Origin: Arthrobacter sp. NIO-1057
GTDB lineage: Bacteria > Actinomycetota > Actinomycetes > Actinomycetales > Micrococcaceae
DNA: 64,000 nucleotides
Reading direction: 5' to 3'
Assembly (NCBI RefSeq): GCF_900094805.1
Contig: NZ_FMAT01000006.1
Location: 62,001 to 126,000 of the forward strand
Shown piece by piece: positions 1 to 64,000 of this stretch. Below the pieces are notes generated by a model. It ran no database searches and was not told the DNA's origin. It saw nothing but the letters and a program-made list of their open reading frames with translations. How positions within the stretch are numbered: position 1 is the stretch's first letter; each line of letters starts with the position of its first letter. The translations under genes were made by a program, and so were the position numbers.

Positions 1-977
1 ACTGAGAGTCCCTCGTTGATGATTCGCTGTGCCAGCTGTTCAATTGCTTCACCGCTCGACAGGCCAAGCAGGGCCCTTGCGTGGCCGGCAGAAAGAACGC
101 CTGCAGCCACGCGACGCTGAACCAATGGAGGCAACTTCATGAGACGAATCGTGTTCGAGATCTGCGACCTTGAACGACCGATCCGATCAGAAAGAACTTC
201 CTGAGTACAGTTGAACTCTTCTAAAAGCTGCTGATAAGCGGCCGCTTCTTCTAGTGGGTTCAACTGCGAACGGTGAAGGTTCTCGAGGAGGGCGTCTCTC
301 AGAAGATCCGTGTCCTGCGTGTCACGAATGATCGCCGGGATCTTATCGAGACCAGCCGCTTGAGTCGCGCGCCAACGGCGCTCACCCATAACGAGCTCAT
401 AAGGGGCATCATCAGACTCACGGGAAGGCCTAACGACGATAGGCTGCAGCAACCCAATCTCTCGAATGGAGTGGATGAGCTCATCCATATGCTCTTCATC
501 GAAATTGGTACGTGGCTGCTTGCGATTCGGGTGAATCAGCTTTACGTCGAGTTCAGCAAATTGTGCACCCGGTACTTCTACCAACCCAGTTGCATTATCA
601 ATCTCAGTAGTTGGTTTGTCAGCCTGAGTAGCTGGTTCTACGAACTTCTCCGCGGGTTCTACGTTTCTCGAGGTCGGCCTTCCAGAAGATGCCGGCTTGG
701 AAGATAGTGTCGTATTCAGACCAGGCATTGTCGCTCGAGGACGTTTCGTCGACTTAGCGGTAGGAGTTGCAGTTTTAGGTGAGGTCGATTTACGCCCAGG
801 CTCAAAGAACATGTCGACAGGACGAGACGTCTTAGGTTTAGCAGGTGCAGCAGTCTTGGCTTCTGGCTTATTTGTTTCACGTGAAACAACCGAGGTATCT
901 TCGGGCGCTTCAGTTACCGGTGAGCTTGAGATCAGCGCTCCCAGTCCCCTACCTAAACCACGCTTCTTCTCTGCCAT
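1..977 (-). CDS. parB: ParB chromosome-partitioning protein (C-terminus cut by window edge)
   Basis: ParB binds parS sites near the origin, spreads as a CTP-dependent clamp and works with ParA to segregate chromosomes. The reading frame is open from an ATG at 975-977 to the window edge, so about 325 residues are visible and the C-terminal part is missing. The protein begins [16 protein letters not shown], the typical ParA-interacting N-terminal tail. A Pro/Thr/Lys-rich linker of about 120 residues follows, then the ParB/Spo0J core with VMGERRWRA (CTP-binding arginine patch) and an HTH region ([18 protein letters not shown]). parA follows upstream on the same strand. A perfect parS lies inside its own coding sequence. 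Identification is secure; the full length is not visible. Confidence 0.95.
873..888. promoter_or_regulatory. parS: parS site 1
   Basis: TGTTTCACGTGAAACA is a perfect 16-bp palindrome identical to the bacterial parS consensus bound by ParB. It lies inside the N-terminal linker region of parB, a common place for origin-proximal parS sites. The consensus is established knowledge; occupancy here is inferred. Confidence 0.95.
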
Positions 978-1170
978 GATATTTGCACGCCCTTTCGTCC
1001 GAACATTCAGCCCGAGACTAGTCTACTGTTTTTAGACATTGAACCGGGGATGCTTGATGAAAGTTAGCATCGGTGTTGCATACTATTAGTTTGAGGAAAA
1101 TCTCGTTGTCTAAAACAACAATTCACTGTTGAATATCCGCATTCTTCAGCCGAGAAGCGACAAATATCGG

Positions 1171-2094
1171 CTAAGCGCCCCGTTCAGCCATTTCATAGGC
1201 CGCTTCAGTGTAGGAGAGAGCGCCAGTAGAGTTCGGATCATAGGTGATCACGGTCTGCTGGTAGCTCGGAGCCTCAGAGATACGTACCGAGCGAGGAATG
1301 ACGGCGTCGAGGACTTGCTCGGGGAAATGCTCTCTAACTTCGTTGGCAACTTGAGCTGCCAGCTTGGTTCGACCGTCATACATCGTTAGCAAGATGGTAG
1401 AAACTGTGAGCTTGGAATTCAGGTGCTTCTGAATCATCTCAATGTTCTTCAAGAGCTGGCTGAGGCCCTCAAGTGCGTAATACTCACACTGAATTGGGAT
1501 CAGAACCTCACGCGCGGCAACGAACGCATTTACAGTCAAGAGTCCGAGGCTTGGAGGGCAGTCAATGAACACATAGTCCAGGCGTGGCAGCCCCTCACGC
1601 TGGCGCGTACGTGCATAGTCGTCCAGAGCGCGTTGTAGGCGCTGCTCTCGTGCAACCAAAGAGACGAGCTCAATCTCTGCACCGGCGAGATGAATCGTGG
1701 CTGGTGCAACCTGAAGCGACGGTAGATCTGGGCACGTTGCGACAACATCAGACAACGGAAGATCATTGATAAGTACGTCGTAAATGCTATCAACTTCGGA
1801 ATGATGCTCAATTCCCAATGCGGTTGACGCATTGCCCTGTGGGTCTATGTCGATAACCAAAACATTCAAGCCACCCTTGGCCAATGCAGCGGCCAAGTTG
1901 ACGGTCGTCGTAGTTTTGCCGACGCCGCCCTTCTGGTTGGAGATTGTGAAATAGCGGGTCTTCTCAGGAGCTGGCACCGTGCGGGCCTCCAAAGCTTCGC
2001 GACGACGATGTTCGCTAGCTATCTGCGTAGCCAGAGGCGAGGACGAGTCACTGAAATCAAAAGCACTATCCGACGAGCTCTTAGTCTTGGACAC
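1171..2094 (-). CDS. parA: ParA chromosome-partitioning ATPase
   Basis: Walker-type (MinD/ParA) ATPase that dimerises on nucleoid DNA with ATP and is released by ParB, driving segregation of the origin region. The 307-residue protein has a Ser-rich N-terminal tail of about 45 residues, then the deviant Walker A motif KGGVGKTT at residues 55-62 with the signature lysine, and the switch sequence DIDPQGNAS. DCPPSLGLLT forms the Walker B region. The start is GTG at 2092-2094, preceded by a strong AGGAGG ribosome-binding site. It is followed by parB. The second parS lies in its upstream region, so autoregulation by ParB is possible but not shown. Confidence 0.96.
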   Translation of the reverse strand: MSKTKSSSDSAFDFSDSSSPLATQIASEHRRREALEARTVPAPEKTRYFTISNQKGGVGKTTTTVNLAAALAKGGLNVLVIDIDPQGNASTALGIEHHSEVDSIYDVLINDLPLSDVVATCPDLPSLQVAPATIHLAGAEIELVSLVAREQRLQRALDDYARTRQREGLPRLDYVFIDCPPSLGLLTVNAFVAAREVLIPIQCEYYALEGLSQLLKNIEMIQKHLNSKLTVSTILLTMYDGRTKLAAQVANEVREHFPEQVLDAVIPRSVRISEAPSYQQTVITYDPNSTGALSYTEAAYEMAERGA

Positions 2095-2150
2095 CGGTAA
2101 AACTCCTCCTCGTGAATTAGTGAAAACCTTATCGATGGTTTCACTGACAA

Positions 2151-2166
2151 TGTTTCACGTGAAACA
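2151..2166. promoter_or_regulatory. parS: parS site 2
   Basis: A second perfect TGTTTCACGTGAAACA palindrome, in the rsmG-parA intergenic region about 57 bp upstream of the parA start. Two consensus parS sites within 1.3 kb confirm an origin-proximal partition region. Confidence 0.95.
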
Positions 2167-2268
2167 TTCAAAACAAGTTATTTGGATTGCGAACTAAACT
2201 TGATCTTCTAAACTCCAAAGAAAAGCTTGTCAGCTATCCAGCACTAATTAACAGACTATCGCGTCGGC

Positions 2269-2910
2269 CTAGCCAACCTTAATGCGAACCACCGTAGTAG
2301 GCTCTGCAAGCAAATCTTCACCCAGGGTCAAGACTTCAGTTTCCTTGCCACCGAGCTTACGAATAGCCTTAGACGCCTTCTCAATCTCTTCTGCAGCCGA
2401 GCGACCTTTGATGGCGATTAGTTCGCCCTGGCCGTGCAGCAGAGGGATCGTCAGACCTGCCAAATTGGTCAATGCCGACACCGCACGTGCGGTGACATAC
2501 CGAGCGTTGACTGCGTCAACCATTTGCTCGGCACGTCCACGCATGACGGTCACGTTATCAAGACCTAGATCATCAATGACCTCGGACAGCCAGATACAGC
2601 GACGCTCGAGGGGCTCAATCAGGGTCAGCTTCAGGTCTGGGCGGGCAATAGCAAGGCAAAGACCTGGAAGGCCTGCTCCAGAGCCTACGTCGGCAACCTC
2701 AACGTCTCGTTCCATCACCGATTCAATCACCGCGCAGTTGAGCACGTGACGGGACCACAGCCTAGGGACTTCACGAGGACCAAGCAGTCCACGTTCGATG
2801 CCCGAACTAGCCAGATGCTGAACATAGCGCTTAGCTAGATCCAGTCGGTCACCGAAGATTTTTTCGGCAGCCAGGGCCTCTTCTGCAGTAAGGCTGAGAT
2901 CCTCAGTCAT
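2269..2910 (-). CDS. rsmG: RsmG, 16S rRNA (guanine-527 N7) methyltransferase
   Basis: SAM-dependent methyltransferase (GidB family) that modifies G527 of 16S rRNA; loss of the enzyme is known to give low-level streptomycin resistance in other bacteria. The protein is 213 residues, the normal family length. The SAM-binding motif VADVGSGAGLPG lies near residues 72-83, followed by the acidic strand end TLIEP. It starts with ATG at 2908-2910 and sits between jag and parA on the minus strand, its classical position in actinobacteria. Confidence 0.95.
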   Translation of the reverse strand: MTEDLSLTAEEALAAEKIFGDRLDLAKRYVQHLASSGIERGLLGPREVPRLWSRHVLNCAVIESVMERDVEVADVGSGAGLPGLCLAIARPDLKLTLIEPLERRCIWLSEVIDDLGLDNVTVMRGRAEQMVDAVNARYVTARAVSALTNLAGLTIPLLHGQGELIAIKGRSAAEEIEKASKAIRKLGGKETEVLTLGEDLLAEPTTVVRIKVG

Positions 2911-2956
2911 GGTCTTGGTCCTTTAGGTCGATCAGCACGCTGGTGCGTATTGTTAC

Positions 2957-3484
2957 TTAGCTGTCCAATACCGAAACAACGATATGGCGTCGAGTTGATT
3001 CGCCTTCTGATTCCGAATGCAATCCTGCATCAGCAATCACATCGTGAACGAGCTTGCGCTCGTATGCACTCATCGGTTCTAGATGAACTTTTTCGCCGGT
3101 TTCGCGAGCGGTTTCAATAGCGTTCTCGGCAACCTTCTTGAGCTGCTGAGCACGGCTCGTTCGGTAGCCTGCGATGTCCAGAATCAATCGTGAGCGTTCA
3201 CCGGTAGCAGTCAGTACGGCAAGACGAGTCAGCTCCTGAAGGGCGTCAAGGATCTCTCCCTTTTCGCCCACAAGGCTGTCCAAGGACGTGCCTTCTTCTT
3301 CAGTGACGATGGAGATGTAGGTGCGTCCGCCACGGATTTCGATGTCAATGTCGCCATCAAGATCAGCAATATCCAGAAGTTCTTCGAGGTAGTCGGCTGC
3401 GACTTCACCCTCGTCTAAAACCTCTTGATCGTCATCGATCTGTGCTTCAAGTTCTGGTACGTCGATATTCTCAGTTGCAGTCAT
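2957..3484 (-). CDS. jag: Jag/KhpB-type RNA-binding protein (KH and R3H domains)
   Basis: Small RNA-binding protein encoded next to YidC in many Gram-positive bacteria, linked to cell division and envelope control in other species. At 175 residues it has an acidic N-terminus, a KH-like domain around residues 40-110 (SLVGEKGEILDALQELTRL) and a C-terminal R3H domain with the ERKLVH signature (arginine and histidine three residues apart). It lacks the long Jag-N domain of Firmicutes, as is usual in actinobacteria. The ATG start lies 2 bp after the yidC stop, so the two are co-transcribed. Confidence 0.92.
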   Translation of the reverse strand: MTATENIDVPELEAQIDDDQEVLDEGEVAADYLEELLDIADLDGDIDIEIRGGRTYISIVTEEEGTSLDSLVGEKGEILDALQELTRLAVLTATGERSRLILDIAGYRTSRAQQLKKVAENAIETARETGEKVHLEPMSAYERKLVHDVIADAGLHSESEGESTRRHIVVSVLDS

Positions 3485-3486
3485 TG

Positions 3487-4461
3487 CTACTTCTTCTTCC
3501 GGCGGTTATTACGCTTTGGCTGTTCGCGCTGGCCCTTGGCAGCCTTCTGAGCGGCTTCTTCAGCGGCTGCAGCTGCTTCTTCCTTCTTCATGCCTACTGG
3601 TGGCAGACCCTTTGCGGCACGGCGGGCGTTCAATTCACGCTCTGCTTCCGAACCTGGGGTTGGGTTGTTGCGAATAACCCAGTACTGCTGGCACAGGGTC
3701 CAGAGGTTGGTTGCGGTCCAGTAGATCAGAACACCAATTGGGAAGTTGATACCACCGATACCGAAGACCAAAGGCAGGATGTACAGCATCATCTTCTGCT
3801 GCTGCATGAACGGACCCTCGAGGGCCTCCTTGCTCATGTTCTTGGTCATCAGCTGACGCTGGGTGAAGAACTGCGAAGCAATCATGGCCAGAATCATGAT
3901 CACTGCCACGATCACTACAGCCCAGTTAGTGTTCCCCGAGTTGAAGGTGCCCAAGAAGGTATCCGAGAGCGGTGCGCCAAAGATCTGTGCGCTATCAAAG
4001 CTACGAATGTTCTCAACAGACAGAGCGCCAACGGACTGACCGTTCTCGCTGGCGTGGGAGGCGTTGTTCAGTACGCGGAAGAGCGCAAAGAAGAACGGCA
4101 TCTGAATCAACAGTGGCAGGCACGAAGACAGTGGATTGGTCTTGTGCTTCTTGAACAGCGCCTGCTGCTCTTGCACCATTGCCTGACGCGAGAGCTGGTC
4201 GGTCTTGCCCTTGTACTTAGCCTGAAGCTTACGAAGGTCAGGCTGCAGGGCCTGCATGGCTCGCTGCGACTTGATCTGCTTTACGAAGACTGGAATCAGC
4301 AAGGTACGAATCAGCAACACAAGGAAAATGATCGACAGGGTCCAGGTAACACCTGAACCTTCATCCATCCCAATCCGAGTGAACAGTTCGTGGAATGCCC
4401 ACAAAACCCACGACACCGCATACGTAAACGGAGTCAATATCGTGTCTAGAAAGTTGTTCAT
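3487..4461 (-). CDS. yidC: YidC/OxaI membrane protein insertase
   Basis: Inserts and folds membrane proteins, alone or with SecYEG. At 324 residues it is the short Gram-positive type without the large periplasmic domain. The N-terminal hydrophobic segment is followed by the 60KD_IMP core: membrane segments near residues 38-60, a Lys/Gln-rich cytoplasmic hairpin, and further segments (SSCLPLLIQMPFFFALFRVL and later). The C-terminus is strongly basic (about the last 40 residues), which suggests ribosome contact. The ATG overlaps the yidD stop by one base. Confidence 0.95.
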   Translation of the reverse strand: MNNFLDTILTPFTYAVSWVLWAFHELFTRIGMDEGSGVTWTLSIIFLVLLIRTLLIPVFVKQIKSQRAMQALQPDLRKLQAKYKGKTDQLSRQAMVQEQQALFKKHKTNPLSSCLPLLIQMPFFFALFRVLNNASHASENGQSVGALSVENIRSFDSAQIFGAPLSDTFLGTFNSGNTNWAVVIVAVIMILAMIASQFFTQRQLMTKNMSKEALEGPFMQQQKMMLYILPLVFGIGGINFPIGVLIYWTATNLWTLCQQYWVIRNNPTPGSEAERELNARRAAKGLPPVGMKKEEAAAAAEEAAQKAAKGQREQPKRNNRRKKK

Positions 4462-4838
4462 CAGTGGTCGAGCTCCTTGCGGCCGCTATCCGCGGCGTCT
4501 TCATCGTCGGGAATCACAGGATGATTCAGAACTATGATCCTCGGCAGTTTGCCTTCTGGCCAAATCCTTGGTCCCTCGGGAACGTGATCGACGCCTCCGT
4601 GAGACCACGGATTGCACCGAAGGATACGCCAAGTGGTCAGTCCGGCACCCTTAATAACGCCGTGCTGAGTCACTGCTTCGAGCCCATAGGCAGAACAGCT
4701 AGGAAAGTATCGGCATACATCGCCATAAAGTGGCGAGATGATTTTTCGGTAAATCTTGAGCAACCCGATGACAATGTTCCGTGGAATATCGACAATGAAC
4801 CACAAAACACCTGTCCGGGGAGCGGAATCCTTACGCAT
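4461..4838 (-). CDS. yidD: YidD membrane protein insertion efficiency factor
   Basis: Small amphipathic protein that helps YidC-dependent insertion. At 125 residues it contains the family core [20 protein letters not shown], with conserved cysteines, and [10 protein letters not shown]. The C-terminal extension of about 40 residues is less conserved. Its start overlaps the rnpA stop (ATGA) and its stop overlaps the yidC start, so rpmH-rnpA-yidD-yidC-jag-rsmG reads as one compact unit. Confidence 0.94.
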
Positions 4839-5191
4839 CAGCGATCCTCTAGTTTCCGTAACGCAGCGGAAAAAGATGCGTTTACCTGGGAACGAAGTTC
4901 ATCCCATGAAAGTTCCGAGGCGCCAGGAAGAGCTCGGACGACAATGTCGACATCGCCATCTACGCGCCTGAGCTCGTGGGCAATTTCTCGCATTCGTCGT
5001 TTGACGAGATTCCTTTTAACGGCAATACCTACAGCCTTGGACACAATGAATCCAAACCGGTCCCCCACAAACTCATCTGTTTGACGGCGGCGTGCATATA
5101 GCACGACGTTCCGGCGTCCGCTTCGGACGCCGGAACGTACTGTGGCTGTAAGATCCTGCGCTAGGCGCAGTCGCTGATTCTTTGGCAACAT
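4838..5191 (-). CDS. rnpA: Ribonuclease P protein component
   Basis: Protein subunit of RNase P, which removes 5' leaders from pre-tRNAs. The 117-residue protein has the N-terminal LPKNQRLR and the signature [18 protein letters not shown] (RNR motif) near residues 52-70. It starts with ATG at 5189-5191, 65 bp after rpmH, in the near-universal rpmH-rnpA arrangement. Confidence 0.96.
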
Positions 5192-5256
5192 GTTTTTATG
5201 ACCAGCTCTTTAGTTGAGCTCGTTGAAATCATGAAGCCAACAGCTGATTAGCAAAT

Positions 5257-5394
5257 TTATGCTGAAAGGTCTGCACGGCCCTTGCCACGACGTGCCGAAA
5301 GGATGGCACGACCTGCACGGGTACGCATACGAAGACGGAAACCGTGCTTCTTCGAACGACGACGGTTGTTAGGCTGAAAAGTCCGCTTGCTCAC
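5257..5394 (-). CDS. rpmH: 50S ribosomal protein L34
   Basis: A 45-residue, Arg/Lys-rich ribosomal protein starting [20 protein letters not shown] and ending GKGRADLSA, a full L34. The start is GTG at 5392-5394 and the stop TAA at 5257-5259. It leads the leftward ribosome/RNase P/insertase operon and diverges from dnaA across the origin-side intergenic region. Confidence 0.97.
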
Positions 5395-5911
5395 GGTGAC
5401 ACTCCAAGACGATCTAGATGATGCGTTCTTCCCGTTGACCAGCTAGCTCGATAACAACAGGTTGACGCTCTTTGTTTTTATAAAATGTGCTAAATTCACG
5501 GGCTCTACAAAATGAGCAAGTCGCAAAATGATGCACACAGGACTGAATAACAATAGAAAAATGCGCGCCATAGGTCAAATTGGCATGGGAGTAGCGCCAG
5601 CGGCACCTATGGGAACTGTTGGCCTGTGAATAATCTACCTCAAAGTTGTGGATTACTTTGATGAAGAAGGAAAGAAAGTTCACATCTATACATGAAAGTG
5701 CTAGTCATCTCGCTGCTTAAAACGCACATTTTCATGGGAAAATCTGTTTTCCACACCTTCAAGGTCAACTTTTTCCACCTAGCTGTGCATAACTGTGTGG
5801 ATGGTGGATAGAATCAATGGTGATACCGTCCCAAAAGGCGGTGTTTTCGACCCTTGGAAACAAGGATCGTGTGACCAACATTGCATTTTTGACGAGAGTG
5901 GGGCGCCCTTA
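5395..5911. other. rpmH-dnaA intergenic region with DnaA-box-like sites
   Basis: A 517-bp AT-rich gap between the divergent rpmH and dnaA genes. It must hold the promoters of both operons, but I could not pick convincing -35/-10 pairs. One-mismatch relatives of TTATCCACA lie at 5647-5655 (minus), 5747-5755 (TTTTCCACA) and 5784-5792 (TGTGCATAA); a weaker one, TGTGGATGG, is at 5796-5804. These are compatible with DnaA autoregulation or an origin sub-region. The frame of dnaA is open back to a GTG at 5795, but that extension has no family-like sequence and overlaps these boxes, so I treat it as non-coding. Confidence 0.6.
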
Positions 5912-7348
5912 GTGAGCAGCGACGAGACCAATAGCATTGGTAGCTCCTGGCGTCAGGTAATTCGCAAGATCGAGGACGATGATCGAGTTAAGGCGCGCTA
6001 CCGTGCTTTCGTATCCTTGGCCAAGCCTCAGGGCCTGATCGGTACAACTCTGCTCGTCGCAGTCCCTAATGACCTGACCCGCGATATTTTGCAGACTCAG
6101 TTGCGTGAACCGCTGGATGAGGCATTGCGCGAAGTATTCCAGGACGATATTCGCTGTGCCGTCAGCGTAGATCTCTCACTTTCAGACGAAACTGAAGAAG
6201 AAGTTCCTGAGGCCAGCGCGCCAGCACCTGCTACTCCTGCAGTCACTGAAACACCTGGCCCGCGCCCGCAGCCGGCCCCGCAGCCTACTCCCCCGTCGAA
6301 TTCTCAAGAGTTTGGCCGACTGAATCCGAAGTACATTTTTGATACCTTCGTGATCGGATCTTCGAACCGTTTTGCTCACGCAGCAGCGGTCGCCGTTGCT
6401 GAAGCGCCGGCAAAGGCCTATAACCCACTGTTCATTTACGGTGATTCTGGTCTGGGCAAGACCCACTTGCTACATGCCATCGGTCATTACGCGCGACACC
6501 TGTATAAAGGCATCCGCGTTCGCTATGTAAATTCAGAAGAATTCACCAACGACTTCATCAACTCGATTCGTGATGACGAAGGTGCCAGCTTCAAGCAGAC
6601 CTACCGCAACGTCGACATTCTTCTCATCGACGATATCCAGTTCTTGGCTAATAAGGACGCGACGCAGGAAGAGTTCTTCCATACCTTCAATGCATTGCAC
6701 AACCACAACAAGCAAGTTGTGATCACTTCTGACCTTCCTCCAAAACAGCTGCAGGGTTTCGAAGACCGTATGCGTTCACGCTTCGAGTGGGGTCTGCTAA
6801 CCGACATTCAGCCGCCAGAGCTCGAAACTCGTATTGCGATTCTGCGTAAAAAAGCAGACGCAGAAAATCTTTCTGCTCCAGGCGACGTGATGGAGTACAT
6901 TGCTTCACGCATTTCCACCAACATTCGCGAACTCGAGGGCGCGTTGATTCGCGTCACCGCTTTTGCTTCGTTGAACAATCAGCCAGTTGATCTTGCTCTG
7001 GCCGAAACCGTCCTCAAAGACTTGATCAGCGAAGACGGTGCCCAGGAAATCACGCCATCGACCATCATCAAGCAAACAGCCGAGTACTTTGGGCTGACCA
7101 TTGATGAGCTGAATAGCAAATCAAGAACTCGAACTTTGGTCACGGCCCGCCAGATCGCGATGTACCTGCTGCGTGAGCTTACCGACATGTCTCTGCCGAA
7201 GATTGGTGCCGAGCTAGGCGGACGCGATCACACCACCGTGATTCACGCGGATCGCAAGATTCGAGAGCTCATGGCCGAACGCCGAGCCATCTTTAACCAA
7301 GTCACTGAGCTTACAAACCGCATTAAGCAGAGTCAGCGAGAACACTAA
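5912..7348 (+). CDS. dnaA: Chromosomal replication initiator DnaA
   Basis: AAA+ initiator that binds DnaA boxes and opens oriC. With the chosen GTG start at 5912 the protein is 478 residues and begins [20 protein letters not shown], as in related DnaA proteins. Domain I spans about 1-85, followed by a Pro/Ala-rich linker at about 95-130. Domain III carries Walker [10 protein letters not shown] (177-185) and Walker [10 protein letters not shown]. Domain IV carries the box-binding signature [15 protein letters not shown]. The frame extends to an upstream GTG at 5795, which would add 39 unconserved residues. The ribosome-binding site before 5912 is weak. Confidence 0.97.
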
Positions 7349-7817
7349 AAAGCAAGAAACCACAGGTGTGGATAAATCTGTGGATGATCTGGTGACTACC
7401 TGCGGATAAGGGTAGGGCACCGTGTGGACGTTAAAAATCGTGGAACTGAGTTTCAACAAGACCTTGGAACTCAGTGTCACGTTCAACCACAGATTGTTCA
7501 CATGCACAATCGCCGTCAGATCTAGGAATTTAGCCTTTATCCACAGTATCAACAAGGGTTATTAACACTTCTCCTTTAAACCCTTATTCATCCAAATAAC
7601 GAGTCCACTCCTGACCCTCGAGCCAAACCTGTTCAAATCTTGTCCTTCGGACTCTCGTCAACAGATGAGATTGAAGACTGACTTTGCATCGACAGGACGT
7701 GGCAAGATTAAAATGGAGAGAACGTGCAACTACCTGCTCTATGCTTAAGAACTTGGCGAGGGAACAACCTTCTTGGCCTGACTTAAGACTCAAGGGTGTC
7801 CGAAAGGCGGATTTTTC
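7349..7817. other. oriC: dnaA-dnaN intergenic region, putative oriC
   Basis: A 469-bp gap in the classical oriC position. Perfect DnaA boxes (TTATCCACA or complement) lie at 7367-7375 (minus) and 7537-7545 (plus), and TTGTTCACA at 7494-7502. One-mismatch forms are at 7379-7387 and 7401-7409. Just after the last perfect box is an AT-rich stretch with GTTATTAACAC (7558-7568), a candidate unwinding element. The dnaN promoter must also be here. Calling it the origin rests on position and boxes only; a GC-skew switch was not computed, and a richer box cluster exists at 22.1-22.6 kb. Confidence 0.7.
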
Positions 7818-8945
7818 GTGAAGTTCAGCGTTGAAAAGGATGTATTGGCAGACGCCGTATCCTGGACCGCCCGGTCCTTGGCACAACGCCCACCCTCACC
7901 AGTACTGGCTGGTATTTTGATCACCACCCATGAAGGCTTAGTTCGCCTCGAGGGTTTTGATTACGAGATTTCCTCGCATATTGAGATCCCTGCGGACATT
8001 TCCGAGCAAGGATCAATTCTGGTCTCAGGCAAACTTCTAGCTGAGATCACCCGTTCACTGCCAAATTCCACTGTGACTTTGGAAACGGACGGCTCAAAGA
8101 TTTCACTCACCTGTGGCCGCTCACGCTTCCATCTGGCCACCATGCCAGTTGATGAATACCCAACATTGCCAGAGCTACCTGCAATCGCAGGCACCATTGA
8201 CGGCCAGGCATTCTCCGCTGCCGTATCGCAGGTTATCGTTGCTGCCTCCAAGGACGACACCCTTCCAGTGCTTACCGGTATCAAGGTCGAAATTGAAAAT
8301 GACCTGATCACGTTCTTGGCTACGGACCGTTACCGTTTGGCACTGCGGGAGTTGAACTGGACGCCTAACACTTCAGAGATTTCTACTTCATTCTTGATCA
8401 AGGCGAAGACCCTCAGTGAAGTAGCTAAGACTCTTTCTGGTGCTGGCGAATTGAAGCTAGCCATCAGCGAGAAGGGCGACATGGTTGGCTTCGAAAGCTC
8501 GAACCGCCGCACCACCTCATTGCTAATTAATGGCGAATACCCCAAGATTCGCTCGCTCTTCCCAAGCGATACCCCCATCCATGCGACCGTTCGTACCAGC
8601 GAACTGATGGAAGCTGTACGTCGTGTATCGGTTGTTGCTGAACGAAACACCCCAGTTCGCATGGCCTTCACCGATGGTCAGCTGACGTTGGATGCAGGTA
8701 CTGGCGAAGACGCTCAGGCAGAAGAAGCCATCGTGGCTTCGCTTCGCGGTGAAGATATCGTGGTTGCTTTCAACCCGACCTTCCTTTCGGAGGGCTTGAA
8801 CTCATTCACTACCGACTTCGTGCGTTTCTCATTCACCAGTGCACCAAAGCCGGCAATGCTTACCGGCCAGAAGCAACTGGATGAAGAAGACCAAGATCAG
8901 TACCGCTACCTCGTCATGCCGGTACGATTGCCAAACTCGAACTAA
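7818..8945 (+). CDS. dnaN: DNA polymerase III beta sliding clamp
   Basis: Ring-shaped processivity clamp that tethers polymerase III and repair factors to DNA. At 375 residues it is the usual length for three clamp subdomains. The N-terminus MKFSVEKDVLADAVSWTAR and the C-terminal YLVMPVRLPN match the family. It starts with GTG at 7818. A 12-bp hairpin follows the stop, before recF. Confidence 0.97.
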   Translation: MKFSVEKDVLADAVSWTARSLAQRPPSPVLAGILITTHEGLVRLEGFDYEISSHIEIPADISEQGSILVSGKLLAEITRSLPNSTVTLETDGSKISLTCGRSRFHLATMPVDEYPTLPELPAIAGTIDGQAFSAAVSQVIVAASKDDTLPVLTGIKVEIENDLITFLATDRYRLALRELNWTPNTSEISTSFLIKAKTLSEVAKTLSGAGELKLAISEKGDMVGFESSNRRTTSLLINGEYPKIRSLFPSDTPIHATVRTSELMEAVRRVSVVAERNTPVRMAFTDGQLTLDAGTGEDAQAEEAIVASLRGEDIVVAFNPTFLSEGLNSFTTDFVRFSFTSAPKPAMLTGQKQLDEEDQDQYRYLVMPVRLPNSN

Positions 8946-8954
8946 ATCAACTGC

Positions 8955-8982
8955 GTGGTGGATGAATTATTTCATCCACCAC
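8955..8982. repeat. Inverted repeat between dnaN and recF
   Basis: A perfect 12-bp stem, GTGGTGGATGAA paired with TTCATCCACCAC, with a 4-nt TTAT loop. It sits 10 bp after the dnaN stop and 21 bp before the recF start. No U-tract follows, so it is more likely an mRNA-stability or attenuation hairpin between the genes than a full terminator. Confidence 0.75.
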
Positions 8983-9003
8983 CTCGATTCTGTCAGGACC
9001 TCG

Positions 9004-10167
9004 GTGTATATATCGCAGCTTTCCCTCACGAGCTTCCGCTCGTATGCGCAGGCCGACGTGCACCTAGCTCCTGGTATCAACGTGTTGATCGGTCCTAACG
9101 GTGTTGGCAAAACCAACATCGTTGAATCCATTGGCTATCTAGCTAATTTGGCTTCTCACCGCGTCAGTAACGATGCTCCCCTACTGAATTTTGGTGCCGA
9201 ACGCGCTCTTATCCGTGGCACCTTGCACCGTGGAGATCAAAAGACGACCTTAGAAGTTGAGATCACTAGCGGTAAGCTCAACCGCGCTCGAATCAACCGT
9301 GCCAATCCGGTCCGTGCCCGTGAAATCCTTGGCATGGTCCGTACGGTGCTCTTTGCCCCGGAAGACTTAGCTTTGGTCAAGGGTGAGCCTTCGCATCGAC
9401 GCAAATTCCTTGACGAACTTCTCGTAGCCTTGCGTCCGATAGAAGCCGGAACAAAAAACGACTACGAACGAATTGTGAAACAGCGCAACGCGCTGCTCAA
9501 GTCGGTGCGCGGCAAATCTAAGCTGAACACCTCGCAAGAAAACACACTCAAGGCTTGGGACCTTCAACTGGCCAGCTGTGGCGCGCGATTGATCCGTGGG
9601 CGACTCGATGTTCTCATGCTGATCAGGCCATATATGCAGGCTGCTTATGCTGATCTTGCTGATGGTGCCAAGGATGCCAAAGCTATTTACCGCTCATCAC
9701 TGGAAACTGAGACGGACGACAACGGTGCTGCGCCTTCCGCACTAGAGGATCTGAGCCAAGAAGAAATTCAGAACCTACTTCTGGATGCCATTGAGGCCAA
9801 CCGTAGTCGTGAACTTGACCGGGGTATTTCACTATTTGGCCCGCATCGTGATGATCTGGCTTTGATTTTGGGGCCAACCCCGGCCAAGGGCTATGCCTCG
9901 CATGGGGAAACGTGGTCTTTTGCCTTGGCGCTGCGTCTTGCCGCCTACCGTGTCTTTGGTGATGACGATCCTCGCCCAGGATCAGGACCGATCCTGATCT
10001 TGGATGATGTTTTTGCTGAGCTTGATGCCACACGCAGAGACCGGCTGGCGCATATTGTTGCCGGCGCCGAACAGGTTCTAGTCACCGCCGCCGTCGTGGA
10101 AGATGTTCCCGAAGCACTGAAGGGACATTTCTTCCAGGTTTCCCCTGGCCAGGTCGTCGATGCGTGA
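9004..10167 (+). CDS. recF: DNA replication and repair protein RecF
   Basis: SMC-like ATPase of the RecFOR pathway that loads RecA at gaps. The frame is open from 8839, but homology-like sequence begins at the GTG at 9004 (MYISQLSLTSFRSY), giving 387 residues. The upstream part only shadows the end of dnaN and the hairpin. Walker A GPNGVGKT lies at residues 30-37. The signature and Walker B region (LILDDVFAELD) is near the C-terminus. The last 8 bp overlap the next gene. Confidence 0.95.
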   Translation: MYISQLSLTSFRSYAQADVHLAPGINVLIGPNGVGKTNIVESIGYLANLASHRVSNDAPLLNFGAERALIRGTLHRGDQKTTLEVEITSGKLNRARINRANPVRAREILGMVRTVLFAPEDLALVKGEPSHRRKFLDELLVALRPIEAGTKNDYERIVKQRNALLKSVRGKSKLNTSQENTLKAWDLQLASCGARLIRGRLDVLMLIRPYMQAAYADLADGAKDAKAIYRSSLETETDDNGAAPSALEDLSQEEIQNLLLDAIEANRSRELDRGISLFGPHRDDLALILGPTPAKGYASHGETWSFALALRLAAYRVFGDDDPRPGSGPILILDDVFAELDATRRDRLAHIVAGAEQVLVTAAVVEDVPEALKGHFFQVSPGQVVDA

Positions 10168-10717
10168 TCCTGAAGAACGAGACGAACATCGTTTTGATCC
10201 AGAAATCGACGCTGCCAAGGCATTGCTCAACCGCATGCGTAAGCTCGCGGAAGAGCGTGGGGAACGCCGTGTTGATGCCGCCCGCATGGAAAAGGTCCGC
10301 AAACGCCAAGCTGCTCGACGTGGATTTATGGATCAAGGCGCAGCGTCCGCGCCAGGCGCTATCCGAGATCCACGTGCCATTGGTGAAGTTGTCGCTCGTT
10401 TATCGAAGGCTCGCGGCTGGAACACACAACTGGCGGTCGGATCGGTGCTCGGCCGCTGGAATGAGCTGGTCGGTGAGGACATTGCGGCGCACTGCAAACC
10501 GGAGTCTTTTGAAGATACGGTGGTGATTGTACGCTGCGATTCAACCTCATGGGCGACACAGTTACGCCTACTCAGCCACCAGTTGTTGAGAAAGTTTGAT
10601 GCTGAGTTGGGCCCGGGAATCGTGACCGTAATCAGGGTCTTAGGTCCAAACGCACCGTCTTGGCGTCACGGGATGCGATCGGTGGCTGGTCGAGGTCCTC
10701 GGGATACCTACGGATAA
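10160..10717 (+). CDS. DciA-like protein (DUF721), helicase-loading associated
   Basis: DUF721/DciA proteins interact with the replicative helicase DnaB in bacteria lacking DnaC; the actinobacterial version usually lies between recF and gyrB, as here. The protein is 185 residues. A charged N-terminal part rich in Arg/Glu and probably helical (about 1-75) precedes the conserved domain (about 75-170, with VGSVLGRWNELVGEDIAAHC and SWATQLRLL). It starts with ATG at 10160, overlapping recF by 8 bp. Its helicase role is inferred from the family. Confidence 0.85.
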   Translation: MRDPEERDEHRFDPEIDAAKALLNRMRKLAEERGERRVDAARMEKVRKRQAARRGFMDQGAASAPGAIRDPRAIGEVVARLSKARGWNTQLAVGSVLGRWNELVGEDIAAHCKPESFEDTVVIVRCDSTSWATQLRLLSHQLLRKFDAELGPGIVTVIRVLGPNAPSWRHGMRSVAGRGPRDTYG

Positions 10718-11001
10718 AAATTGCTGATACGGCATATGGCGCGCTAACGGACCCGGAGGGTGGATCCCCCCTCACTTGAGCTCCGCAACTGCCTTAGATG
10801 GTCAATTACTAGCTTTATGTGGCTGATTTAGGCCACAGAAGCACGGAATATTTTGCTCTACGCGGTAGAATTAGAGGTAGTGAAAAGGCACCGCTGCAGG
10901 TTTTGCCCTGCGGAGATGTCCCTCCAGACCATGGTCGCTAGAGATACTCCACGGAGTGCCAACGGCGACCGCGCGCTAAATTCGAGGAGTTCGTAGCACC
11001 C
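10718..11001 (+). promoter_or_regulatory. gyrB upstream region with structured leader
   Basis: A 284-bp gap holding the gyrB control region. A TGTGGC/GCCACA inverted repeat lies at 10818-10837. Further down a transcript would fold: GGTCGC (10933-10938) pairs with GCGACC (10965-10970) and encloses a small CTCC/GGAG hairpin, ending about 30 nt before the gyrB start. A possible -10 box TAGAAT is at 10866-10871, but no convincing -35 is paired with it. Supercoiling-sensitive control of gyrB is well known elsewhere; the mechanism here is not shown. Confidence 0.45.
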
Positions 11002-13065
11002 GTGTCTACTGAAAATGCTTCACCGCAGGAGCCGGCAGAAAGCCAGGTTCCCGCGGAATCGATGACTTCCAAAGTCGAACATACCTATGGCGCCCAGGAT
11101 ATTACCGTCCTCGAAGGACTCGAAGCGGTACGTAAACGCCCGGGCATGTACATCGGTTCCACCGGCCCTCGCGGCCTTCACCACTTGGTTTACGAAGTTG
11201 TCGATAACTCCGTCGATGAAGCATTGGCGGGATACTGCGACACCATTAACGTCACCCTGCAGGCCGATGGTGGCGTGCGTTGTGAAGACAATGGTCGCGG
11301 CATCCCCGTGGATATCCACCCCACCGAGGGCAAGCCTACCGTTGAGGTAGTCATGACCATCCTGCACGCCGGCGGTAAGTTCGGCGGTGGCGGCTACGCG
11401 GTTTCCGGTGGCCTGCACGGTGTGGGTATTTCCGTGGTCAACGCACTCTCGCGCAAGGTGGACACCATCGTTCGCCGCCAGGGCCACGCATGGCGCATCA
11501 GCTTCGGCAACGGCGGTGTCACCACCAGCCCGCTGACCCAGGGTGAAGAAACTGAGCGCACCGGTACCAGCCAGACCTTCTACCCGGATCCCGAAATTTT
11601 CGAGACCACCGAGTTCGACTTTGAGACCCTGCGTGCCCGCTTCCAGCAGATGGCCTTCTTGAACAAGGGTCTGCGCATCACCTTGACCGACGAACGCACT
11701 CCGGTCAACGCGGAGCCGGAAGCTGAAGTCGAAGAAGAGATCGAAAATGAGGTAGTCAAGCCACGTACCGTGGACTACCTGTACAAGGACGGTCTGCTGG
11801 ACTACGTCAAGCACCTGAATGCTGCAAAGAAGGTTGAACTCGTTCACGACGAGGTCATCGCCTTCGAATCTGAAGATTCCGCTCGAGGCATCAGCGTGGA
11901 AATCGCGATGCAGTGGACCAGTGCCTACGCCGAATCCGTGCACACCTACGCGAACACCATCAACACCCATGAGGGTGGTACTCACGAAGAAGGTTTCCGT
12001 GCCGCGTTGACCGGTCTGCTCAACCGTTACGCCCGGGATAACAAGATCCTGCGCGAAAAGGATGACAACCTCACCGGTGAAGATGCGCGTGAAGGTTTGA
12101 CCGCCGTGATTTCGGTGAAGCTCTCCGAACCACAGTTTGAAGGCCAGACCAAGACCAAGCTGGGTAACTCGATCGCCCGTGGCTTCGTCCAGGGTGTGGT
12201 GAACGAAGAGCTGGGCGACTGGTTTGAACGCAACCCGAACGTTGCTCGCGACATTATCCGCAAGGCCCAGCTGGCCTCCCAGGCCCGCATGGCTGCCCGT
12301 AAGGCCCGCGATAATGCCCGCCGCAAGTCGCCCATGGAATCCTTCGGCATGCCGGGCAAGCTCTCGGATTGCTCCTCGAAGAACCCCGTTGAGTGTGAGG
12401 TCTTCATCGTGGAGGGTGACTCCGCAGGCGGCTCGGCCAAGCGCGGACGTGACCCACACACCCAGGCCATCCTGCCACTACGCGGCAAGATCCTGAACGT
12501 TGAGCGCGCTCGCTTGGATCGTGCCCTGGGCAATGCCGAAGTGCAGGCCATGATCACCGCCTTCGGCACCGGTATCGGTGAAGAATTTGATATGGCCAAG
12601 CTGCGCTATCACAAGATCGTGCTGATGGCCGATGCTGACGTTGACGGTCAGCACATCACCACCTTGCTGCTGACCTTGATCTTCCGCTTCATGCGTCCAC
12701 TGATCGAGCACGGCTACGTCTTTTTGGCAGCCCCACCGCTGTACCGCATCAAGTGGTCCAATGCCCCGCACGACTACGTGTTCTCCGATAAAGAACGCGA
12801 CGATGCCTTGGTGGCCGGTCAGGCCGCTAACAAGCGTCTGCCGAAGGACAACGGCATTCAGCGTTACAAGGGTCTGGGCGAGATGGATTACTCGGAACTG
12901 TGGGACACCACCATGGATCCCGAGTTCCGCACCCTGCGTCAGGTCACCATGGATGACGCCGCGGCCGCAGACGAAGTTTTCTCCGTGCTGATGGGCGAGG
13001 ACGTGGAGTCCCGCCGTAGCTTCATTCAGCAGAACGCCAAGGACGTGCGCTTCCTGGATATCTAA
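11002..13065 (+). CDS. gyrB: DNA gyrase subunit B
   Basis: ATPase subunit of gyrase, which introduces negative supercoils as an A2B2 tetramer. The 687-residue protein has the GHKL ATPase domain ([31 protein letters not shown]), the transducer domain and the TOPRIM domain with [14 protein letters not shown] and [10 protein letters not shown]. It starts with GTG at 11002 with GAGGAG upstream at 10983-10988. gyrA follows after 54 bp. Confidence 0.98.
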
Positions 13066-13119
13066 TCGGCGCCGCCGAAAGATCATCCACCGAAGACTTT
13101 TGACTTATAAGGGAACACA

Positions 13120-15747
13120 TTGAGCGACGAGCTAACCCCACAGGACGAACCGATGGACGGCGAGGTTATCGAGCCGAACCATGACGGCGGGCGCATCGAC
13201 CAGATCGACCTGCAAACCGAAATGCAACGGTCCTACCTGGACTACGCGATGGCCGTGATCGTCGGCCGTGCACTGCCAGATGTCCGTGATGGTCTGAAAC
13301 CAGTACACCGTCGCGTGCTCTACGCGATGTACGACGGTGGCTACCGCCCAGAGCGTGCGTACAACAAGTGCGCGCGCGTCGTCGGCGAAGTCATGGGCCA
13401 GTACCACCCACACGGCGATACCGCGATCTACGATGCGCTGGTCCGCCTGATTCAGGACTGGGTCATGCGTTACCCACTGGCCCTCGGCCAGGGTAACTTC
13501 GGCTCCCCGGGTAACGATGGGGCTGCTGCCCAGCGTTACACCGAAACCAAGATGGCCCCACTGGCTATGGAAATGGTCCGTGACATCAACGAAAACACCG
13601 TTGATTTCCAGGACAACTACGACGGTAAGAACCAGGAACCCACGGTTCTGCCGGCACGATTCCCGAACCTGTTGGTTAATGGTTCCTCGGGTATTGCCGT
13701 GGGTATGGCCACCAACATTCCGCCGCATAACCTGCGCGAAGTCGCCGCGGGTGTGCAGTGGTACCTGCAGAACCCGGAAGCCTCGCGTGAGGAACTGCTC
13801 GCCGAGCTGATGCTGCGTGTGAAGGGTCCAGACTTCCCTAGCGGAGCCATGATCCTGGGCACCAAGGGCATTTCCGATGCCTACCGCACCGGTCGTGGTT
13901 CGATCACCATGCGCGCGGTGGTCAACGTGGAAGAAATCCAGGGTCGCACCTGCCTGGTGGTTACCGAACTGCCATATATGGCCAACCCGGATAACCTTGC
14001 GGTGAAGATCGCCGAACTGGTCCGTGACGGCAAGATCGCCGGTATCGCGGATATGCGCGATGAGACCTCGGGCCGCACCGGCCAGCGCCTGGTGATCGTG
14101 CTCAAGCGCGACGCCGTGGCCAAGGTCGTGCTGAACAACCTGTACAAGCACACCGAACTACAGTCGAACTTCTCGGCCAATATGCTGGCCATCGTTGACG
14201 GGGTGCCACGCACCCTGCCACTGGATGGGTTCATCCGCCACTGGGTCACCCACCAGATCGAAGTGATCGTTCGCCGCACCCAGTTCCGTTTGAAGAAGGC
14301 CGAGGAAGAGGCGCATATCCTGCGCGGCCTGCTCAAGGCCCTGGATGCCCTTGATGAGGTCATCGCCCTGATTCGCCGTTCGGCCACCACCGAAGCGGCG
14401 CGCGATGGGCTGATGGAACTGCTAAGCATCGATGAGGACCAGGCTCGCGCTATCCTCGATATGCAGCTGCGTCGCCTGGCCGCCCTGGAACGTCAGAAGA
14501 TCCAGGACCGCCACGCAGAGCTCGAGCGGATGATCGCCGAATTCCAAGCCATCATCGCCTCCCCTGCACGTCAGCGCGAGATCGTCTCCGAAGAACTCGG
14601 CGAGATCGTTGATAAGCACGGCGATGACCGCCGCACCAAGGTCCTGATGGGTTACGACGGTGACATGAGCGTGGAAGACCTGATTCCTGAAGAGGAAATG
14701 GTTGTCACCATCACCCGCGGTGGCTACGTGAAGCGCACCCGTATTGATAACTACCGTTCGCAGGCCCGCGGCGGTAAGGGCATCAAGGGTGCCAACCTGC
14801 GTGGGGACGACGTTGTGGAGCACTTCTTCGTGACCTCAACCCACAACTGGCTGCTGTTCTTCACCAACCATGGTCGCGTGTACCGCACCAAGTGCTACGA
14901 ATTGGCTGAGGCCGGTCGTGACGCCAAGGGTCAGCACGTGGCCAATGTGATGGCCTTCCAGCCTGATGAGCATATTGCCCAGGTACTGGATCTTCGTACC
15001 TACCAAGACGCGGCCTACCTGATGCTGGCCACGCGCAATGGTCTGGTGAAGAAGACCCGCCTGGAAGATTACGACACGAACCGTACCGCCGGTGTGATTG
15101 CAATCAACCTCCGTGAGGACGATGAATTGGTCTCCGCGCAGCTGGTCAGTGAATCTGATGATGTGATGCTCGTCTCGCGCAAGGGTCAATCGGTGCGCTT
15201 CACCGCCACCGATACCGCCCTGCGTCCAATGGGTCGAGCCACCAGTGGTGTGACCGGTATGAAATTCCGTGAAGGTGACGAGCTGCTGGCTGCTGATGTG
15301 GTCCGCGAGGATTCCTTCGTCTTTACCGTGACCAACGAAGGTTATGCCAAGCGTACCGACGTTGCCGAGTACCGCGTACAATCCCGCGGTGGCTTGGGAA
15401 TTAAGGTGGCCAAGCTGAACGAGGAACGTGGCGAATTGGTCGGCGCAATGATCGTCGATGAGAGTGACGAGGTGCTCGTGGTGATGGGTTCGGGCAAGGT
15501 TGTCCGCTCGGCCGCCGCGCAGGTTCCTGCCAAGGGCCGCGACACGATGGGTGTCATCTTCGCTAAGCCAGATAAGAAGGACCATATTATTGCGGTAGCC
15601 AAGAACTCGGAGACACAGCTCGAAGAGAACTTGGAGGAAGATGCCGTAACGTTGGACGCAGAAAACACGATCGATCAGTCATCCACCGCGCCGGAAAACG
15701 AATCGGACGTCCAGGAAGATGACACCACTAACGGAGGTAACGCATGA
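13120..15747 (+). CDS. gyrA: DNA gyrase subunit A
   Basis: Breakage-reunion subunit of gyrase. At 875 residues, it has the catalytic tyrosine at about residue 140 (AAAQRYTE), a coiled-coil, and six-bladed C-terminal beta-pinwheel repeats including the GyrA-box [11 protein letters not shown]. In the quinolone-resistance region the sequence [11 protein letters not shown] has Thr-101 and Asp-105 at the positions of E. coli Ser-83 and Asp-87; these look like ordinary residues for the site. The start is TTG at 13120. The stop overlaps the next gene by 4 bp (ATGA). Confidence 0.98.
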
Positions 15748-16343
15748 GCACGCCCTCGACGCCACGCCCCAGCGGCAGTGCCCCGAAGAGCGAAGCGCCG
15801 CGACCTACCCAGGTAAAGCGTCCGGCACCAACCGGCACCGGTAGCCGCCCAGCTGCCGCTGGTGCTAGGCCAGCTGCCGGCCAGGCTCGACCTGCAGGTG
15901 CCCGCCCGGCAGGCCAACGACCTGCCGGCGCCCAGCGTCCAGCTAACGGCCAAGAGCGACTGGTCCGTCCAGCACCCAAGGCTAAGGTCCGCAAGGCTCG
16001 CCTGCTGGTTTCCAAGGTTGAGCCATTCTCGGTCCTGAAATTGGCCTTCCTGCTCTCGGTTGCTTTCGGTGTCATCACCGTGGTCGCTGCCGTGGGTATC
16101 TGGGCACTGTTGGACCTAATGGGTACATTTGACGCATTCAACCAGCTGATTCAAGACGCCATGGCTGAAGGTGGCTTCGATCTGCGCCAGACGATGTCTC
16201 TGGGACAGGTGGCCTCCTATGCAACGATCATCGCTGTGGTGAACGTTGTGGTCATTTCTATCGTCTCGATGCTGGGTGCGGTGTTGTACAACATTGCTGC
16301 CTCGCTCGTAGGCGGCGTCGGAGTCACGCTCACCGACGACTAG
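15744..16343 (+). CDS. DUF3566 membrane protein
   Basis: A 199-residue protein with a low-complexity Pro/Ala/Arg-rich N-terminus (about 1-75) followed by the DUF3566 domain with two predicted membrane segments (around residues 95-120 and 155-185). The family is found downstream of gyrA in many actinobacteria; the function is not established. Translation is coupled to gyrA (ATGA overlap, with an ACGGAGG-like site just upstream). A hairpin terminator follows. Confidence 0.85.
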
Positions 16344-16355
16344 AAACACCCCTAG

Positions 16356-16403
16356 TCGAGCCCGGGTTTCATGCTGTGATGCATGACACCCGGGCTCGAT
16401 TTG
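16356..16403 (+). terminator. Terminator after the gyrBA-DUF3566 operon
   Basis: A perfect 12-bp GC-rich stem, TCGAGCCCGGGT (16356-16367) with ACCCGGGCTCGA (16388-16399), a 20-nt loop and a short T-rich tail. It lies between the DUF3566 stop and tRNA-Ile. Confidence 0.8.
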
Positions 16404-16463
16404 TATCTTCTGGAAATCCCCGGTAAAGTTTTATTTCGTTCCGAAGGGAACAAACAAAAGCAA

Positions 16464-16537
16464 GGGCGTATAGCTCAGGCGGTTAGAGCGCTTCGCTGAT
16501 AACGAAGAGGTCCCAAGTTCAAGTCTTGGTACGCCCA
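16464..16537 (+). tRNA. tRNA-Ile (GAT)
   Basis: A 74-nt cloverleaf. Acceptor arm GGGCGTA pairs with TACGCCC, the anticodon loop CTGATAA has anticodon GAT, and the T-arm contains TTCAAGT. The CCA end is not encoded. A tRNA-Ile/tRNA-Ala pair after gyrA is common in actinobacteria. Confidence 0.97.
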
Positions 16538-16566
16538 CGGAAACCTTGCTAGAGGGAAAGAGGAAA

Positions 16567-16686
16567 ATGAAAAAGTTCCTGGTTCTCGCAACGATTGCGA
16601 CTGCTGCGGTAGTCTTGGTCAAGAAAGCAAAGGCTTCTTCGGAAACAAAGGAAACCTGGCATCAGGTAGCCGATAAAGTTTCCTAA
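16567..16686 (+). CDS. DLW-39-type small protein
   Basis: A 39-codon gene between tRNA-Ile and tRNA-Ala. The product has a start-proximal basic residue pair, a hydrophobic stretch (residues 4-18, FLVLATIATAAVVLV) and a short polar tail ending WHQVADKVS. Length, layout and tRNA-flanked position match the actinobacterial DLW-39 family, although the DLW tripeptide itself is replaced (ETW). A clear AAAGAGGA ribosome-binding site precedes the ATG. The function is unknown; it is probably a membrane-anchored peptide. Confidence 0.75.
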   Translation: MKKFLVLATIATAAVVLVKKAKASSETKETWHQVADKVS

Positions 16687-16693
16687 AGCTTTT

Positions 16694-16766
<73 letters not shown>

Positions 16767-16778
16767 CAAAAAAGACTG

Positions 16779-16811
16779 GCGGAAAGCATCAGCTTTCCGC
16801 TAATTCTTTTT
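16779..16811 (+). terminator. Terminator after tRNA-Ala copy 1
   Basis: GCGGAAAGC-ATCA-GCTTTCCGC forms a 9-bp stem with a 4-nt loop, followed by TAATTCTTTTT. A clear intrinsic terminator. Confidence 0.88.
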
Positions 16812-16858
16812 GATTGGTTCGTCATGGATCGATCGGTGGAAACACTAAAACTAAATAC

Positions 16859-16931
<73 letters not shown>

Positions 16932-16939
16932 CAAGAACA

Positions 16940-16968
16940 GGACGGAAAGCACTTGCTTTCCGTCCTTT
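16940..16968 (+). terminator. Terminator after tRNA-Ala copy 2
   Basis: GGACGGAAAGC-ACTT-GCTTTCCGTCC is an 11-bp perfect stem followed by a TTTCT tail. Its core (CGGAAAGC) is shared with the terminator of copy 1, suggesting the duplication covered tRNA plus terminator. Confidence 0.88.
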
Positions 16969-16997
16969 CTCATTCTTCGGCTTAATGCCGCTGTGGA

Positions 16998-18140
16998 TTA
17001 GCGACTGACGCGTGCCATCCGCACCTCACGGTAATGATCGAGTAGCTGTTCACCGATACTGAACCATGATCGGTCCTGAACACTAGTCAAAGCGGCGCTG
17101 GCAAATGCCAGGCGTTTGGCATCGTCGTAAACTAGGTCACTGACCCGGTTGCGAAGTTCATTAAGGTTTCCCGGCTGATAGAGCCATCCGGTACGCGAAG
17201 AATCCACCAAGTCCAATGGCCCGCCGCGACCGACAGCGACCACGGGAACCGAACAGGCCATGGCTTCCTGAATGGTCTGGCAGAACGTCTCCGAAGCTCC
17301 AGGGTGGACAAAGACATCCATGGAAGCCATAACCTCTGCCAAACGTTCACCCGAAAGGAAACCGGTGAAGTGCGCAGCGGGAAGCAAAGCCCGCAGTTCG
17401 CTTTCTAACGGCCCAGAACCAACGATGACGAGTCTGGTGTTCTTCAGATCCGCTAAGGCCTTGAGATCGGCCACCTGCTTCTCGGCGGCCAGGCGTCCTA
17501 CGTAGCCGATGATTATCTCACCATTGGGTGCCACGGCCTGTCGGAACTGTTCATTTCGCCGACGCGGGGTGAACTGTTCGGTGTCCACTCCCCTGCCTGA
17601 GATCTTCAAACGGTCAATGCCCAGTTCCTGCAACTGGCGATAAGAGAAAGTACTAGGGACCAGCGACAGATCTGCGGCGGTGTGGATGGCACGAACGTGG
17701 TCCCACAGGCGTTGAGTAAGCCAAGGCATCTTGTAGCGCTCTGCATAACTTGGAACTTCAGTTTGGTATAGCGCCACCGTAGGTAGGTTCAGTTCTTGGG
17801 CAGCACGCAATCCTTGCCAACCCAGGATAAACGGGCTGGCCAAATGGACGACATCCACCCGTTCACGGGCGAGAATCTTGCGGATTCGGCTAACACTAGT
17901 GGTTGCTACCCGGACTTCCGGATAGCTTGCTAGGGGCATTGAGGGCACAGTACGGATCGCGAAACCTTTGTACTGTCGAGGCACACCATGCCCCGTCAAT
18001 TCGCCAGCCAAAGAACCTGCTGGCGTAATGACCACCGCGTCGTGACCGGTGAGCGCTATGTGGTCCAGCGTCTTGAGAATAGAGTTGGTAACCCCATTGA
18101 AGTGGGGCAGGAACGATTCAGCAACGATAGCAACCTTCAC
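16998..18140 (-). CDS. GT4-family glycosyltransferase, MgtA-like mannosyltransferase
   Basis: Probable GDP-mannose-dependent glycosyltransferase acting on membrane glycolipids, inferred from its similarity to mycobacterial MgtA. The frame extends to 18224, but family-like sequence starts at the GTG at 18138-18140 (MKVAIVAESFLPHFNGVTNS), giving 380 residues. GT-B features are the N-terminal FLPHFNGV glycine-containing loop and the C-terminal donor-binding segment with VGRLAAEKQ and PGASETFCQTIQEAMA (the EX7E region). It is a single gene divergent from the transporter gene to its right. The exact acceptor cannot be read from sequence. Confidence 0.82.
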   Translation of the reverse strand: MKVAIVAESFLPHFNGVTNSILKTLDHIALTGHDAVVITPAGSLAGELTGHGVPRQYKGFAIRTVPSMPLASYPEVRVATTSVSRIRKILARERVDVVHLASPFILGWQGLRAAQELNLPTVALYQTEVPSYAERYKMPWLTQRLWDHVRAIHTAADLSLVPSTFSYRQLQELGIDRLKISGRGVDTEQFTPRRRNEQFRQAVAPNGEIIIGYVGRLAAEKQVADLKALADLKNTRLVIVGSGPLESELRALLPAAHFTGFLSGERLAEVMASMDVFVHPGASETFCQTIQEAMACSVPVVAVGRGGPLDLVDSSRTGWLYQPGNLNELRNRVSDLVYDDAKRLAFASAALTSVQDRSWFSIGEQLLDHYREVRMARVSR

Positions 18141-18251
18141 ACTTTCAGCATGAGGATCAACAGTAACAAGCAAGTAAATATGACTGGGGCAGTTCATTAA
18201 CTTCTGTCTTCCCATTTTTGCCAAACCAGCATTGGTGGCAAGATACCGTAG

Positions 18252-19223
18252 GTGTTTAACGAAAATTCCGGCGAGGTACGCGAAGACGCGGACAGCGCAA
18301 AGATTGAAAAAGACTCGCGCATTGCCGTATTACTCTTCCCCGCGCTGATCCTTCTCGGCGGGCTGTGTGGACTGTTACTGCCTCAAACCTTTCTTGGTCT
18401 TACAGGATGGATCAATCCCCTGTTGATGGTGATCATGTTCTGCATGGGGCTCACCTTGACCTTGCCGGACTTTGCCCTGGTATTTAAGAATCCACTGCCT
18501 GTACTTGGTGGAGTGGTCGCTCAATTTGTCATCATGCCGGCCATGGGCTGGCTGGTTGCCATTGTGTTGCACCTTGAACCGGCCCTCGCCGCAGGACTGA
18601 TTCTGGTTGGCTGTGCCCCCGGGGGAACCGCATCCAACGTCGTCTCCTATTTGGCTCGAGGTAACGTCGCCTTGTCGGTGGCAATGACTTCGGTTTCAAC
18701 TTTGATTGCTCCGGTGTTCACTCCCCTATTGGCCCTATGGTTGGCTGGCCAATATATGCCGGTTGACGCCGGATCCATGGCGGTCAGTGTGGTGAAGATT
18801 GTCTTGATCCCTGTGGTTCTGGGTCTAGTACTTCGCATGCTATTCAACTCGCTGGTGCTCAAGGTGAACGCGCTACTTCCTTGGATTTCGGTTTTGGCCA
18901 TTTCCTTCGTGGTGACGATTATTATCGCCGGTAGCGCCCAAGCGATTTTGAGTGCCGGTCTGCTGGTCCTCGTTGCGGTGATTCTCCACAACGGACTTGG
19001 CCTATTGCTCGGGTACGGAGCTGGCGTGCTCTTACGTGTGCCAGACGATGCCCGACGCACCATGGCTATTGAAGTTGGAATGCAGAATTCTGGACTGGCT
19101 GGAGGGCTAGCAAAACAGTATTTCAGCCCTGAGGCAGCTTTGCCTGCAGCCGTATTCTCCGTGTGGCATAACTTGTCCGGTGCAATGCTCGCTGCTTACT
19201 GGCGTAGAAAAAAGGCAGAATGA
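18252..19223 (+). CDS. Bile acid:sodium symporter (BASS) family transporter
   Basis: A 323-residue membrane protein with about nine to ten hydrophobic segments and BASS signatures (VGCAPGGTASNVVSYLARGNVALSV, and EVGMQNSGLAGGLAKQYF near the C-terminus). The family moves organic anions with sodium, including pantoate and other carboxylates; the name does not imply bile acids here. A GTG at 18252 is the start; the acidic N-terminal 20 residues are not conserved, so a later start is possible. It is a stand-alone gene. Confidence 0.85.
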   Translation: MFNENSGEVREDADSAKIEKDSRIAVLLFPALILLGGLCGLLLPQTFLGLTGWINPLLMVIMFCMGLTLTLPDFALVFKNPLPVLGGVVAQFVIMPAMGWLVAIVLHLEPALAAGLILVGCAPGGTASNVVSYLARGNVALSVAMTSVSTLIAPVFTPLLALWLAGQYMPVDAGSMAVSVVKIVLIPVVLGLVLRMLFNSLVLKVNALLPWISVLAISFVVTIIIAGSAQAILSAGLLVLVAVILHNGLGLLLGYGAGVLLRVPDDARRTMAIEVGMQNSGLAGGLAKQYFSPEAALPAAVFSVWHNLSGAMLAAYWRRKKAE

Positions 19224-19344
19224 CCTGCGGTTAAAAGAGAGGAACAAAATATTCTATTTAGAGAATATGATGATTCTTCTCAAGGATGAACCCGCGAGAC
19301 AGGGACGTGGAACCAACGAAAGGTGAATGGCCTGAACCGCAGGT
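19223..19344. repeat. Inverted repeats between the BASS and EamA genes
   Basis: A 132-bp gap. ACCTGCGGTT (19223-19232) and AACCGCAGGT (19335-19344) form a 10-bp inverted repeat enclosing a second hairpin ATATTCT/AGAATAT (19249-19255 with 19262-19268). No U-tract follows. The outer arms could fold the leader of the downstream gene. The role is unknown. Confidence 0.5.
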
Positions 19345-19355
19345 AACCTAATTCT

Positions 19356-20225
19356 GTGACGTTATTGCTAGCTCTCGTCGGGATCATTGGTATTTCCGCT
19401 TCCGGCCCAATCATTGCTGCGTTTCCTGGAGTCCCAGTTTTATCTATGGCTTTCTGGCGCAACGGTGCCGCCGCGGCCGTTTTGAGTGTCCCTGCCATTC
19501 GGAAGAACCCTCGCATTTACCTATCGATGACCAAACGCGAGTGGATTTTTACAAGTATCGCTGGGATTGCCTTGGCCTTGCACTTCGTTTGTTTCATGTA
19601 CTCGATGAGGCTCACCAGCGTCGCAGCCGGAACGGCTCTGGTATGTATCCAGGGCGTTTGGATTGCTGTGTTCCAGGTCGTTCGTGGCGTTCAATACCGA
19701 ACTCCGGTTTTCGTTGGCATGGCCATCTCGCTTGGCGGCGCCATCCTCATTACCGGCTTCGACATGGGCTTGAGTCCCGAAGCGCTTACTGGTGACTTGC
19801 TGGCACTGGCCGGTGGTGTGCTGGCAGCGGTGTACACCTTGGCAGGCTCAGTGGCCCGGCAGACCATGACGACGGCATCCTATTCCTCGAGCTGTTACGC
19901 AATCACCGCGGTGGTTTTGTTGATTCTCTGTTTGGCCACAGGCATGCCCGTATGGGGATTCGACGCAACAGGTTGGTGGGGAATTATCCTACTGACCCTC
20001 TGCGCACAAATATTTGGTCATACCGCAATGAATCATCTACTGAATCTGCTGGGACCGCTGACGGTTTCCACGCTGATCCTCTTGGAAATCCCGGGAGCCG
20101 CATTACTCGCAGCATTATTCTTGGGACAGGTAGTTTCAACGGCTACCTACATTGGCCTTGTGGTGATACTCATTGGGCTTGCCCTCGTGATACGAGGACA
20201 AGTCCAACCGAAAGCTCGTGAATAA
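19356..20225 (+). CDS. EamA/DMT-family transporter
   Basis: A 289-residue protein with ten hydrophobic segments and two EamA repeats (the second around LAGGVLAAVYTLAGSVARQ). The C-terminal region FGHTAMNHLLNLLGPLTVSTLILLEIPGAALLA is typical. The family exports metabolites or drugs; the substrate is not predictable. It starts with GTG at 19356. Its stop is 8 bp from the convergent small gene on the other strand. Confidence 0.85.
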   Translation: MTLLLALVGIIGISASGPIIAAFPGVPVLSMAFWRNGAAAAVLSVPAIRKNPRIYLSMTKREWIFTSIAGIALALHFVCFMYSMRLTSVAAGTALVCIQGVWIAVFQVVRGVQYRTPVFVGMAISLGGAILITGFDMGLSPEALTGDLLALAGGVLAAVYTLAGSVARQTMTTASYSSSCYAITAVVLLILCLATGMPVWGFDATGWWGIILLTLCAQIFGHTAMNHLLNLLGPLTVSTLILLEIPGAALLAALFLGQVVSTATYIGLVVILIGLALVIRGQVQPKARE

Positions 20226-20232
20226 CTAGAGG

Positions 20233-20439
20233 TTATTTGTCATCTTCGATGATTTCGCGAATCTCTTCTACGCTTGCTTCGCGAGAGGCTACCGGCTGTT
20301 GTGGTTGCGTGGCAGTAGCTTCGTTTTCCCATGGGTCTTCAACGGGTTTTGAAGCCTTCCAAACTGCTACCAACAGCGCGACAATTCCGGCAATCAAGCC
20401 TACGGCTAGTACTTTTCCCACTTTGCTCTTCTTGCTCAT
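20233..20439 (-). CDS. Small single-pass membrane protein, function unknown
   Basis: A 68-residue product: basic N-terminus (MSKKSKVGK), one membrane helix (residues about 10-27), then an acidic Pro/Gln-rich tail ending EEIREIIEDDK. The ATG at 20437-20439 has GGAG 6 nt upstream. The frame extends to 20478, but that adds unlikely residues. I do not recognise a named family. Convergent with the EamA gene and divergent from the cyclophilin gene. Confidence 0.7.
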   Translation of the reverse strand: MSKKSKVGKVLAVGLIAGIVALLVAVWKASKPVEDPWENEATATQPQQPVASREASVEEIREIIEDDK

Positions 20440-20609
20440 GCATTGCTCCAGACTGAAAGAGGATCTGCTATCCGACATCTCAAGCCTATGCAGTTACCGT
20501 GCTACAGACCAGTGTTTATCGGGAAGCCACCAGAGATTGTTCCAAATTTTCACTCAACGCGTACGTCAGTTTTTAGCGGGTCACGCCCTGATCATGGAAG
20601 AATGTAGGC

Positions 20610-21155
20610 ATGACCGCAAACGCAACTCATAAAGCCACGATTCACACTACTTTGGGCGATATCATTGTCGATCTCTTCGGCAACCACGCACCTAAGACCG
20701 TAAAGAACTTCGTTGGCCTGTCGACCGGTGAGCAGGAGTGGGTACACCCAGAGTCCGGTGACAAGAAGACCAACACTCCGCTGTACAGCGGAACCATCTT
20801 CCACCGCATCATCTCTGACTTCATGATTCAGGGTGGCGACCCACTGGGCCAGGGCTTCGGCGGCCCAGGCTACCAGTTCGATGATGAGATCCACCCCGAA
20901 CTGAACTTCAACGAGCCTTACAAGTTGGCTATGGCTAACGCGGGTATCCGCATGGGCCGTGGAACCAACGGTTCGCAGTTCTTCATCACCACCGTCCCAA
21001 CCACCTGGTTGCAGGGCAAGCACACCATCTTCGGCGAAGTTGTCGATGCAGATTCCCGCAAGGTAGTCGACGCATTGAACGCTGTAGCCACCGATGGCCG
21101 CGACAAGCCACTGGAAGACGTCGTCATCAACTCGGTCGACATCGAGACCCTGTAA
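20610..21155 (+). CDS. ppiA: Peptidyl-prolyl cis-trans isomerase (cyclophilin A)
   Basis: Cytoplasmic cyclophilin that isomerises X-Pro bonds. The 181-residue protein has no signal peptide. Cyclophilin signatures are present: FHRIISDFMIQGGDPLGQG (catalytic arginine region) and GRGTNGSQFFIT. A cyclophilin gene just downstream of the gyrase region is typical of actinobacteria. A hairpin follows the stop. Confidence 0.96.
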   Translation: MTANATHKATIHTTLGDIIVDLFGNHAPKTVKNFVGLSTGEQEWVHPESGDKKTNTPLYSGTIFHRIISDFMIQGGDPLGQGFGGPGYQFDDEIHPELNFNEPYKLAMANAGIRMGRGTNGSQFFITTVPTTWLQGKHTIFGEVVDADSRKVVDALNAVATDGRDKPLEDVVINSVDIETL

Positions 21156-21175
21156 ATAAACCGGCGCCATTTCGC

Positions 21176-21220
21176 GAGACCCCGACGATCCACTCAGTGG
21201 TGTTGTCGGGGTCTCGAGCT
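21176..21220 (+). terminator. Probable terminator after ppiA
   Basis: GAGACCCCGAC (21176-21186) pairs perfectly with GTCGGGGTCTC (21205-21215) around an 18-nt loop. The tail is only weakly T-rich (AGCTTT), so termination strength is uncertain. Confidence 0.65.
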
Positions 21221-21254
21221 TTAAGCACTCTCCCACTACAAAAGGCAGGTACCG

Positions 21255-22109
21255 ATGTCCTACGGGCAGATAAACCCACAGGGCCAAGCAGCACCGACGT
21301 GTTACCGACACCCAGACACCGTGTCGTACATTTCGTGTCACCGATGTGAACGCCCGATCTGTCCTCAATGCCAGGTTTCAGCTCCGGTGGGAGTGCAGTG
21401 CGTTGAATGTGTTGCCCAGGCCAATAGAAGTCTCCCAACGCAAAAGACCGAATTTGGTGGCAGGCTTCGCGCAGGAGCCCCGTTGGTGACCTATGTGGTC
21501 ATCGCACTGAACGTATTCGTCTATCTTTTGCAGTGGATAATCCCCGGATTCACCAATTCACTGGTTCTGGCACCAGCCATTGCAGCTTATGAACCATGGC
21601 GACTGATTACTAGCGCCTTTGCACACTCCACAAGTTCATTCCTGCACCTAGCCATGAACATGTACGGCATCTACATTTTTGGCACGCTGCTCGAGCCAAA
21701 ACTGGGCAGACTACGTTTCACGTGGTTGTACCTTCTAAGTGCTTTTGGTGGCTCACTGGGCATCTTATTGCTCAGCGCACCGTTGAGCGCTACTTTGGGC
21801 GCCTCCGGAGCTTTGGCAGGGCTCTTCCTTGCCACCTTTGTCGTCTTCCGCTCTAACAAGCAGGCGCTACGCCAAATGGGTATCATTCTGGCTTTGAACG
21901 TTGTCCTTGGCTTTGTTGTTTCGGGAATCTCTTGGCAGGGTCACCTAGGCGGCGCAATCACCGGAATTCTCGCTGCATGCTGCATCGTGCTGATTCCACG
22001 AAGTAATCCACAACGAGCCAAGACGCAGTTGCTTCTTCTTATTGCCCTGTCAGTCCTCCTCGTAGGTGCGTTGTACTTTGCCATGGAGACAGCCAAGTAC
22101 ACCGGCTAG
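21255..22109 (+). CDS. Rhomboid family intramembrane serine protease
   Basis: Membrane-embedded protease that cleaves transmembrane helices. The protein is 284 residues. The N-terminal 55 residues form a cysteine-rich zinc-binding (B-box-like) module with Cys at about 16, 28, 31, 36, 39, 49 and 52, common in actinobacterial rhomboids. Six to seven membrane segments follow. The catalytic serine is in GASG (about Ser-184) and the catalytic histidine in WQGHLGG (about His-230). The substrate is unknown. It follows ppiA and precedes the DnaA-box-rich gap. Confidence 0.92.
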   Translation: MSYGQINPQGQAAPTCYRHPDTVSYISCHRCERPICPQCQVSAPVGVQCVECVAQANRSLPTQKTEFGGRLRAGAPLVTYVVIALNVFVYLLQWIIPGFTNSLVLAPAIAAYEPWRLITSAFAHSTSSFLHLAMNMYGIYIFGTLLEPKLGRLRFTWLYLLSAFGGSLGILLLSAPLSATLGASGALAGLFLATFVVFRSNKQALRQMGIILALNVVLGFVVSGISWQGHLGGAITGILAACCIVLIPRSNPQRAKTQLLLLIALSVLLVGALYFAMETAKYTG

Positions 22110-22148
22110 TCATTCGAATACGCTCCAAACCGTTATCCACACAGATTA

Positions 22149-22173
22149 TCCACACTGTTAATAACTTACATGC
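22149..22173 (+). repeat. 25-bp direct repeat, copy 1 (DnaA-box cluster)
   Basis: TCCACA followed by CTGTTAATAACTTACATGC. It matches 22415-22439 with one mismatch in 25 bp. The repeat runs from inside a DnaA box into an AT-rich element, and continues here into the imperfect palindrome TTACATGCGTGTAA. Confidence 0.85.
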
Positions 22174-22205
22174 GTGTAACTTGCGGGAGTGAGGAGATAT
22201 TAACA

Positions 22206-22237
22206 CCCCTGGTTTCCCTAGAAACCAGGGGTTTTCT
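22206..22237 (+). terminator. Terminator of the rhomboid gene
   Basis: CCCCTGGTTTC (22206-22216) pairs perfectly with GAAACCAGGGG (22221-22231) around a 4-nt loop, followed by TTTTCT. A strong intrinsic terminator embedded in the DnaA-box cluster. Confidence 0.9.
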
Positions 22238-22414
22238 GCTTAGAATGCTCAATACTCACAACTTTGTCCCCATCTGTGGATAACTTTTAAACAACCCCTG
22301 TAGACAGTGCATATACGAACAGCCAAGTTGTTAATAACTGCGGATTCGAAAATTTAACCGATGACAGTGAACTCTAGGATAATGTGGATATAAACCTATT
22401 ATCCACAAGTGAAA

Positions 22415-22439
22415 TCCACAGTGTTAATAACTTACATGC
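22415..22439 (+). repeat. 25-bp direct repeat, copy 2 (DnaA-box cluster)
   Basis: TCCACA followed by GTGTTAATAACTTACATGC, 24 of 25 bases identical to 22149-22173. It continues into the near-palindrome TTACATGCATGTGA. A third, shorter copy of the core (TGTTAATAACT) is at 22329-22339. Confidence 0.85.
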
Positions 22440-22593
22440 ATGTGATTTGAGTGTACTAAACAGTAGTTGACAAGGCATTTTGGCGGAAACTACGGAATAT
22501 CCTCGTCAATATCCCCACCTGTGGATAAGTTTGTGAACAACTGTTTGTAAAAGTTGTTCACATCTTATGTGGATAACCCGCGATAGTTGTGGA

Positions 22594-23211
22594 TTACATG
22601 GTGAAAACTGGCCAGATCAGCAGAATCGCAAAGAATGACATCAAGAGGCCAATGATCACGTCAAGTACTTGCCACGCCTTTGGTTTAGCGAAGAGCGGTG
22701 CGAGGAAGCAAGCAGCATAGGCCAACGCGAAAAACCATATGAGACTCGCACCGATGGCGCCCAGCGCGAACCATCGAGCGCCCGTGCCCTGGGAAACCGC
22801 TACTGAGCCCAACAACAGTACAGTGTCTATATACACGTGTGGATTCAGCCAAGTGAGTGCAAGCGTCGTTAAGATAACCGCCGGCACACCTGTAGTCTGG
22901 TTAGCCCCAGAGAACTTGAGTGAGTCAGGTTTGATCGCCCTACGGAAAGCAAACACGGCGTAGGTGCCCAGAAATAGGAAACCTCCGAGTCTCGCTGCAA
23001 CCAGCAGCCATGGAACGCGTTCAACAAGAACACCCATGCCGCCAACGCCTGCAAAAATCAGGACAGCATCGGAGAGAAAGCAGACAAGAGCGGTAACGAA
23101 AACGTGTTCTCTTCTGATTCCTTGGCGCAGAACGAAGGCATTCTGAGCACCGATCGCCACGATCAGCGATAGTCCGGTGGTAAAGCCGAAAAATAAAGGT
23201 GCAACGGTCAT
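22594..23211 (-). CDS. LysE/ArgO-family basic amino acid exporter
   Basis: Membrane exporter for lysine/arginine-type amino acids. The 205-residue protein has about six hydrophobic segments and family motifs (LIVAIGAQNAFVLRQGIRREH at the N-terminus; ALTWLNPHVYIDTVLLLGS in the middle). It starts with ATG at 23209-23211 and is divergent from the LysR-type regulator with 70 bp between them, matching the LysG-lysE and ArgP-argO pairs of C. glutamicum and E. coli. Regulation by that neighbour is inferred. Confidence 0.92.
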   Translation of the reverse strand: MTVAPLFFGFTTGLSLIVAIGAQNAFVLRQGIRREHVFVTALVCFLSDAVLIFAGVGGMGVLVERVPWLLVAARLGGFLFLGTYAVFAFRRAIKPDSLKFSGANQTTGVPAVILTTLALTWLNPHVYIDTVLLLGSVAVSQGTGARWFALGAIGASLIWFFALAYAACFLAPLFAKPKAWQVLDVIIGLLMSFFAILLIWPVFTM

Positions 23212-23281
23212 GAGAAAACCGTATGAGAAGATTCTTTCTTAGTCGAACTTAACTTTCTGAATCTAGATTAGAGTTCCTAAT

Positions 23282-24166
23282 GTGAACATCGATGTAGAAC
23301 ACCTCGAGACCCTGCTAGCTGTTGTTGATGCCGGGAGCTTTGATGATGCCTCGATAGATCTAGGAATCACGCCCTCGGCCGTAAGTCAGCGAATCAAAGC
23401 ACTCGAAAACAAACTTGGCGCAATCTTGGTCGTCCGAAGCCGCCCGGTCATCCCTACCGAACAGGGATACAAAGTACTGCGTTATGCCCGACAAATGTCA
23501 TTGCTCAGTACAGAATTTGCTCGTGAACTCTCAACAGCCAAACCGCAGTCCATCGCGTTAGGGGTTAACTCCGATTCGCTGTCGACCTGGTTTGGGCCGG
23601 TATTTGAACAGCTGTCAGAGATCGAGAACCTATCGGTCGAAATTATTCGCACCGACGAAAATAGGGGATTGGAACTGCTGCGCACCGGTCGAGTCAGTGC
23701 AGTTGTGACGGCAACAGCCGAAGCCTTGCAAGGGTGCACCAGTAAGAAGCTCGGTGCTATGCGGTATCGGGCAGCTGCCTCACCGCGTATTATCAGTCGA
23801 TACTTGCAGCAACGGAGCCCAGAACAACTGGTGCGGACTCCAACGGTGGTTTTTGATCGCGAAGATCCGCTTCAATATGACATGCTCGAGCGGCTGGCTG
23901 GCACCGGTAGTCGACCAACGGCCGCGGTTCATCACATCCCAGACTCTCTCAAATACGTCAGTGCCATAGAAGCTGGCATGGGCTGGGGGATGATTCCAGA
24001 ATTACAGCTAGTGCAGGCCAAGAAGCTCGAAATTTTACACGAACAATGGTTTGCAGATGTTCCCTTGTACCTACAGCGTTGGGCTGTTGACTCCAGCATC
24101 CTCAATAAGATCGATAGCATATTGGTCACAGCAGCCCGTCATAGCGGCCTTCATTTGATAGCCTGA
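23282..24166 (+). CDS. LysG/ArgP-type LysR transcriptional regulator
   Basis: A 294-residue LysR-family regulator that most likely activates the divergent exporter gene in response to basic amino acids. The winged HTH is at about 1-60 (FDDASIDLGITPSAVSQRIKALENKLG), followed by a substrate-binding domain. Family traits of ArgP/LysG (LGAILVVRSRPVIPTEQG) are visible. It starts with GTG at 23282. Downstream is a guanidine riboswitch. Confidence 0.9.
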   Translation: MNIDVEHLETLLAVVDAGSFDDASIDLGITPSAVSQRIKALENKLGAILVVRSRPVIPTEQGYKVLRYARQMSLLSTEFARELSTAKPQSIALGVNSDSLSTWFGPVFEQLSEIENLSVEIIRTDENRGLELLRTGRVSAVVTATAEALQGCTSKKLGAMRYRAAASPRIISRYLQQRSPEQLVRTPTVVFDREDPLQYDMLERLAGTGSRPTAAVHHIPDSLKYVSAIEAGMGWGMIPELQLVQAKKLEILHEQWFADVPLYLQRWAVDSSILNKIDSILVTAARHSGLHLIA

Positions 24167-24194
24167 TCCTGTTACAGGCCACGAATGCCTGAAG

Positions 24195-24235
24195 CCCGGA
24201 CGAGGGAGCCGTACCCGGAGCGCGACAAGACGGCC
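24195..24235 (+). ncRNA. Guanidine-III riboswitch (ykkC-III)
   Basis: The sequence carries the conserved pieces of the ykkC-III motif in order: CCGGACGAGG (24196-24205), GCCGTACCCGG (24208-24218), then ACAAGACGGC (24225-24234). CCGG (24196-24199) can pair with CCGG (24215-24218), and GCCGT (24208-24212) with ACGGC (24230-24234), giving the H-type pseudoknot known for this guanidine sensor. It ends 18 nt before the start codon of an SMR exporter gene, the expected regulated gene. Just downstream, CCAGA (24234-24238) and TCTGG (24247-24251) could form a hairpin with the AAGGA ribosome-binding site in its loop, overlapping the aptamer 3' strand. Translational control is inferred. Confidence 0.93.
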
Positions 24236-24252
24236 AGAGAAGGAAATCTGGC

Positions 24253-24570
24253 ATGTACTGGACCGTACTGATTATTTCTGGTGTTTTTGAGGCCGTTTGG
24301 GCCGTCGCACTCGGGGCGAGCGAAGGATTCTCGAAAATCGTTCCGACAATCATCTTCTTTGCCGGCTTGATTGTGTCCATGGCTGGCTTGGCATACGCAA
24401 TGAAAGAGCTTCCGGTGGGTACTGCCTACGCGATTTGGGTCGGAGTTGGAGCGTCACTCGCGGTGATCTATTCCATGATCACCGGTCAGGAAGCATTCTC
24501 TGTTCTGAAGATGGCGTTAATCCTGGGGCTGATTGGCTGTGTCATTGGGCTTAAGGCCGTTAGCCACTAG
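24253..24570 (+). CDS. gdx: SMR-family guanidinium exporter (Gdx/SugE type)
   Basis: Four-helix antiparallel dimeric proton-coupled exporter. At 105 residues, it has the essential glutamate at residue 13 (GVFEAVWAVAL) and the SMR motif ELPVGTAYAIWVGVGA. The guanidine-III riboswitch immediately upstream indicates guanidinium as the physiological substrate rather than quaternary-ammonium drugs. It is a single gene followed by a bidirectional hairpin shared with crgA. Confidence 0.93.
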   Translation: MYWTVLIISGVFEAVWAVALGASEGFSKIVPTIIFFAGLIVSMAGLAYAMKELPVGTAYAIWVGVGASLAVIYSMITGQEAFSVLKMALILGLIGCVIGLKAVSH

Positions 24571-24592
24571 AAAGTATCGTTAAAGAGTAAAT

Positions 24593-24617
24593 CGCCGGTC
24601 CCTCCAGGGGACCGGCG
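24593..24617. terminator. Hairpin between convergent gdx and crgA
   Basis: CGCCGGTCCC (24593-24602) pairs perfectly with GGGACCGGCG (24608-24617) around a 5-nt loop. T-residues on the plus side (TTCTATTT) and AT-rich sequence on the other side suggest a bidirectional terminator. Confidence 0.8.
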
Positions 24618-24622
24618 AAGTT

Positions 24623-24880
24623 CTATTTCCAGCCTGTGGTCATGAAGAACCCGACCATCGCGATGCCAAAACCGATCACGATATTCCAACCGCCAATGTT
24701 GGGGATGGGGAACAGGGTCTGGGACAGGTAGTAAACGATGATCCAGAGTAGTCCCAGGAGCATAAGGCCAAACATGACCGGCTTGTACCAACCCGGCATT
24801 GGCTTATCAATAGCGTGAGCGCTTTGTCGCTCGGCTTGGGCCTGTGTTGATTTCTTGCGTCGTGGTTTTGACTCCGGCAC
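24623..24880 (-). CDS. crgA: Cell division protein CrgA
   Basis: Actinobacterial divisome protein that recruits or modulates FtsZ, FtsI and peptidoglycan synthases. The 85-residue protein has a basic cytoplasmic N-terminus and two membrane helices separated by the conserved short loop LFPIPNIGGWN. It starts with GTG at 24878-24880. Its place between the gyrase region and the pknB operon is the same as in mycobacteria. Confidence 0.95.
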   Translation of the reverse strand: MPESKPRRKKSTQAQAERQSAHAIDKPMPGWYKPVMFGLMLLGLLWIIVYYLSQTLFPIPNIGGWNIVIGFGIAMVGFFMTTGWK

Positions 24881-25103
24881 TCGAATGCTCCCTCGGCTTC
24901 ATCTGCTTAATATAGTAAATGTGGGAGACATTTAACGTCTTCCCGGTAGGCTTGGGTACAAGAATGCTGAGAACTGCTTTCTGCATTCCTACGTAGCTTC
25001 CATACTAGTCGCAACCCGAGAAAACTCCGGCGTTTTGGCTTGCATCTGAACACGTTGACTAACAGAACGTTAATATTGCGAATGACTAAGGAGCCCAAGA
25101 ACT

Positions 25104-25889
25104 GTGAATCGATCCGCCACAGTGCAAGGTCGCCGCATCGACCGTCGACCCCGGTCTGCGGGCAATATTGTCGTAGGATTTTTTGGCGAGCTATTCATTA
25201 CCTTGGGCATCATCTTGATGCTGTACGTAGCGTGGGAACTATGGTGGACCAACATTGATTCCGCTCAAGCTCAAAAACAGGCAACCCAAAGCCTGGTGCA
25301 AGAATTGGGTGATGTAGTCATCCCGGATGAAACTGATGATTCGGTAGCTGAAGATGACGATAAGGATTATGGTCCAGCTCCGGTGACAAGAATTGGGCCG
25401 GGGGAGACCTTCGGCATTATGTACTTCCCGCGCTTTGGTAGTCATGGATCGCACCACCCCGTAACTAACGGTGTTGGAGACAACGTCATCGATAATCTGG
25501 GCATCGGACATTACCCCACAACTCAGCAGCCTGGAGAACTAGGAAACTTTGCTGTCGCGGCGCACCGTCAGACCCACGGTCAAGTCTTCTGGGATATCGA
25601 CAAGCTTCAGAAGGGCGACAAGATTTATCTGCAAACTTCCGAAGGCTATTACACCTACACCTGGTATGCCACGGAAATTGTTGATCCATCCAACGGAGAC
25701 GTCCTCTTGCCAACCCCGCATCAGTGGGGAGTGGAGCCAACGAAGTCGATTTTGACGATGACCACCTGCCATCCTAAATACACAACTCAACAGCGAATGA
25801 TCGCATACTCCGAGTTAACGGATTGGCGGCCTCTCGATGCAGGGCCGCCTAAGGAAATCCGTGACATGGTCATCGACGCAACGAGTTAG
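25104..25889 (+). CDS. Class E sortase
   Basis: Membrane-anchored transpeptidase that links LAXTG-type surface proteins to the cell wall. The protein is 261 residues. An N-terminal membrane helix lies at about 24-46, an acidic linker at about 70-90, then the sortase beta-barrel. Catalytic residues are His-154 (AAHRQTH), Cys-222 (TTCHPKY) and Arg-231 (QQRMIAY); TTCHPKY is typical of class E. It starts with GTG at 25104 after AAGGAG. It is followed 9 bp later by a 56-aa membrane protein gene and the amidotransferase, an arrangement I recall from other actinobacteria. Confidence 0.93.
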   Translation: MNRSATVQGRRIDRRPRSAGNIVVGFFGELFITLGIILMLYVAWELWWTNIDSAQAQKQATQSLVQELGDVVIPDETDDSVAEDDDKDYGPAPVTRIGPGETFGIMYFPRFGSHGSHHPVTNGVGDNVIDNLGIGHYPTTQQPGELGNFAVAAHRQTHGQVFWDIDKLQKGDKIYLQTSEGYYTYTWYATEIVDPSNGDVLLPTPHQWGVEPTKSILTMTTCHPKYTTQQRMIAYSELTDWRPLDAGPPKEIRDMVIDATS

Positions 25890-25898
25890 GAAGAATAA

Positions 25899-26069
25899 AT
25901 GTACGCCTGGATTTTCCGAAACCTTCCTGGACCTGTGTGGTTTCGCATTATTGAAGCATTGATTCTCATTGCCGCCATCGTGCTATTACTGATGGTGTAC
26001 GTTTTTCCATGGCTGAACCAGTACATCAGCCCCTTTACCGATTCAACGATTGGCCAGAGTACCTCGTGA
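25899..26069 (+). CDS. 56-aa membrane protein between sortase and pabA
   Basis: The product is 56 residues: aromatic N-terminus MYAWIFRNLPGPVWFRIIEA, one membrane helix (about 17-37) and a short polar tail. The ATG lies 9 bp after the sortase stop, and the stop TGA overlaps the GTG start of the amidotransferase by two bases (26067-26068), so the three genes are translationally coupled. Similar small proteins occur at this place in related genomes by recall, which supports it as a real gene. The function is unknown; assistance of the sortase is a guess from context. Confidence 0.8.
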   Translation: MYAWIFRNLPGPVWFRIIEALILIAAIVLLLMVYVFPWLNQYISPFTDSTIGQSTS

Positions 26070-26710
26070 GCAGCACCAAGATTTTAGTCATCGACAACTA
26101 CGATAGCTTCGTCTACACCCTTGTAGGCTACCTACAGGAGCTTGGCGCCGAAACCACCGTTTACCGCAACGATGACTTAAGCGTTCAAGAAGCTATTGAG
26201 CTGGCTGCCAATTACGATGGCGTACTGATTTCTCCGGGCCCAGGTGATCCTGCCGGCGCCGGAGTCAGCATTGATCTAATCAAGTGGTGCGGTCAGCAAA
26301 ACAAACCAATGTTGGGTGTCTGCCTAGGACATCAGGCATTGGCAGAGGCCTATGGGGGAACGGTAACCCACGCCGAAGAACTGATGCACGGCAAAACCTC
26401 GTTGGTTACCCACGATAACCATCCAGTATTTAGAAACGTTGCCAATCCGTTCACGGCAACCCGCTACCATTCCTTGGCCGCAGTGCGAGAAACCATCCCA
26501 GAAGAGCTAGAAATCATTGCTCAGACCGCTGGGGGAGTCATCATGGCCCTGGCCCACCGAGAAGCTCCACTCTGGGGCCTGCAGTACCACCCTGAGTCGG
26601 TACTGACCGAACAGGGATACCAGATGCTCGGCAACTGGTTGGAATTCTTAGGACTGAAGGGGGCAGCCGAAAAGGCTGCCACGCTGAGCCCACTCTTTAG
26701 CGGCGAATAA
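26066..26710 (+). CDS. pabA: Glutamine amidotransferase (PabA/TrpG type)
   Basis: Class I glutamine amidotransferase that supplies ammonia to aminodeoxychorismate or anthranilate synthase. With the GTG at 26066 the protein is 214 residues starting MSSTKILVIDNYDSF; the upstream extension to 26009 only reads through the 56-aa gene. The catalytic triad is visible: Cys-86 (GVCLGHQ), His-175 and Glu-177 (QYHPES). No trp or pabB gene is nearby, so the partner is unknown. This gene next to the pknB operon is a known mycobacterial arrangement. Confidence 0.92.
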   Translation: MSSTKILVIDNYDSFVYTLVGYLQELGAETTVYRNDDLSVQEAIELAANYDGVLISPGPGDPAGAGVSIDLIKWCGQQNKPMLGVCLGHQALAEAYGGTVTHAEELMHGKTSLVTHDNHPVFRNVANPFTATRYHSLAAVRETIPEELEIIAQTAGGVIMALAHREAPLWGLQYHPESVLTEQGYQMLGNWLEFLGLKGAAEKAATLSPLFSGE

Positions 26711-26721
26711 TACTTCGCTGA

Positions 26722-28626
26722 CTAGTTGCCCTCACCGGGATTTGCCGGTGGGGGCAATTTTCCGCTCCGGGACTGGCTCGGCGACGGCGAAGTAGTCTCA
26801 CTTGGCGACTGACTATCTGAATCCTCCGAAGAATCGCTTTCGGATTCACTAGGAGTCGGTGTAGGGGTAGGAGTTTCGTCTGGAACCGGAACAGCTACAG
26901 AAATCTTCACCAGGTCGCCGGGGGTTGCTTCCGCAGAAGCATTTGGCGACTGAGCGAACAGCGTTCCCTCTTCATACTCATCAGTTTCGACATCAACGAA
27001 CTGAGCCTTGAGACCTACATCTTCAGCCTCTAAAGCCTTCTGCGCATCTTCTCGGCTCATGTCAGAGACATCAGGAACTTTAACCTTGCCCGTCGAAAGA
27101 ATCAGATCAACCTCGGAGCCGGCCTTGACCTTGGAACCTAGCTCCGGGCTGGTACCAATGACCCAGTCGGTGGGAATGGTGGCCGAATCTTCACGCGTTA
27201 CGGTACCCACTTCCAGTCCTGCTTGGCGCAAGGCATCACGAGCTGCTGCCTCGGACTGGTTGGCGAGATCTTTAGGGATCACGCGTTGCTCTGAGCCCTC
27301 GGAGATGTACAAGGTAACCGTCGAATCCTTGGCTACCTGAGTACCTGAGGAAGGATCGGTGCGCGAAGCCTTATTCTCATCGACATCTTCACTAAATTCA
27401 CGCTCAACGCGCACATTGAAGGTCGCATCTCGTAACAGGCTACTGGCATCGTCTTCCGACAGATTTTTCACATCAGGTACGGCTACGGGCGCACGCTTTT
27501 CCGCATCAGCCTGAATCGAACGGATCACCAAGAAGCTAGCCAACGCTACAGCAACCACAGCGATCAGCGACAAAAGCACAATCAGCCCACGGTTAGAGCG
27601 ATGACGCGTCGTTTCCACCGGTGCATCATTAGCCGCGAAGACCGGATGCTCAGAGGTGAGCGGTGCCGACTGAGCTGCAAAACCAGTTTCCGTGGAATCG
27701 TGGTTCCCATAAATCGGCAAAGTATAGGTCGATGGCGAGGCTGGATCTTCATGGAATTCAACCCCGTTTAGGGCATCCTCCAGGGCCGCAGCAAAGGCAC
27801 CCGCGGACTGGAAACGGTCATCGCGTTCCTTGGAGAGGACCTTGGCCACGACAGGATCAAAGATCGGATCCACATCGTGGGTGACCTCGCTCGGAGCGGG
27901 AGGGATCTCGCCGACATGCTGATAGGCCACAGACACCGGGGAATCCCCGGTGAAAGGTGGCTTTCCGGTAATCAGCTCGTAGAACAGGCACCCTGCCGAG
28001 TAAATATCGGATCGGAAATCGACCTGCTCACCTCGAGCTTGCTCGGGGGAGAAGTACTGCGCGGTGCCCACCACGGCAGCAGTCTGCGTCATGGTGGCCG
28101 AATTATCCAGGGCCCGTGCGATGCCGAAGTCCATCAGCTTCACATGCCCTGCATCGGTAACCATCACATTGGCCGGTTTTACATCGCGGTGCACCACATT
28201 ATTCGCATGTGAATGATCTAGCGCCTCACACACGCCACGGGCGACGCGTACAGCAAACTCGGCATCGATGGTGTCCTGAGAAATGACCTGCTTCAGGGTT
28301 TTCCCGGTGACGTACTCCATGACCATGAAGGGCAGGCGTTCGTGCTGCTGCTCGGTGGCAGGTAACTCGCCCGTATCGTAAACAGCGACGATATTTGGGT
28401 GGCTTAATGCGGCCACGGCTTTAGCTTCACGCCGGAACCGGTTGACCACCATGGGATTGGTGGCCGTATCCGGGCGTAGTACCTTGACCGCTACCTTGCG
28501 CGAGAGCACATGGTCTAGCGCAAGGTAGACATCCGCCATACCGCCACGGCCAATGAGCGATTCAATCTCATATCGGTCATTGATCATCCGTGGCAAGCCA
28601 GGTGGCAATGCTTCAACTTCGCTCAT
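26722..28626 (-). CDS. pknB: Ser/Thr protein kinase PknB with three PASTA domains
   Basis: Transmembrane kinase that senses peptidoglycan fragments or lipid II and controls growth and division. The 634-residue protein has its kinase domain at about 15-290 with glycine loop GRGGMADVY, Lys-48, HRDVKPAN (146-153) and DFG (166-168). The single membrane helix is at about 346-370, then three PASTA repeats (about 381-582; M. tuberculosis PknB has four) and a Ser/Pro/Thr-rich low-complexity tail. Start overlaps the pknA stop by 4 bp. It is the last gene of the seven-gene operon. Confidence 0.96.
26726..26761 (+). terminator. pabA terminator inside the 3' end of pknB
   Basis: TTGCCCTCACCGG (26726-26738) pairs with CCGGTGGGGGCAA (26745-26757) with one wobble, loop GATTTG, then TTTT. 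It points along the plus strand, so it should end the sortase-pabA transcript, yet it lies in the last codons of pknB on the other strand. Confidence 0.8.
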
Positions 28627-30443
28627 GGTGCTGTGCTCTGGTCCGATTCCGTGGCAGTCGGCGTTGGGGTAGCAGACGGGGTTGGTGTCGGGGTTTCAGT
28701 AGCCTCTGGCTCCTGCGAAGGACCTGTAGAAACATCCAGAGTGACGGTAGTACCAGGGGCAACTTCACTGTTTGCGGCGACGTCCTGCGAGAGAACGGTG
28801 CCGGCCACCGAAGAATCAGTCAGTTCCTGACCCTTGGCTACAGCCAACCCAGCGTTCTGGAGCTGCCGCTGTGCTGCGGAATAGCTCATTCCGGTCACCG
28901 ATGGAACCTCAACGGTCTCCGCTGCCATGGCGTAGGTAACCGTAACGGTTTCACCAACCTCCACGTTGCCCGTGGGGTTCAGGGAAATCACTTCGCGGGG
29001 ATCATAGTCATTGGTTTCCTGCGGCACCGCATTAACCTTCAGGCCCTGGCCTTCAAGTTCTTGGGTGACAGTATCGATATCCTGACCAATCAGTGATGAC
29101 GAGACCTGAACGTACTCGGGGCTCTGGCTAGCACTTTCCGAAGGTGTGGAAGAAGTCTCCGAAGCCGGAGTGCTCTGCTCTGTCGGTTCGGTCGTTTCTT
29201 CCGTAGGCTCGGTAGACTCGGCCGATTCGGAGGTGCTCTCGGTGATAGTCGCCGTAGGCTCGTTATCACTATTGCTACTCAAGGCCGGGATCAACCAGGT
29301 CAACAGTGCAATAATCACTGCCAGCGAGATGATCACGATCAACGGGATCAGCCAAGGGCTACGCTTGGATTCCTCAGGCTGTGGATCCTGTGCGTCGACA
29401 TCCTCATCATCAAAACCATTGGTTTCTGGATTACTGGCAGCAGTGAAACCACTGGCGGTATTCACCGGCTCCACCACGGTAGGCATGGCGTTGGTCATCG
29501 TTGGCGCAGAATCCTGGCGGGTCATGGCGCGGGTTGCGTCATCATCCAGGTTCAGTGCCTGCGTTGCGTCCTCAGAAATACCGGTAGCAAGCATGCCAGG
29601 TACCGCCAAGGTGGCGGTGTTGGTATCACCGGCGCGCAGCGCATCGGCAGCCTTGGCCAAAGCGGTGGCATCCTTTGGACGATCCGCAGGGTTCTTGGCC
29701 AACATCGACATGATCAGCTGACGTACCGGTGCTGGGATGGTATCCGGCAAGGCTGGGGGAGCGTCGTTGACCTGCGCCAAGGCGATGGCGATCTGCGACT
29801 CTCCGGTGAACGGGCGGCGTCCGGCCAGGCATTCGTAGCCGATCACGCCCAGCGCGTAGATATCCGAGCTGCCGGTCGCGTTCTGCCCGGTGGCCTGCTC
29901 CGGAGCCAGGTACTGGGCGGTGCCCATGACCTGTCCGGTGGCGGTCAATGGCACTTGGTCGGCCAGGCGGGCGATGCCGAAGTCGGTGATCTTCACGACC
30001 CCCGATGGCATGACCAGGATATTGCCCGGCTTCACATCGCGGTGCACCAAGCCGTGCTCGTGGGCTGCGGCTAGCGCGCGAGCGGTCTGTGCAATCAGCG
30101 AGAGGGTGCGATCCACCTCGAGCTTGCGTTCGCGCTCGATAATGGTGGACAGCGGCGGGCCGGGAACAAGTTCCATGACCAGGTAGGCGGAGCCCTGTTC
30201 CTCGCCGTAGTCGAAGACGCCGGCGATGCCCGGGTGGTTCAGCAGCGCGGTGTGGCGGGCTTCAACACGGAAGCGCGTCAGGAAGCTCTCGTTGTCGGTG
30301 TATTCCTCTTTGAGGATCTTGATCGCTACGAGGCGTCCAAGGACCTGGTCACGAGCTTTCCATACTTCGCCCATGCCACCGATCGCAATGCGGTCGGTGA
30401 GCTTGTAACGTCCGCCCAAGGTGGTGCCGGTTACTGGCCTCAC
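28623..30443 (-). CDS. pknA: Ser/Thr protein kinase PknA-like with two PASTA domains
   Basis: Second membrane kinase of the operon. At 606 residues its kinase domain covers about 10-270 with IGGMGEVW, Lys-42, HRDVKPGN (134-141) and DFG (154-156). A juxtamembrane Asp/Thr-rich region is followed by one membrane helix (364-387), a Ser/Thr/Glu-rich stalk, and about two PASTA repeats (about 440-575). Mycobacterial PknA lacks PASTA domains, so this version carries an extra sensor part. Overlaps of 4 bp with pbpA and pknB indicate tight coupling. Confidence 0.94.
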
Positions 30444-31894
30444 TTGTTGAACACCGCCTTTAACATCGTCTTCATCAGTGCACCGGTCGTATTGTGACCA
30501 GTGTTGTAATCTACGTCTTGCAAGGTGACCGTAATGGCTACCTGTGGGTCATCTGCCGGAGCAAAGCCAGTCATCCAGGAATTCACATTGCTGGTGCCAT
30601 TGCCAAGCTGCGCAGTACCGGTCTTAGCGCGGAAGTCCACGCCGGGAACCGCAGCATTCATTGCGGTTCCGCTCTTGACCGGGCCTTCCATCAGTTCTGC
30701 TAGCTGTTCAGCAATTTCTGGGGTGGTGGCCGTGGAGAACTTCTCCGGCTTAGGCTCTTCGATGACTCGAAGGTCCGGGGCAATCACCTTATCGATCATG
30801 TTTGGTTTCATGATCACGCCCTTGTTGGCAATGGCCATGGCTGCCATGTTCATCTGCAATGCGGTGACCTTGTTGTTGCCCTGACCAATTGCCATACGTG
30901 CCAAATCAGCAGCGTCAGCGTCATCGGTAGGGAACTGGCTTGGCACTACATTCTGCGGGATGCTCAGCTGCTGGCCGTAACCGAAGCGTTCAGCTACATC
31001 CGCGAACTCTTCCTTGCCGACGGTCTGGCTGATTTCCATAAATGGCGTGTTACAGCTCTGGGCGAAGATGAAAGCCAGTCGGGCCCGTGGTTCCCGAGCA
31101 CAAATACCTTCTTCGAAGTTACTCATCGGGGTCACCGAGTTGGGATAGTTCACGGAGGTCGGATTGTCGATAACCGTGTTCAGGTCGTACTTACCAGACT
31201 CCAGAGCCGCGACCGTACTGAGGATCTTGAACGAAGAACCAGGGAAGTTCAGGCTGCTGATGGCAGGGTTCAGATAAGGGCTCAGACCCTCAATTTCACT
31301 GACCTTCTTCAGGTTCTGCGCAGCCTTGGTGGTCGAATGCACCGCCAAGTCATTGGTGTCATAGCTTGGCTTGGATGCCATTGCAAGAATGTCGCCGGTC
31401 TTTGGATCGGTGACAATGATGGTGCCCTTCACGCCATCAGGGATAGCGTTATAGGCAGTCTTTTGCAGATCCCCATCGATAGTCAGCTCGACGGAGGCAC
31501 CCTCGGTCTTCTTGCCGGTAAACATCGCCAATAGACGGTCGTACAGCAAATCCGAGCTGGTTCCGGTGAGCCAGTCATTGAGTGAAGACTCTAACTGGGT
31601 GGTGCCGTTGGCCAGCGAGTAGTAACCGGTCAGGTGCGCGTAGACCTCTGCATCGGTGTACTTACGCTGGTACTCAAATTGCCCGTCATCGGTAGGAACC
31701 GATTCGGCAATTGGCTTGCCGTCAACCAGGATGGCGCCGCGGGGCAAATCAAACTCACGGTACAGCTGACGCTTGTTCAGTGCGTTATCCGACAGCTGCT
31801 CAGCATTGAAGAACTGGATGTAGCTCAATCCGCCAAGGCAGATGACAAAGAGCAGGGTTAGCGCAACCCAGACTCGTTTAATGGCCTGATTCAC
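30440..31894 (-). CDS. pbpA: Class B penicillin-binding protein PbpA
   Basis: Transpeptidase that cross-links peptidoglycan with its SEDS partner RodA. The protein is 484 residues. An N-terminal membrane helix lies at about 8-28, followed by a dimerisation domain and the transpeptidase domain. Active-site motifs are SSFK (Ser-220, Lys-223), SCN (280-282) and KTG (424-426). It overlaps rodA and pknA by 4 bp each. Confidence 0.95.
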
Positions 31895-33288
31895 TTGCTC
31901 TTCACCACCTTGGTGCTGGTTGTTGGGGCTTTACTGGGCGTTGCAATTTCATCGGTGGGTCCTGAGACGCCGGACTTGGGCCGGCGTGAATTGTGTGAAA
32001 TCAAGAGCAGGAGGGCGATGATGATCCAGTTGGCCAGCAGGGATGAACCGCCGGCTGCCATGAAGGGTGTAGCCAAACCGGTCAGTGGAATCAGACGGGT
32101 GACACCACCGATGATGACTACACACTGCAGGCCGAGTGTGAAGGATAAACCGGCTGCTAAGAGCTTGCCGAAGGAGTCGCGAGAACCGAGGGCTGCACGC
32201 AGACCACGAGAGACCAGCAGCATGTAGAGCAAGACAATTGCGGTCAGGCCGATCAGGCCGATCTCTTCACCAAAGGAAGCGATGATCATGTCGGAGTTGG
32301 CCAGTGGTACCCGGTACGGGGAGCCAGCGCCAAGGCCGGTGCCGAACAGTCCGCCATCGGCCATACCGAACAGACCTTCAACGATCTGCATACTGCCGCC
32401 GGCTGCCTGATAGATGGCAGGGTCAAAGGCGTTGAGCCAAACGTCAAGGCGTCGCGTCACGTGACTCATGGTCAGTCCGGCGACGAAGCCACCGGCGACC
32501 ACCATGAGCAAGCCGATCAGTACCCAGGAGATTCGGGCGGTGGCCACGTACACCATGACGATGAACAGGCCGAAGAACAAGATGGCTGAACCAAGATCGC
32601 GCTGGACGACCAGCACACCGATGGACAGCAACCAGGCGATGACCATAGGGGCCATGTCGCGCAGGCGGGGAAGCTGAAGCGGACCAAACTTGTGTCCGGC
32701 GAGCAGAATCAGGTCGCGGTTGGACGACAGATACCCGGCGAAGAAGATCGACAGGGTAATTTTGGCGATTTCACCCGGTTGCAGGGAGAAAGCGCCGATG
32801 CGAATCCAGATTCGTGCACCGTTGATGGTCACACCCAGGTGGGGGATCAGTGGCAACAGGAGCAACACGATAGATGCCAGAAGGGCAATGTACGTGAAGC
32901 GGCGCAGGATTCGATGGTCCTTGACGGCCCAGAGAACTGCTGCGGCTATGACAATGGCTATCGCGGTCCACAGTAGCTGTCGGGCTGACTGCGAGGTGCC
33001 TTTCGCCAAGTCGATGCGGTGAATCATGGCCAGGCCAAGGGAGTTCAGCGCCACCGTAATTGGAAGTATTACTGGGTCGGCATATTTAGCGAAGATGCGT
33101 AGCAATACGTGAACTGACAGGGCGAGGACCGCCATGATGCTCATCTGAACATAGAAGTCAGTATTGTCGACACCCTCGGTGGTGCTACCCACCAAGAAGA
33201 ATGCTGCACCACCGACACAGAGGGCCAGTACAAGCAGCAACAGCTCGAGATTGCGCCGTGGTACCGGTGCGGTCTGCACTTCGGTCAT
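31891..33288 (-). CDS. rodA: SEDS peptidoglycan polymerase RodA/FtsW family
   Basis: Polytopic glycosyltransferase that polymerises lipid II together with PbpA. At 465 residues it has about 12 membrane segments and the SEDS signatures (FSLQPGEIAKITLSIFFAGYL, QRDLGSAILFFGLF, and VTRLIPLTGLATPFMAAGGSS near the end). The C-terminal cytoplasmic tail of about 35 residues is polar and Thr/Lys rich, a possible kinase target (inference). Both ends overlap neighbours by 4 bp. Confidence 0.95.
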   Translation of the reverse strand: MTEVQTAPVPRRNLELLLLVLALCVGGAAFFLVGSTTEGVDNTDFYVQMSIMAVLALSVHVLLRIFAKYADPVILPITVALNSLGLAMIHRIDLAKGTSQSARQLLWTAIAIVIAAAVLWAVKDHRILRRFTYIALLASIVLLLLPLIPHLGVTINGARIWIRIGAFSLQPGEIAKITLSIFFAGYLSSNRDLILLAGHKFGPLQLPRLRDMAPMVIAWLLSIGVLVVQRDLGSAILFFGLFIVMVYVATARISWVLIGLLMVVAGGFVAGLTMSHVTRRLDVWLNAFDPAIYQAAGGSMQIVEGLFGMADGGLFGTGLGAGSPYRVPLANSDMIIASFGEEIGLIGLTAIVLLYMLLVSRGLRAALGSRDSFGKLLAAGLSFTLGLQCVVIIGGVTRLIPLTGLATPFMAAGGSSLLANWIIIALLLLISHNSRRPKSGVSGPTDEIATPSKAPTTSTKVVKSK

Positions 33289-34685
33289 TGCATGATCTCC
33301 TGACAGTAGGCTGGCAGCTCGGTTTGGGTGCTAGTTGATGAATCGCTGGATCCCGGGACTTGCACCGGGCAGTTCTGTTTGGCGGTGACCAACAGTTCCT
33401 GGATGATCATCTGGGCGTGCTCACGGTTTTCGGCCGAAATAGTGGCTTCAACTCGTTGGCGTGAATACTCGGGCAGGGATTCGAGTGGAACCTTGCTGAC
33501 AGTATCAACCTCAGATAGTGAAATCGGGCCAAGCTCTTGCGGAACACCCTTATAGATGGCGACCTTGTTATCCACGGTGCCAACAAAGTACTGGGTCTGA
33601 GTCCACATGTAACCCCAGACGGCAAGGGCCACCACGAGGAAGGCCGCCAGGGTGAGCAGAATAGGCATCATCCAGCGACGGCGTGCCGGTGGAATTTCCA
33701 CTGGATCTAGTACCTGGCCGGCCGCCGGCGAACGGTGAGTCAGCAACGCGGCCGCACGGCGCTCACCAGTGTGCTGGGTGACCACAGGTATCTGACCGGT
33801 CTGCGTAGCTAGCTGAGCTGCGCCGACCAAAAGATGTGGGCGTTGCGAGATTTCGTGACGAAGCAGTGAGGCGCTGGCTTCAATATCACCCTCAGCAGCA
33901 ATAGCTAACTGGGCGGTATCGGGGGCCGGTTCCTGTACCGAAGGCTCGCTGGACTCGTCGGTGCTGTCCTCAACGACTTCAAACATCACCACGGTGACGT
34001 TATCGGGTGCGCCATTTTTCAGCGTGATGGCCACGAGGTCGTTAACTGCCTCGTCCATGTTCTTGGTACTACGGATGATCTGCTCAATGATGGGCAGCGG
34101 GACCGCGTCGGTCAGACCGTCGGAACACAGCATCCAGCGTTCGCCGGGTTCGGCTTCAATCTGCTGGACATCAAGCTCGGGGGAAGCATCAGAATCACCT
34201 AGAACACGTAGCAATACGTTCTTATGAGGGTGGACTTCAGCTTCTGCCGGCTTGATGCGGCCTTCATCAACGAGTCGTTGCACGAAGGTGTGGTCACGGC
34301 TGATCTGTTCAAAGTTATCGTGCTTGAGTCGATAAGCGCGCGAGTCACCGATATGGGCCATGTGCAAGGTGCTGCCAGAGAGTAGCAGGGAGGTCACAGT
34401 GGTGCCCATGCCTGAGAGCTTCGGGTTGGCACCGACGAGTTCATTGAGCACCAGATTCGCGGCCTGAATTTCATCAGGGAGAGCGTTTTGCGGATCGACG
34501 ATATCTGCGTGGTCTAAGTGCACCAGGTCCAAGACCGTGGAGGCAGAAGCCACATCGCCGCCGACGTGGCCACCCATGCCATCGGCAAGGACAGCTAGAT
34601 ACTCACCGGCGTAGGCGGAGTCGTCGTTCTTCTTACGAATCCGTCCGACGTCAGACTTTGCGGCAAATTTGAGTTTGAGGGCCAT
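33285..34685 (-). CDS. pstP: PP2C-family Ser/Thr phosphatase PstP
   Basis: Metal-dependent phosphatase that reverses PknA/PknB phosphorylation. The 466-residue protein has a PP2C domain at about 5-235 with metal-binding motifs (VLADGMGGHVGGD, HIGDSRAYR, CSDGLTD, GAPDNVT). A linker leads to one membrane helix (about 340-362) and an extracellular domain with a pair of cysteines. Start is ATG at 34683-34685, 3 bp after fhaB. Confidence 0.95.
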   Translation of the reverse strand: MALKLKFAAKSDVGRIRKKNDDSAYAGEYLAVLADGMGGHVGGDVASASTVLDLVHLDHADIVDPQNALPDEIQAANLVLNELVGANPKLSGMGTTVTSLLLSGSTLHMAHIGDSRAYRLKHDNFEQISRDHTFVQRLVDEGRIKPAEAEVHPHKNVLLRVLGDSDASPELDVQQIEAEPGERWMLCSDGLTDAVPLPIIEQIIRSTKNMDEAVNDLVAITLKNGAPDNVTVVMFEVVEDSTDESSEPSVQEPAPDTAQLAIAAEGDIEASASLLRHEISQRPHLLVGAAQLATQTGQIPVVTQHTGERRAAALLTHRSPAAGQVLDPVEIPPARRRWMMPILLTLAAFLVVALAVWGYMWTQTQYFVGTVDNKVAIYKGVPQELGPISLSEVDTVSKVPLESLPEYSRQRVEATISAENREHAQMIIQELLVTAKQNCPVQVPGSSDSSTSTQTELPAYCQEIMQ

Positions 34686-34688
34686 AGG

Positions 34689-35168
34689 CTAGGACTTCAA
34701 TTCCAGGACAGTCTTTCCGATGCGGATCCGCTGACCCGGTTCCACAGGCTGTGCGCGAGTGAGCTGACTGTCACCGACGAAGGTGCCATTGGTGGATCCC
34801 AAATCTTCGATGAACCAGCGTGATCCCTGTGGGAAGAGTCGGGCGTGACGTCCGGAAGCGTAGTCGTCGTCAAGCACCACGGTTGCATCCTGGGCACGAC
34901 CAAACATGATTGGCTGACCGCTTAGCGGAATGCTGTTGCCGGCCAGTGGGCCTTCAACAATAGCCAAGGAGGTGGCAGCCTTGCGCGTCGGAGCTTCTGG
35001 TTCTGCCAGCTCAGGGTTCTTTTTCAGTGCCCGTGCGCTGGGCTTGCCTGTGCGGGCTCGAGATCCGACAGCCAAATCACGACGCATCGATCCGACAACG
35101 CTCAAAACGAGTAGCCAGATCAGCACAAGGAAGGCGAGTCGGAACAGGGTGAGAACCAGATCGTTCAT
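34689..35168 (-). CDS. fhaB: FHA-domain protein FhaB (FipA)
   Basis: Membrane-anchored phosphothreonine reader. The 159-residue protein has a membrane helix at about 7-27, a basic linker, and an FHA domain (about 80-158) with the phosphopeptide-binding residues in MFGRAQDATVVL, SGRHARLF and GSTNGTFV. In mycobacteria it links FtsZ/FtsQ with PknA signalling. Its start overlaps the fhaA stop by 4 bp. Confidence 0.93.
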   Translation of the reverse strand: MNDLVLTLFRLAFLVLIWLLVLSVVGSMRRDLAVGSRARTGKPSARALKKNPELAEPEAPTRKAATSLAIVEGPLAGNSIPLSGQPIMFGRAQDATVVLDDDYASGRHARLFPQGSRWFIEDLGSTNGTFVGDSQLTRAQPVEPGQRIRIGKTVLELKS

Positions 35169-35977
35169 GCGCGGCCTCCGTTATTCGAGGTGATGAGCCG
35201 AAAGACTATTTTTGTTTGTCCGATAGTGATGACCGAACCATCAAAAATGGGAGTTTCAGCGGAGATCTTTTTACCGTCCACATAGGTTCCATTGGTTGAA
35301 CCCAAATCGGACACCACAAAGTTTGTCTTACCGCGGGTTTCAACGCGGATGTGCTGACGTGAAACACCAGAATCATCCACCGGAATGTCGGTGCTTGCCG
35401 AACGGCCTAAAATAACCGAGTGATGGTTCAGCGCGAAACGCTGTCCTGCAACCTCAAGAATGGCCTGCTTCTGAGTTGGCACCTTGGGGATCTCGTTGAT
35501 AGGTCGGACGTTGGGACGTGGCTGCGCGGTGGTGCGCGGCGATGGCTGGCTGGCTGGCTTGGCGGTAGGCGTCTTTACCGGAGCCGAAGCAACAACATGG
35601 GAGCTGGTCTCCTTGACGGAGCCAGTGATTTCCATTTCGCCAGGCTTGAAATCTTGTTTGGAAACAAAATGGATCATGACATCGCCATGGACTGAGTAGT
35701 CCTGATTGGTGGCGTGCTCTGCGGTGACCTTAGCCATTTCATTAACGACAGCACGTCCCCAGCTTTTAGCGGTTTCGAAGTCTTTGGTGCTCAACGCAAC
35801 GACGAAGTCGTTCGGAGCAAGACTGCGTCCTTCGCTAATTGGCAGAATTCCGCGATCCATTTCATTGCGCAGGGCAGTAGTCAGCTCTACTGGCTTGAGG
35901 TCTGCGGTGCTGGTTCCACGAAAGAAGCTTGTGACGACCTTCTCTAAGCCGCGTTCGACATTGTCGAGAAAGCCCAT
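35165..35977 (-). CDS. fhaA: FhaA, DUF3662 and FHA domain protein
   Basis: Regulator of peptidoglycan synthesis; in mycobacteria its FHA domain binds the phosphorylated MviN/MurJ pseudokinase region. The 270-residue protein has an N-terminal DUF3662 domain (1-120), a Pro/Thr-rich linker, and a C-terminal FHA domain (about 180-265; LGRSASTDIPVDDSGVSRQH, LGSTNGTYVDG). It is the first gene of the operon. A strong AGGAAGGAG site precedes the ATG at 35975-35977. Confidence 0.95.
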   Translation of the reverse strand: MGFLDNVERGLEKVVTSFFRGTSTADLKPVELTTALRNEMDRGILPISEGRSLAPNDFVVALSTKDFETAKSWGRAVVNEMAKVTAEHATNQDYSVHGDVMIHFVSKQDFKPGEMEITGSVKETSSHVVASAPVKTPTAKPASQPSPRTTAQPRPNVRPINEIPKVPTQKQAILEVAGQRFALNHHSVILGRSASTDIPVDDSGVSRQHIRVETRGKTNFVVSDLGSTNGTYVDGKKISAETPIFDGSVITIGQTKIVFRLITSNNGGRA

Positions 35978-36258
35978 TATTCGTGCTCCTTCCTAGGGGT
36001 CCATTGTTTGTCTTAGTGTCCCGTAATTCGTGCGTAAAAGCAGTGAACACAGAACTTCATATTCGATCTTACTGTTTTCAGCTGTGCAAATGCCGAAAAA
36101 TCCTTGGGTGATCGACGCGAGGGTCACTCAACGATACCGAGGTCAGGGACGAAAACCTGTGTCTCTGGCCACATGTCAAGGTTTCGATTAGGTGAACTGA
36201 AAATGTGTGTGTAAGCTGTTTCTTGTTGCAAAAGCATGACGCAGCAAAAATTGCATAT
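35978..36258. other. fhaA / tRNA-Leu intergenic region
   Basis: A 281-bp gap between the divergent fhaA operon and tRNA-Leu. It should contain the promoter of the whole kinase operon and that of the tRNA. I see no ORF, no repeat and no clear promoter pair. Confidence 0.5.
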
Positions 36259-36342
<84 letters not shown>

Positions 36343-36350
36343 CAAATTAA

Positions 36351-36401
36351 AAATAACCTCTGCAATGAATTTTCATTCATTGCAGAGGTTATTTTTCTTT
36401 C
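36351..36401. terminator. Strong terminator after tRNA-Leu, shared with DUF523 gene
   Basis: A perfect 19-bp stem (36351-36369 with 36376-36394; core CCTCTGCAATGAA) with a 6-nt loop, followed by TTTCTTTC on the plus side. The other side is A-rich on the plus strand (T-rich for leftward transcripts), so it can end both the tRNA and the convergent DUF523 transcript. Confidence 0.92.
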
Positions 36402-36418
36402 AGGTATCATTTTGATAA

Positions 36419-36874
36419 CTATTGGCCACGGCGTGCCGAAACCTGCAGTCCTCGCTCCTTGAGTAAGGCCGCCAGTATGCCATCGCCTTCTACAATGGTC
36501 CCACTGTGAGAGCCGTCGTAAATAGCCCCGCAACCGCAACTGGGACTGCGGTCTTGCAACACTGCTTCGGTGATTCCGTTGGAGGTAGCCAGCTGGGCAA
36601 CTTCTTGAGCCCCGGCGACAAAAGCCTCGGTGAGATCTTGACCGTTAATAGAGACGACGGTGGCGTTTCCCTGAAGGACGTCGTATCCATCCCCGCCGAC
36701 GATCTCTGCGGGAGGTCGGGGTGTTGGCAGATCCCCTAGTTCTTCGGCGCATGCGGCGATCGCTTCGCCGCGCGCTACAGCATTGACTATGTTTTGGTCA
36801 GTTTTTGCTTTGCCGTTATAACGGCAGGGGATACCAGCAAGACATGAGCTAACAAGTATCGGGACCTTTCTCAT
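36419..36874 (-). CDS. DUF523 protein, TudS-like iron-sulfur thiouracil desulfidase family
   Basis: DUF523 proteins include TudS, a [4Fe-4S] enzyme that removes sulfur from 2-thiouracil; that function is known for a few members and only inferred here. The 151-residue protein has conserved cysteines at 11 and 17 (SSCLAGIPC), 42 (AACAEELG) and 113 (DRSPSCGCG), plus the TPRPPAEI motif. It starts with ATG at 36872-36874, divergent from the gene to the right. Confidence 0.82.
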   Translation of the reverse strand: MRKVPILVSSCLAGIPCRYNGKAKTDQNIVNAVARGEAIAACAEELGDLPTPRPPAEIVGGDGYDVLQGNATVVSINGQDLTEAFVAGAQEVAQLATSNGITEAVLQDRSPSCGCGAIYDGSHSGTIVEGDGILAALLKERGLQVSARRGQ

Positions 36875-36948
36875 GTCTTTATCCTAGTCGTGTGCCATGA
36901 ATCGAGCACTGGATTAGAATTCCATTGACTAAGTGAAAGGTAAGTATT

Positions 36949-37485
36949 GTGGCTGCGTCCAAAGAACCATTTGAAATCCGCGGAACCATTGATGTGGTCA
37001 ACGGACATCGGATCCTCCGCTTAGAGCAAGAATCCAGTGACTTACTTTCCAGTCGTGGCCAGGTGGCCGTAGATCTCCTTGGTGACTTTGCTGGGCATAC
37101 CATCGTGATTGATCCTGATGGGCGTCGCGGTCACTGGCTGGATTTGGAGTCGGTTCAGGCTCCGGTGATCGATGGTGAAGTTGGGCAACAGATCCAGCTT
37201 TCGGTTCAGCCGAGCTCAACTTGGCCTGAAACCACGGTTCCGTCAGATCTGGCTGATGCCTTAGATCAAGCCAGTGATTTGGATGAGACCTGGGTGAGAC
37301 TGACACCTATGGCCCGCTGGGAATGGGTTCGTTGGGTCGGAGCCACCAAGAATCCGGATACGCGTCAACGACGTGTTGAGGTCAGCATTTCTAAGTTGCG
37401 CGACGGCAAACGCCGTCCATGCTGCTTTGACCTGTCTTCCTGCACCAACCCCGAATTGGCCAAGGGTGGCAAACTCGCTGAATAA
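36949..37485 (+). CDS. DUF1905 and YdeI/OmpD-associated domain protein
   Basis: A 178-residue protein: N-terminal DUF1905-like beta-barrel (about 1-90; VDLLGDFAGHTIVIDPDGRR) and a C-terminal YdeI-like helical part (about 100-155; LTPMARWEWVRWVGATKNPDTRQRRVEVSI). Some YdeI-type proteins affect peptide or bacteriocin sensitivity, but the biochemical role is unknown. It starts with GTG at 36949. Near the C-terminus is a cysteine motif (RPCCFDLSSC) rarely seen in this family as I recall it. Confidence 0.65.
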   Translation: MAASKEPFEIRGTIDVVNGHRILRLEQESSDLLSSRGQVAVDLLGDFAGHTIVIDPDGRRGHWLDLESVQAPVIDGEVGQQIQLSVQPSSTWPETTVPSDLADALDQASDLDETWVRLTPMARWEWVRWVGATKNPDTRQRRVEVSISKLRDGKRRPCCFDLSSCTNPELAKGGKLAE

Positions 37486-37507
37486 GACTGACACCGCTGG
37501 CACGGTA

Positions 37508-38557
37508 CTAGTCGTCGACACCGTTCTTCGTGGAATCGCGAACAATCAATGAACTAGGAAGCATGCTCTGCAATGGCTCGGGGTCCTTTCCCTCGAGTAG
37601 CGCGCGCAGTTTCAGGGCCGCCAGCTTTCCGCCTTCGTGGGCGTTGAGCTGTACCGACGTGATCGAGGGGTTGGACGTGGCCGAATAGGGAAGGTCATCA
37701 AAGCCAGCGACCGCTAGCTGTTCTGGGATGCGAATTCCAAGTGCACGGGCTGCGTGTAAAACGCCGAAGGCATGATTGTCGGTGGCGCACCCTACGGCGC
37801 TTACCCCGTTCTCCTTCCATATTTGCCACTGCTCACTGAAGGTTTCCGAGGCCGCGGTGACATCAATCATCGAGCTGGCCACGCACTGCGGCAATACTTC
37901 AATACCGTAATCCTTAGCTGCCTGAAGGAAAGCTTCGCGGCGTACCGCGAGAGTTTCCGTTCCGGTGATGGCATCTAAATAAGCGGCCTTGGTATGCCCT
38001 TGAGCCGCAAAATGTGCCACCACATCGCGGGCTCCCTGGGCTACGTCCATATTCACTGCCGGGAATTTTGCGTCAATTCCGGGAGCGTCAAGGGCCACCA
38101 TCGGTATGTGACCGCCGATCTCATCGAGGAACTCTTGGCTTGGTGCGTGCACCAGCAAGCCAGCCGGGCGTAGCCCGAGGATCTTGCGGGTTTCGCTCGC
38201 GCTGGGGGAGACGCCGGAATCCGTGACGGAGAGCATGAGCTGGTAGTCGTTGGCTAATACCGAGCGAACACCGGCAATGACTTTGGCAAAGAAGGGGTTG
38301 GAAATATCTGGGGCTACCAGGATGACCACGGAACTGACACCCTTGGCCAACGAGCTGCCGATGCTGTCAACAAAGTAGCCCAGTTCGCGAATCGCTTCGC
38401 GGACGCGTTGCTCATTCTTGGCTGAAACTCGCCCCGAAGACTTCCCGTTGGCCACCAAAGAGACCGTTGCCGTGGACACCCCTGCATGCGCGGCCACCAT
38501 GGCCGCAGTGACCCGGCGTGGTTCGCGGGAATTTCCGGTCTTCTCAGCAATCGTCAT
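37508..38557 (-). CDS. LacI-family transcriptional regulator (near nucleoside hydrolase)
   Basis: A 349-residue regulator with the HTH at about 15-65 (VTAAMVAAHAGVSTATVSLVANG) followed by a periplasmic-binding-protein-like sensor domain. The frame runs upstream to 39031, but only the ATG at 38555-38557 gives a normal LacI N-terminus; the rest shadows the neighbour. It is divergent from a nucleoside hydrolase gene with a palindrome (AAGCGCTT core) between them, so it probably controls that gene in response to a nucleoside or sugar (inference). Confidence 0.9.
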   Translation of the reverse strand: MTIAEKTGNSREPRRVTAAMVAAHAGVSTATVSLVANGKSSGRVSAKNEQRVREAIRELGYFVDSIGSSLAKGVSSVVILVAPDISNPFFAKVIAGVRSVLANDYQLMLSVTDSGVSPSASETRKILGLRPAGLLVHAPSQEFLDEIGGHIPMVALDAPGIDAKFPAVNMDVAQGARDVVAHFAAQGHTKAAYLDAITGTETLAVRREAFLQAAKDYGIEVLPQCVASSMIDVTAASETFSEQWQIWKENGVSAVGCATDNHAFGVLHAARALGIRIPEQLAVAGFDDLPYSATSNPSITSVQLNAHEGGKLAALKLRALLEGKDPEPLQSMLPSSLIVRDSTKNGVDD

Positions 38558-38598
38558 GGATCCATCGTAGTCGCTCACTCGACGGGATAAATTCCAAG

Positions 38599-38610
38599 TT
38601 AAGCGCTTGA
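38599..38610. promoter_or_regulatory. Candidate LacI-type operator
   Basis: TTAAGCGCTTGA has a perfect 8-bp centre AAGCGCTT, the CG-centred palindrome typical of LacI-family operators. It lies in the 147-bp divergent region between the LacI gene and the nucleoside hydrolase gene. Confidence 0.6.
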
Positions 38611-38704
38611 CGCAACTGCGAGAACACGAAAGAATTGGCTCAAAGCAAGATCTTCGCATCATCACTAACATCCGGCCCCATGCCGGCAGAAGAAGGATGG
38701 CACC

Positions 38705-39676
38705 ATGGCTCAGGACAGTGCAACACCCCGCAAGATCATTTTGGACTGCGACCCAGGCCATGATGATGCGGTAGCCATGATCCTTGCCCATGGAAGCCCG
38801 GCCATTGACCTGCTGGCAGTTACCACCGTGGCCGGAAACCAAACCCTTGAGAAGGTCACCGCCAACGCGCTCGCCGTGGGAACCATCGCCGGTATCAGTG
38901 GCATTCCCTTTGCTGCCGGCTGCGCCCGACCACTGGTGCGCGAAATAGAAACCGCCGCGGATGTCCACGGTGACTCGGGCATGGACGGTCCGGAACAACC
39001 AGAATCCACCATCGAATTGGACCCACGCCACGCAGTAGACGTCATCATCGACCTAGTGATGAGCCACGAACCAGGGGAAATCACCTTGGTACCCACCGGG
39101 GCACTGACCAACATTGCGATGGCCGTACGCAAAGAACCGCGCATCGTCTCCCGAGTACGCGAAGTCGTGCTGATGGGCGGTGGATACCACACCGGAAACT
39201 GGAGTGCGGTCGCCGAATTCAACATCAAAGTGGACCCAGAAGCAGCCCATATTGTCTTTAACGAAAACTGGCCGGTAGTCATGGTTGGACTAGACCTGAC
39301 CCACCAGGCCTTGGCTACCACCGAAGTCGTCCAGAGCATCGAAAAGATCGGCACTGGCCCGGCAAAATTTGTGCGCGAACTGATGGACTTCTTTGCCCAG
39401 GCCTACCGCGACCACCAAGGCTTCGACGCGCCACCGGTGCACGACCCCTGCGCAGTGGCCTACGTCATCGACCCGCAGATCGTGCGCACCGTGAAGGCGC
39501 CGGTCAATGTGGAGCTCCGAGGCGAGTTAACCCTAGGAATGACGGTCACCGACTTCCGTGCTCCTGCCGATGAACACTGCAACACTTCGGTGGCAGTGGA
39601 CCTGGATCACGACGGATTCTGGAACCTAGTGACGGACGCACTGCAACGCATCGGCGAAGTCACACCCCAGAGGTAA
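38705..39676 (+). CDS. Inosine-uridine preferring nucleoside hydrolase
   Basis: Calcium-dependent N-ribohydrolase that splits nucleosides into base and ribose. The 323-residue protein has the family signature KIILDCDPGHDDAVAMILA at its N-terminus (metal-binding aspartates) and the C-terminal VHDPCAVAYVIDP. Middle motifs TLVPTGALTNIAMAV and EFNIKVDPEAAHIVF match the family. The start is ATG at 38705 after GAAGGA. The divergent LacI gene is the likely regulator. Confidence 0.95.
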   Translation: MAQDSATPRKIILDCDPGHDDAVAMILAHGSPAIDLLAVTTVAGNQTLEKVTANALAVGTIAGISGIPFAAGCARPLVREIETAADVHGDSGMDGPEQPESTIELDPRHAVDVIIDLVMSHEPGEITLVPTGALTNIAMAVRKEPRIVSRVREVVLMGGGYHTGNWSAVAEFNIKVDPEAAHIVFNENWPVVMVGLDLTHQALATTEVVQSIEKIGTGPAKFVRELMDFFAQAYRDHQGFDAPPVHDPCAVAYVIDPQIVRTVKAPVNVELRGELTLGMTVTDFRAPADEHCNTSVAVDLDHDGFWNLVTDALQRIGEVTPQR

Positions 39677-39762
39677 ACAACTTCGGTGCAATGTGGGGCA
39701 TATCAATGCCAATTACGCTCAGACCTGCATAAACTAGGATCAAACGAAGATCAGGAGGCGTA

Positions 39763-40461
39763 ATGGCAGGAAAAACCCCGCACCAGAACGTGACGTTCCC
39801 ATCCTCGGGTGCACAAGCACACGGCTACCTAGCAGTACCAGATTCGGGGCAAGGCCCCGGAGTCATCGTGATCCAAGAATGGTGGGGCCTGACCGACCAC
39901 ATTCGCGATATAGCTGACCGCCTCGCAGCCCTAGGCTTTGTCGCACTAGCACCAGATCTTTACGGTGGATCCATTACCCACGACGGCGAAGAAGCCGTAG
40001 AAATGATGGCTGATCTTCCTGAAGCTAAGGGGGCCGAGCTCTTGGCTGGCGCAGTGGACTACCTGTTGGCCAACAAACACGTGACGAGCCAGAAGTTGGG
40101 AGTCATCGGATTCTGCATGGGTGGCGGCTTCGTTCTACAGCTCGCCGCGCAGCAGGGCGAAAAAATTGCGGCCGCCGTTCCGTTCTACGGAGTCGGCCAG
40201 GGCGTGCCCAATGATTTCTCTGGGATTCGAGCCGATATCCAAGGCCACTACGCGAACTTTGACGAAATGTATCCTCCTGAACAGGCCCATGCCCAGGAAG
40301 AGCAGATTCGCCAGCAGTCCGGCGCCAACGTGAAGTATTACTACTACGACGCCAAGCACGCCTTCCACAATGACGAAAACACCGCCGGAAATTACGACCC
40401 TGAGCAGGCAGTGATCGCTTGGGAACGCGCCGTCGGCTTTTTGCAGGATAAAGTGGCCTAA
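39763..40461 (+). CDS. Dienelactone hydrolase family protein
   Basis: Alpha/beta hydrolase of the dienelactone hydrolase type. The 232-residue protein has the nucleophile Cys-118 in GFCMGGGF, Glu-39 in QEWWGL (a residue that gates the cysteine in this family) and a catalytic histidine in KHAFHND (about 199-202). No aromatic-degradation genes are adjacent, so carboxymethylenebutenolide as substrate is not supported. ATG at 39763 follows an AGGAGG site. Confidence 0.88.
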   Translation: MAGKTPHQNVTFPSSGAQAHGYLAVPDSGQGPGVIVIQEWWGLTDHIRDIADRLAALGFVALAPDLYGGSITHDGEEAVEMMADLPEAKGAELLAGAVDYLLANKHVTSQKLGVIGFCMGGGFVLQLAAQQGEKIAAAVPFYGVGQGVPNDFSGIRADIQGHYANFDEMYPPEQAHAQEEQIRQQSGANVKYYYYDAKHAFHNDENTAGNYDPEQAVIAWERAVGFLQDKVA

Positions 40462-40479
40462 AGGCCATAAAGTGTTATC

Positions 40480-40502
40480 CATCACTTAAAAGCATCACTT
40501 AA
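40480..40502 (+). repeat. Short direct repeat before uspA gene
   Basis: CATCACTTAA occurs twice with a 13-bp period (40480-40489, 40493-40502) in the 57-bp gap before the universal stress gene. It could be a regulator site; no assignment is possible. Confidence 0.45.
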
Positions 40503-40518
40503 TAATAAGGAGAGCAAT

Positions 40519-40950
40519 ATGTCAGAAATCATCATCGTAGGTGTCGACGGTTCGGAAACCGCACAGCGTGCAGCTCGCCGAGCAGCAGAACTAGCACTGA
40601 AGATCGACGCCGAATTGGTGGTCGTCACCGCACACGCATCGGATAACACCGAGGTCGTTTCCATCGGTTCCGACACCTGGATCCTGGACGATGCAGAGCA
40701 GGCTCGCAAGCTGGCCCAGCGCGTAGCAAACGACGTCAAGAACAGCGTTCCTGGCGTGAAGATCACCGCAGCTGCCGGCCACGGAAAGCCAGGCGACGTC
40801 CTGATCTCCGATGCAGAGGACCGCAAGGCCTCGATGATCGTTGTCGGTAACGTTGGCATGAAGGGCCTGGGTCGTGTACTGGGTTCCGTCGCTTCTTCGG
40901 TAGCTCACTCGGCTCCATGCGACGTACTGGTTGTTAAGACCGACAAGTAA
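40519..40950 (+). CDS. Universal stress protein (UspA family)
   Basis: A 143-residue single-domain UspA protein with the ATP-binding pattern GNVGMKGLGRVLGSVASSVAH (G-2x-G-9x-G(S)). The N-terminal strand VGVDGSETAQRAARRA is typical. It starts with ATG at 40519 with AAGGAGAG upstream. The specific stress role is unknown. Confidence 0.93.
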   Translation: MSEIIIVGVDGSETAQRAARRAAELALKIDAELVVVTAHASDNTEVVSIGSDTWILDDAEQARKLAQRVANDVKNSVPGVKITAAAGHGKPGDVLISDAEDRKASMIVVGNVGMKGLGRVLGSVASSVAHSAPCDVLVVKTDK

Positions 40951-40970
40951 GCCATAGCGCTTTCGCGCAA

Positions 40971-41005
40971 CAGGCGGGTACCGTTCATCATTCGGTGCCC
41001 GCCTG
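40971..41005 (+). terminator. Hairpin after the uspA gene
   Basis: CAGGCGGGTACCG (40971-40983) pairs with CGGTGCCCGCCTG (40993-41005), one G-U, 9-nt loop. The downstream T-tract is poor, so it may be a weak terminator. Confidence 0.65.
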
Positions 41006-41039
41006 CGGCATTTAACCCCGCACAGCGTAGGCTTAACCC

Positions 41040-41786
41040 GTGCAAACTCTTCGAATCGCCTACGCCACCGGCGTCACCCCCGGCAAATGGATGGATCGCT
41101 TTAAGGAGCGCTATCCGCAGGTTGAACTACAAGCTTGGCGGCACGATGAGGGGCAAATACTTGATCTCTTGGCAGAGGATCAGGCCGACGCGGTGTTTGT
41201 ACGTTACCGCGGGCAATCACCCAAGGATCAAACCCGCCACGTCATCCCGCTCTATGAGGAACTTGAAGTGGTCTGCGCGGCCAAGGACCATGAGGTCGAA
41301 TACTACGACGAGTCGGTGCCAGCCGAGGTTGTTGCAGGCTTCCCACAGCTGAACCTTGAGGACTACCCCGAGGCAGTCGGCGGCCTGAGCGTTGCCATGG
41401 AAGTTGTGGCCTCCGGAGCGCAGGTACTGCGTGTGCCACAGAGCATTGCCCGCCTTTTTGCCCGCAAGGATGTTGTTACTCGCTTCGTTGAAGATGGCGT
41501 ACCGACCCAGGTAGGTATCGCCTGGCCAGTGGACATGGAAGACACGACGCTCTTAGAAGAATTCATCGGCATTGTGCGTGGCCGCAGCGCAAATTCTTCC
41601 AGGCAGGCTTCGGTACGTAACCAGGAGCAGAAAGCCAAGCGCGTTAACGACAAAGCCAAGTTTGAAGCCAAACTCAAGGCCCAAGCAGCAGCGAAGCGAC
41701 AGAAGGAACTAGCTAAGAAGCAAGCGCGCAGCAACGGTGGCAAGCCGGGGAAGCCCGGCGGATCTAAAGGACGCAAAAAACGGTAG
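41040..41786 (+). CDS. LysR substrate-binding-like protein lacking an HTH
   Basis: A 248-residue protein resembling the effector domain of LysR regulators (about 1-185: LRIAYATGVTPGKWMDRFKERYP, then VIPLYEELEVVCAAKDHE and a second lobe), but with no N-terminal DNA-binding domain and none encoded in the 89 bp upstream. The last 60 residues are an unusual Lys/Ala/Gln-rich basic tail ending GGSKGRKKR, likely to bind nucleic acid. Such proteins occur in Arthrobacter relatives by recall. It starts with GTG at 41040. The function is unknown. Confidence 0.75.
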   Translation: MQTLRIAYATGVTPGKWMDRFKERYPQVELQAWRHDEGQILDLLAEDQADAVFVRYRGQSPKDQTRHVIPLYEELEVVCAAKDHEVEYYDESVPAEVVAGFPQLNLEDYPEAVGGLSVAMEVVASGAQVLRVPQSIARLFARKDVVTRFVEDGVPTQVGIAWPVDMEDTTLLEEFIGIVRGRSANSSRQASVRNQEQKAKRVNDKAKFEAKLKAQAAAKRQKELAKKQARSNGGKPGKPGGSKGRKKR

Positions 41787-41819
41787 AACCGGGCCGTCAG
41801 GCATGGGTAGAGTGATGCC

Positions 41820-42608
41820 ATGATGCAATTTGATACGCTCGCGCTGTCTTCGCGTGGCTCAGCCCTGATTTTGACCATCAACCAGCCGGCTTCGCTCAAC
41901 GCGCTATCCCAAGAAGTCGTAAACGACTTGGAAGCCTTCCTTAACTGGTTTGAAACCACCGGGTTTGAATACCGCGGAGTGATCATCACCGGGGCTGGAG
42001 AGAAGTCCTTTGTCGCCGGCGCCAATATTGTGCAGATGAACGCCATGGACGCCGAAGCAGCACTGGCCTATGGACGCCAGATGCACGCGGTAACCGAACG
42101 CCTAGAATCCCTCCAAGTTCCAGTCATTGCCGCAGTCAACGGCTTCGCGCTGGGCGGCGGCTGCGAAATCGCATTGGCCTGCGACTTCATCTACGCTGCA
42201 GAAAATGCCAGCTTTGGACAGCCCGAAGTAAACCTTGGCCTGGTTCCCGGCTTTGGCGGATCCGTGCGCCTGCCGCGCCGAATCGGTAATGCCTTAGCCC
42301 GTGAACTGATCTTCACCGGGCGCCGTATTAAGTCGGCCGAAGCACTACGTATCGGCCTAGCAAATCGGGTCGTCCCGGCCGCAGAACTGATTGACCAGGC
42401 ACTAGCCACCATTGAAGAAATCGCAGCCGTTTCACCCACCGCGGTGGCCAACGCCAAAACCGCCTTGGTACAGATGGATGCGCTGAATACCCATGAAGCG
42501 CTAAAAGTTGAGGCAGACTCATTCCAGCGTGCCTTCACAACCAATGATTCGGTAGAAGGACGGGCCGCCTTTGTTGAGAAGCGCTCGCCGAACTTCCCGG
42601 GCAACTAA
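41820..42608 (+). CDS. Enoyl-CoA hydratase/isomerase (crotonase) family
   Basis: Crotonase-fold enzyme, probably hydrating enoyl-CoA in beta-oxidation. The protein is 262 residues. The oxyanion-hole segments are GEKSFVAGANIVQM and NGFALGGGCEIALACDFI; the two catalytic glutamates of enoyl-CoA hydratases fit FGQPEVNLGLVPGFGG. Two ATG codons in a row (41820 and 41823) could start it. Its stop overlaps the ATG of the next gene by one base. Confidence 0.92.
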   Translation: MMQFDTLALSSRGSALILTINQPASLNALSQEVVNDLEAFLNWFETTGFEYRGVIITGAGEKSFVAGANIVQMNAMDAEAALAYGRQMHAVTERLESLQVPVIAAVNGFALGGGCEIALACDFIYAAENASFGQPEVNLGLVPGFGGSVRLPRRIGNALARELIFTGRRIKSAEALRIGLANRVVPAAELIDQALATIEEIAAVSPTAVANAKTALVQMDALNTHEALKVEADSFQRAFTTNDSVEGRAAFVEKRSPNFPGN

Positions 42609-43276
42609 TGATGCACTACGGGCCACACCCGGATCAGCACCTGCAATTCTTTGAACCAGAGAACCCCACGGCCAAGGGTGCAGTGATGATCATCCACGGT
42701 GGGTACTGGCGTGAGAAGTACACGGCGCAACTAGGTGTTCCCTTGGCCCAGGATCTGGCGGGCCGAGGGATCCCGACCTATAACCTGGAATACCGCCGGG
42801 GGACCGGCAGCGCCGCAGCGATGCTCGCTGATGCCCGGCTAGCCCTGGGACTGGTCAAGGAAGACGGCCCAATTACGCTGATCGGTCATTCGGCCGGCGC
42901 ACAGTTAGCCTGTGTGCTGGCCGCCAATGACTCGCGCGTCAGCCAGGTGATCAGCCAGGCAGGTCTGCTGGATATCGAGTATGCGCGCCGGCTGGCGCTC
43001 AGCCATGGAGCAGTTGACCTGTTGCTTGATGGGGCGCAGCCAGCTGCCTACAATCCGGTGGAGTTATGGCCGATGTCTGCCCGTGTGGTCATCTTTCATG
43101 GTCGAGATGATGAGGATGTGCCGGTAAAAATTGCTCGACTGGCTGCTCAAAGGGCAGCGGCACTGGGACAGGACTACCGCTTCGCGTTGTTTGCAGGGGA
43201 TCACTACACTTGGATTGACCCGCACAGTGGCCAATGGGCTGCCTGCGTGGGCGCCCTGACACCCCTGCACTACTAA
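42608..43276 (+). CDS. Alpha/beta hydrolase (BD-FAE / kynurenine formamidase-like)
   Basis: A 222-residue alpha/beta hydrolase with oxyanion motif IHGGYWREKYT, nucleophile elbow GHSAGAQ, and an acid/His pair (FHGRDDEDVP, DHYTWIDP). It resembles arylformamidase and feruloyl-esterase-like proteins, but no tryptophan-degradation genes are near. It starts with ATG at 42608, sharing one base with the hydratase stop, and is followed 10 bp later by a sugar kinase, so it may belong to a four-gene operon. Confidence 0.85.
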   Translation: MMHYGPHPDQHLQFFEPENPTAKGAVMIIHGGYWREKYTAQLGVPLAQDLAGRGIPTYNLEYRRGTGSAAAMLADARLALGLVKEDGPITLIGHSAGAQLACVLAANDSRVSQVISQAGLLDIEYARRLALSHGAVDLLLDGAQPAAYNPVELWPMSARVVIFHGRDDEDVPVKIARLAAQRAAALGQDYRFALFAGDHYTWIDPHSGQWAACVGALTPLHY

Positions 43277-43286
43277 AAGGAGCAGC

Positions 43287-44186
43287 ATGAACCCGACCGT
43301 GATCGGTGAAGCCCTCGTTGACGTCCTGGCCTCGGGCATTGCCCCAGCACAGGAATTTGTTGGCGGCAGCCCGCTGAACGTCGCGGTATCACTGGCTCGC
43401 TTGGGTTACCCCGGAACCCTGATTTCCCGTTGGGGTGCCGATGACAAGGGTGCAAAGATCGAGGGATATCTCAAGGACAACAACGTTAAATGCCTCGGCG
43501 GTGCCGATGATCAGGCGACCGTGATTGCCCACGGCATCCTTGATCCCGCAGGTGGCGCAGCCTTCGCCTTTAATGCCTTCTGGCAGATGCCCACCATCGG
43601 GCCAGAACTGCCGCAGGACGTGGAGCTGGTACACACCGGCTCTATCGCCACACTCTTCAGCCCCGAAGAGCTGCTGCCCCTGCTTTCAGCGGCCCGCACC
43701 CACGCAACAATTAGCTATGATCCGAACTTGCGCCCGTCACTGGTGACCAATCATGCTCAAACGGTGGCCGAGGTGGAACGCTTTGTTGGCCAGGCGGACG
43801 TTGTGCGGGTCTCAGGCATTGACCTGAAATGGATGTACCCCATGCGATCGGTGCAAGACTCGGCGCGAGCCTGGCTGAACATGGGCCCAGCCATTGTGGT
43901 GTCCACTGCCGGATCGCGGGGTTCCTGGGGCGTGGTACGCGCCGGGGATGCCGAATTCATCGCCCCCTCCGTTGAGGTGACCGATACCGTCGGCGCCGGA
44001 GACACCTTCACCGCGGCCCTACTGTGCTGGCTTGCCGAACACGACCTGATTGGTGCCGCCAACCGTGAAAAGTTGGGCCAACTAGGCACCAGCGAATTGT
44101 CTCAAGCCCTTGAATTTGCGGCTAAGGCAGCTGCCGTGACAGTGCAGCGTGCCGGTGCCAACCCACCGCGTCGCGAGGAGCTCTAA
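43287..44186 (+). CDS. PfkB-family carbohydrate kinase, fructokinase-like
   Basis: Sugar kinase of the ribokinase family. The 299-residue protein has an N-terminal sugar-binding motif (FVGGSPLNVAVSLARLGYPG) and the C-terminal catalytic signature DTVGAGDTFTAALL with the anion-hole GAGD and catalytic Asp. Strong AAAGGAG ribosome-binding site. Fructose is the likely substrate by resemblance, but ribose or others cannot be excluded. Confidence 0.9.
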   Translation: MNPTVIGEALVDVLASGIAPAQEFVGGSPLNVAVSLARLGYPGTLISRWGADDKGAKIEGYLKDNNVKCLGGADDQATVIAHGILDPAGGAAFAFNAFWQMPTIGPELPQDVELVHTGSIATLFSPEELLPLLSAARTHATISYDPNLRPSLVTNHAQTVAEVERFVGQADVVRVSGIDLKWMYPMRSVQDSARAWLNMGPAIVVSTAGSRGSWGVVRAGDAEFIAPSVEVTDTVGAGDTFTAALLCWLAEHDLIGAANREKLGQLGTSELSQALEFAAKAAAVTVQRAGANPPRREEL

Positions 44187-44187
44187 C

Positions 44188-44982
44188 GTGATCAAGCTGA
44201 TCGCTTCGGACCTCGATGGCACTATTGTCGCCCAGGACGGCACCATTTCTCCGCGAACCCGTCAGGCCTTCTTGGATGCTCGCCACGCTGGGATCCAGAT
44301 CGTCTTTGTCACCGGGCGGCCCTTTCGCTGGTTGACGCCAATCATCGAAGCTTTTGGTGGACTGGAAACCGTAATTTGTTCGAATGGTGCGGTGCTCTAT
44401 GACCTAGAGCGTGATCAGGTGATTTGGTCCCGTACGCTCAGTGCAGCTAAGGCCCGTGAAGCAGCGGCCATCATTTCACAGGTTGAACCGGAGGCGACTT
44501 TCGCCGCCGAGACCACTGTGGGTCTACATCTTGGTGAGGGTTTTGCTGACCGCCACCATAATTTTGGGGTGCAGGCGGCGCTAGATTTGTCCTCGAATGC
44601 CATTGATGAAGAAGGCATCGTCAAGTTCCTTGCCCGTTCCCAGCACCTGAACATTGACGACTTTTATGCTGCCGTGCGCCCCGAACTTAGTCACCTTGTC
44701 TCCATCACCCACTCGGCGTTTGACGTCTCCTTACTGGAAATGGCCCACGTGGATATCGACAAGGCAAAAACCCTGAACGAGTATTGCCTGCGCTTGGGAA
44801 TCACCGCAGATGAGGTCATGGCCTTTGGCGACATGCCAAATGACATTCAGATGCTCGAGTTTGCTGGCCACGGCTACGCCATGGCCTCTGGACACCCCAC
44901 CACCCTGGCTACTGCGAAGTACAGTGCGCCGCCGCTGGCCGAAGACGGCGTCGCTCAGGTGATCGAAGGTTTGCTGAAATGA
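44188..44982 (+). CDS. Cof-type HAD phosphatase
   Basis: HAD-superfamily (IIB) phosphatase of sugar phosphates or similar. With the GTG at 44188 it is 264 residues beginning MIKLIASDLDGTI (catalytic aspartates). Other motifs are FVTGRP, the Lys in HVDIDKAK and FGDMPNDIQML. The start at 44188 lies 1 bp after the kinase stop; the longer frame from 44149 reads back into the kinase. The end overlaps the phosphodiesterase by 4 bp. Confidence 0.92.
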   Translation: MIKLIASDLDGTIVAQDGTISPRTRQAFLDARHAGIQIVFVTGRPFRWLTPIIEAFGGLETVICSNGAVLYDLERDQVIWSRTLSAAKAREAAAIISQVEPEATFAAETTVGLHLGEGFADRHHNFGVQAALDLSSNAIDEEGIVKFLARSQHLNIDDFYAAVRPELSHLVSITHSAFDVSLLEMAHVDIDKAKTLNEYCLRLGITADEVMAFGDMPNDIQMLEFAGHGYAMASGHPTTLATAKYSAPPLAEDGVAQVIEGLLK

Positions 44983-45701
44983 CTTACGCTTTTTCGCACC
45001 GCGGGGTACGCCACTCAGATGAAGAGAATACTTTGGTTTCTTTTCAGCGCGCTGTTGACGCGGGCGTTACTCATCTGGAATCGGATGTCCATGCTTCGGC
45101 CGATGGAACGGTTTACCTATTTCACGACGAAACTCTGGATCGAGTCACCACTGCGACTGGAAAATTCAGTGATCGCACCGACGCGGAACTCGCACAGATT
45201 ACCGCTGGGGGAGAAGCACTGTGCACCCTCGATGAACTGCTAGATGCTTTCCCGCAGGTTCAAGTGGTGAATCTGGATGTGAAGGATGAGCATGTCATTG
45301 GACCGCTTGCGGAGCTGATTGAACGGCGCGCAGCGCACCAACAGATAGCTTTGGCCTCCTTTTCCAGCGCACGCAGCCATGCGGTACGCCACCTACTTTC
45401 GGCACCGATCAGGCGCTCGCCGGGACAAAGCGAAATCATTCTGATTTGGCTCTGCGCCCACCTCTTGGGATGGGTCCCCAAGGCTTTGGTTAAAGACTTC
45501 TGGGCGGTGCAGGTGCCCTTCAAGCAAGCGTGGCTCCCCGTGGCGACACGCAGGTTTACCCGAGCCGTACAACGAGCTGGTGCTCAAGTGCACGTGTGGG
45601 TCATCAACGACGAGCCAACCATGAAACTACTTATGGATCGCAAAGTCGATGCGATCATGAGCGATGACGCAGCGCTACTGATGAAGGTGCTGAACTCCTA
45701 G
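44979..45701 (+). CDS. Glycerophosphodiester phosphodiesterase
   Basis: Hydrolyses glycerophosphodiesters to glycerol-3-phosphate and an alcohol. The 240-residue protein has GDPD TIM-barrel motifs: HRGVRHSDEENT (catalytic His and metal Glu), ESDVHASADG and LFHDETLDR. No signal peptide, so it is cytoplasmic. It is the last gene of the hydratase-hydrolase-kinase-HAD run. Its 3' end overlaps the convergent enolase-family gene by 27 bp. Confidence 0.93.
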   Translation: MTYAFSHRGVRHSDEENTLVSFQRAVDAGVTHLESDVHASADGTVYLFHDETLDRVTTATGKFSDRTDAELAQITAGGEALCTLDELLDAFPQVQVVNLDVKDEHVIGPLAELIERRAAHQQIALASFSSARSHAVRHLLSAPIRRSPGQSEIILIWLCAHLLGWVPKALVKDFWAVQVPFKQAWLPVATRRFTRAVQRAGAQVHVWVINDEPTMKLLMDRKVDAIMSDDAALLMKVLNS

Positions 45702-46895
45702 GGCACGGTATTTGATGGTGTGCTCATCTAATACTGCGGAATCAGGGTCAAATCCGAGGCCTTCAGCATCAGGCAAAGGTAGTGTCCCTGCGGACGTCAT
45801 GAGGCCTTGATGTGGCGCATGCCAGGGATGAAGTTGCACATCCCAATTGAGGAATGGGATCTCAAGTTCTGGTCGTAAGTGTCCGTCGGGTAATTGAACC
45901 GGAGGATCCAAAGCAAGGATCTGGGCGCTAGCGAGTAGTGCTGGCCCATAGTAGAAGCAATGTGGAATGACGTGAGCATTTAGTCTTTTTCCTGCTTCAC
46001 GGACTTGCAACATGGCGCTGATGCCGCCGATTTTTCCAACACTTGGTTGCGCATACTCAATGACTCCTTGTTCCATGTCGTTGATGAGCCCTTGAACTCC
46101 CGAATGATTTTCTCCGCCCGAAACGTTACTGAATTCGGAGTTTAGCGCTAGCAATGAGTGCGAATCATCGGGTGGAAAGACCGGTTCTTCGATCCACAAA
46201 AGGTTCAATTCAGCTAGGTCGGCCAAGGCTGCTCTTGCCTGGGCTAAATCCCATTTGCAATTTACATCGACCATGAGGGGAAGATGTCCCGTTGTTTCTC
46301 TGGCTGCTGTGATTGCTGGTTTTGATGACTCGTGGAGTTTAAAGGCTTTAAAACCGGCGGTTTTAGCGCGGTCTAGATGGAAGGATACTTCGTTCGGATC
46401 CTCTGAGTAGTGAACCAGTGATGCGTAGGCGTTGATCTCGTGTCGTGCCTCGTCATTGATAAATTCGCGTAGGGTTTCCTTTGCTCTTTTGGCTGCGATA
46501 TCCCATAGGGCGATATCGATCGCTGACAGTGCATAGTGGACGGGCCCAGTACGCCCAAAGGCGTGAAAAGCGTAGTGCGCTGCTGGAAGGCATGTATCTA
46601 AATCGCAGGTGCGTCCTAAGAAGAATGGCCCAACGATTTCTTCTAGCGCCGCCCATGTTGCCGGATTAGTTTTATGTCCAAAGCCTTCACCCCATCCGAT
46701 CAGCCCTTGAGCGGTGGTGACTTTAACAATCAAGGATTCCATGTGGGTGAAAGTCTTAGATGATGCATTGAAAGTATCGATTGATTCCACATTGGAATCC
46801 CCTGCTTCTCTGCGTGCCGCACTAAAAGGAATCGATACTAGATAGAGTTCTATGGAGTTGATCGTGTCATCAATTCTGCTCTTGACCTGTGGCAA
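45675..46895 (-). CDS. Enolase-superfamily enzyme (mandelate racemase/muconate lactonizing type)
   Basis: Probable sugar-acid dehydratase or racemase. The 406-residue protein has an N-terminal capping domain and a C-terminal barrel. Metal ligands appear at Asp-210 (MVDVN), Glu-236 or 237 (WIEEPV) and Glu-262 (SGGENH), with a catalytic His-312 (VIPHCFYYG). The usual KxK base motif reads K-L-H (186-188), so the second lysine is replaced. It starts with TTG at 46893-46895 with AAAGGAAGA upstream. Divergent from the sugar ABC permeases, with the shared LacI-type operator between, so it probably belongs to the same pathway. Confidence 0.85.
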   Translation of the reverse strand: MPQVKSRIDDTINSIELYLVSIPFSAARREAGDSNVESIDTFNASSKTFTHMESLIVKVTTAQGLIGWGEGFGHKTNPATWAALEEIVGPFFLGRTCDLDTCLPAAHYAFHAFGRTGPVHYALSAIDIALWDIAAKRAKETLREFINDEARHEINAYASLVHYSEDPNEVSFHLDRAKTAGFKAFKLHESSKPAITAARETTGHLPLMVDVNCKWDLAQARAALADLAELNLLWIEEPVFPPDDSHSLLALNSEFSNVSGGENHSGVQGLINDMEQGVIEYAQPSVGKIGGISAMLQVREAGKRLNAHVIPHCFYYGPALLASAQILALDPPVQLPDGHLRPELEIPFLNWDVQLHPWHAPHQGLMTSAGTLPLPDAEGLGFDPDSAVLDEHTIKYRALGVQHLHQ

Positions 46896-47163
46896 CTGAA
46901 TCTTCCTTTGCGAAATTTATTGTTTGCTTTCTCGGCAATTTTTGAGTTTGAAGCTCGGGGTCTTTTTGAATTCCATGGCTTTGGATACTCATCTTGCCAA
47001 TGTGGTTGACCTCACGTTGCTCTTAGTTTAGCGTTGTGGAATAGAGATTGGAAAGCGCATTCCAAAGCATGTTGACGAAACAGTTTTGAAGCAAGGAGTC
47101 AGTCATGTCGGTCCCGATTCGCAAGGGGCACCCTAGCGTTCTGATGAAAGGAGATGATGGCCA
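46896..47163. other. Divergent control region between enolase-type gene and ABC permeases
   Basis: A 268-bp gap holding the regulatory palindrome at 47048-47065 and the ribosome-binding site for the first permease (AAAGGAGATG, 47149-47158). A weak leftward -10 candidate (TAAACT, complement of 47025-47030) would place the palindrome over the -35 region of the enolase-type gene. No gene is visible. Confidence 0.5.
47048..47065. promoter_or_regulatory. LacI-type operator, regulon site 1
   Basis: TTGGAAAGCGCATTCCAA, a near-perfect palindrome. Its core GGAAAGCGCATTCC is the exact reverse complement of the core at 58124-58137, next to the LacI gene at 58226. It lies between the enolase-type gene and the permease operon and could control both. 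Confidence 0.82.
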
Positions 47164-48090
47164 GTGAGTGCCATTGCCGAGTTGCAAAGCCTGAGTAAGA
47201 CTAAAGGTCGAAAGGCTCCTGCAAAAGACAACAAAGCCGCTCATATCTTCTTGATCCCGTGGACGATTGGGCTCTTCCTGGTCACCCTTGGCCCAATGGC
47301 CATGTCGCTGTACCTCGCCTTCACGGACTACAACTTGTTGCAGTCACCGGAGTTCACGGGGTTCGCCAACATTGAACGGATGTTGGATGATCAGCGACTC
47401 CATAATTCGTTGCGCGTGACTTTCACCTACGTATTGGTTGGAGTTCCGCTGCAACTGGCTGTTGCCCTGGGTGTTGCCATCTTGCTAGACCGGGGAATGC
47501 GTGGATTGTCCTTCTATCGATCCGTGTTTTACCTGCCATCCATGCTTGGTTCTTCAGTAGCGATCGCGGTGCTCTGGAAGCAGATTTTCGGTACCACCGG
47601 TCTGGTCAACCAGATGCTGGAAATCATAGGTATTCAAGGCATTGGCTGGATCTCGGATCCGAATACGTCGCTCGGAAGCCTGATTCTGCTCAACGTTTGG
47701 ACCTTTGGATCACCGATGGTGATTTTCTTGGCCGGCCTACGCCAAGTACCAGCAATGTATTACGAAGCTGCATCCATTGATGGTGCCTCCAAATGGCGCC
47801 AATTCCGCAGCATCACGCTTCCAATGATTAGCCCGATTATCTTCTTCAATCTCGTTTTGCAGATCATTGGGGCTTTCCAGAACTTCACCCAAGCATTCAT
47901 TGTTTCCAACGGCTCGGGTGGGCCAGCTGACTCTACGATGTTCTTCACTCTGTACCTGTATCAGCAAGGCTTCAAACAATTCGACATGGGATACGCCTCG
48001 GCCATGGCCTGGCTTTTGGTCCTGATAGTTGGCGCATTCACCGCCGTGAACTTCTTCGTTTCAAAGTATTGGGTGTTCTACGATGACTAA
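47164..48090 (+). CDS. Sugar ABC transporter permease 1 (MalF/UgpA type)
   Basis: Inner-membrane subunit of a CUT1-type sugar importer. The 308-residue protein has six membrane helices and the ATPase-contacting EAA loop YYEAASIDGASKWRQFRSIT. It starts with GTG at 47164. It overlaps the second permease by 8 bp. The matching lipoprotein is probably the one at 59419. No ATPase gene is present in the window. Confidence 0.93.
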   Translation: MSAIAELQSLSKTKGRKAPAKDNKAAHIFLIPWTIGLFLVTLGPMAMSLYLAFTDYNLLQSPEFTGFANIERMLDDQRLHNSLRVTFTYVLVGVPLQLAVALGVAILLDRGMRGLSFYRSVFYLPSMLGSSVAIAVLWKQIFGTTGLVNQMLEIIGIQGIGWISDPNTSLGSLILLNVWTFGSPMVIFLAGLRQVPAMYYEAASIDGASKWRQFRSITLPMISPIIFFNLVLQIIGAFQNFTQAFIVSNGSGGPADSTMFFTLYLYQQGFKQFDMGYASAMAWLLVLIVGAFTAVNFFVSKYWVFYDD

Positions 48091-49063
48091 TCAAACTTCG
48101 CTACCGCAGTCTGAAGATCTTGATCAGACAAACCATGATCATGCTCTCGATGAAGAGAAGATGCTAGGCCAGAAACCACCGGTCGGTGGAACTGACGCTA
48201 GTGGACGTAAGGTCAAGGGCTACCGACCAAAAATACGGACACCATTTAGATCAGTCATCAAACACACATTGCTCATCCTCGCAGCAGGCGTGATGATCTA
48301 CCCGCTGTTGTGGATGGTAGCCAGCTCCTTCCGGCCCAATGACCTGATCTTCAGAGAAGCTGGGCTGGTCATCTCGCAGGTGGATTGGACTAACTACCCC
48401 AACGGATGGGACGCACTATCCGAACCGTTCAGCAAGTACCTACTGAACTCCGCCATCTTGGTCCTTGGTTGCATCCTCGGAAATCTGGTCTCGTGCTCCA
48501 TGGCGGCCTACGCCTTCGCTCGACTGGACTTCAAGTTCAAGAAGATCATGTTCGTGCTGATGCTCATGACCATCATGCTCCCCATTCACGTGATCATCGT
48601 TCCTCAGTACGTGATGTTCTCGCAGATCGGGTGGGTTAACACGTTCTGGCCGATTATTGTCCCGAAGTTATTGGCTACGGACGGGTTCTTCATCTTCCTG
48701 ATGATCCAGTTCATCCGCGGTATTCCTAAGGACATGGACGAAGCCGCACGCATCGATGGTGCCGGACACCCGCGCATCTTCTTGCAGGTGATCTTGCCGT
48801 TGATGGTTCCAGCGTTGGCCACGACAGCGATCTTCACTTTCATCTGGACCTGGAGTGACTTCTTCACCTCACTGATCTACCTGACGAATCCAAGTAATTA
48901 CACCGTGCAGGTGGCCCTGAATGCCTTCATCGACTCCACCGGCGAATCAAACTGGGGAGCACTGTTCGCGATGTCGATCGTTACCCTCATTCCGGTCTTC
49001 CTGGCCTTCTTGTTCGGACAGAAATACCTGGTCAAGGGAATCGCCACAACAGGTATCAAATAA
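48083..49063 (+). CDS. Sugar ABC transporter permease 2 (MalG/UgpE type)
   Basis: Second CUT1 permease. At 326 residues it has a long polar N-terminus of about 60 residues, then six membrane helices and the EAA loop MDEAARIDGAGHPRIFLQVI. The C-terminus FLFGQKYLVKGIATTGIK is typical of MalG-like subunits. It follows permease 1 with 8 bp overlap. A hairpin separates it from the oxidoreductase gene. Confidence 0.93.
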   Translation: MTNQTSLPQSEDLDQTNHDHALDEEKMLGQKPPVGGTDASGRKVKGYRPKIRTPFRSVIKHTLLILAAGVMIYPLLWMVASSFRPNDLIFREAGLVISQVDWTNYPNGWDALSEPFSKYLLNSAILVLGCILGNLVSCSMAAYAFARLDFKFKKIMFVLMLMTIMLPIHVIIVPQYVMFSQIGWVNTFWPIIVPKLLATDGFFIFLMIQFIRGIPKDMDEAARIDGAGHPRIFLQVILPLMVPALATTAIFTFIWTWSDFFTSLIYLTNPSNYTVQVALNAFIDSTGESNWGALFAMSIVTLIPVFLAFLFGQKYLVKGIATTGIK

Positions 49064-49073
49064 CCAAGTGCTC

Positions 49074-49101
49074 ATGGCCCGGAACCTCAAATCCGGGCCA
49101 T
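49074..49101 (+). terminator. Intercistronic hairpin after permease 2
   Basis: ATGGCCCGGA (49074-49083) pairs perfectly with TCCGGGCCAT (49092-49101), 8-nt loop. No T-tract follows. It probably lowers or stabilises expression at the transport/metabolism boundary rather than stopping all transcription. Confidence 0.6.
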
Positions 49102-49157
49102 TGGCCTATCTGAAGCTCAAACCAGCACAGCGCAGCCTATAGCTAAGGAGAAAATCC

Positions 49158-50513
49158 ATGGAAACACCAACACGTACTCGGTACGTCTTGATCGGCGCCG
49201 GAAACCGATGCGAAATGTACATTACCTCTATGCTCGGGGACCACCGCAACGTCGCTGAATTAGTTGCCCTGGCAGACACAAATCCGGGTCGCATCGAGTA
49301 TTACCAAGATGTGGTCGAACAAACCTTTGGAGAACAACTAGGATCCCTCGACCCGGAAGATCTAGAGTCTTTCATTCGCGAACAGTCTATTGACCGGGTG
49401 ATCATCACGACGCCGGACTATACTCATGCTTCACTGATCTGCACGTCCATGTATGCCGGTGCCGATGTCATTGTGGAAAAGCCGCTGACTATCGATGCTG
49501 AGAGCACCGCACAAATCGCACAGGCAGTGGCAGAAACCGGACGCGAAGTGATCGTAGCTTTTAACTATCGATATTCACCAAGAAACACGGCGCTGAAAAA
49601 AGCTATTGACGATGGGTTGATCGGTCAGGTGACATCCATTGATTTCAGCTGGATGCTCGATACCGTTCATGGCGCAGACTACTTCCGTCGCTGGCACCGT
49701 CAGAAAGAGAATTCCGGTGGGCTACTCATTCACAAATCGAGTCATCACTTTGATCTGGTCAACTGGTGGCTTGATGACTCACCCGCGAGTGTATTCGCCG
49801 CTGGAGGTTTGAAATTCTATGGCCCCGAAAATGCTGCGTCCAGAGGCCTGACAGCCCATGAACGAGGCACCCACGAATTCAGCGATCAGGAACCCTTTGA
49901 CCTGGACCTACGTAGCGATGAACGTCTAGAAAAACTGTACTTAGCCAATGAACATTTTGACGGCTATCGACGGGACCAAGGCGTCTTCAATGGAGAAATC
50001 TCGATTGAAGATAACCTGAGCCTGACAGTTCAATATGACAAGGGCCCCATCCTCTCCTATTCACTTAATGCGCACAGCCCGTGGGAGGGATACCGTGTAG
50101 CCATTAACGGAACTGAAGGCCGACTAGAACTTGATGTCGTGGAGAGGGCCGCAGTCCTACCAGCGGCAGGAGGCAGACCTGTTGACCCCTCATTTAGCGA
50201 TGACGGACAGAGCAGCAAGATCCGCTCAAAGGGTGAACGCTTGGTGGTACAACGCCACTGGCAAGAAGCTGAAGAAATCCAGATCATCAATTCTGATGGT
50301 TCACACGGTGGTGGCGATAAGCTCCTGCTGGAAGAACTCTTCGAAGGACGCCAATCGGACGCCTATTCACGGCAGGCCGGCTTCCTTGACGGAGTCCGAG
50401 CGATTGCCGTGGGAATCTGCGGCAACGAATCCTTGGAAACCGGAGCGCTAGTCGAGGTTGCTTCCGTTGGGCTGGGAGTCAGTTTGTCAGCAGTTGAACA
50501 AATGCAGGTGTAG
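49158..50513 (+). CDS. Gfo/Idh/MocA-family oxidoreductase A
   Basis: NAD(P)-dependent sugar dehydrogenase family. The 451-residue protein has the Rossmann motif YVLIGAGNRCEMY (residues about 9-21) and the EKPLT signature with the catalytic-region lysine (VIVEKPLTIDAES). A C-terminal GFO_IDH_MocA domain follows, with the SGGLLIHKSSHHFD motif. It is long for the family (usual 330-400). Downstream of the permeases and followed 8 bp later by an NAD-dependent epimerase. Confidence 0.88.
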   Translation: METPTRTRYVLIGAGNRCEMYITSMLGDHRNVAELVALADTNPGRIEYYQDVVEQTFGEQLGSLDPEDLESFIREQSIDRVIITTPDYTHASLICTSMYAGADVIVEKPLTIDAESTAQIAQAVAETGREVIVAFNYRYSPRNTALKKAIDDGLIGQVTSIDFSWMLDTVHGADYFRRWHRQKENSGGLLIHKSSHHFDLVNWWLDDSPASVFAAGGLKFYGPENAASRGLTAHERGTHEFSDQEPFDLDLRSDERLEKLYLANEHFDGYRRDQGVFNGEISIEDNLSLTVQYDKGPILSYSLNAHSPWEGYRVAINGTEGRLELDVVERAAVLPAAGGRPVDPSFSDDGQSSKIRSKGERLVVQRHWQEAEEIQIINSDGSHGGGDKLLLEELFEGRQSDAYSRQAGFLDGVRAIAVGICGNESLETGALVEVASVGLGVSLSAVEQMQV

Positions 50514-50521
50514 ACGAATTC

Positions 50522-51430
50522 ATGAGCGAAAAAGTTATTATCACCGGCGGTTCAGGGCGTTTGGGTCGTGCGGTCGTTGAAGGTTTTGCTGCTGCAGGGC
50601 ACCAAGTAATATGCCTGGACCGGGAGCTACCAAAAGAACCAGTAGCTGGGGTTGAATATCAAAGCATTGACTTGATGGATGCCGAAGCCACCCATGTAAC
50701 CTTCAAAGAGATTGGCCCTCAGGCGGTCGTTTCACTGGCAGCCATGGCAGTACCTTTTATGGCACCGGAAGAAGTCCTTCTTCAAACTAACGCGACCATC
50801 GCGCACAATGTCACTTCTGCGGCTGTGGAGTCGGGAGCGACGCGCGTGGTTCTGGCTTCTAGCCCATCCATCATGGGCTATGGATCCCCAGGGGGTTGGG
50901 TGCCGGAAAAGCTGCCACTGGACGAAAATGAAACACCACGTCCGTGGCACGCCTATGGTTTGTCCAAGTATGTCGCTGAACAGATTGCGGCCATGTTTGC
51001 AACCAAGATGGGGCCCCAGAGTCCAGTGAAGTTCGCTTCTTTTCGTCCCTGCTATGTCATTGCTGAAGAAGAATGGAACGGTGCACCGACCCAACAGGGC
51101 CACACGGTGGCAGAACGATTGCAGGATCCGAAGCTCTCGGCTCCTGCACTGTTCAACTATGTAGATGCTCGCGACGTCGCAGACTTCCTGCTGCTGTTAC
51201 TCGAGAGATTTGACCGGGCTGAGAACGGTGCAGTGTTCTTTGTAGGAGCTAAGGATGCCATGGCCACCCGTCCACTCTCGGAGATCATCCCAGAGATCTA
51301 TCCGGAACTCGCATCCCTGGCAACTGGCCTGACCGGCGATAGCCCGGCCTTCAGCATCGAAAAGGCCCGCGAAGTGATCGGCTGGGAACCTAAGCGCAGC
51401 TGGAGATCCGAGCTTAACGCCAAGGTCTAA
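50522..51430 (+). CDS. NAD-dependent epimerase/dehydratase (extended SDR)
   Basis: A 302-residue extended short-chain dehydrogenase. The N-terminal motif IITGGSGRLGRAVVEGF (GxxGxxG) binds NAD and YGLSK gives the catalytic Tyr/Lys, with a preceding Ser pair in LASSPSIMGYG. Family members epimerise, dehydrate or oxidise sugars and sugar acids, uronate dehydrogenase among them. Last gene of the rightward operon; a 21-bp hairpin follows. Confidence 0.88.
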   Translation: MSEKVIITGGSGRLGRAVVEGFAAAGHQVICLDRELPKEPVAGVEYQSIDLMDAEATHVTFKEIGPQAVVSLAAMAVPFMAPEEVLLQTNATIAHNVTSAAVESGATRVVLASSPSIMGYGSPGGWVPEKLPLDENETPRPWHAYGLSKYVAEQIAAMFATKMGPQSPVKFASFRPCYVIAEEEWNGAPTQQGHTVAERLQDPKLSAPALFNYVDARDVADFLLLLLERFDRAENGAVFFVGAKDAMATRPLSEIIPEIYPELASLATGLTGDSPAFSIEKAREVIGWEPKRSWRSELNAKV

Positions 51431-51446
51431 AACGTTCGAACAAAGT

Positions 51447-51495
51447 AGACTGGTGGGTACCGAGAATTTGATTCTCGGTACCCACCAGTCTTTCC
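51447..51495. terminator. Strong bidirectional terminator between the two catabolic operons
   Basis: A perfect 21-bp stem (51447-51467 with 51471-51491; core GGTGGGTACCGAGAAT) and a 3-nt loop, followed by TTTCC on the plus side. It separates the converging rightward and leftward operons of the locus. Confidence 0.92.
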
Positions 51496-51503
51496 ATGCG
51501 CGC

Positions 51504-52598
51504 TTATCGCTGTAGCACTTGGGGCCTAGGCAATCCGTTGACCATGGTGGTTGGCCACTGGGGATCCACACTAAGCACTTCGATGGCACCAGATTCAGTG
51601 AACAACATGGTGTCCTCAACCTTAAAAGTGTGGCCGTCGCGTTGTGCACTTGGGTTGAATGCGAAAGCCTGATTTGTTTGGAAACGGTCTGTTACTCCCG
51701 GAGCTAACCGTGGATCGCGGCCGTTGAATCCGGCAATTCCGCCCTGATGATGTCGCGTCCACTCCAATTCGTCAAAGCCATGGGCTGGATAGGCCTGCTG
51801 GATGATAGGCAGCAGTTCGCCGAGCGCTTTGCCTTCTGAAATACCCGAAATAATGTCTGCCTCGACGCCGAGAATGTCAGCTTCGCCGGCAAGCTCTTCT
51901 TTGGTAGCAGGCTCAAAGCGGACCCAGCGCGTGAGGTTGGCAATCAACCCATGCCTTCTGACGCACAATACGGCCATGGCTTTGCGTCCCAATGGTGCCT
52001 GAGTCGGCAGAGGGTGTCGATAATCGGTACGAGTGGAACCGCTAACTAGGGCTACCAGGACTTCTCCACCTTGTGCGATGGCGCCTGCAGATAGTTTGGC
52101 TGCGATAGCGAATTCGGTGTCATCGCTGGAAGCTTCGGAAAGCACCTTGGTCATCACCGAAGCAGTGTCCTGGCACAACTGACGGTAGCGGTCCACTTCG
52201 CTCGCCGTTAGCGCCGTGCGCATAGTACGAAGCTCCGAGTCGATCTCGGACTCTGCAAGAATCTTCCAGTCTGCAGCCTCTGGGAACCAAGCACTAACAT
52301 CATCTAGTGACTCGTACCAGTTGGTGACATGAAGGTTCACGGAGCCGAGCTCATGGAGCTCTTCGTCTTGCAGGCGCTGTGCTTCACTGATTGAAGTAGC
52401 AAGTTCGCAGCCCCTAGCGTGAACTAAAGCCCGGAGCACAGCAGGAGCTGCAAGCGAAACGTGTGTACGTGCACCGTCGAGGAGCCAGGCTAGCGATGCG
52501 GGGGTGGAGAGCAATACAGCTTGCGCTCCCTGCTTTTGAATAGTATCCGTGAGCAGCGCGTGCTTTTTTGTGTATTCACTTGTTATCGCCGCGGGCAT
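51504..52598 (-). CDS. M24 (pita-bread fold) protein with degenerate metal site
   Basis: A 364-residue protein with an N-terminal creatinase-like domain (about 1-125) and a C-terminal M24 domain. In metallo-peptidases of this fold five residues (D, D, H, E, E) bind metals. Here the first two positions read Val/Cys and Asn-221 (in HGLIANLTRWV, where SDITR is usual). His-283/284 is kept (RHHQGG), the first Glu becomes Asn-315 (FNPSA), and Glu-328 is kept (VEDT). It is thus unlikely to be an ordinary Xaa-Pro peptidase; creatinase, which is metal-free, is the nearest functional analogue. It overlaps the upstream gene by 16 bp and ends the leftward operon. Confidence 0.8.
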   Translation of the reverse strand: MPAAITSEYTKKHALLTDTIQKQGAQAVLLSTPASLAWLLDGARTHVSLAAPAVLRALVHARGCELATSISEAQRLQDEELHELGSVNLHVTNWYESLDDVSAWFPEAADWKILAESEIDSELRTMRTALTASEVDRYRQLCQDTASVMTKVLSEASSDDTEFAIAAKLSAGAIAQGGEVLVALVSGSTRTDYRHPLPTQAPLGRKAMAVLCVRRHGLIANLTRWVRFEPATKEELAGEADILGVEADIISGISEGKALGELLPIIQQAYPAHGFDELEWTRHHQGGIAGFNGRDPRLAPGVTDRFQTNQAFAFNPSAQRDGHTFKVEDTMLFTESGAIEVLSVDPQWPTTMVNGLPRPQVLQR

Positions 52599-54730
52599 GT
52601 TCCATCCTCCTGATTCTCTGCACCGAATTCATGGGCCAGTGCTGAGACTGTTGAAGTGTCCAATCGACCATCAGCCACCAAAACGCGCAGATGGCGAGTC
52701 AACGAGGTACCGGGTTCTACTATGACCGGGGTATCCCAGGCCAATGAACTGCCAACACCGGGATAACCAGAGCTACGGACAAACCAAGGATCGTCCTCGT
52801 CGTTACAAAAAATGAGCGTCGCCTGACCATGTCCTGTTCCGCGCTGTGAGAGAGCCACAGCCTCTGAGGAGAAGTCAGCACTGAAGGCCAACCATGGGCT
52901 CAAAGAGCCATGGACCTGTTCCTCGCCTACTAACGAGTCGGTAAATATCTCTGGATTACTGTTTCGAGGCAGTCGCCAAAAGAATCCGCCATAACCGCCA
53001 TTGGGCCGTCCATTAGATCCTGGTGAACCGAGAGATACGGACTCCTCTCGGGCCGAAAGACTGAACGTGAAATCCATGATCCAACCGGTTGTGCCGGTGA
53101 CTTGGTGGGTGAAAGGACGGAAATCTACTGCGCGTTGTTCGTCCAACACTACGTGTTGCTGATGGCTGACCCACTCTAGGTGGGAATTGACCGAACGCCC
53201 GTTGGCAGCAAAAGAATTTGCAAGAGTGCGGATATGTCCATGATCTTCGCGCCATACGTAACGTGAGTCCGCACGGGTATAAGTTCGACCGCCCCAGAAG
53301 TTATTTCCATTGACGTCTTGGATTGCTACCCCAACGCCAAGATGCCAGGTGTGATCCAAAGGTTGCTGGTCACTGATGCGCACACCGCCTAGGGTCGTGA
53401 GTTCATCAAGAAATGGCCGTGGCGAGTTTGTGACGGCAATATCCTCACCGGTGCGGAGCCTGGCGACGACCTGTTTCTGCCCGGTAGTGGGATGCTCAAG
53501 AGTGAATTTACCGCTAGAGTCCGGCTCAGCGGCCCAAGGGGCTCCAAGTGAGGAGAAGTTCGACTGCGCGGCCACAGACCTATCAATGAAATGCTCAATA
53601 TCCGGGATGACAGGATGGAATTGATCTCCATCATCGGTGGGGATCACATATTCTTCAGGGATGTCAGTTGGTTCTGGACCAATTCGTATTTGTTCCAGAA
53701 CGCGCATGAAGGCCCCGGCAGATTCCAGTGAGCTTAGTAGTTCAGTGGCTACCCCGGCACGGACGTCGACAAGATTCTCCAACAGATTCACCCGATCAAA
53801 AACCTGGGAAGTAACGGAGCGGCCTAAGTCCGGATTGGGCTTGATGATCAATTCGTCGCGAGTGTAGTACAAGACGGCTGAACCTTCAGTTCCATAGATG
53901 GTGATCCAAGGGTCCTGCTGTTCCTTCGCGCAGACAGTCAGGGCTGCGGTAACCGGGATGCCGGAAGTTGTTTGTAGTTTCACTACCGAAGTATCGTCGG
54001 CTTCGATTTGGTGTGCATGATACAAATCTGTGGCTACCGAAATGACGTCACTGGAGCGTTGCGCCCCGGCAATCCTTAGGGCACTGGCCACGGCGTGAGC
54101 TAGCGGGTTTGTCACCACACCGTCAGCGATTTCAATACCATTCAGTTGTCGGTGACCGGCCCAAGGTGAGCGGTTGTAATAGCCCGTGGTGCGTAGCCAA
54201 TTTCCGCTGGCCCCGACCGCACGCAGGGCGCCAATAGGCGAATTCTCGGATCCGGATTCAAAGAATTCAGCCACTGCTTTCAGTGCTAAAGAACCCAGTG
54301 CCTGGAACCCTACCTGTACATTGACACCAGCTGCCTGCGCGGCACTCAGCAGTGTTTCGTACTGCTCTAAAGTAGCGGTGGGAGGCTTTTCCAAATACAG
54401 GTCAGCACCGGTGGCTAAGGCTTTCAGGGCTAAGTCTGCGTGAGTATTAATGGGGGTCGAAATGATGATGATGTCCGGCTTCAACCCCGAATCAATAAAC
54501 TCGGCGAGGCTACTGAAGATTCGAGTATTTTCACCGCGAATGGCGCTGCCCGGATCATTCGGATCAATTCCAGCAAGGAAACTGATCTTTTCCTCACCTA
54601 CTAGACGTTGAATATTTATCAGATGCTGGCGTCCAAAACCATTAAGACCGACCAGCACCACCGCTGGCGCTGATGACGGTGAAGCGGAATTATCGTCTTT
54701 GGCAGCCGCTGCGGTGGTTTGCTGGTTCAT
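52583..54730 (-). CDS. Gfo/Idh/MocA oxidoreductase fused to DUF6807 (PmoA-like) domain
   Basis: A 715-residue two-part protein. The N-terminal half (about 20-400) is a Gfo/Idh/MocA dehydrogenase: VVLVGLNGFGRQHL binds NAD(P), and LYLEKPPTATLEQYE is the EKP signature. The C-terminal part (about 420-700) is a DUF6807 domain: RPFLDELTTLGG, DHTWHLGVGVAIQDV and NNFWGGRTY. DUF6807 proteins are often called PmoA, but this is unrelated to particulate methane monooxygenase as far as the sequence shows. The fusion suggests two consecutive steps on one sugar derivative. Same operon as the DUF993 and TIM-barrel genes. Confidence 0.85.
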   Translation of the reverse strand: MNQQTTAAAAKDDNSASPSSAPAVVLVGLNGFGRQHLINIQRLVGEEKISFLAGIDPNDPGSAIRGENTRIFSSLAEFIDSGLKPDIIIISTPINTHADLALKALATGADLYLEKPPTATLEQYETLLSAAQAAGVNVQVGFQALGSLALKAVAEFFESGSENSPIGALRAVGASGNWLRTTGYYNRSPWAGHRQLNGIEIADGVVTNPLAHAVASALRIAGAQRSSDVISVATDLYHAHQIEADDTSVVKLQTTSGIPVTAALTVCAKEQQDPWITIYGTEGSAVLYYTRDELIIKPNPDLGRSVTSQVFDRVNLLENLVDVRAGVATELLSSLESAGAFMRVLEQIRIGPEPTDIPEEYVIPTDDGDQFHPVIPDIEHFIDRSVAAQSNFSSLGAPWAAEPDSSGKFTLEHPTTGQKQVVARLRTGEDIAVTNSPRPFLDELTTLGGVRISDQQPLDHTWHLGVGVAIQDVNGNNFWGGRTYTRADSRYVWREDHGHIRTLANSFAANGRSVNSHLEWVSHQQHVVLDEQRAVDFRPFTHQVTGTTGWIMDFTFSLSAREESVSLGSPGSNGRPNGGYGGFFWRLPRNSNPEIFTDSLVGEEQVHGSLSPWLAFSADFSSEAVALSQRGTGHGQATLIFCNDEDDPWFVRSSGYPGVGSSLAWDTPVIVEPGTSLTRHLRVLVADGRLDTSTVSALAHEFGAENQEDGTCPRR

Positions 54731-54760
54731 GTTGTCCTTCTTGAAATTGTCGAAGTCAGA

Positions 54761-55669
54761 TCAGTTTATGGCGCTCGCCGACTGGATGCCCGCAGCTTGC
54801 TCAAGATGCGGTAAAACCAGTGACGCGAAACGTTCTGACATGGTGTTCAGCGTTAGATCAGCATCTTGAGCGTTGATTTCGTCATTAAAGATTTCGACTT
54901 CGACGGGACCTCGATAACCGGCCTGAGCTACCCAACGAGAGATCGATGAGAAATCAACATGACCATCGCCCATCATTCCGCGCGACTGGAGCGCATTACT
55001 GGCGATTGGCAGGTTGAAGTCGCAAATTTGATAACTAGCTAGGCGACGTTCGTGGCCGGCACGCTGGATCTGCTGTTGTAGTTGTGGATCCCAGAAGACG
55101 TGGAAAGTATCAACAACCACACCGACCGCTTCAGCTGGATATGCAGTTGCCATATCCAAGGCCTGACCAAGTGTAGATAAGACGGCGCGGTCAGCTGCAT
55201 ACATCGGGTGCAATGGTTCGAGCACCAGGCAGACACCATGGTCTATTGCCAACGGAACCAATTGGTCCAAGGCTCGTGCCACGCGGTCCCGGGCACCAAC
55301 GATATCCTTGTCCTGGCGATCTCCAATGCCACCGAGAAGATGCGCTGCTGACGGCAAGCCACCGACTACCATGATCAGGTTATTCGCCCCGATGGTGGCA
55401 GCTTCTTCGATGGCGTGGCGATTGGATTCGAAGGCTTCTTGCTGTGCCTGTGAAGAGGTGGCCGTGAGGAATCCGCCACGGCACAGGGTACTTGCCTGCA
55501 ACCCACCTTCCTTGATGATGGTCGCAGCTCGTTGCGCCCCTCCAGCTTGTTCGAGGAGGTGACGCCATGGGCCGATATGGCTTAATCCAGCGCTGGCAGC
55601 CGCCTCGACCGCTTGCTGCAGAATGAGGTTGGGTGTGGTGCCGGTGTTCAGGGAAAGTTCGAAGCTCAT
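54761..55669 (-). CDS. Sugar phosphate isomerase/epimerase (AP endonuclease 2-type TIM barrel)
   Basis: A 302-residue Xylose isomerase-like TIM barrel with metal-binding residues in VLEPLHP, VDTFHVFWD, ICDFN, HVDF and VEVEIFND (Glu, Asp/His, Asp and Glu around one divalent metal). Such proteins epimerise, isomerise or dehydrate keto-sugars (IolE, hydroxypyruvate isomerase, 3-keto-sugar enzymes). The ATG overlaps the stop of the DUF993 gene by 4 bp. Confidence 0.87.
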   Translation of the reverse strand: MSFELSLNTGTTPNLILQQAVEAAASAGLSHIGPWRHLLEQAGGAQRAATIIKEGGLQASTLCRGGFLTATSSQAQQEAFESNRHAIEEAATIGANNLIMVVGGLPSAAHLLGGIGDRQDKDIVGARDRVARALDQLVPLAIDHGVCLVLEPLHPMYAADRAVLSTLGQALDMATAYPAEAVGVVVDTFHVFWDPQLQQQIQRAGHERRLASYQICDFNLPIASNALQSRGMMGDGHVDFSSISRWVAQAGYRGPVEVEIFNDEINAQDADLTLNTMSERFASLVLPHLEQAAGIQSASAIN

Positions 55670-56919
55670 GACACTCCTGTCAATGTACGGGTAGTGGTCT
55701 TGGCGCCATAAACGGCAAGGAGTTCTTCCATGCGCTTGGCAGCTAGTTCTGGATCCAGCAGCAAGCCTGCGGTATCTGCTAGGACGAAGGTGCGAACTAG
55801 ATGGGGTAAGGAGCGCCCTGCATGCAGGCCACCGACCATCTGGAAGCCACTTTGGTGACCGTTGAGCCAGGAAAGGAACGCGATTCCGGTCTTGTAGTAG
55901 AACGTGGGAGCACTAAAAATGTGCAGGCCCAGTTCCCGTGTTGAGTCCAAGATGGCGCGGCCCCGTGCGGCATCTGAAGCATCAAATGCCTGCAGGGCCG
56001 TTGACGCTGCGGGGTAGATAGCGGCAAATATTCCTAGCAAGGCATCTGAATGCAGTTCCCCATCACTATCGATGAGTTCTGGATAATTGAAGTCGTCCCC
56101 GGTGTATAGCCTGATTCCAGACGGTAGTGCGGCTCGAAGCTGTTTCTCGTGCTCTGCATTGAGTAGAGATACCTTCACCCCGTCGATTTTCTCTGAGTGC
56201 TTCTCCAAGATGGATTGGAACACTGCCGTTGCTTCGGCAAGATCGGTGGTGCCCCAGTATCCAGCAAGCTGGGGGTCAAACATATCACCGAGCCAGTGCA
56301 AGATCACTGGTTGCTGGGCAGCATCTAGCAAGGTTGAGTAAACCTGGACGTAGTCTTGCGGGGTCCGTGCAGCCTTGGCCAAAGCCCGTGAGCACATCAA
56401 AATGGACTTTGCTCCGGAATTTTCGACAAGGTGCAACATCTGCAGGTAGGCGTCAATGACTAACTGCAGATCACCTGGCTCAACCGGCTGGTCGTTGAGC
56501 TGATCGGTCCCGACTCCGCACGCGATAATGTCGCGTACCGTCAGCGAGGTGAGTGCTGGGTAGCGGTTATCGGCAATGACGGTTGCTGCTTCTTGGGCTG
56601 AACGATTGATCAGCTCACAGGTGGCTGCATAGTCTAGGCCCATGCCACGTTGCGCGGTGTCCATGGCGTCGGCAACACCTAGCCCGTAGGACCAGAGTTC
56701 GTGACGGTAGGCGAGTGTAGCCTCCCAATCAATTGTTGCTGGGGCGCCGGGGGTGTTGTCTGCATCCATATGTGGAATCACATGGGCTGCTGCGTACACC
56801 TTGCGTGAGGTGATGGGTGAGGTGGGGCGGTGGAAGTCGCCAGGTCCATGCATCTTGTAGGTAAATGACCGCCCGTGCTCATCGATCAGGGTGAGTTCTG
56901 GAAAGTTGTTCTCGTTCAT
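55666..56919 (-). CDS. DUF993, dihydrodipicolinate synthase/aldolase-like protein
   Basis: A 417-residue protein from the ATG at 56917-56919. The longer frame to 57063 reads into the upstream gene. DUF993 proteins are annotated as dihydrodipicolinate-synthase-like TIM barrels; a candidate Schiff-base lysine lies in EKIDGVKVSLLN. The family occurs almost always in sugar operons of actinobacteria with Gfo/Idh and TIM-barrel partners, and its reaction is not established to my knowledge. A retro-aldol cleavage of a keto-deoxy sugar is a plausible inference. It overlaps both neighbours by 4 bp. Confidence 0.8.
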   Translation of the reverse strand: MNENNFPELTLIDEHGRSFTYKMHGPGDFHRPTSPITSRKVYAAAHVIPHMDADNTPGAPATIDWEATLAYRHELWSYGLGVADAMDTAQRGMGLDYAATCELINRSAQEAATVIADNRYPALTSLTVRDIIACGVGTDQLNDQPVEPGDLQLVIDAYLQMLHLVENSGAKSILMCSRALAKAARTPQDYVQVYSTLLDAAQQPVILHWLGDMFDPQLAGYWGTTDLAEATAVFQSILEKHSEKIDGVKVSLLNAEHEKQLRAALPSGIRLYTGDDFNYPELIDSDGELHSDALLGIFAAIYPAASTALQAFDASDAARGRAILDSTRELGLHIFSAPTFYYKTGIAFLSWLNGHQSGFQMVGGLHAGRSLPHLVRTFVLADTAGLLLDPELAAKRMEELLAVYGAKTTTRTLTGVS

Positions 56920-58082
56920 AGCGTGATCTCCGGAATATCTAGGGTTCGGCGCTCGGAGGCAGACTGTAGGCCTAGGGCTGCTAGCTGTACTCCACGGGCC
57001 GCAGATAGCAGACCGTATTTGTGTTCCCGTCCAGCGGCGACATCCGCGAGGAAATCTTCCCACTGTAGTTTGAAGCCGTTATCGAGATCCGCGTTTGCGG
57101 GAACTTCCAACCACTGGTCACGGAAGGACTCGGTCACTGGCAGATCTGGGTTCCATACCGGCTTAGGCGTGTGAGCGCGTTGCTGGGCGACGCACTTGTT
57201 GAGGCCCGCCACGGCTGAACCATGGGTTCCATCGATCTGGAATTCGACTAGTTCGTCGCGGTATACGCGCACAGCCCACGAGGAGTTGATCTGCGCGATG
57301 ACCGGATCACCTTCGGGGGTTTCAAGTTCAAAGATGCCGTAAGCGGCGTCGTCGGCAGTGGCTTCGTATGGCTCACCTTGCTCATCCCATCGGGCGGGGA
57401 TGTGGGTGGCGGTAGTGGAAGTCACGGTTTTGACCTGGCCGATGATTCCTTCTAAAACATAGTTCCAGTGGCAGTACATGTCGGTGGTCATCGAGCCGCC
57501 GTCCGCTAAGCGGTAGTTCCACGAGGGGCGCTGAGCCTCTTGGATGTCGCCTTCAAAGACCCAGTATCCGAATTCTCCGCGCAAGGAGAGAATTCTTCCG
57601 AAGAATCCCTCATCGACGAGGCGACGTAGTTTGACTAGTCCAGGAAGGTAGAGCTTGTCATGAACTACGCCGGCGGTAACTCCTTTGGCCTTGGCCTGAC
57701 GGGCGAGGTCAACGGCATCATCTAAGTTTTCGGCGGTCGGCTTTTCCGTGAAGATGTGCTTACCCGAGGCGATGGCCTTGGACAAGGTGTCATACCGTAG
57801 CGAGGTCATCGAGGCATCAAAGATGATGTCAATACTTGGATCTTCGATAAGCGAATCGAGATCCGTGCTGTAGTGCTCCACTTGATGTTTCTGCGCGAGA
57901 TCGCGCAATTTGTCTTCATTGCGACCAACAAGAATCGGCTCAACGGTGAGCTTGGACCCGTCGGCAAGAGTGATGCCACCTTGATCACGGATGGGCAGGA
58001 TAGAGCGCAGTAGGTGCTGCCTGTAGCCCATCCGGCCGGTGATGCCGTTCATGGCAATGCGGAGAACTTTGGTATTTGTCAC
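56916..58082 (-). CDS. Gfo/Idh/MocA-family oxidoreductase B
   Basis: A 388-residue NAD(P)-dependent dehydrogenase, first gene of the leftward operon. The start GTG at 58080-58082 is chosen because AAGGAG lies 7 nt upstream and the protein then begins MTNTKVLRIAMNGITGRMG (Rossmann glycine loop). The longer frame to 58166 would run through the operator. EKP motif in IFTEKPTAENLDDA. The segment GGSMTTDMYCHWNYVLEG sits at the substrate-binding histidine position of the family. Confidence 0.9.
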   Translation of the reverse strand: MTNTKVLRIAMNGITGRMGYRQHLLRSILPIRDQGGITLADGSKLTVEPILVGRNEDKLRDLAQKHQVEHYSTDLDSLIEDPSIDIIFDASMTSLRYDTLSKAIASGKHIFTEKPTAENLDDAVDLARQAKAKGVTAGVVHDKLYLPGLVKLRRLVDEGFFGRILSLRGEFGYWVFEGDIQEAQRPSWNYRLADGGSMTTDMYCHWNYVLEGIIGQVKTVTSTTATHIPARWDEQGEPYEATADDAAYGIFELETPEGDPVIAQINSSWAVRVYRDELVEFQIDGTHGSAVAGLNKCVAQQRAHTPKPVWNPDLPVTESFRDQWLEVPANADLDNGFKLQWEDFLADVAAGREHKYGLLSAARGVQLAALGLQSASERRTLDIPEITL

Positions 58083-58121
58083 GAGATACTCCTTGGGTGA
58101 AGTGAGAGAGGGAAATGAGTT

Positions 58122-58138
58122 TGGGAATGCGCTTTCCA
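58122..58138. promoter_or_regulatory. LacI-type operator, regulon site 2
   Basis: TTGGGAATGCGCTTTCCA (58121-58138); the core GGAATGCGCTTTCC is the exact reverse complement of the core at 47050-47063. It lies between the leftward oxidoreductase operon and the LacI gene, so it could control both and give autoregulation. Confidence 0.85.
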
Positions 58139-58225
58139 CGATAGTGATGCAGAATTGGAGTGTCAACCATCACGAGTTTCGAAAGATAAGCTTGTCCCAG
58201 CTGTAGTGGACGAAAAGGATTTCAG

Positions 58226-59248
58226 ATGGCTATTCGACTAACTGACGTCGCTAATGAAGCCGGTGTTTCATTGGCAACTGCCTCACGCGTGCTCAATGGT
58301 TCCGCACGAAAGCCGGCCGCTGAGATCTCTGACAGGGTTCGTGCTGCTGCGGAGAAACTTGGTTATTTTCCCAACGCTCAGGCGCAAGCGCTTGCCCGGG
58401 CTTCAACGAAGCTGGTTGGTCTTGTTGTTCGTGACATCGCGGACCCCTACTTCTCGACGATCGCTCGCGGAGTTCAGCGAGGCCTGGGGGATAGCGGTAC
58501 CCAGCTGCTTTTGGCTAGTACGGATTCTGAACCAGAGCGAGAAATTGAAGCCGTCAGATCCTTTATGTCCCAGCGCACGGATGCCATTATTCTCTCTGGT
58601 TCCCGTGGTTTATCCGAGGATGCAGCCTTATTGCGGTTGATTGGGAGCTATCAGGAAAATGGGGGTCAGGTAATCGTTATCGGACAACCCTTGGCGAGCA
58701 CTGGTGGTATTCAGATAGACAACGAAACGACCTCTGAAAACCTCGCAGAAGAGCTCATTAGATCGGGCCATCGAAGGTTTGTTGTTCTTGCTGGAGACGA
58801 AAACTTACTGACTTCGCGTGATCGCGCTCAAGGCTTCCTGAGGAAGTTGAAGCGTACAGGGCTGTCGGCTGTGGGGGTCGTGCATGGTGCGTTTTCCCGC
58901 GAAGGCGCCTATATGGCGATGAGTGATTTCCTTAGGGGGCGCAAGTCGGAGGAGGATGCGCAACAACTGTGCGTTTTCTGCGTTTCTGACGTCATGGCCT
59001 TGGGGGCTATTCGCGCCATTCGGGAAAGTGGACTTCGCGTACCCGAGGATATTGCGGTTGTAGGCTTTGACGATATTCCGACCCTTGAGGACGTTACTCC
59101 TGGAATTAGTACCGCTCGTCTGCCATTGGAAGAGATCGGTAGATGGGCCGGTGAGATGGTGCTAAGTCATGGAGAGGCGCGTAAAACGGTAGTCGCCGGA
59201 ACTCCTGTGCTGCGCGAATCTACCAAGCTGCATGCGGGGAATCGGTGA
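58226..59248 (+). CDS. LacI-family transcriptional regulator of the catabolic locus
   Basis: A 340-residue LacI protein: HTH and hinge helix (residues 1-60: [27 protein letters not shown], then [10 protein letters not shown]) and a sugar-binding sensor domain ([47 protein letters not shown]). AAAGGA precedes the ATG. It is flanked by operators (58122-58138 and 59339-59352) that match a third at 47048-47065, so it is the likely regulator of all three transcription units. The inducer is unknown. Confidence 0.93.
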
Positions 59249-59338
59249 TACCCAGCGTGCATAATGCCATGTTCAAATGTTATTGACGGATTCAGCCCCA
59301 CCCCTTGACTCGTGATGGGGCTCACACTTAGATTGTTT

Positions 59339-59352
59339 GGGAAGCGCTTTCC
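59339..59352. promoter_or_regulatory. LacI-type operator, regulon site 3
   Basis: GGGAAGCGCTTTCC, one mismatch from a perfect GGAAAGCGCTTTCC palindrome. It sits 67 bp before the binding-protein start. It shares 12-13 of 14 core positions with the other two sites. Confidence 0.82.
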
Positions 59353-59418
59353 GAAAGACTGCAAATACGGTCAATTGTTGATACTTTGCACTGACCGGCC
59401 CACTCAAGGAGGAGACCC

Positions 59419-60735
59419 ATGGACCAGCAGGATCACTCAAGAAAAAGTCGACAGAAGTTCGGTGCACGTCTGAGCAAGTCCGTTGCCGTCGTCGCGGTTG
59501 CTGCCTTGGCATTAACCGGGTGTGGCGGTAGCAGCAGTGCAGACAGCGCTGACGGCAAGACGGTACTTAGATTCTCCTGGTGGGGATCTGATTCCCGCGC
59601 CCAGGCCACCAATAAAATCATTGAAGCTTTTGAGGCCGAGAATCCCGATATCGACGTACAGGGCGAGTATTCGGACTGGAGCGGCTACTGGGATAAGTTG
59701 GCAACCCAGGTTGCTTCCAACGATGCGCCAGACATCATCCAGATGGATGACAAGTATCTACGTGAATATGCAGACCGCGGGGCTCTTCTCGATTTGACCG
59801 GCGTGGACGTCTCCAAGTTTGAAGAAGTCGCTATCCAGAACGGAACGACTGACGACGGGCTGGTCGGCCTGACTACTGGCATCAATTCATTCACCCTGAC
59901 GGCTAATCCGAAAGTACTCGAAGAGGCCGGATTGGAGGTGCCAGACGATAAGACCTGGACTTGGGATGATTATCGGAAGATCACCGAGACCGTCAGTGAA
60001 AAGCTGGATGGAAAGTACGGCGCAGAAGCTCCCAACGAACCTGCCGGATTGCAGACCTGGCTCAGGCAAGATGGAAAACACTTGACCGGTAGCGACGGCG
60101 CTCTTGGCTTCACCGCAGAAGATCTGACTGGTTACTTCCAACATCATCACGATCTTCTTGCCGAGGGTTCTTACCCGAAGGCATCGGTCCTGGCCGAAAA
60201 CCAGAATGCTGGACCCGACCGCTCCATGACAGGAACAGGAACGGCGGCTTTCGGAATGTGGTGGAGCAACCAGCTCGGCGGTTTGTCGGCTGCTGTCGGT
60301 TCTGACCTGGTTCCATTGCGCCTACCTAGCAGTACCGGCAAGGCCGAAGATAATGGCCTATGGTACAAATCTTCAATGATGATGTCCGGTTACGGCCGCA
60401 CCAAGCATCCAGACGAGGTCAAGAAATTCATTGACTTCATGGTCAATTCGCAAGAGGCCGGCAAGCTGAATCAGATGGATCGTGGCCTACCAGCCAACCT
60501 CGATGTGCGTAAGAACGTCGTTGCTGATCTGGATTCAGTGGAGACCGCTTCGGCAGAATTTGTGAGCAGCCTAGAGCCAGAACTCCAAGGAACTGAACCA
60601 ATTCCTCCCATGGGATTCAGCGCTGTTCAAGACATCCTGTATCGCTATGAAATGGAAGTCTTCTTTGATCGGCAAAGCGTGGCAGACGCCGCGCAAAACG
60701 CGTTCAAGGAAATTGAAACAGCAGTAGCTCAGTAG
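59419..60735 (+). CDS. Sugar ABC transporter substrate-binding lipoprotein
   Basis: Extracytoplasmic solute-binding protein of the CUT1 type. The 438-residue protein has a basic signal peptide and lipobox LTGC with Cys-35 as the lipidated residue. The mature part starts with a Gly/Ser-rich tether and then LRFSWWGSDSRAQATNKIIEAF, the family 1 binding-protein fold. It is the likely partner of the permeases 11 kb to the left, because it carries the same operator. A GGAGGAG site precedes the ATG. Confidence 0.94.
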   Translation: MDQQDHSRKSRQKFGARLSKSVAVVAVAALALTGCGGSSSADSADGKTVLRFSWWGSDSRAQATNKIIEAFEAENPDIDVQGEYSDWSGYWDKLATQVASNDAPDIIQMDDKYLREYADRGALLDLTGVDVSKFEEVAIQNGTTDDGLVGLTTGINSFTLTANPKVLEEAGLEVPDDKTWTWDDYRKITETVSEKLDGKYGAEAPNEPAGLQTWLRQDGKHLTGSDGALGFTAEDLTGYFQHHHDLLAEGSYPKASVLAENQNAGPDRSMTGTGTAAFGMWWSNQLGGLSAAVGSDLVPLRLPSSTGKAEDNGLWYKSSMMMSGYGRTKHPDEVKKFIDFMVNSQEAGKLNQMDRGLPANLDVRKNVVADLDSVETASAEFVSSLEPELQGTEPIPPMGFSAVQDILYRYEMEVFFDRQSVADAAQNAFKEIETAVAQ

Positions 60736-60741
60736 CAAAAA

Positions 60742-60774
60742 ACGAACGAGCCCTTTCGGGCTCGTTCGTCGTTT
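60742..60774 (+). terminator. Terminator after binding-protein gene
   Basis: ACGAACGAGCCC-TTTC-GGGCTCGTTCGT is a perfect 12-bp stem with 4-nt loop, A-tract before it and CGTTT after, so it can act on both converging genes. Confidence 0.88.
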
Positions 60775-60777
60775 AAG

Positions 60778-61755
60778 CTATTGAAGGTCCAGCGTGCTCA
60801 ACACATTTGGTGCGTTTTGTCGTAATTGTTCCTCGTCAGCGTCCAAGAGCAAGCGCAACCAGGTTTCATGCTGGGAAAGCGGCGCCACCAAGCAAGCGGG
60901 ATTGATCAGGTCATAAAGCTCATCCGGGGAACCGTAGGCAGCAAACTGATCAAGGTACGCGAACAGCACCTGCATCACGCGTTCATCGTTGGTGTCGCAG
61001 TCCCAAGCTTCACACATGGCGGCCAACGCCGTATTCAGTGAAGAGAAGGGATGAGCCCAGTGCGCCGAAGAAAGATTCAAGATGCGCCCATGAGTGCCAG
61101 GCTCGGCTGGGACAACAACTTGGGAAAGATCAAAGTTACCGTGTTCCAAACTCAGCGGAACCGGGCCCTCATGCAAAATGGAGCAAGCCTTGAGCAGCTC
61201 ATCGATATGCGTCGCCAGATGATCTGCCTGAGCACCATCGATGTGCAAAGGGTGTTCTGGCGGCAAAGAAACATGCATCATCAATGCCTGCTCAAACTGT
61301 TCAGGCAAGAACTGCGGATCAACAACGGTGACCCCGGCATCAAAGAACTCATCTTCGTGGCCCATCAGAGCAACCTGCAAGGAACCGAGGGAGGCCATGG
61401 CCAGCTCCCAATTTTCCACCGAGTCACCCAGGTCTGCCAACGTATGTCCGAAGTCAGGGCTCAACATATAGCCAGCGGTACGATCTACCGCCAGCGGCAT
61501 CACCACGCGTTCAGGCAGAAGCTGCCCAGCGACCACGGTGGTCGCCGCTTCAGCAGTCAACCCCGGAGCATTGGCGCTGAAGATCAGATCCGCTGCATCG
61601 GTTTTCACCGTCGCCTGGATCTGATGCAATTGGGCAGGCCAGAAGTCAGGACCGGAGGTGCGTTGGATGCCGTAAGCCTCGCAGGCCGCGTCAATCCATT
61701 CGGCGGTCGACTCACGCCAGTTATCGCTGTTGAACAAATCTATCCACTGTGCCAC
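60778..61755 (-). CDS. APH-fold phosphotransferase-like protein with altered catalytic motifs
   Basis: A 325-residue protein with the fold pattern of aminoglycoside/choline phosphotransferases. The catalytic loop HGDxxxxN of active enzymes reads HGNFDLSQ (205-212), so the catalytic Asp is Asn-207 and the metal Asn is Gln. The second motif IDW reads LNLSSAHW (226-233). It may be inactive or use a changed mechanism; assignment to the family is itself moderate. It starts with GTG at 61753-61755 and is divergent from the GH65 fusion gene, so a link to disaccharide metabolism is possible. Confidence 0.6.
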   Translation of the reverse strand: MAQWIDLFNSDNWRESTAEWIDAACEAYGIQRTSGPDFWPAQLHQIQATVKTDAADLIFSANAPGLTAEAATTVVAGQLLPERVVMPLAVDRTAGYMLSPDFGHTLADLGDSVENWELAMASLGSLQVALMGHEDEFFDAGVTVVDPQFLPEQFEQALMMHVSLPPEHPLHIDGAQADHLATHIDELLKACSILHEGPVPLSLEHGNFDLSQVVVPAEPGTHGRILNLSSAHWAHPFSSLNTALAAMCEAWDCDTNDERVMQVLFAYLDQFAAYGSPDELYDLINPACLVAPLSQHETWLRLLLDADEEQLRQNAPNVLSTLDLQ

Positions 61756-61780
61756 GTTCTTATCGTAGTATGTCGATGCA

Positions 61781-61788
61781 AACGCGTT
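61781..61788. promoter_or_regulatory. Possible operator in APH / GH65 divergent region
   Basis: AACGCGTT is an 8-bp palindrome with a CG centre (context GCAAACGCGTTCAG) in the 92-bp gap between the divergent genes, resembling LacI/GalR-type sites. Short and unproven. Confidence 0.35.
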
Positions 61789-61847
61789 CAGTTGCTACCG
61801 TATGGACTACGGCTAGTATTTTGCTCCTCTTTCGAAGGATTTCGATC

Positions 61848-64000
61848 GTGAACGCTTATCGACCTGAGTACCGACACCGTGATTACAAAGCCGTCCTCTT
61901 TGATTTGGATGGTGTGATTACACCAACAGCACTGTTACATCGCAGGGCCTGGCAAGAACTATTTTCTGCCTATTTTGACCAATTTCCTGGCGTGGCCAGT
62001 TACACGGAGCAAGACTATTTCAACTTGCTCGACGGGCGCCCACGCTATGACGCAGTGCAGGCCATTCTGGCCTCACGCGGTCTCGAATTGCCCTGGGGAA
62101 CCACGCAAGACCCCGCCGGTCAGGACACCATCTGTGCCCTAGGCAATATGAAAAATGACAAATTCACCGAAGTGCTCTTGCGCGATGGCATCGAACCTTA
62201 TGCCGGCTCGGTGGCCTATTTGCGTCAGGTGCTCGATGCAGGGTTAGACGTGGCGGTTGTATCCTCGTCACGCAATGCCCGCATGGTCCTTTCAGCTGCT
62301 GGTCTTGAAGAACAATTCCCATTGGTGATGGGAGGGCAGGAAGCTGCCGCCCGCAACCTGGCGGGCAAACCTGCCCCCGATACGTTCTTGGCTGCCGCTG
62401 CTGATTTAGGGTGGCGCCCTGAAGAGTGTGTGGTCTTTGAAGATGCCACCAGCGGTGTGGCAGCAGCCCGGGCCGGAGGTTTCGGCGTAGTCGGTGTGGC
62501 CCGTGAAGAGAACGCGGCCGAGCTGATGGAAGCCGGCGCACACTTTGTCATTGAAGATCTTGCCGAACTGGTTTCAGAGGAATCGATCCAGGCTTGGGAG
62601 ATGGACTCCTGGTCGCTGATGCGCGACGAGAACCGAGACACCAATGGTGCCCAAGACACCGTCTTCTCCTTGGGCAATGGTTTCCTCGGCGCACGAGCAG
62701 CGCAATTGGGTTTGGGTGATCAAAGCGGGGGAACCTTTATCAATGGCCTGCACGAGGCCTGGGAAATCCGGCATGCAGAAAGCGCCTTTGGTCTAGCTGA
62801 AACCGGACAGACCATGATTAGCGCCCCGGACTTTAGAACCCTGCGCGTCTTCGTCAATGATGAAGCCCTAGAAGTGGGGCGCACCGAGATGCTGCGCGAT
62901 GATCTGCGACTAGACATGCGCGATGGCACGCTGTGCGCACGAACCCTGTGGCGTACCGCAGAAGGCCATCGTGTGGCCGTCATGGCCCGCACCATGATTT
63001 CCTTCACCGACCGACACCTAGCCCTACAGGATGTTCACGTGCGGCTACTGGATGCTCCGGCTCGGGTGCTCGTGCAGTCTTCGGTGGTGGGCTACCTTTC
63101 AACGCGCACGGTGGCCTCGCCTGAAGAGACCGATGCTTCCAATGCGGGCGTGGCTGATCCACGCAAGAGTGAAGAGGCTAGCGAAAACCCATTGCACCCG
63201 GCCGGACATAGCGTCCAAGGCTCACGGTTGGGCATTTCCTATGAGGTTCCCGGGTCAGGAATGTCGGTGGCGACCATGGTGGAACACCAGGTGAGCACCA
63301 CTGGTGGAACTGAGCAGCAGCCACGAATTGTCCGTAAAGCCACCGATGAACGTGCCGATGAGGTTATCAGTGCACGGTTAGAAGCCGGGCAGGGCCTTCG
63401 TGTTTCGAAGTACGCGGTCTACAACTGCTCCCGACGGCACCCAGCCCAAGAAATGTTGCAGCGTTCGGACCGGGCCCTGGACCATTTGGTAGACCAGGGC
63501 ATGGACCAGCACTTGCGCACCCAACGCGAGTTCATGGCTGACTTTTGGCAACGTAGCGATGTGGTTGTGGACTGCGACGATGCCGCACTACAGCGAAAAA
63601 TCCGTTGGAACCTCTTCCAGCTAGCTCAGGCCGCTGGCCGTGCCGACGGCTTAGGCATCAGCGCCAAGGGTGTGAGCGGCAACGGTTATTCCGGGCACTA
63701 TTTCTGGGATACCGAAATCTATGTGATGCCGTTTTTGACCTATACCAATCAGCAGTGGGCACGTAATACCCTAAGAGCCCGAGTTGCCATGATCCCGGCG
63801 GCCACCCGACGGGCCAGCATCATGAACGAGGCGGGACTGCTCTTCCCTTGGCGCACCATTAATGGTGAAGAAGCCAGTGCCTACTATCCTGCGGGCACCG
63901 CCCAGTATCACATCAACGCGGACGTCGTGTATTCACTCAATCGGTATCTCAGCGTGATGGAAGATGACGAATTCCTGTTGGCTGGTGGCGCCGAGATTCT
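61848..64000 (+). CDS. Beta-phosphoglucomutase-like HAD fused to GH65 disaccharide phosphorylase (3' end outside window)
   Basis: The frame is open from the GTG at 61848 (AAGGA upstream) to the window end, 717 codons visible. Residues about 12-235 form a HAD beta-phosphoglucomutase domain (VLFDLDGVITP with Asp-19/21, GKPAPDTF, VFEDATSG). Residues about 250 onward form a GH65 N-terminal and catalytic domain (FSLGNGFLGARAA, GYSGHYFWDTEIYVMPF). GH65 enzymes phosphorolyse maltose, trehalose, kojibiose or nigerose to beta-glucose-1-phosphate, which the mutase converts to glucose-6-phosphate, so the fusion couples two steps. The substrate cannot be decided from the part visible. Confidence 0.9.
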   Translation, partial: MNAYRPEYRHRDYKAVLFDLDGVITPTALLHRRAWQELFSAYFDQFPGVASYTEQDYFNLLDGRPRYDAVQAILASRGLELPWGTTQDPAGQDTICALGNMKNDKFTEVLLRDGIEPYAGSVAYLRQVLDAGLDVAVVSSSRNARMVLSAAGLEEQFPLVMGGQEAAARNLAGKPAPDTFLAAAADLGWRPEECVVFEDATSGVAAARAGGFGVVGVAREENAAELMEAGAHFVIEDLAELVSEESIQAWEMDSWSLMRDENRDTNGAQDTVFSLGNGFLGARAAQLGLGDQSGGTFINGLHEAWEIRHAESAFGLAETGQTMISAPDFRTLRVFVNDEALEVGRTEMLRDDLRLDMRDGTLCARTLWRTAEGHRVAVMARTMISFTDRHLALQDVHVRLLDAPARVLVQSSVVGYLSTRTVASPEETDASNAGVADPRKSEEASENPLHPAGHSVQGSRLGISYEVPGSGMSVATMVEHQVSTTGGTEQQPRIVRKATDERADEVISARLEAGQGLRVSKYAVYNCSRRHPAQEMLQRSDRALDHLVDQGMDQHLRTQREFMADFWQRSDVVVDCDDAALQRKIRWNLFQLAQAAGRADGLGISAKGVSGNGYSGHYFWDTEIYVMPFLTYTNQQWARNTLRARVAMIPAATRRASIMNEAGLLFPWRTINGEEASAYYPAGTAQYHINADVVYSLNRYLSVMEDDEFLLAGGAEI

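What the first reader, a model, noticed from the sequence alone, without database searches (positions are those of the whole stretch)
22110..22593. DnaA-box cluster richer than the classical oriC gap, 15 kb from dnaA
A 484-bp non-coding gap between convergent genes has six perfect TTATCCACA boxes, two TTGTTCACA and four one-mismatch forms on both strands. The dnaA-dnaN gap has two perfect boxes and one TTGTTCACA. Boxes are arranged in close pairs (start-to-start 12-14 bp: 22133/22146, 22520/22532, 22554/22568). A long convergent gap is otherwise rare in this compact region. It could be the real or an auxiliary origin, a datA-like titration site, or a DARS-like reactivation site.
Basis: partly seen in the sequence, partly recalled or inferred. 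Interest (0 to 1): 0.85.

Follow-up and report, generated by a model that had tools for sequence, protein, structure and literature searches.

The report
Ancient DnaA-binding site beside rhomboid gene
Next to a rhomboid protease gene, this bacterium and many relatives keep a conserved cluster of binding sites for the replication starter protein DnaA, joined to a palindrome that otherwise sits near a gene of a regulator family tied to cell division, so it may help control when chromosome copying starts.

Summary
The rhomboid-lysE gap holds 6 of the 22 perfect TTATCCACA sites in the 3.54-Mb genome; shuffles give 0.008. Boxes lie there in 18 of 18 genomes of the genus and densely, within 1.4 kb 3' of rhomboid, in 33 of 36 informative Micrococcaceae regions. 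In 16 other families of the order 18 of 30 genomes have strict boxes there, none in the upstream control, even with rhomboid 141-220 kb from dnaA. The element goes with rhomboid, not with dnaA.

It is a composite: DnaA boxes abut a palindrome, TTACAY-N2-RTGTAA. Of 21 perfect palindromes in 18 genus genomes, 10 lie at this element, 10 about 120 bp upstream of a whiB-family gene, 1 elsewhere; 6 genomes have none.

Best reading: a DnaA-regulating site (datA/DARS class) with an unknown partner, probably not the origin. The raw GC-skew switch at the cluster is confounded by gene direction. Mechanism and partner are untested.

The parts
22110..22593 (.). whole element: non-coding convergent gap with DnaA boxes and two palindromes
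22133..22141 (+). DnaA box TTATCCACA; exact in 14 of 18 genus genomes
22146..22154 (+). DnaA box TTATCCACA; exact in 17 of 18; first half of composite 1
22156..22165 (+). TGTTAATAAC, at the place where several other genera carry an inverted DnaA box (TGTGGATAAC or a close variant)
22166..22179 (+). palindrome TTACATGCGTGTAA (presumed site of unknown factor X), copy 1
22205..22232 (+). terminator-like hairpin 3' of rhomboid; by eye not conserved in the genus alignment
22275..22283 (-). DnaA box TTATCCACA; exact in 18 of 18
22329..22338 (+). TGTTAATAAC without palindrome
22399..22407 (+). DnaA box TTATCCACA; exact in 9 of 18
22422..22431 (+). TGTTAATAAC of composite 2, behind AAATCCACA
22432..22445 (+). 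palindrome TTACATGCATGTGA (one mismatch), copy 2
22520..22528 (-). DnaA box TTATCCACA; exact in 17 of 18
22532..22540 (-). DnaA box TTGTTCACA; exact in 18 of 18
22554..22562 (+). TTGTTCACA; exact in 2 of 18, not conserved
22568..22576 (-). DnaA box TTATCCACA; exact in 13 of 18
21255..22109 (+). rhomboid-family gene; boxes lie 3' of its relatives across the order
24623..24880 (-). crgA-like division gene (NCBIfam CrgA models, E 2e-22, below their curated cut-offs); convergent neighbour of the element in many relatives, here displaced by lysE, lysR and an SMR gene

Best explanation
The gap is a conserved regulatory DnaA-binding element of the datA/DARS functional class. DnaA assembles on closely spaced boxes next to a palindromic operator for a dimeric factor X, which would play the part that IHF or Fis play at the E. 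coli sites. The complex changes the pool of initiation-competent DnaA, most likely lowering it after initiation by titration or ATP hydrolysis. In most Micrococcaceae it lies about 14-20 kb from dnaA and would be copied right after initiation. X may also act at a site upstream of a whiB-family gene, so the element could tie initiation control to that regulator. Shown here: the boxes, their conservation and linkage, the palindrome and its distribution. Inferred: DnaA binding, the existence of X, the sign of the effect, the link to division.
For: Boxes far beyond chance. Mean column conservation in 18 genus genomes: boxes 0.90, TGTTAATAAC 0.94, palindromes 0.84, rest of the gap 0.65. 33 of 36 informative Micrococcaceae regions have at least 4 relaxed boxes in 600 bp within 1.4 kb 3' of rhomboid. 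18 of 30 genomes of 16 other families have strict boxes in the 600 bp there: 30 boxes against 0.075 expected, none in the upstream control, one inside a rhomboid match. The palindrome (at most 1 mismatch) lies within 900 bp 3' of rhomboid in 24 of 36 family genomes; four more occur in the 37 regions, and three of these are in DnaA-box clusters (one is the rhomboid cluster of G148 just beyond the limit, two are displaced clusters in G059 and G126). In the genus 10 of 21 perfect palindromes are at the element and 10 before whiB. Flanking genes converge here; a crgA-like ORF faces rhomboid in 30 of 55 order and class loci. DnaA-box clusters that repress untimely initiation are reported for B. subtilis and S. 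coelicolor (passages of PMC5742627, PMC4585315).
Against: No binding or genetic data exist. 12 of 30 order genomes have no strict box (3 have no relaxed one either), and 23 of 34 order loci lack the palindrome at 1 mismatch. Outside the order 5 of 21 loci have strict boxes, 0 of 21 the palindrome, and family f19 has 0 of 5. Three family genomes lack a dense cluster at rhomboid (G031, G061, G126). Six of the eight boxes vary in at least one genus genome. Six of 18 genus genomes have no perfect palindrome anywhere. In 16 of 36 family genomes a crude ORF call puts a + strand ORF next after rhomboid, so the gap is not convergent in every lineage. X is unidentified. A distance of 38-220 kb from dnaA in some families weakens the early-duplication argument.
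Confidence: 0.55

Rival explanations
1. The cluster is the working origin (or a second part of it) in Micrococcaceae, and the dnaA-dnaN gap serves mainly dnaA autoregulation.
For: Richer in boxes than dnaA-dnaN (11 against 5 relaxed sites per 600 bp in the own genome), lower GC (40.1 against 45.4%) and the most AT-rich 60-bp stretch of the three gaps (0.70 against 0.67 and 0.68). Raw cumulative GC-skew minimum at +17.8 kb in two near-identical genomes; mean skew over 19 genomes: left -0.020, dnaN-to-cluster -0.014, right of the cluster +0.037.
Against: Mean fourfold-site skew is negative on the sense strand in all 21 orthologue sets, so + strand genes before and mainly - strand genes after the cluster mimic a switch. 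Minima in single genomes scatter: of the first 19, 11 lie at +15 to +19.3 kb and 8 at +2.3 to +10.6 kb; the other 18 run from -2.7 to +37 kb. Three genomes (G041, G043, G068) have positive skew between dnaN and the cluster. 40 kb between dnaA and rhomboid in two other families was inconclusive. No run of 3 or more DnaA-trio units in any of the three gaps. Kocuria oriC is predicted at dnaA-dnaN with a DUE and trios (PMC12500396 passages).
Confidence: 0.15
2. A DARS-like site that reactivates ADP-DnaA, promoting rather than restraining initiation.
For: Conserved box spacing and a second conserved site recall DARS2 (boxes plus IHF and Fis sites; PMC5742627 passages).
Against: Sequence does not separate datA from DARS activity; the E. 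coli three-box core geometry was not tested here.
Confidence: 0.15
3. A chromosome-structural or segregation site at which DnaA and X bind, with no effect on the DnaA pool.
For: Long-lived intergenic site with two site types and conserved linkage to rhomboid.
Against: Nothing here supports it directly; no search for segregation sites was run.
Confidence: 0.08
4. A transcriptional control region for a flanking gene, or a known RNA.
For: 4 promoter-like matches (shuffles 1.4) and a terminator hairpin. In 16 of 36 family genomes the next ORF by a crude call runs +, so a promoter is possible there; I raised this reading from 0.05 to 0.07 for that reason.
Against: Here the flanking genes converge, and a crgA-like ORF faces rhomboid in 30 of 55 order and class loci. 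No Rfam match in the gap.
Confidence: 0.07

Closest known systems
Streptomyces coelicolor DnaA-box clusters (D78 and others, Smulczyk-Krawczyszyn et al. 2006)
   Same: Actinobacterial DnaA-box cluster near oriC that represses untimely initiation (as cited in PMC5742627 and PMC4585315 passages). The name D78 and its affinity data are recalled; the original is not held.
   Different: No palindromic partner site is known to me there.
Bacillus subtilis oriC-proximal DnaA-box clusters (Okumura et al. 2012)
   Same: Clusters near oriC that restrain initiation (as cited; original not held).
   Different: Different phylum and loci; a shared second palindrome is not known to me.
Escherichia coli datA
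   Same: DnaA-box cluster with one extra site for a bending protein (PMC5742627 passages).
   Different: datA uses IHF; here the partner site is TTACAY-N2-RTGTAA, also found upstream of a whiB-family gene.
Escherichia coli DARS1/DARS2
   Same: Boxes in fixed spacing plus a regulatory part for other proteins.
   Different: ADP-DnaA reactivation untested; core geometry not compared.
Paired DnaA boxes bound in E. coli (Stringer et al. 2024)
   Same: DnaA prefers two boxes spaced 2-3 bp apart (PMC11317965 passages); the element holds close pairs.
   Different: Here the three close pairs are 3-5 bp apart, two in the same and one in opposite orientation; the composite of many relatives has an inverted pair 1-2 bp apart next to a palindrome.
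BldM operator, with whiB a direct target in Streptomyces venezuelae
   Same: A palindrome of a regulator that activates whiB (PMC4125116 passages).
   Different: The BldM consensus TCACcCgnncGgGTGA is another sequence; X is not BldM on this evidence.

Membership tests
datA-type locus | Non-coding cluster of DnaA boxes outside oriC | tested here: inconclusive
   non-coding cluster met; that it lies outside oriC rests on dnaA-dnaN being oriC, which was not proven here
datA-type locus | Site for a DNA-bending partner (IHF in E. coli) | tested here: inconclusive
   a conserved palindrome is present, but its protein is unknown; no IHF-site scan was run
datA-type locus | Stimulates DnaA-ATP hydrolysis or titrates DnaA; deletion causes over-initiation | not testable with these tools
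   needs a mutant and biochemistry
DARS | Three-box core with the E. coli spacing, box I opposite to II and III | not tested
   core geometry described in PMC5742627; no comparison run
DARS | ADP release from DnaA | not testable with these tools
   needs purified DnaA
oriC | DnaA-box cluster | tested here: met
oriC | AT-rich unwinding element and DnaA-trios beside a box | tested here: inconclusive
   maximum AT per 60 bp 0.70 against 0.67 in dnaA-dnaN; no run of 3 or more trio units in either
oriC | GC-skew switch at the site | tested here: inconclusive
   raw minimum is near it in the own genome and in 11 of 19 but confounded by gene direction; 40-kb test unclear
oriC | Autonomous replication or marker-frequency peak | not testable with these tools
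   experiment
oriC-proximal DnaA-box cluster (S. coelicolor, B. subtilis type) | Lies close to oriC, taken as dnaA | tested here: met
   about 15 kb from dnaA in the window and 14-20 kb in most Micrococcaceae, but 38-220 kb in several other families
oriC-proximal DnaA-box cluster (S. coelicolor, B. subtilis type) | Deletion causes untimely or more frequent initiation | not testable with these tools
   experiment

The most novel reading that the evidence does not exclude
An order-wide replication-control element in which DnaA and one dedicated DNA-binding protein X sit side by side. In Glutamicibacter X would have essentially two strong target places in the genome: this element and the region upstream of a whiB-family gene (with one mismatch allowed the own genome has three more sites, one of them the second copy in the element). 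X would then physically couple the DnaA pool to a WhiB-type regulator in non-sporulating actinobacteria.
Probability: 0.35. Interest if true: 0.85.

Novelty: new variant of a known kind. Interest (0 to 1): 0.72.

Why it matters
How actinobacteria limit replication to once per cycle is poorly known; I know of no Hda/SeqA counterpart there (recalled). A 484-bp site with conserved geometry, traceable over an order that includes easily grown bacteria (recalled), gives a direct handle: delete it, measure initiation. The palindrome offers a way to fish out its partner and to test a link between initiation and a WhiB-family regulator. It also warns against reading raw GC skew as an origin call where gene direction changes near the presumed origin.

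Tried and rejected
1. Origin from GC skew: the raw minimum sits by the cluster, which first looked like strong evidence for a displaced origin. Fourfold-site analysis showed C-rich synonymous sites on the sense strand, on average, in all 21 orthologue sets, so the switch can follow gene direction. I withdrew the argument. 2. Skew of four 10-kb pieces between dnaA and rhomboid in two other families gave -0.002, -0.013, -0.024 and +0.030: inconclusive. 3. In some searches the gene 24253-24570 was labelled crgA by guess; it is an SMR transporter. The crgA-like gene is 24623-24880 on the minus strand. A tblastn for crgA used the wrong gene and its empty result says nothing. 4. BldM and BldD as X: the BldM consensus differs; the BldD consensus is recalled only (paper not held), with similar half-sites and a one-base shorter centre. 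5. Rfam: nothing in the gap. 6. Literature searches for an earlier description, all in the open-licence library: DnaA box + cluster + datA + Streptomyces ('datA' also matched 'data'), DnaA boxes + S. coelicolor + D78 (18, none), DnaA box cluster + Arthrobacter (19, none), Arthrobacter + oriC + dnaA + GC skew + replication origin (31), DnaA boxes + Micrococcus luteus + oriC (37), replication origin + DnaA boxes + distant from dnaA + actinobacteria (40), Smulczyk-Krawczyszyn (44; 25 of 54 listed), DnaA box + crgA (65), DnaA-box clusters + Actinobacteria + datA (66, mostly noise), whiB/GTGTAA/TTACAC/DnaA box/rhomboid (75, noise). No listing showed this element; most subscription journals are missing, and of the papers opened I saw passages only.

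Full report
WHAT IS THERE. The window is G000:C11:62001-126000 of a 3,541,821-base genome. Between rhomboid (+, 21255-22109; PF01694) and a LysE-type exporter (-, 22594-23211; PF01810) lies a 484-bp non-coding gap of 40% GC. It has six perfect TTATCCACA boxes and two TTGTTCACA. Dinucleotide shuffles give 0.008 perfect boxes (1000 shuffles, maximum 1). The whole genome has 22 perfect boxes, six here and two in dnaA-dnaN. On the own 178-kb contig the densest 600-bp windows hold 11 relaxed sites (here), 9 (upstream of dnaB, 56 kb left of dnaA), 5 (dnaA-dnaN) and 4 (dnaA upstream); windows away from these hold at most 1.

CONSERVATION IN THE GENUS. Rhomboid was found in 18 of 18 genus genomes, the own included, each with 3 to 6 perfect boxes beside it, in most at near-identical spacing (alignment). 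The mean frequency of the commonest letter is 0.90 in box columns, 0.94 in three TGTTAATAAC copies, 0.84 in the two palindromes and 0.65 in the rest of the gap. Boxes 22275- and 22532- are exact in 18 of 18, 22146+ and 22520- in 17, 22133+ in 14, 22568- in 13, 22399+ in 9 and 22554+ in only 2.

CONSERVATION IN THE FAMILY. A 25-base piece (box plus TGTTAATAACTTACA, up to 3 mismatches) hits 81 of 295 Micrococcaceae genomes in 11 of 32 genera; the backwards control hits none. I fetched the dnaA region of 37 of these 295 genomes, chosen by me for contig position and genus spread. One, G035, ends before rhomboid. In 33 of the other 36 a 600-bp window with at least 4 relaxed boxes lies within 1.4 kb 3' of the rhomboid match. 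The exceptions are G031, G061 and G126; G126 has a 5-box cluster 12 kb further on. In G163, where rhomboid is inverted, the cluster is still at its 3' end.

CONSERVATION IN THE ORDER AND CLASS. I took 30 of the 119 genomes of 16 other families of the order listed and read 600 bp 3' of their best rhomboid match; orthology was not proven for the partial matches. Strict boxes (TTRTYCACA) occur in 18 of 30, relaxed ones in 27 of 30. There are 30 strict boxes against 0.075 expected, none in the first 600 bp of each locus and one inside a rhomboid match (L184). In the class, of 25 further loci (among the best matches of 118 genomes; 4 from the same order) 7 have strict boxes, 5 of these among the 21 outside the order; family f19 has 0 of 5. 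Rhomboid lies about 141 kb from dnaA in G346 and about 220 kb in G369, both with strict boxes. So the element goes with rhomboid, not with dnaA.

A SECOND SITE. Reading these loci showed a palindrome beside the boxes. As TTACAY-N2-RTGTAA with at most one mismatch it is found 3' of rhomboid in 11 of 34 order loci (12 sites against 0.03 expected) and 0 of 21 other class loci, and within 900 bp in 24 of 36 family genomes. Four more lie elsewhere in the 37 regions: one in the rhomboid-linked cluster of G148 just beyond the 900-bp limit, two in displaced DnaA-box clusters (G059, G126), one alone (G173). Stacking 55 family sites (at most 2 mismatches, genus included) gives TTaTCCACA-n-TGTtaAtAAC-TTACA-nncn-TGTaATTc. 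In several genera (g25, g12, g11, g8 among them) the middle reads like TGTGGATAAC, that is, an inverted DnaA box. Glutamicibacter has TGTTAATAAC there.

THE PALINDROME'S OTHER PLACE. In the own genome the perfect palindrome occurs twice: in the element, and between a gene of the WhiB family (PF02467) and a divergent TIGR03089 gene, so either gene could be its target. With one mismatch there are three more sites, one being copy 2 in the element; the backwards control gives two sites at that setting. In 18 genus genomes there are 21 perfect copies in 12 genomes: 10 at the element, 10 at 118-123 bp upstream of the matched WhiB frame, 1 elsewhere (G017:C26). Six genomes have none; the backwards control has one site, in G011. 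The own genome and G004 are near-identical and not independent. That this WhiB is the whiB2/whmD orthologue is recalled from synteny; no call named it.

IS IT THE ORIGIN? The raw cumulative GC-skew minimum is at +17.8 kb from dnaA in the own contig and in G004, and the mean skew of 19 genomes turns from negative to positive across the cluster. But fourfold-degenerate sites are on average C-rich on the sense strand in all 21 orthologue sets, left or right, + or -. The genes before the cluster run almost all +; after it most coding length runs - in the own genome, and pknB and pknA run - in every relative where they were found. Gene direction alone could give this picture. Minima in single genomes scatter: of the first 19, 11 lie at +15 to +19.3 kb and 8 at +2.3 to +10.6 kb; the other 18 run from -2.7 to +37 kb. 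Four 10-kb samples in two other families decide nothing. No DnaA-trio run of three units was seen in any of the three gaps. The Kocuria origin in print is a prediction at dnaA-dnaN (PMC12500396, passages). I leave 15% to the origin reading.

HOW IT PROBABLY WORKS. Here the flanking genes converge, and a crgA-like ORF faces rhomboid in 30 of 55 order and class loci; by a crude ORF call the next ORF is - in 20 and + in 16 of 36 family genomes. A promoter role is therefore unlikely in this genome but not excluded everywhere. Boxes plus a partner site match the build of datA and DARS2 (PMC5742627, passages). DnaA-box clusters near oriC restrain initiation in B. subtilis and S. coelicolor (PMC5742627, PMC10950094 and PMC4585315, passages; originals not held). 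In E. coli DnaA prefers box pairs 2-3 bp apart (PMC11317965, passages). I therefore propose a DnaA-regulating complex with a dedicated partner X, more likely restraining than promoting initiation; the sign is a guess from those precedents. The X site upstream of whiB suggests, but does not show, a link to division control.

LIMITS. All evidence is sequence. Samples were chosen by me or by rank, not at random. One search gave no loci for 30 further class genomes, which ended the survey.

Noticed in passing
L060:11916-12365 (C11, about 56 kb left of dnaA; outside the window): Another DnaA-box cluster, 9 relaxed sites, directly upstream of dnaB (DnaB helicase, L060:10455-11858 minus). G004 has a 9-site window at about -63 kb from dnaA. 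Possible DnaA control of dnaB.
   Followed up: partly
window 24182-24238 with 24253-24570: Guanidine-III riboswitch directly upstream of a small multidrug resistance gene: a probable guanidine exporter, between the element and the crgA-like gene.
   Followed up: no
G148 -8750, G246 -8550, G193 -7900 relative to dnaA: Further DnaA-box clusters (5 to 7 relaxed sites, up to 5 perfect) left of dnaA in some genera.
   Followed up: no
G059 about +25.5 kb, G126 about +28.6 kb from dnaA: DnaA-box clusters carrying the same palindrome away from rhomboid: the composite element seems to move or duplicate as a unit.
   Followed up: partly
window 22298-22304 and 22345-22362: CTGTAGA (at least 0.94 conserved in the genus) and, by eye, a TTCGAA..TTTAA block inside the gap; not explained.
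   Followed up: no
window 16464-16932: tRNA-Ile(GAT), then two tRNA-Ala(TGC) genes 165 bp apart with equal Rfam scores, between the gyrA operon and a glycosyltransferase-like gene.
   Followed up: no
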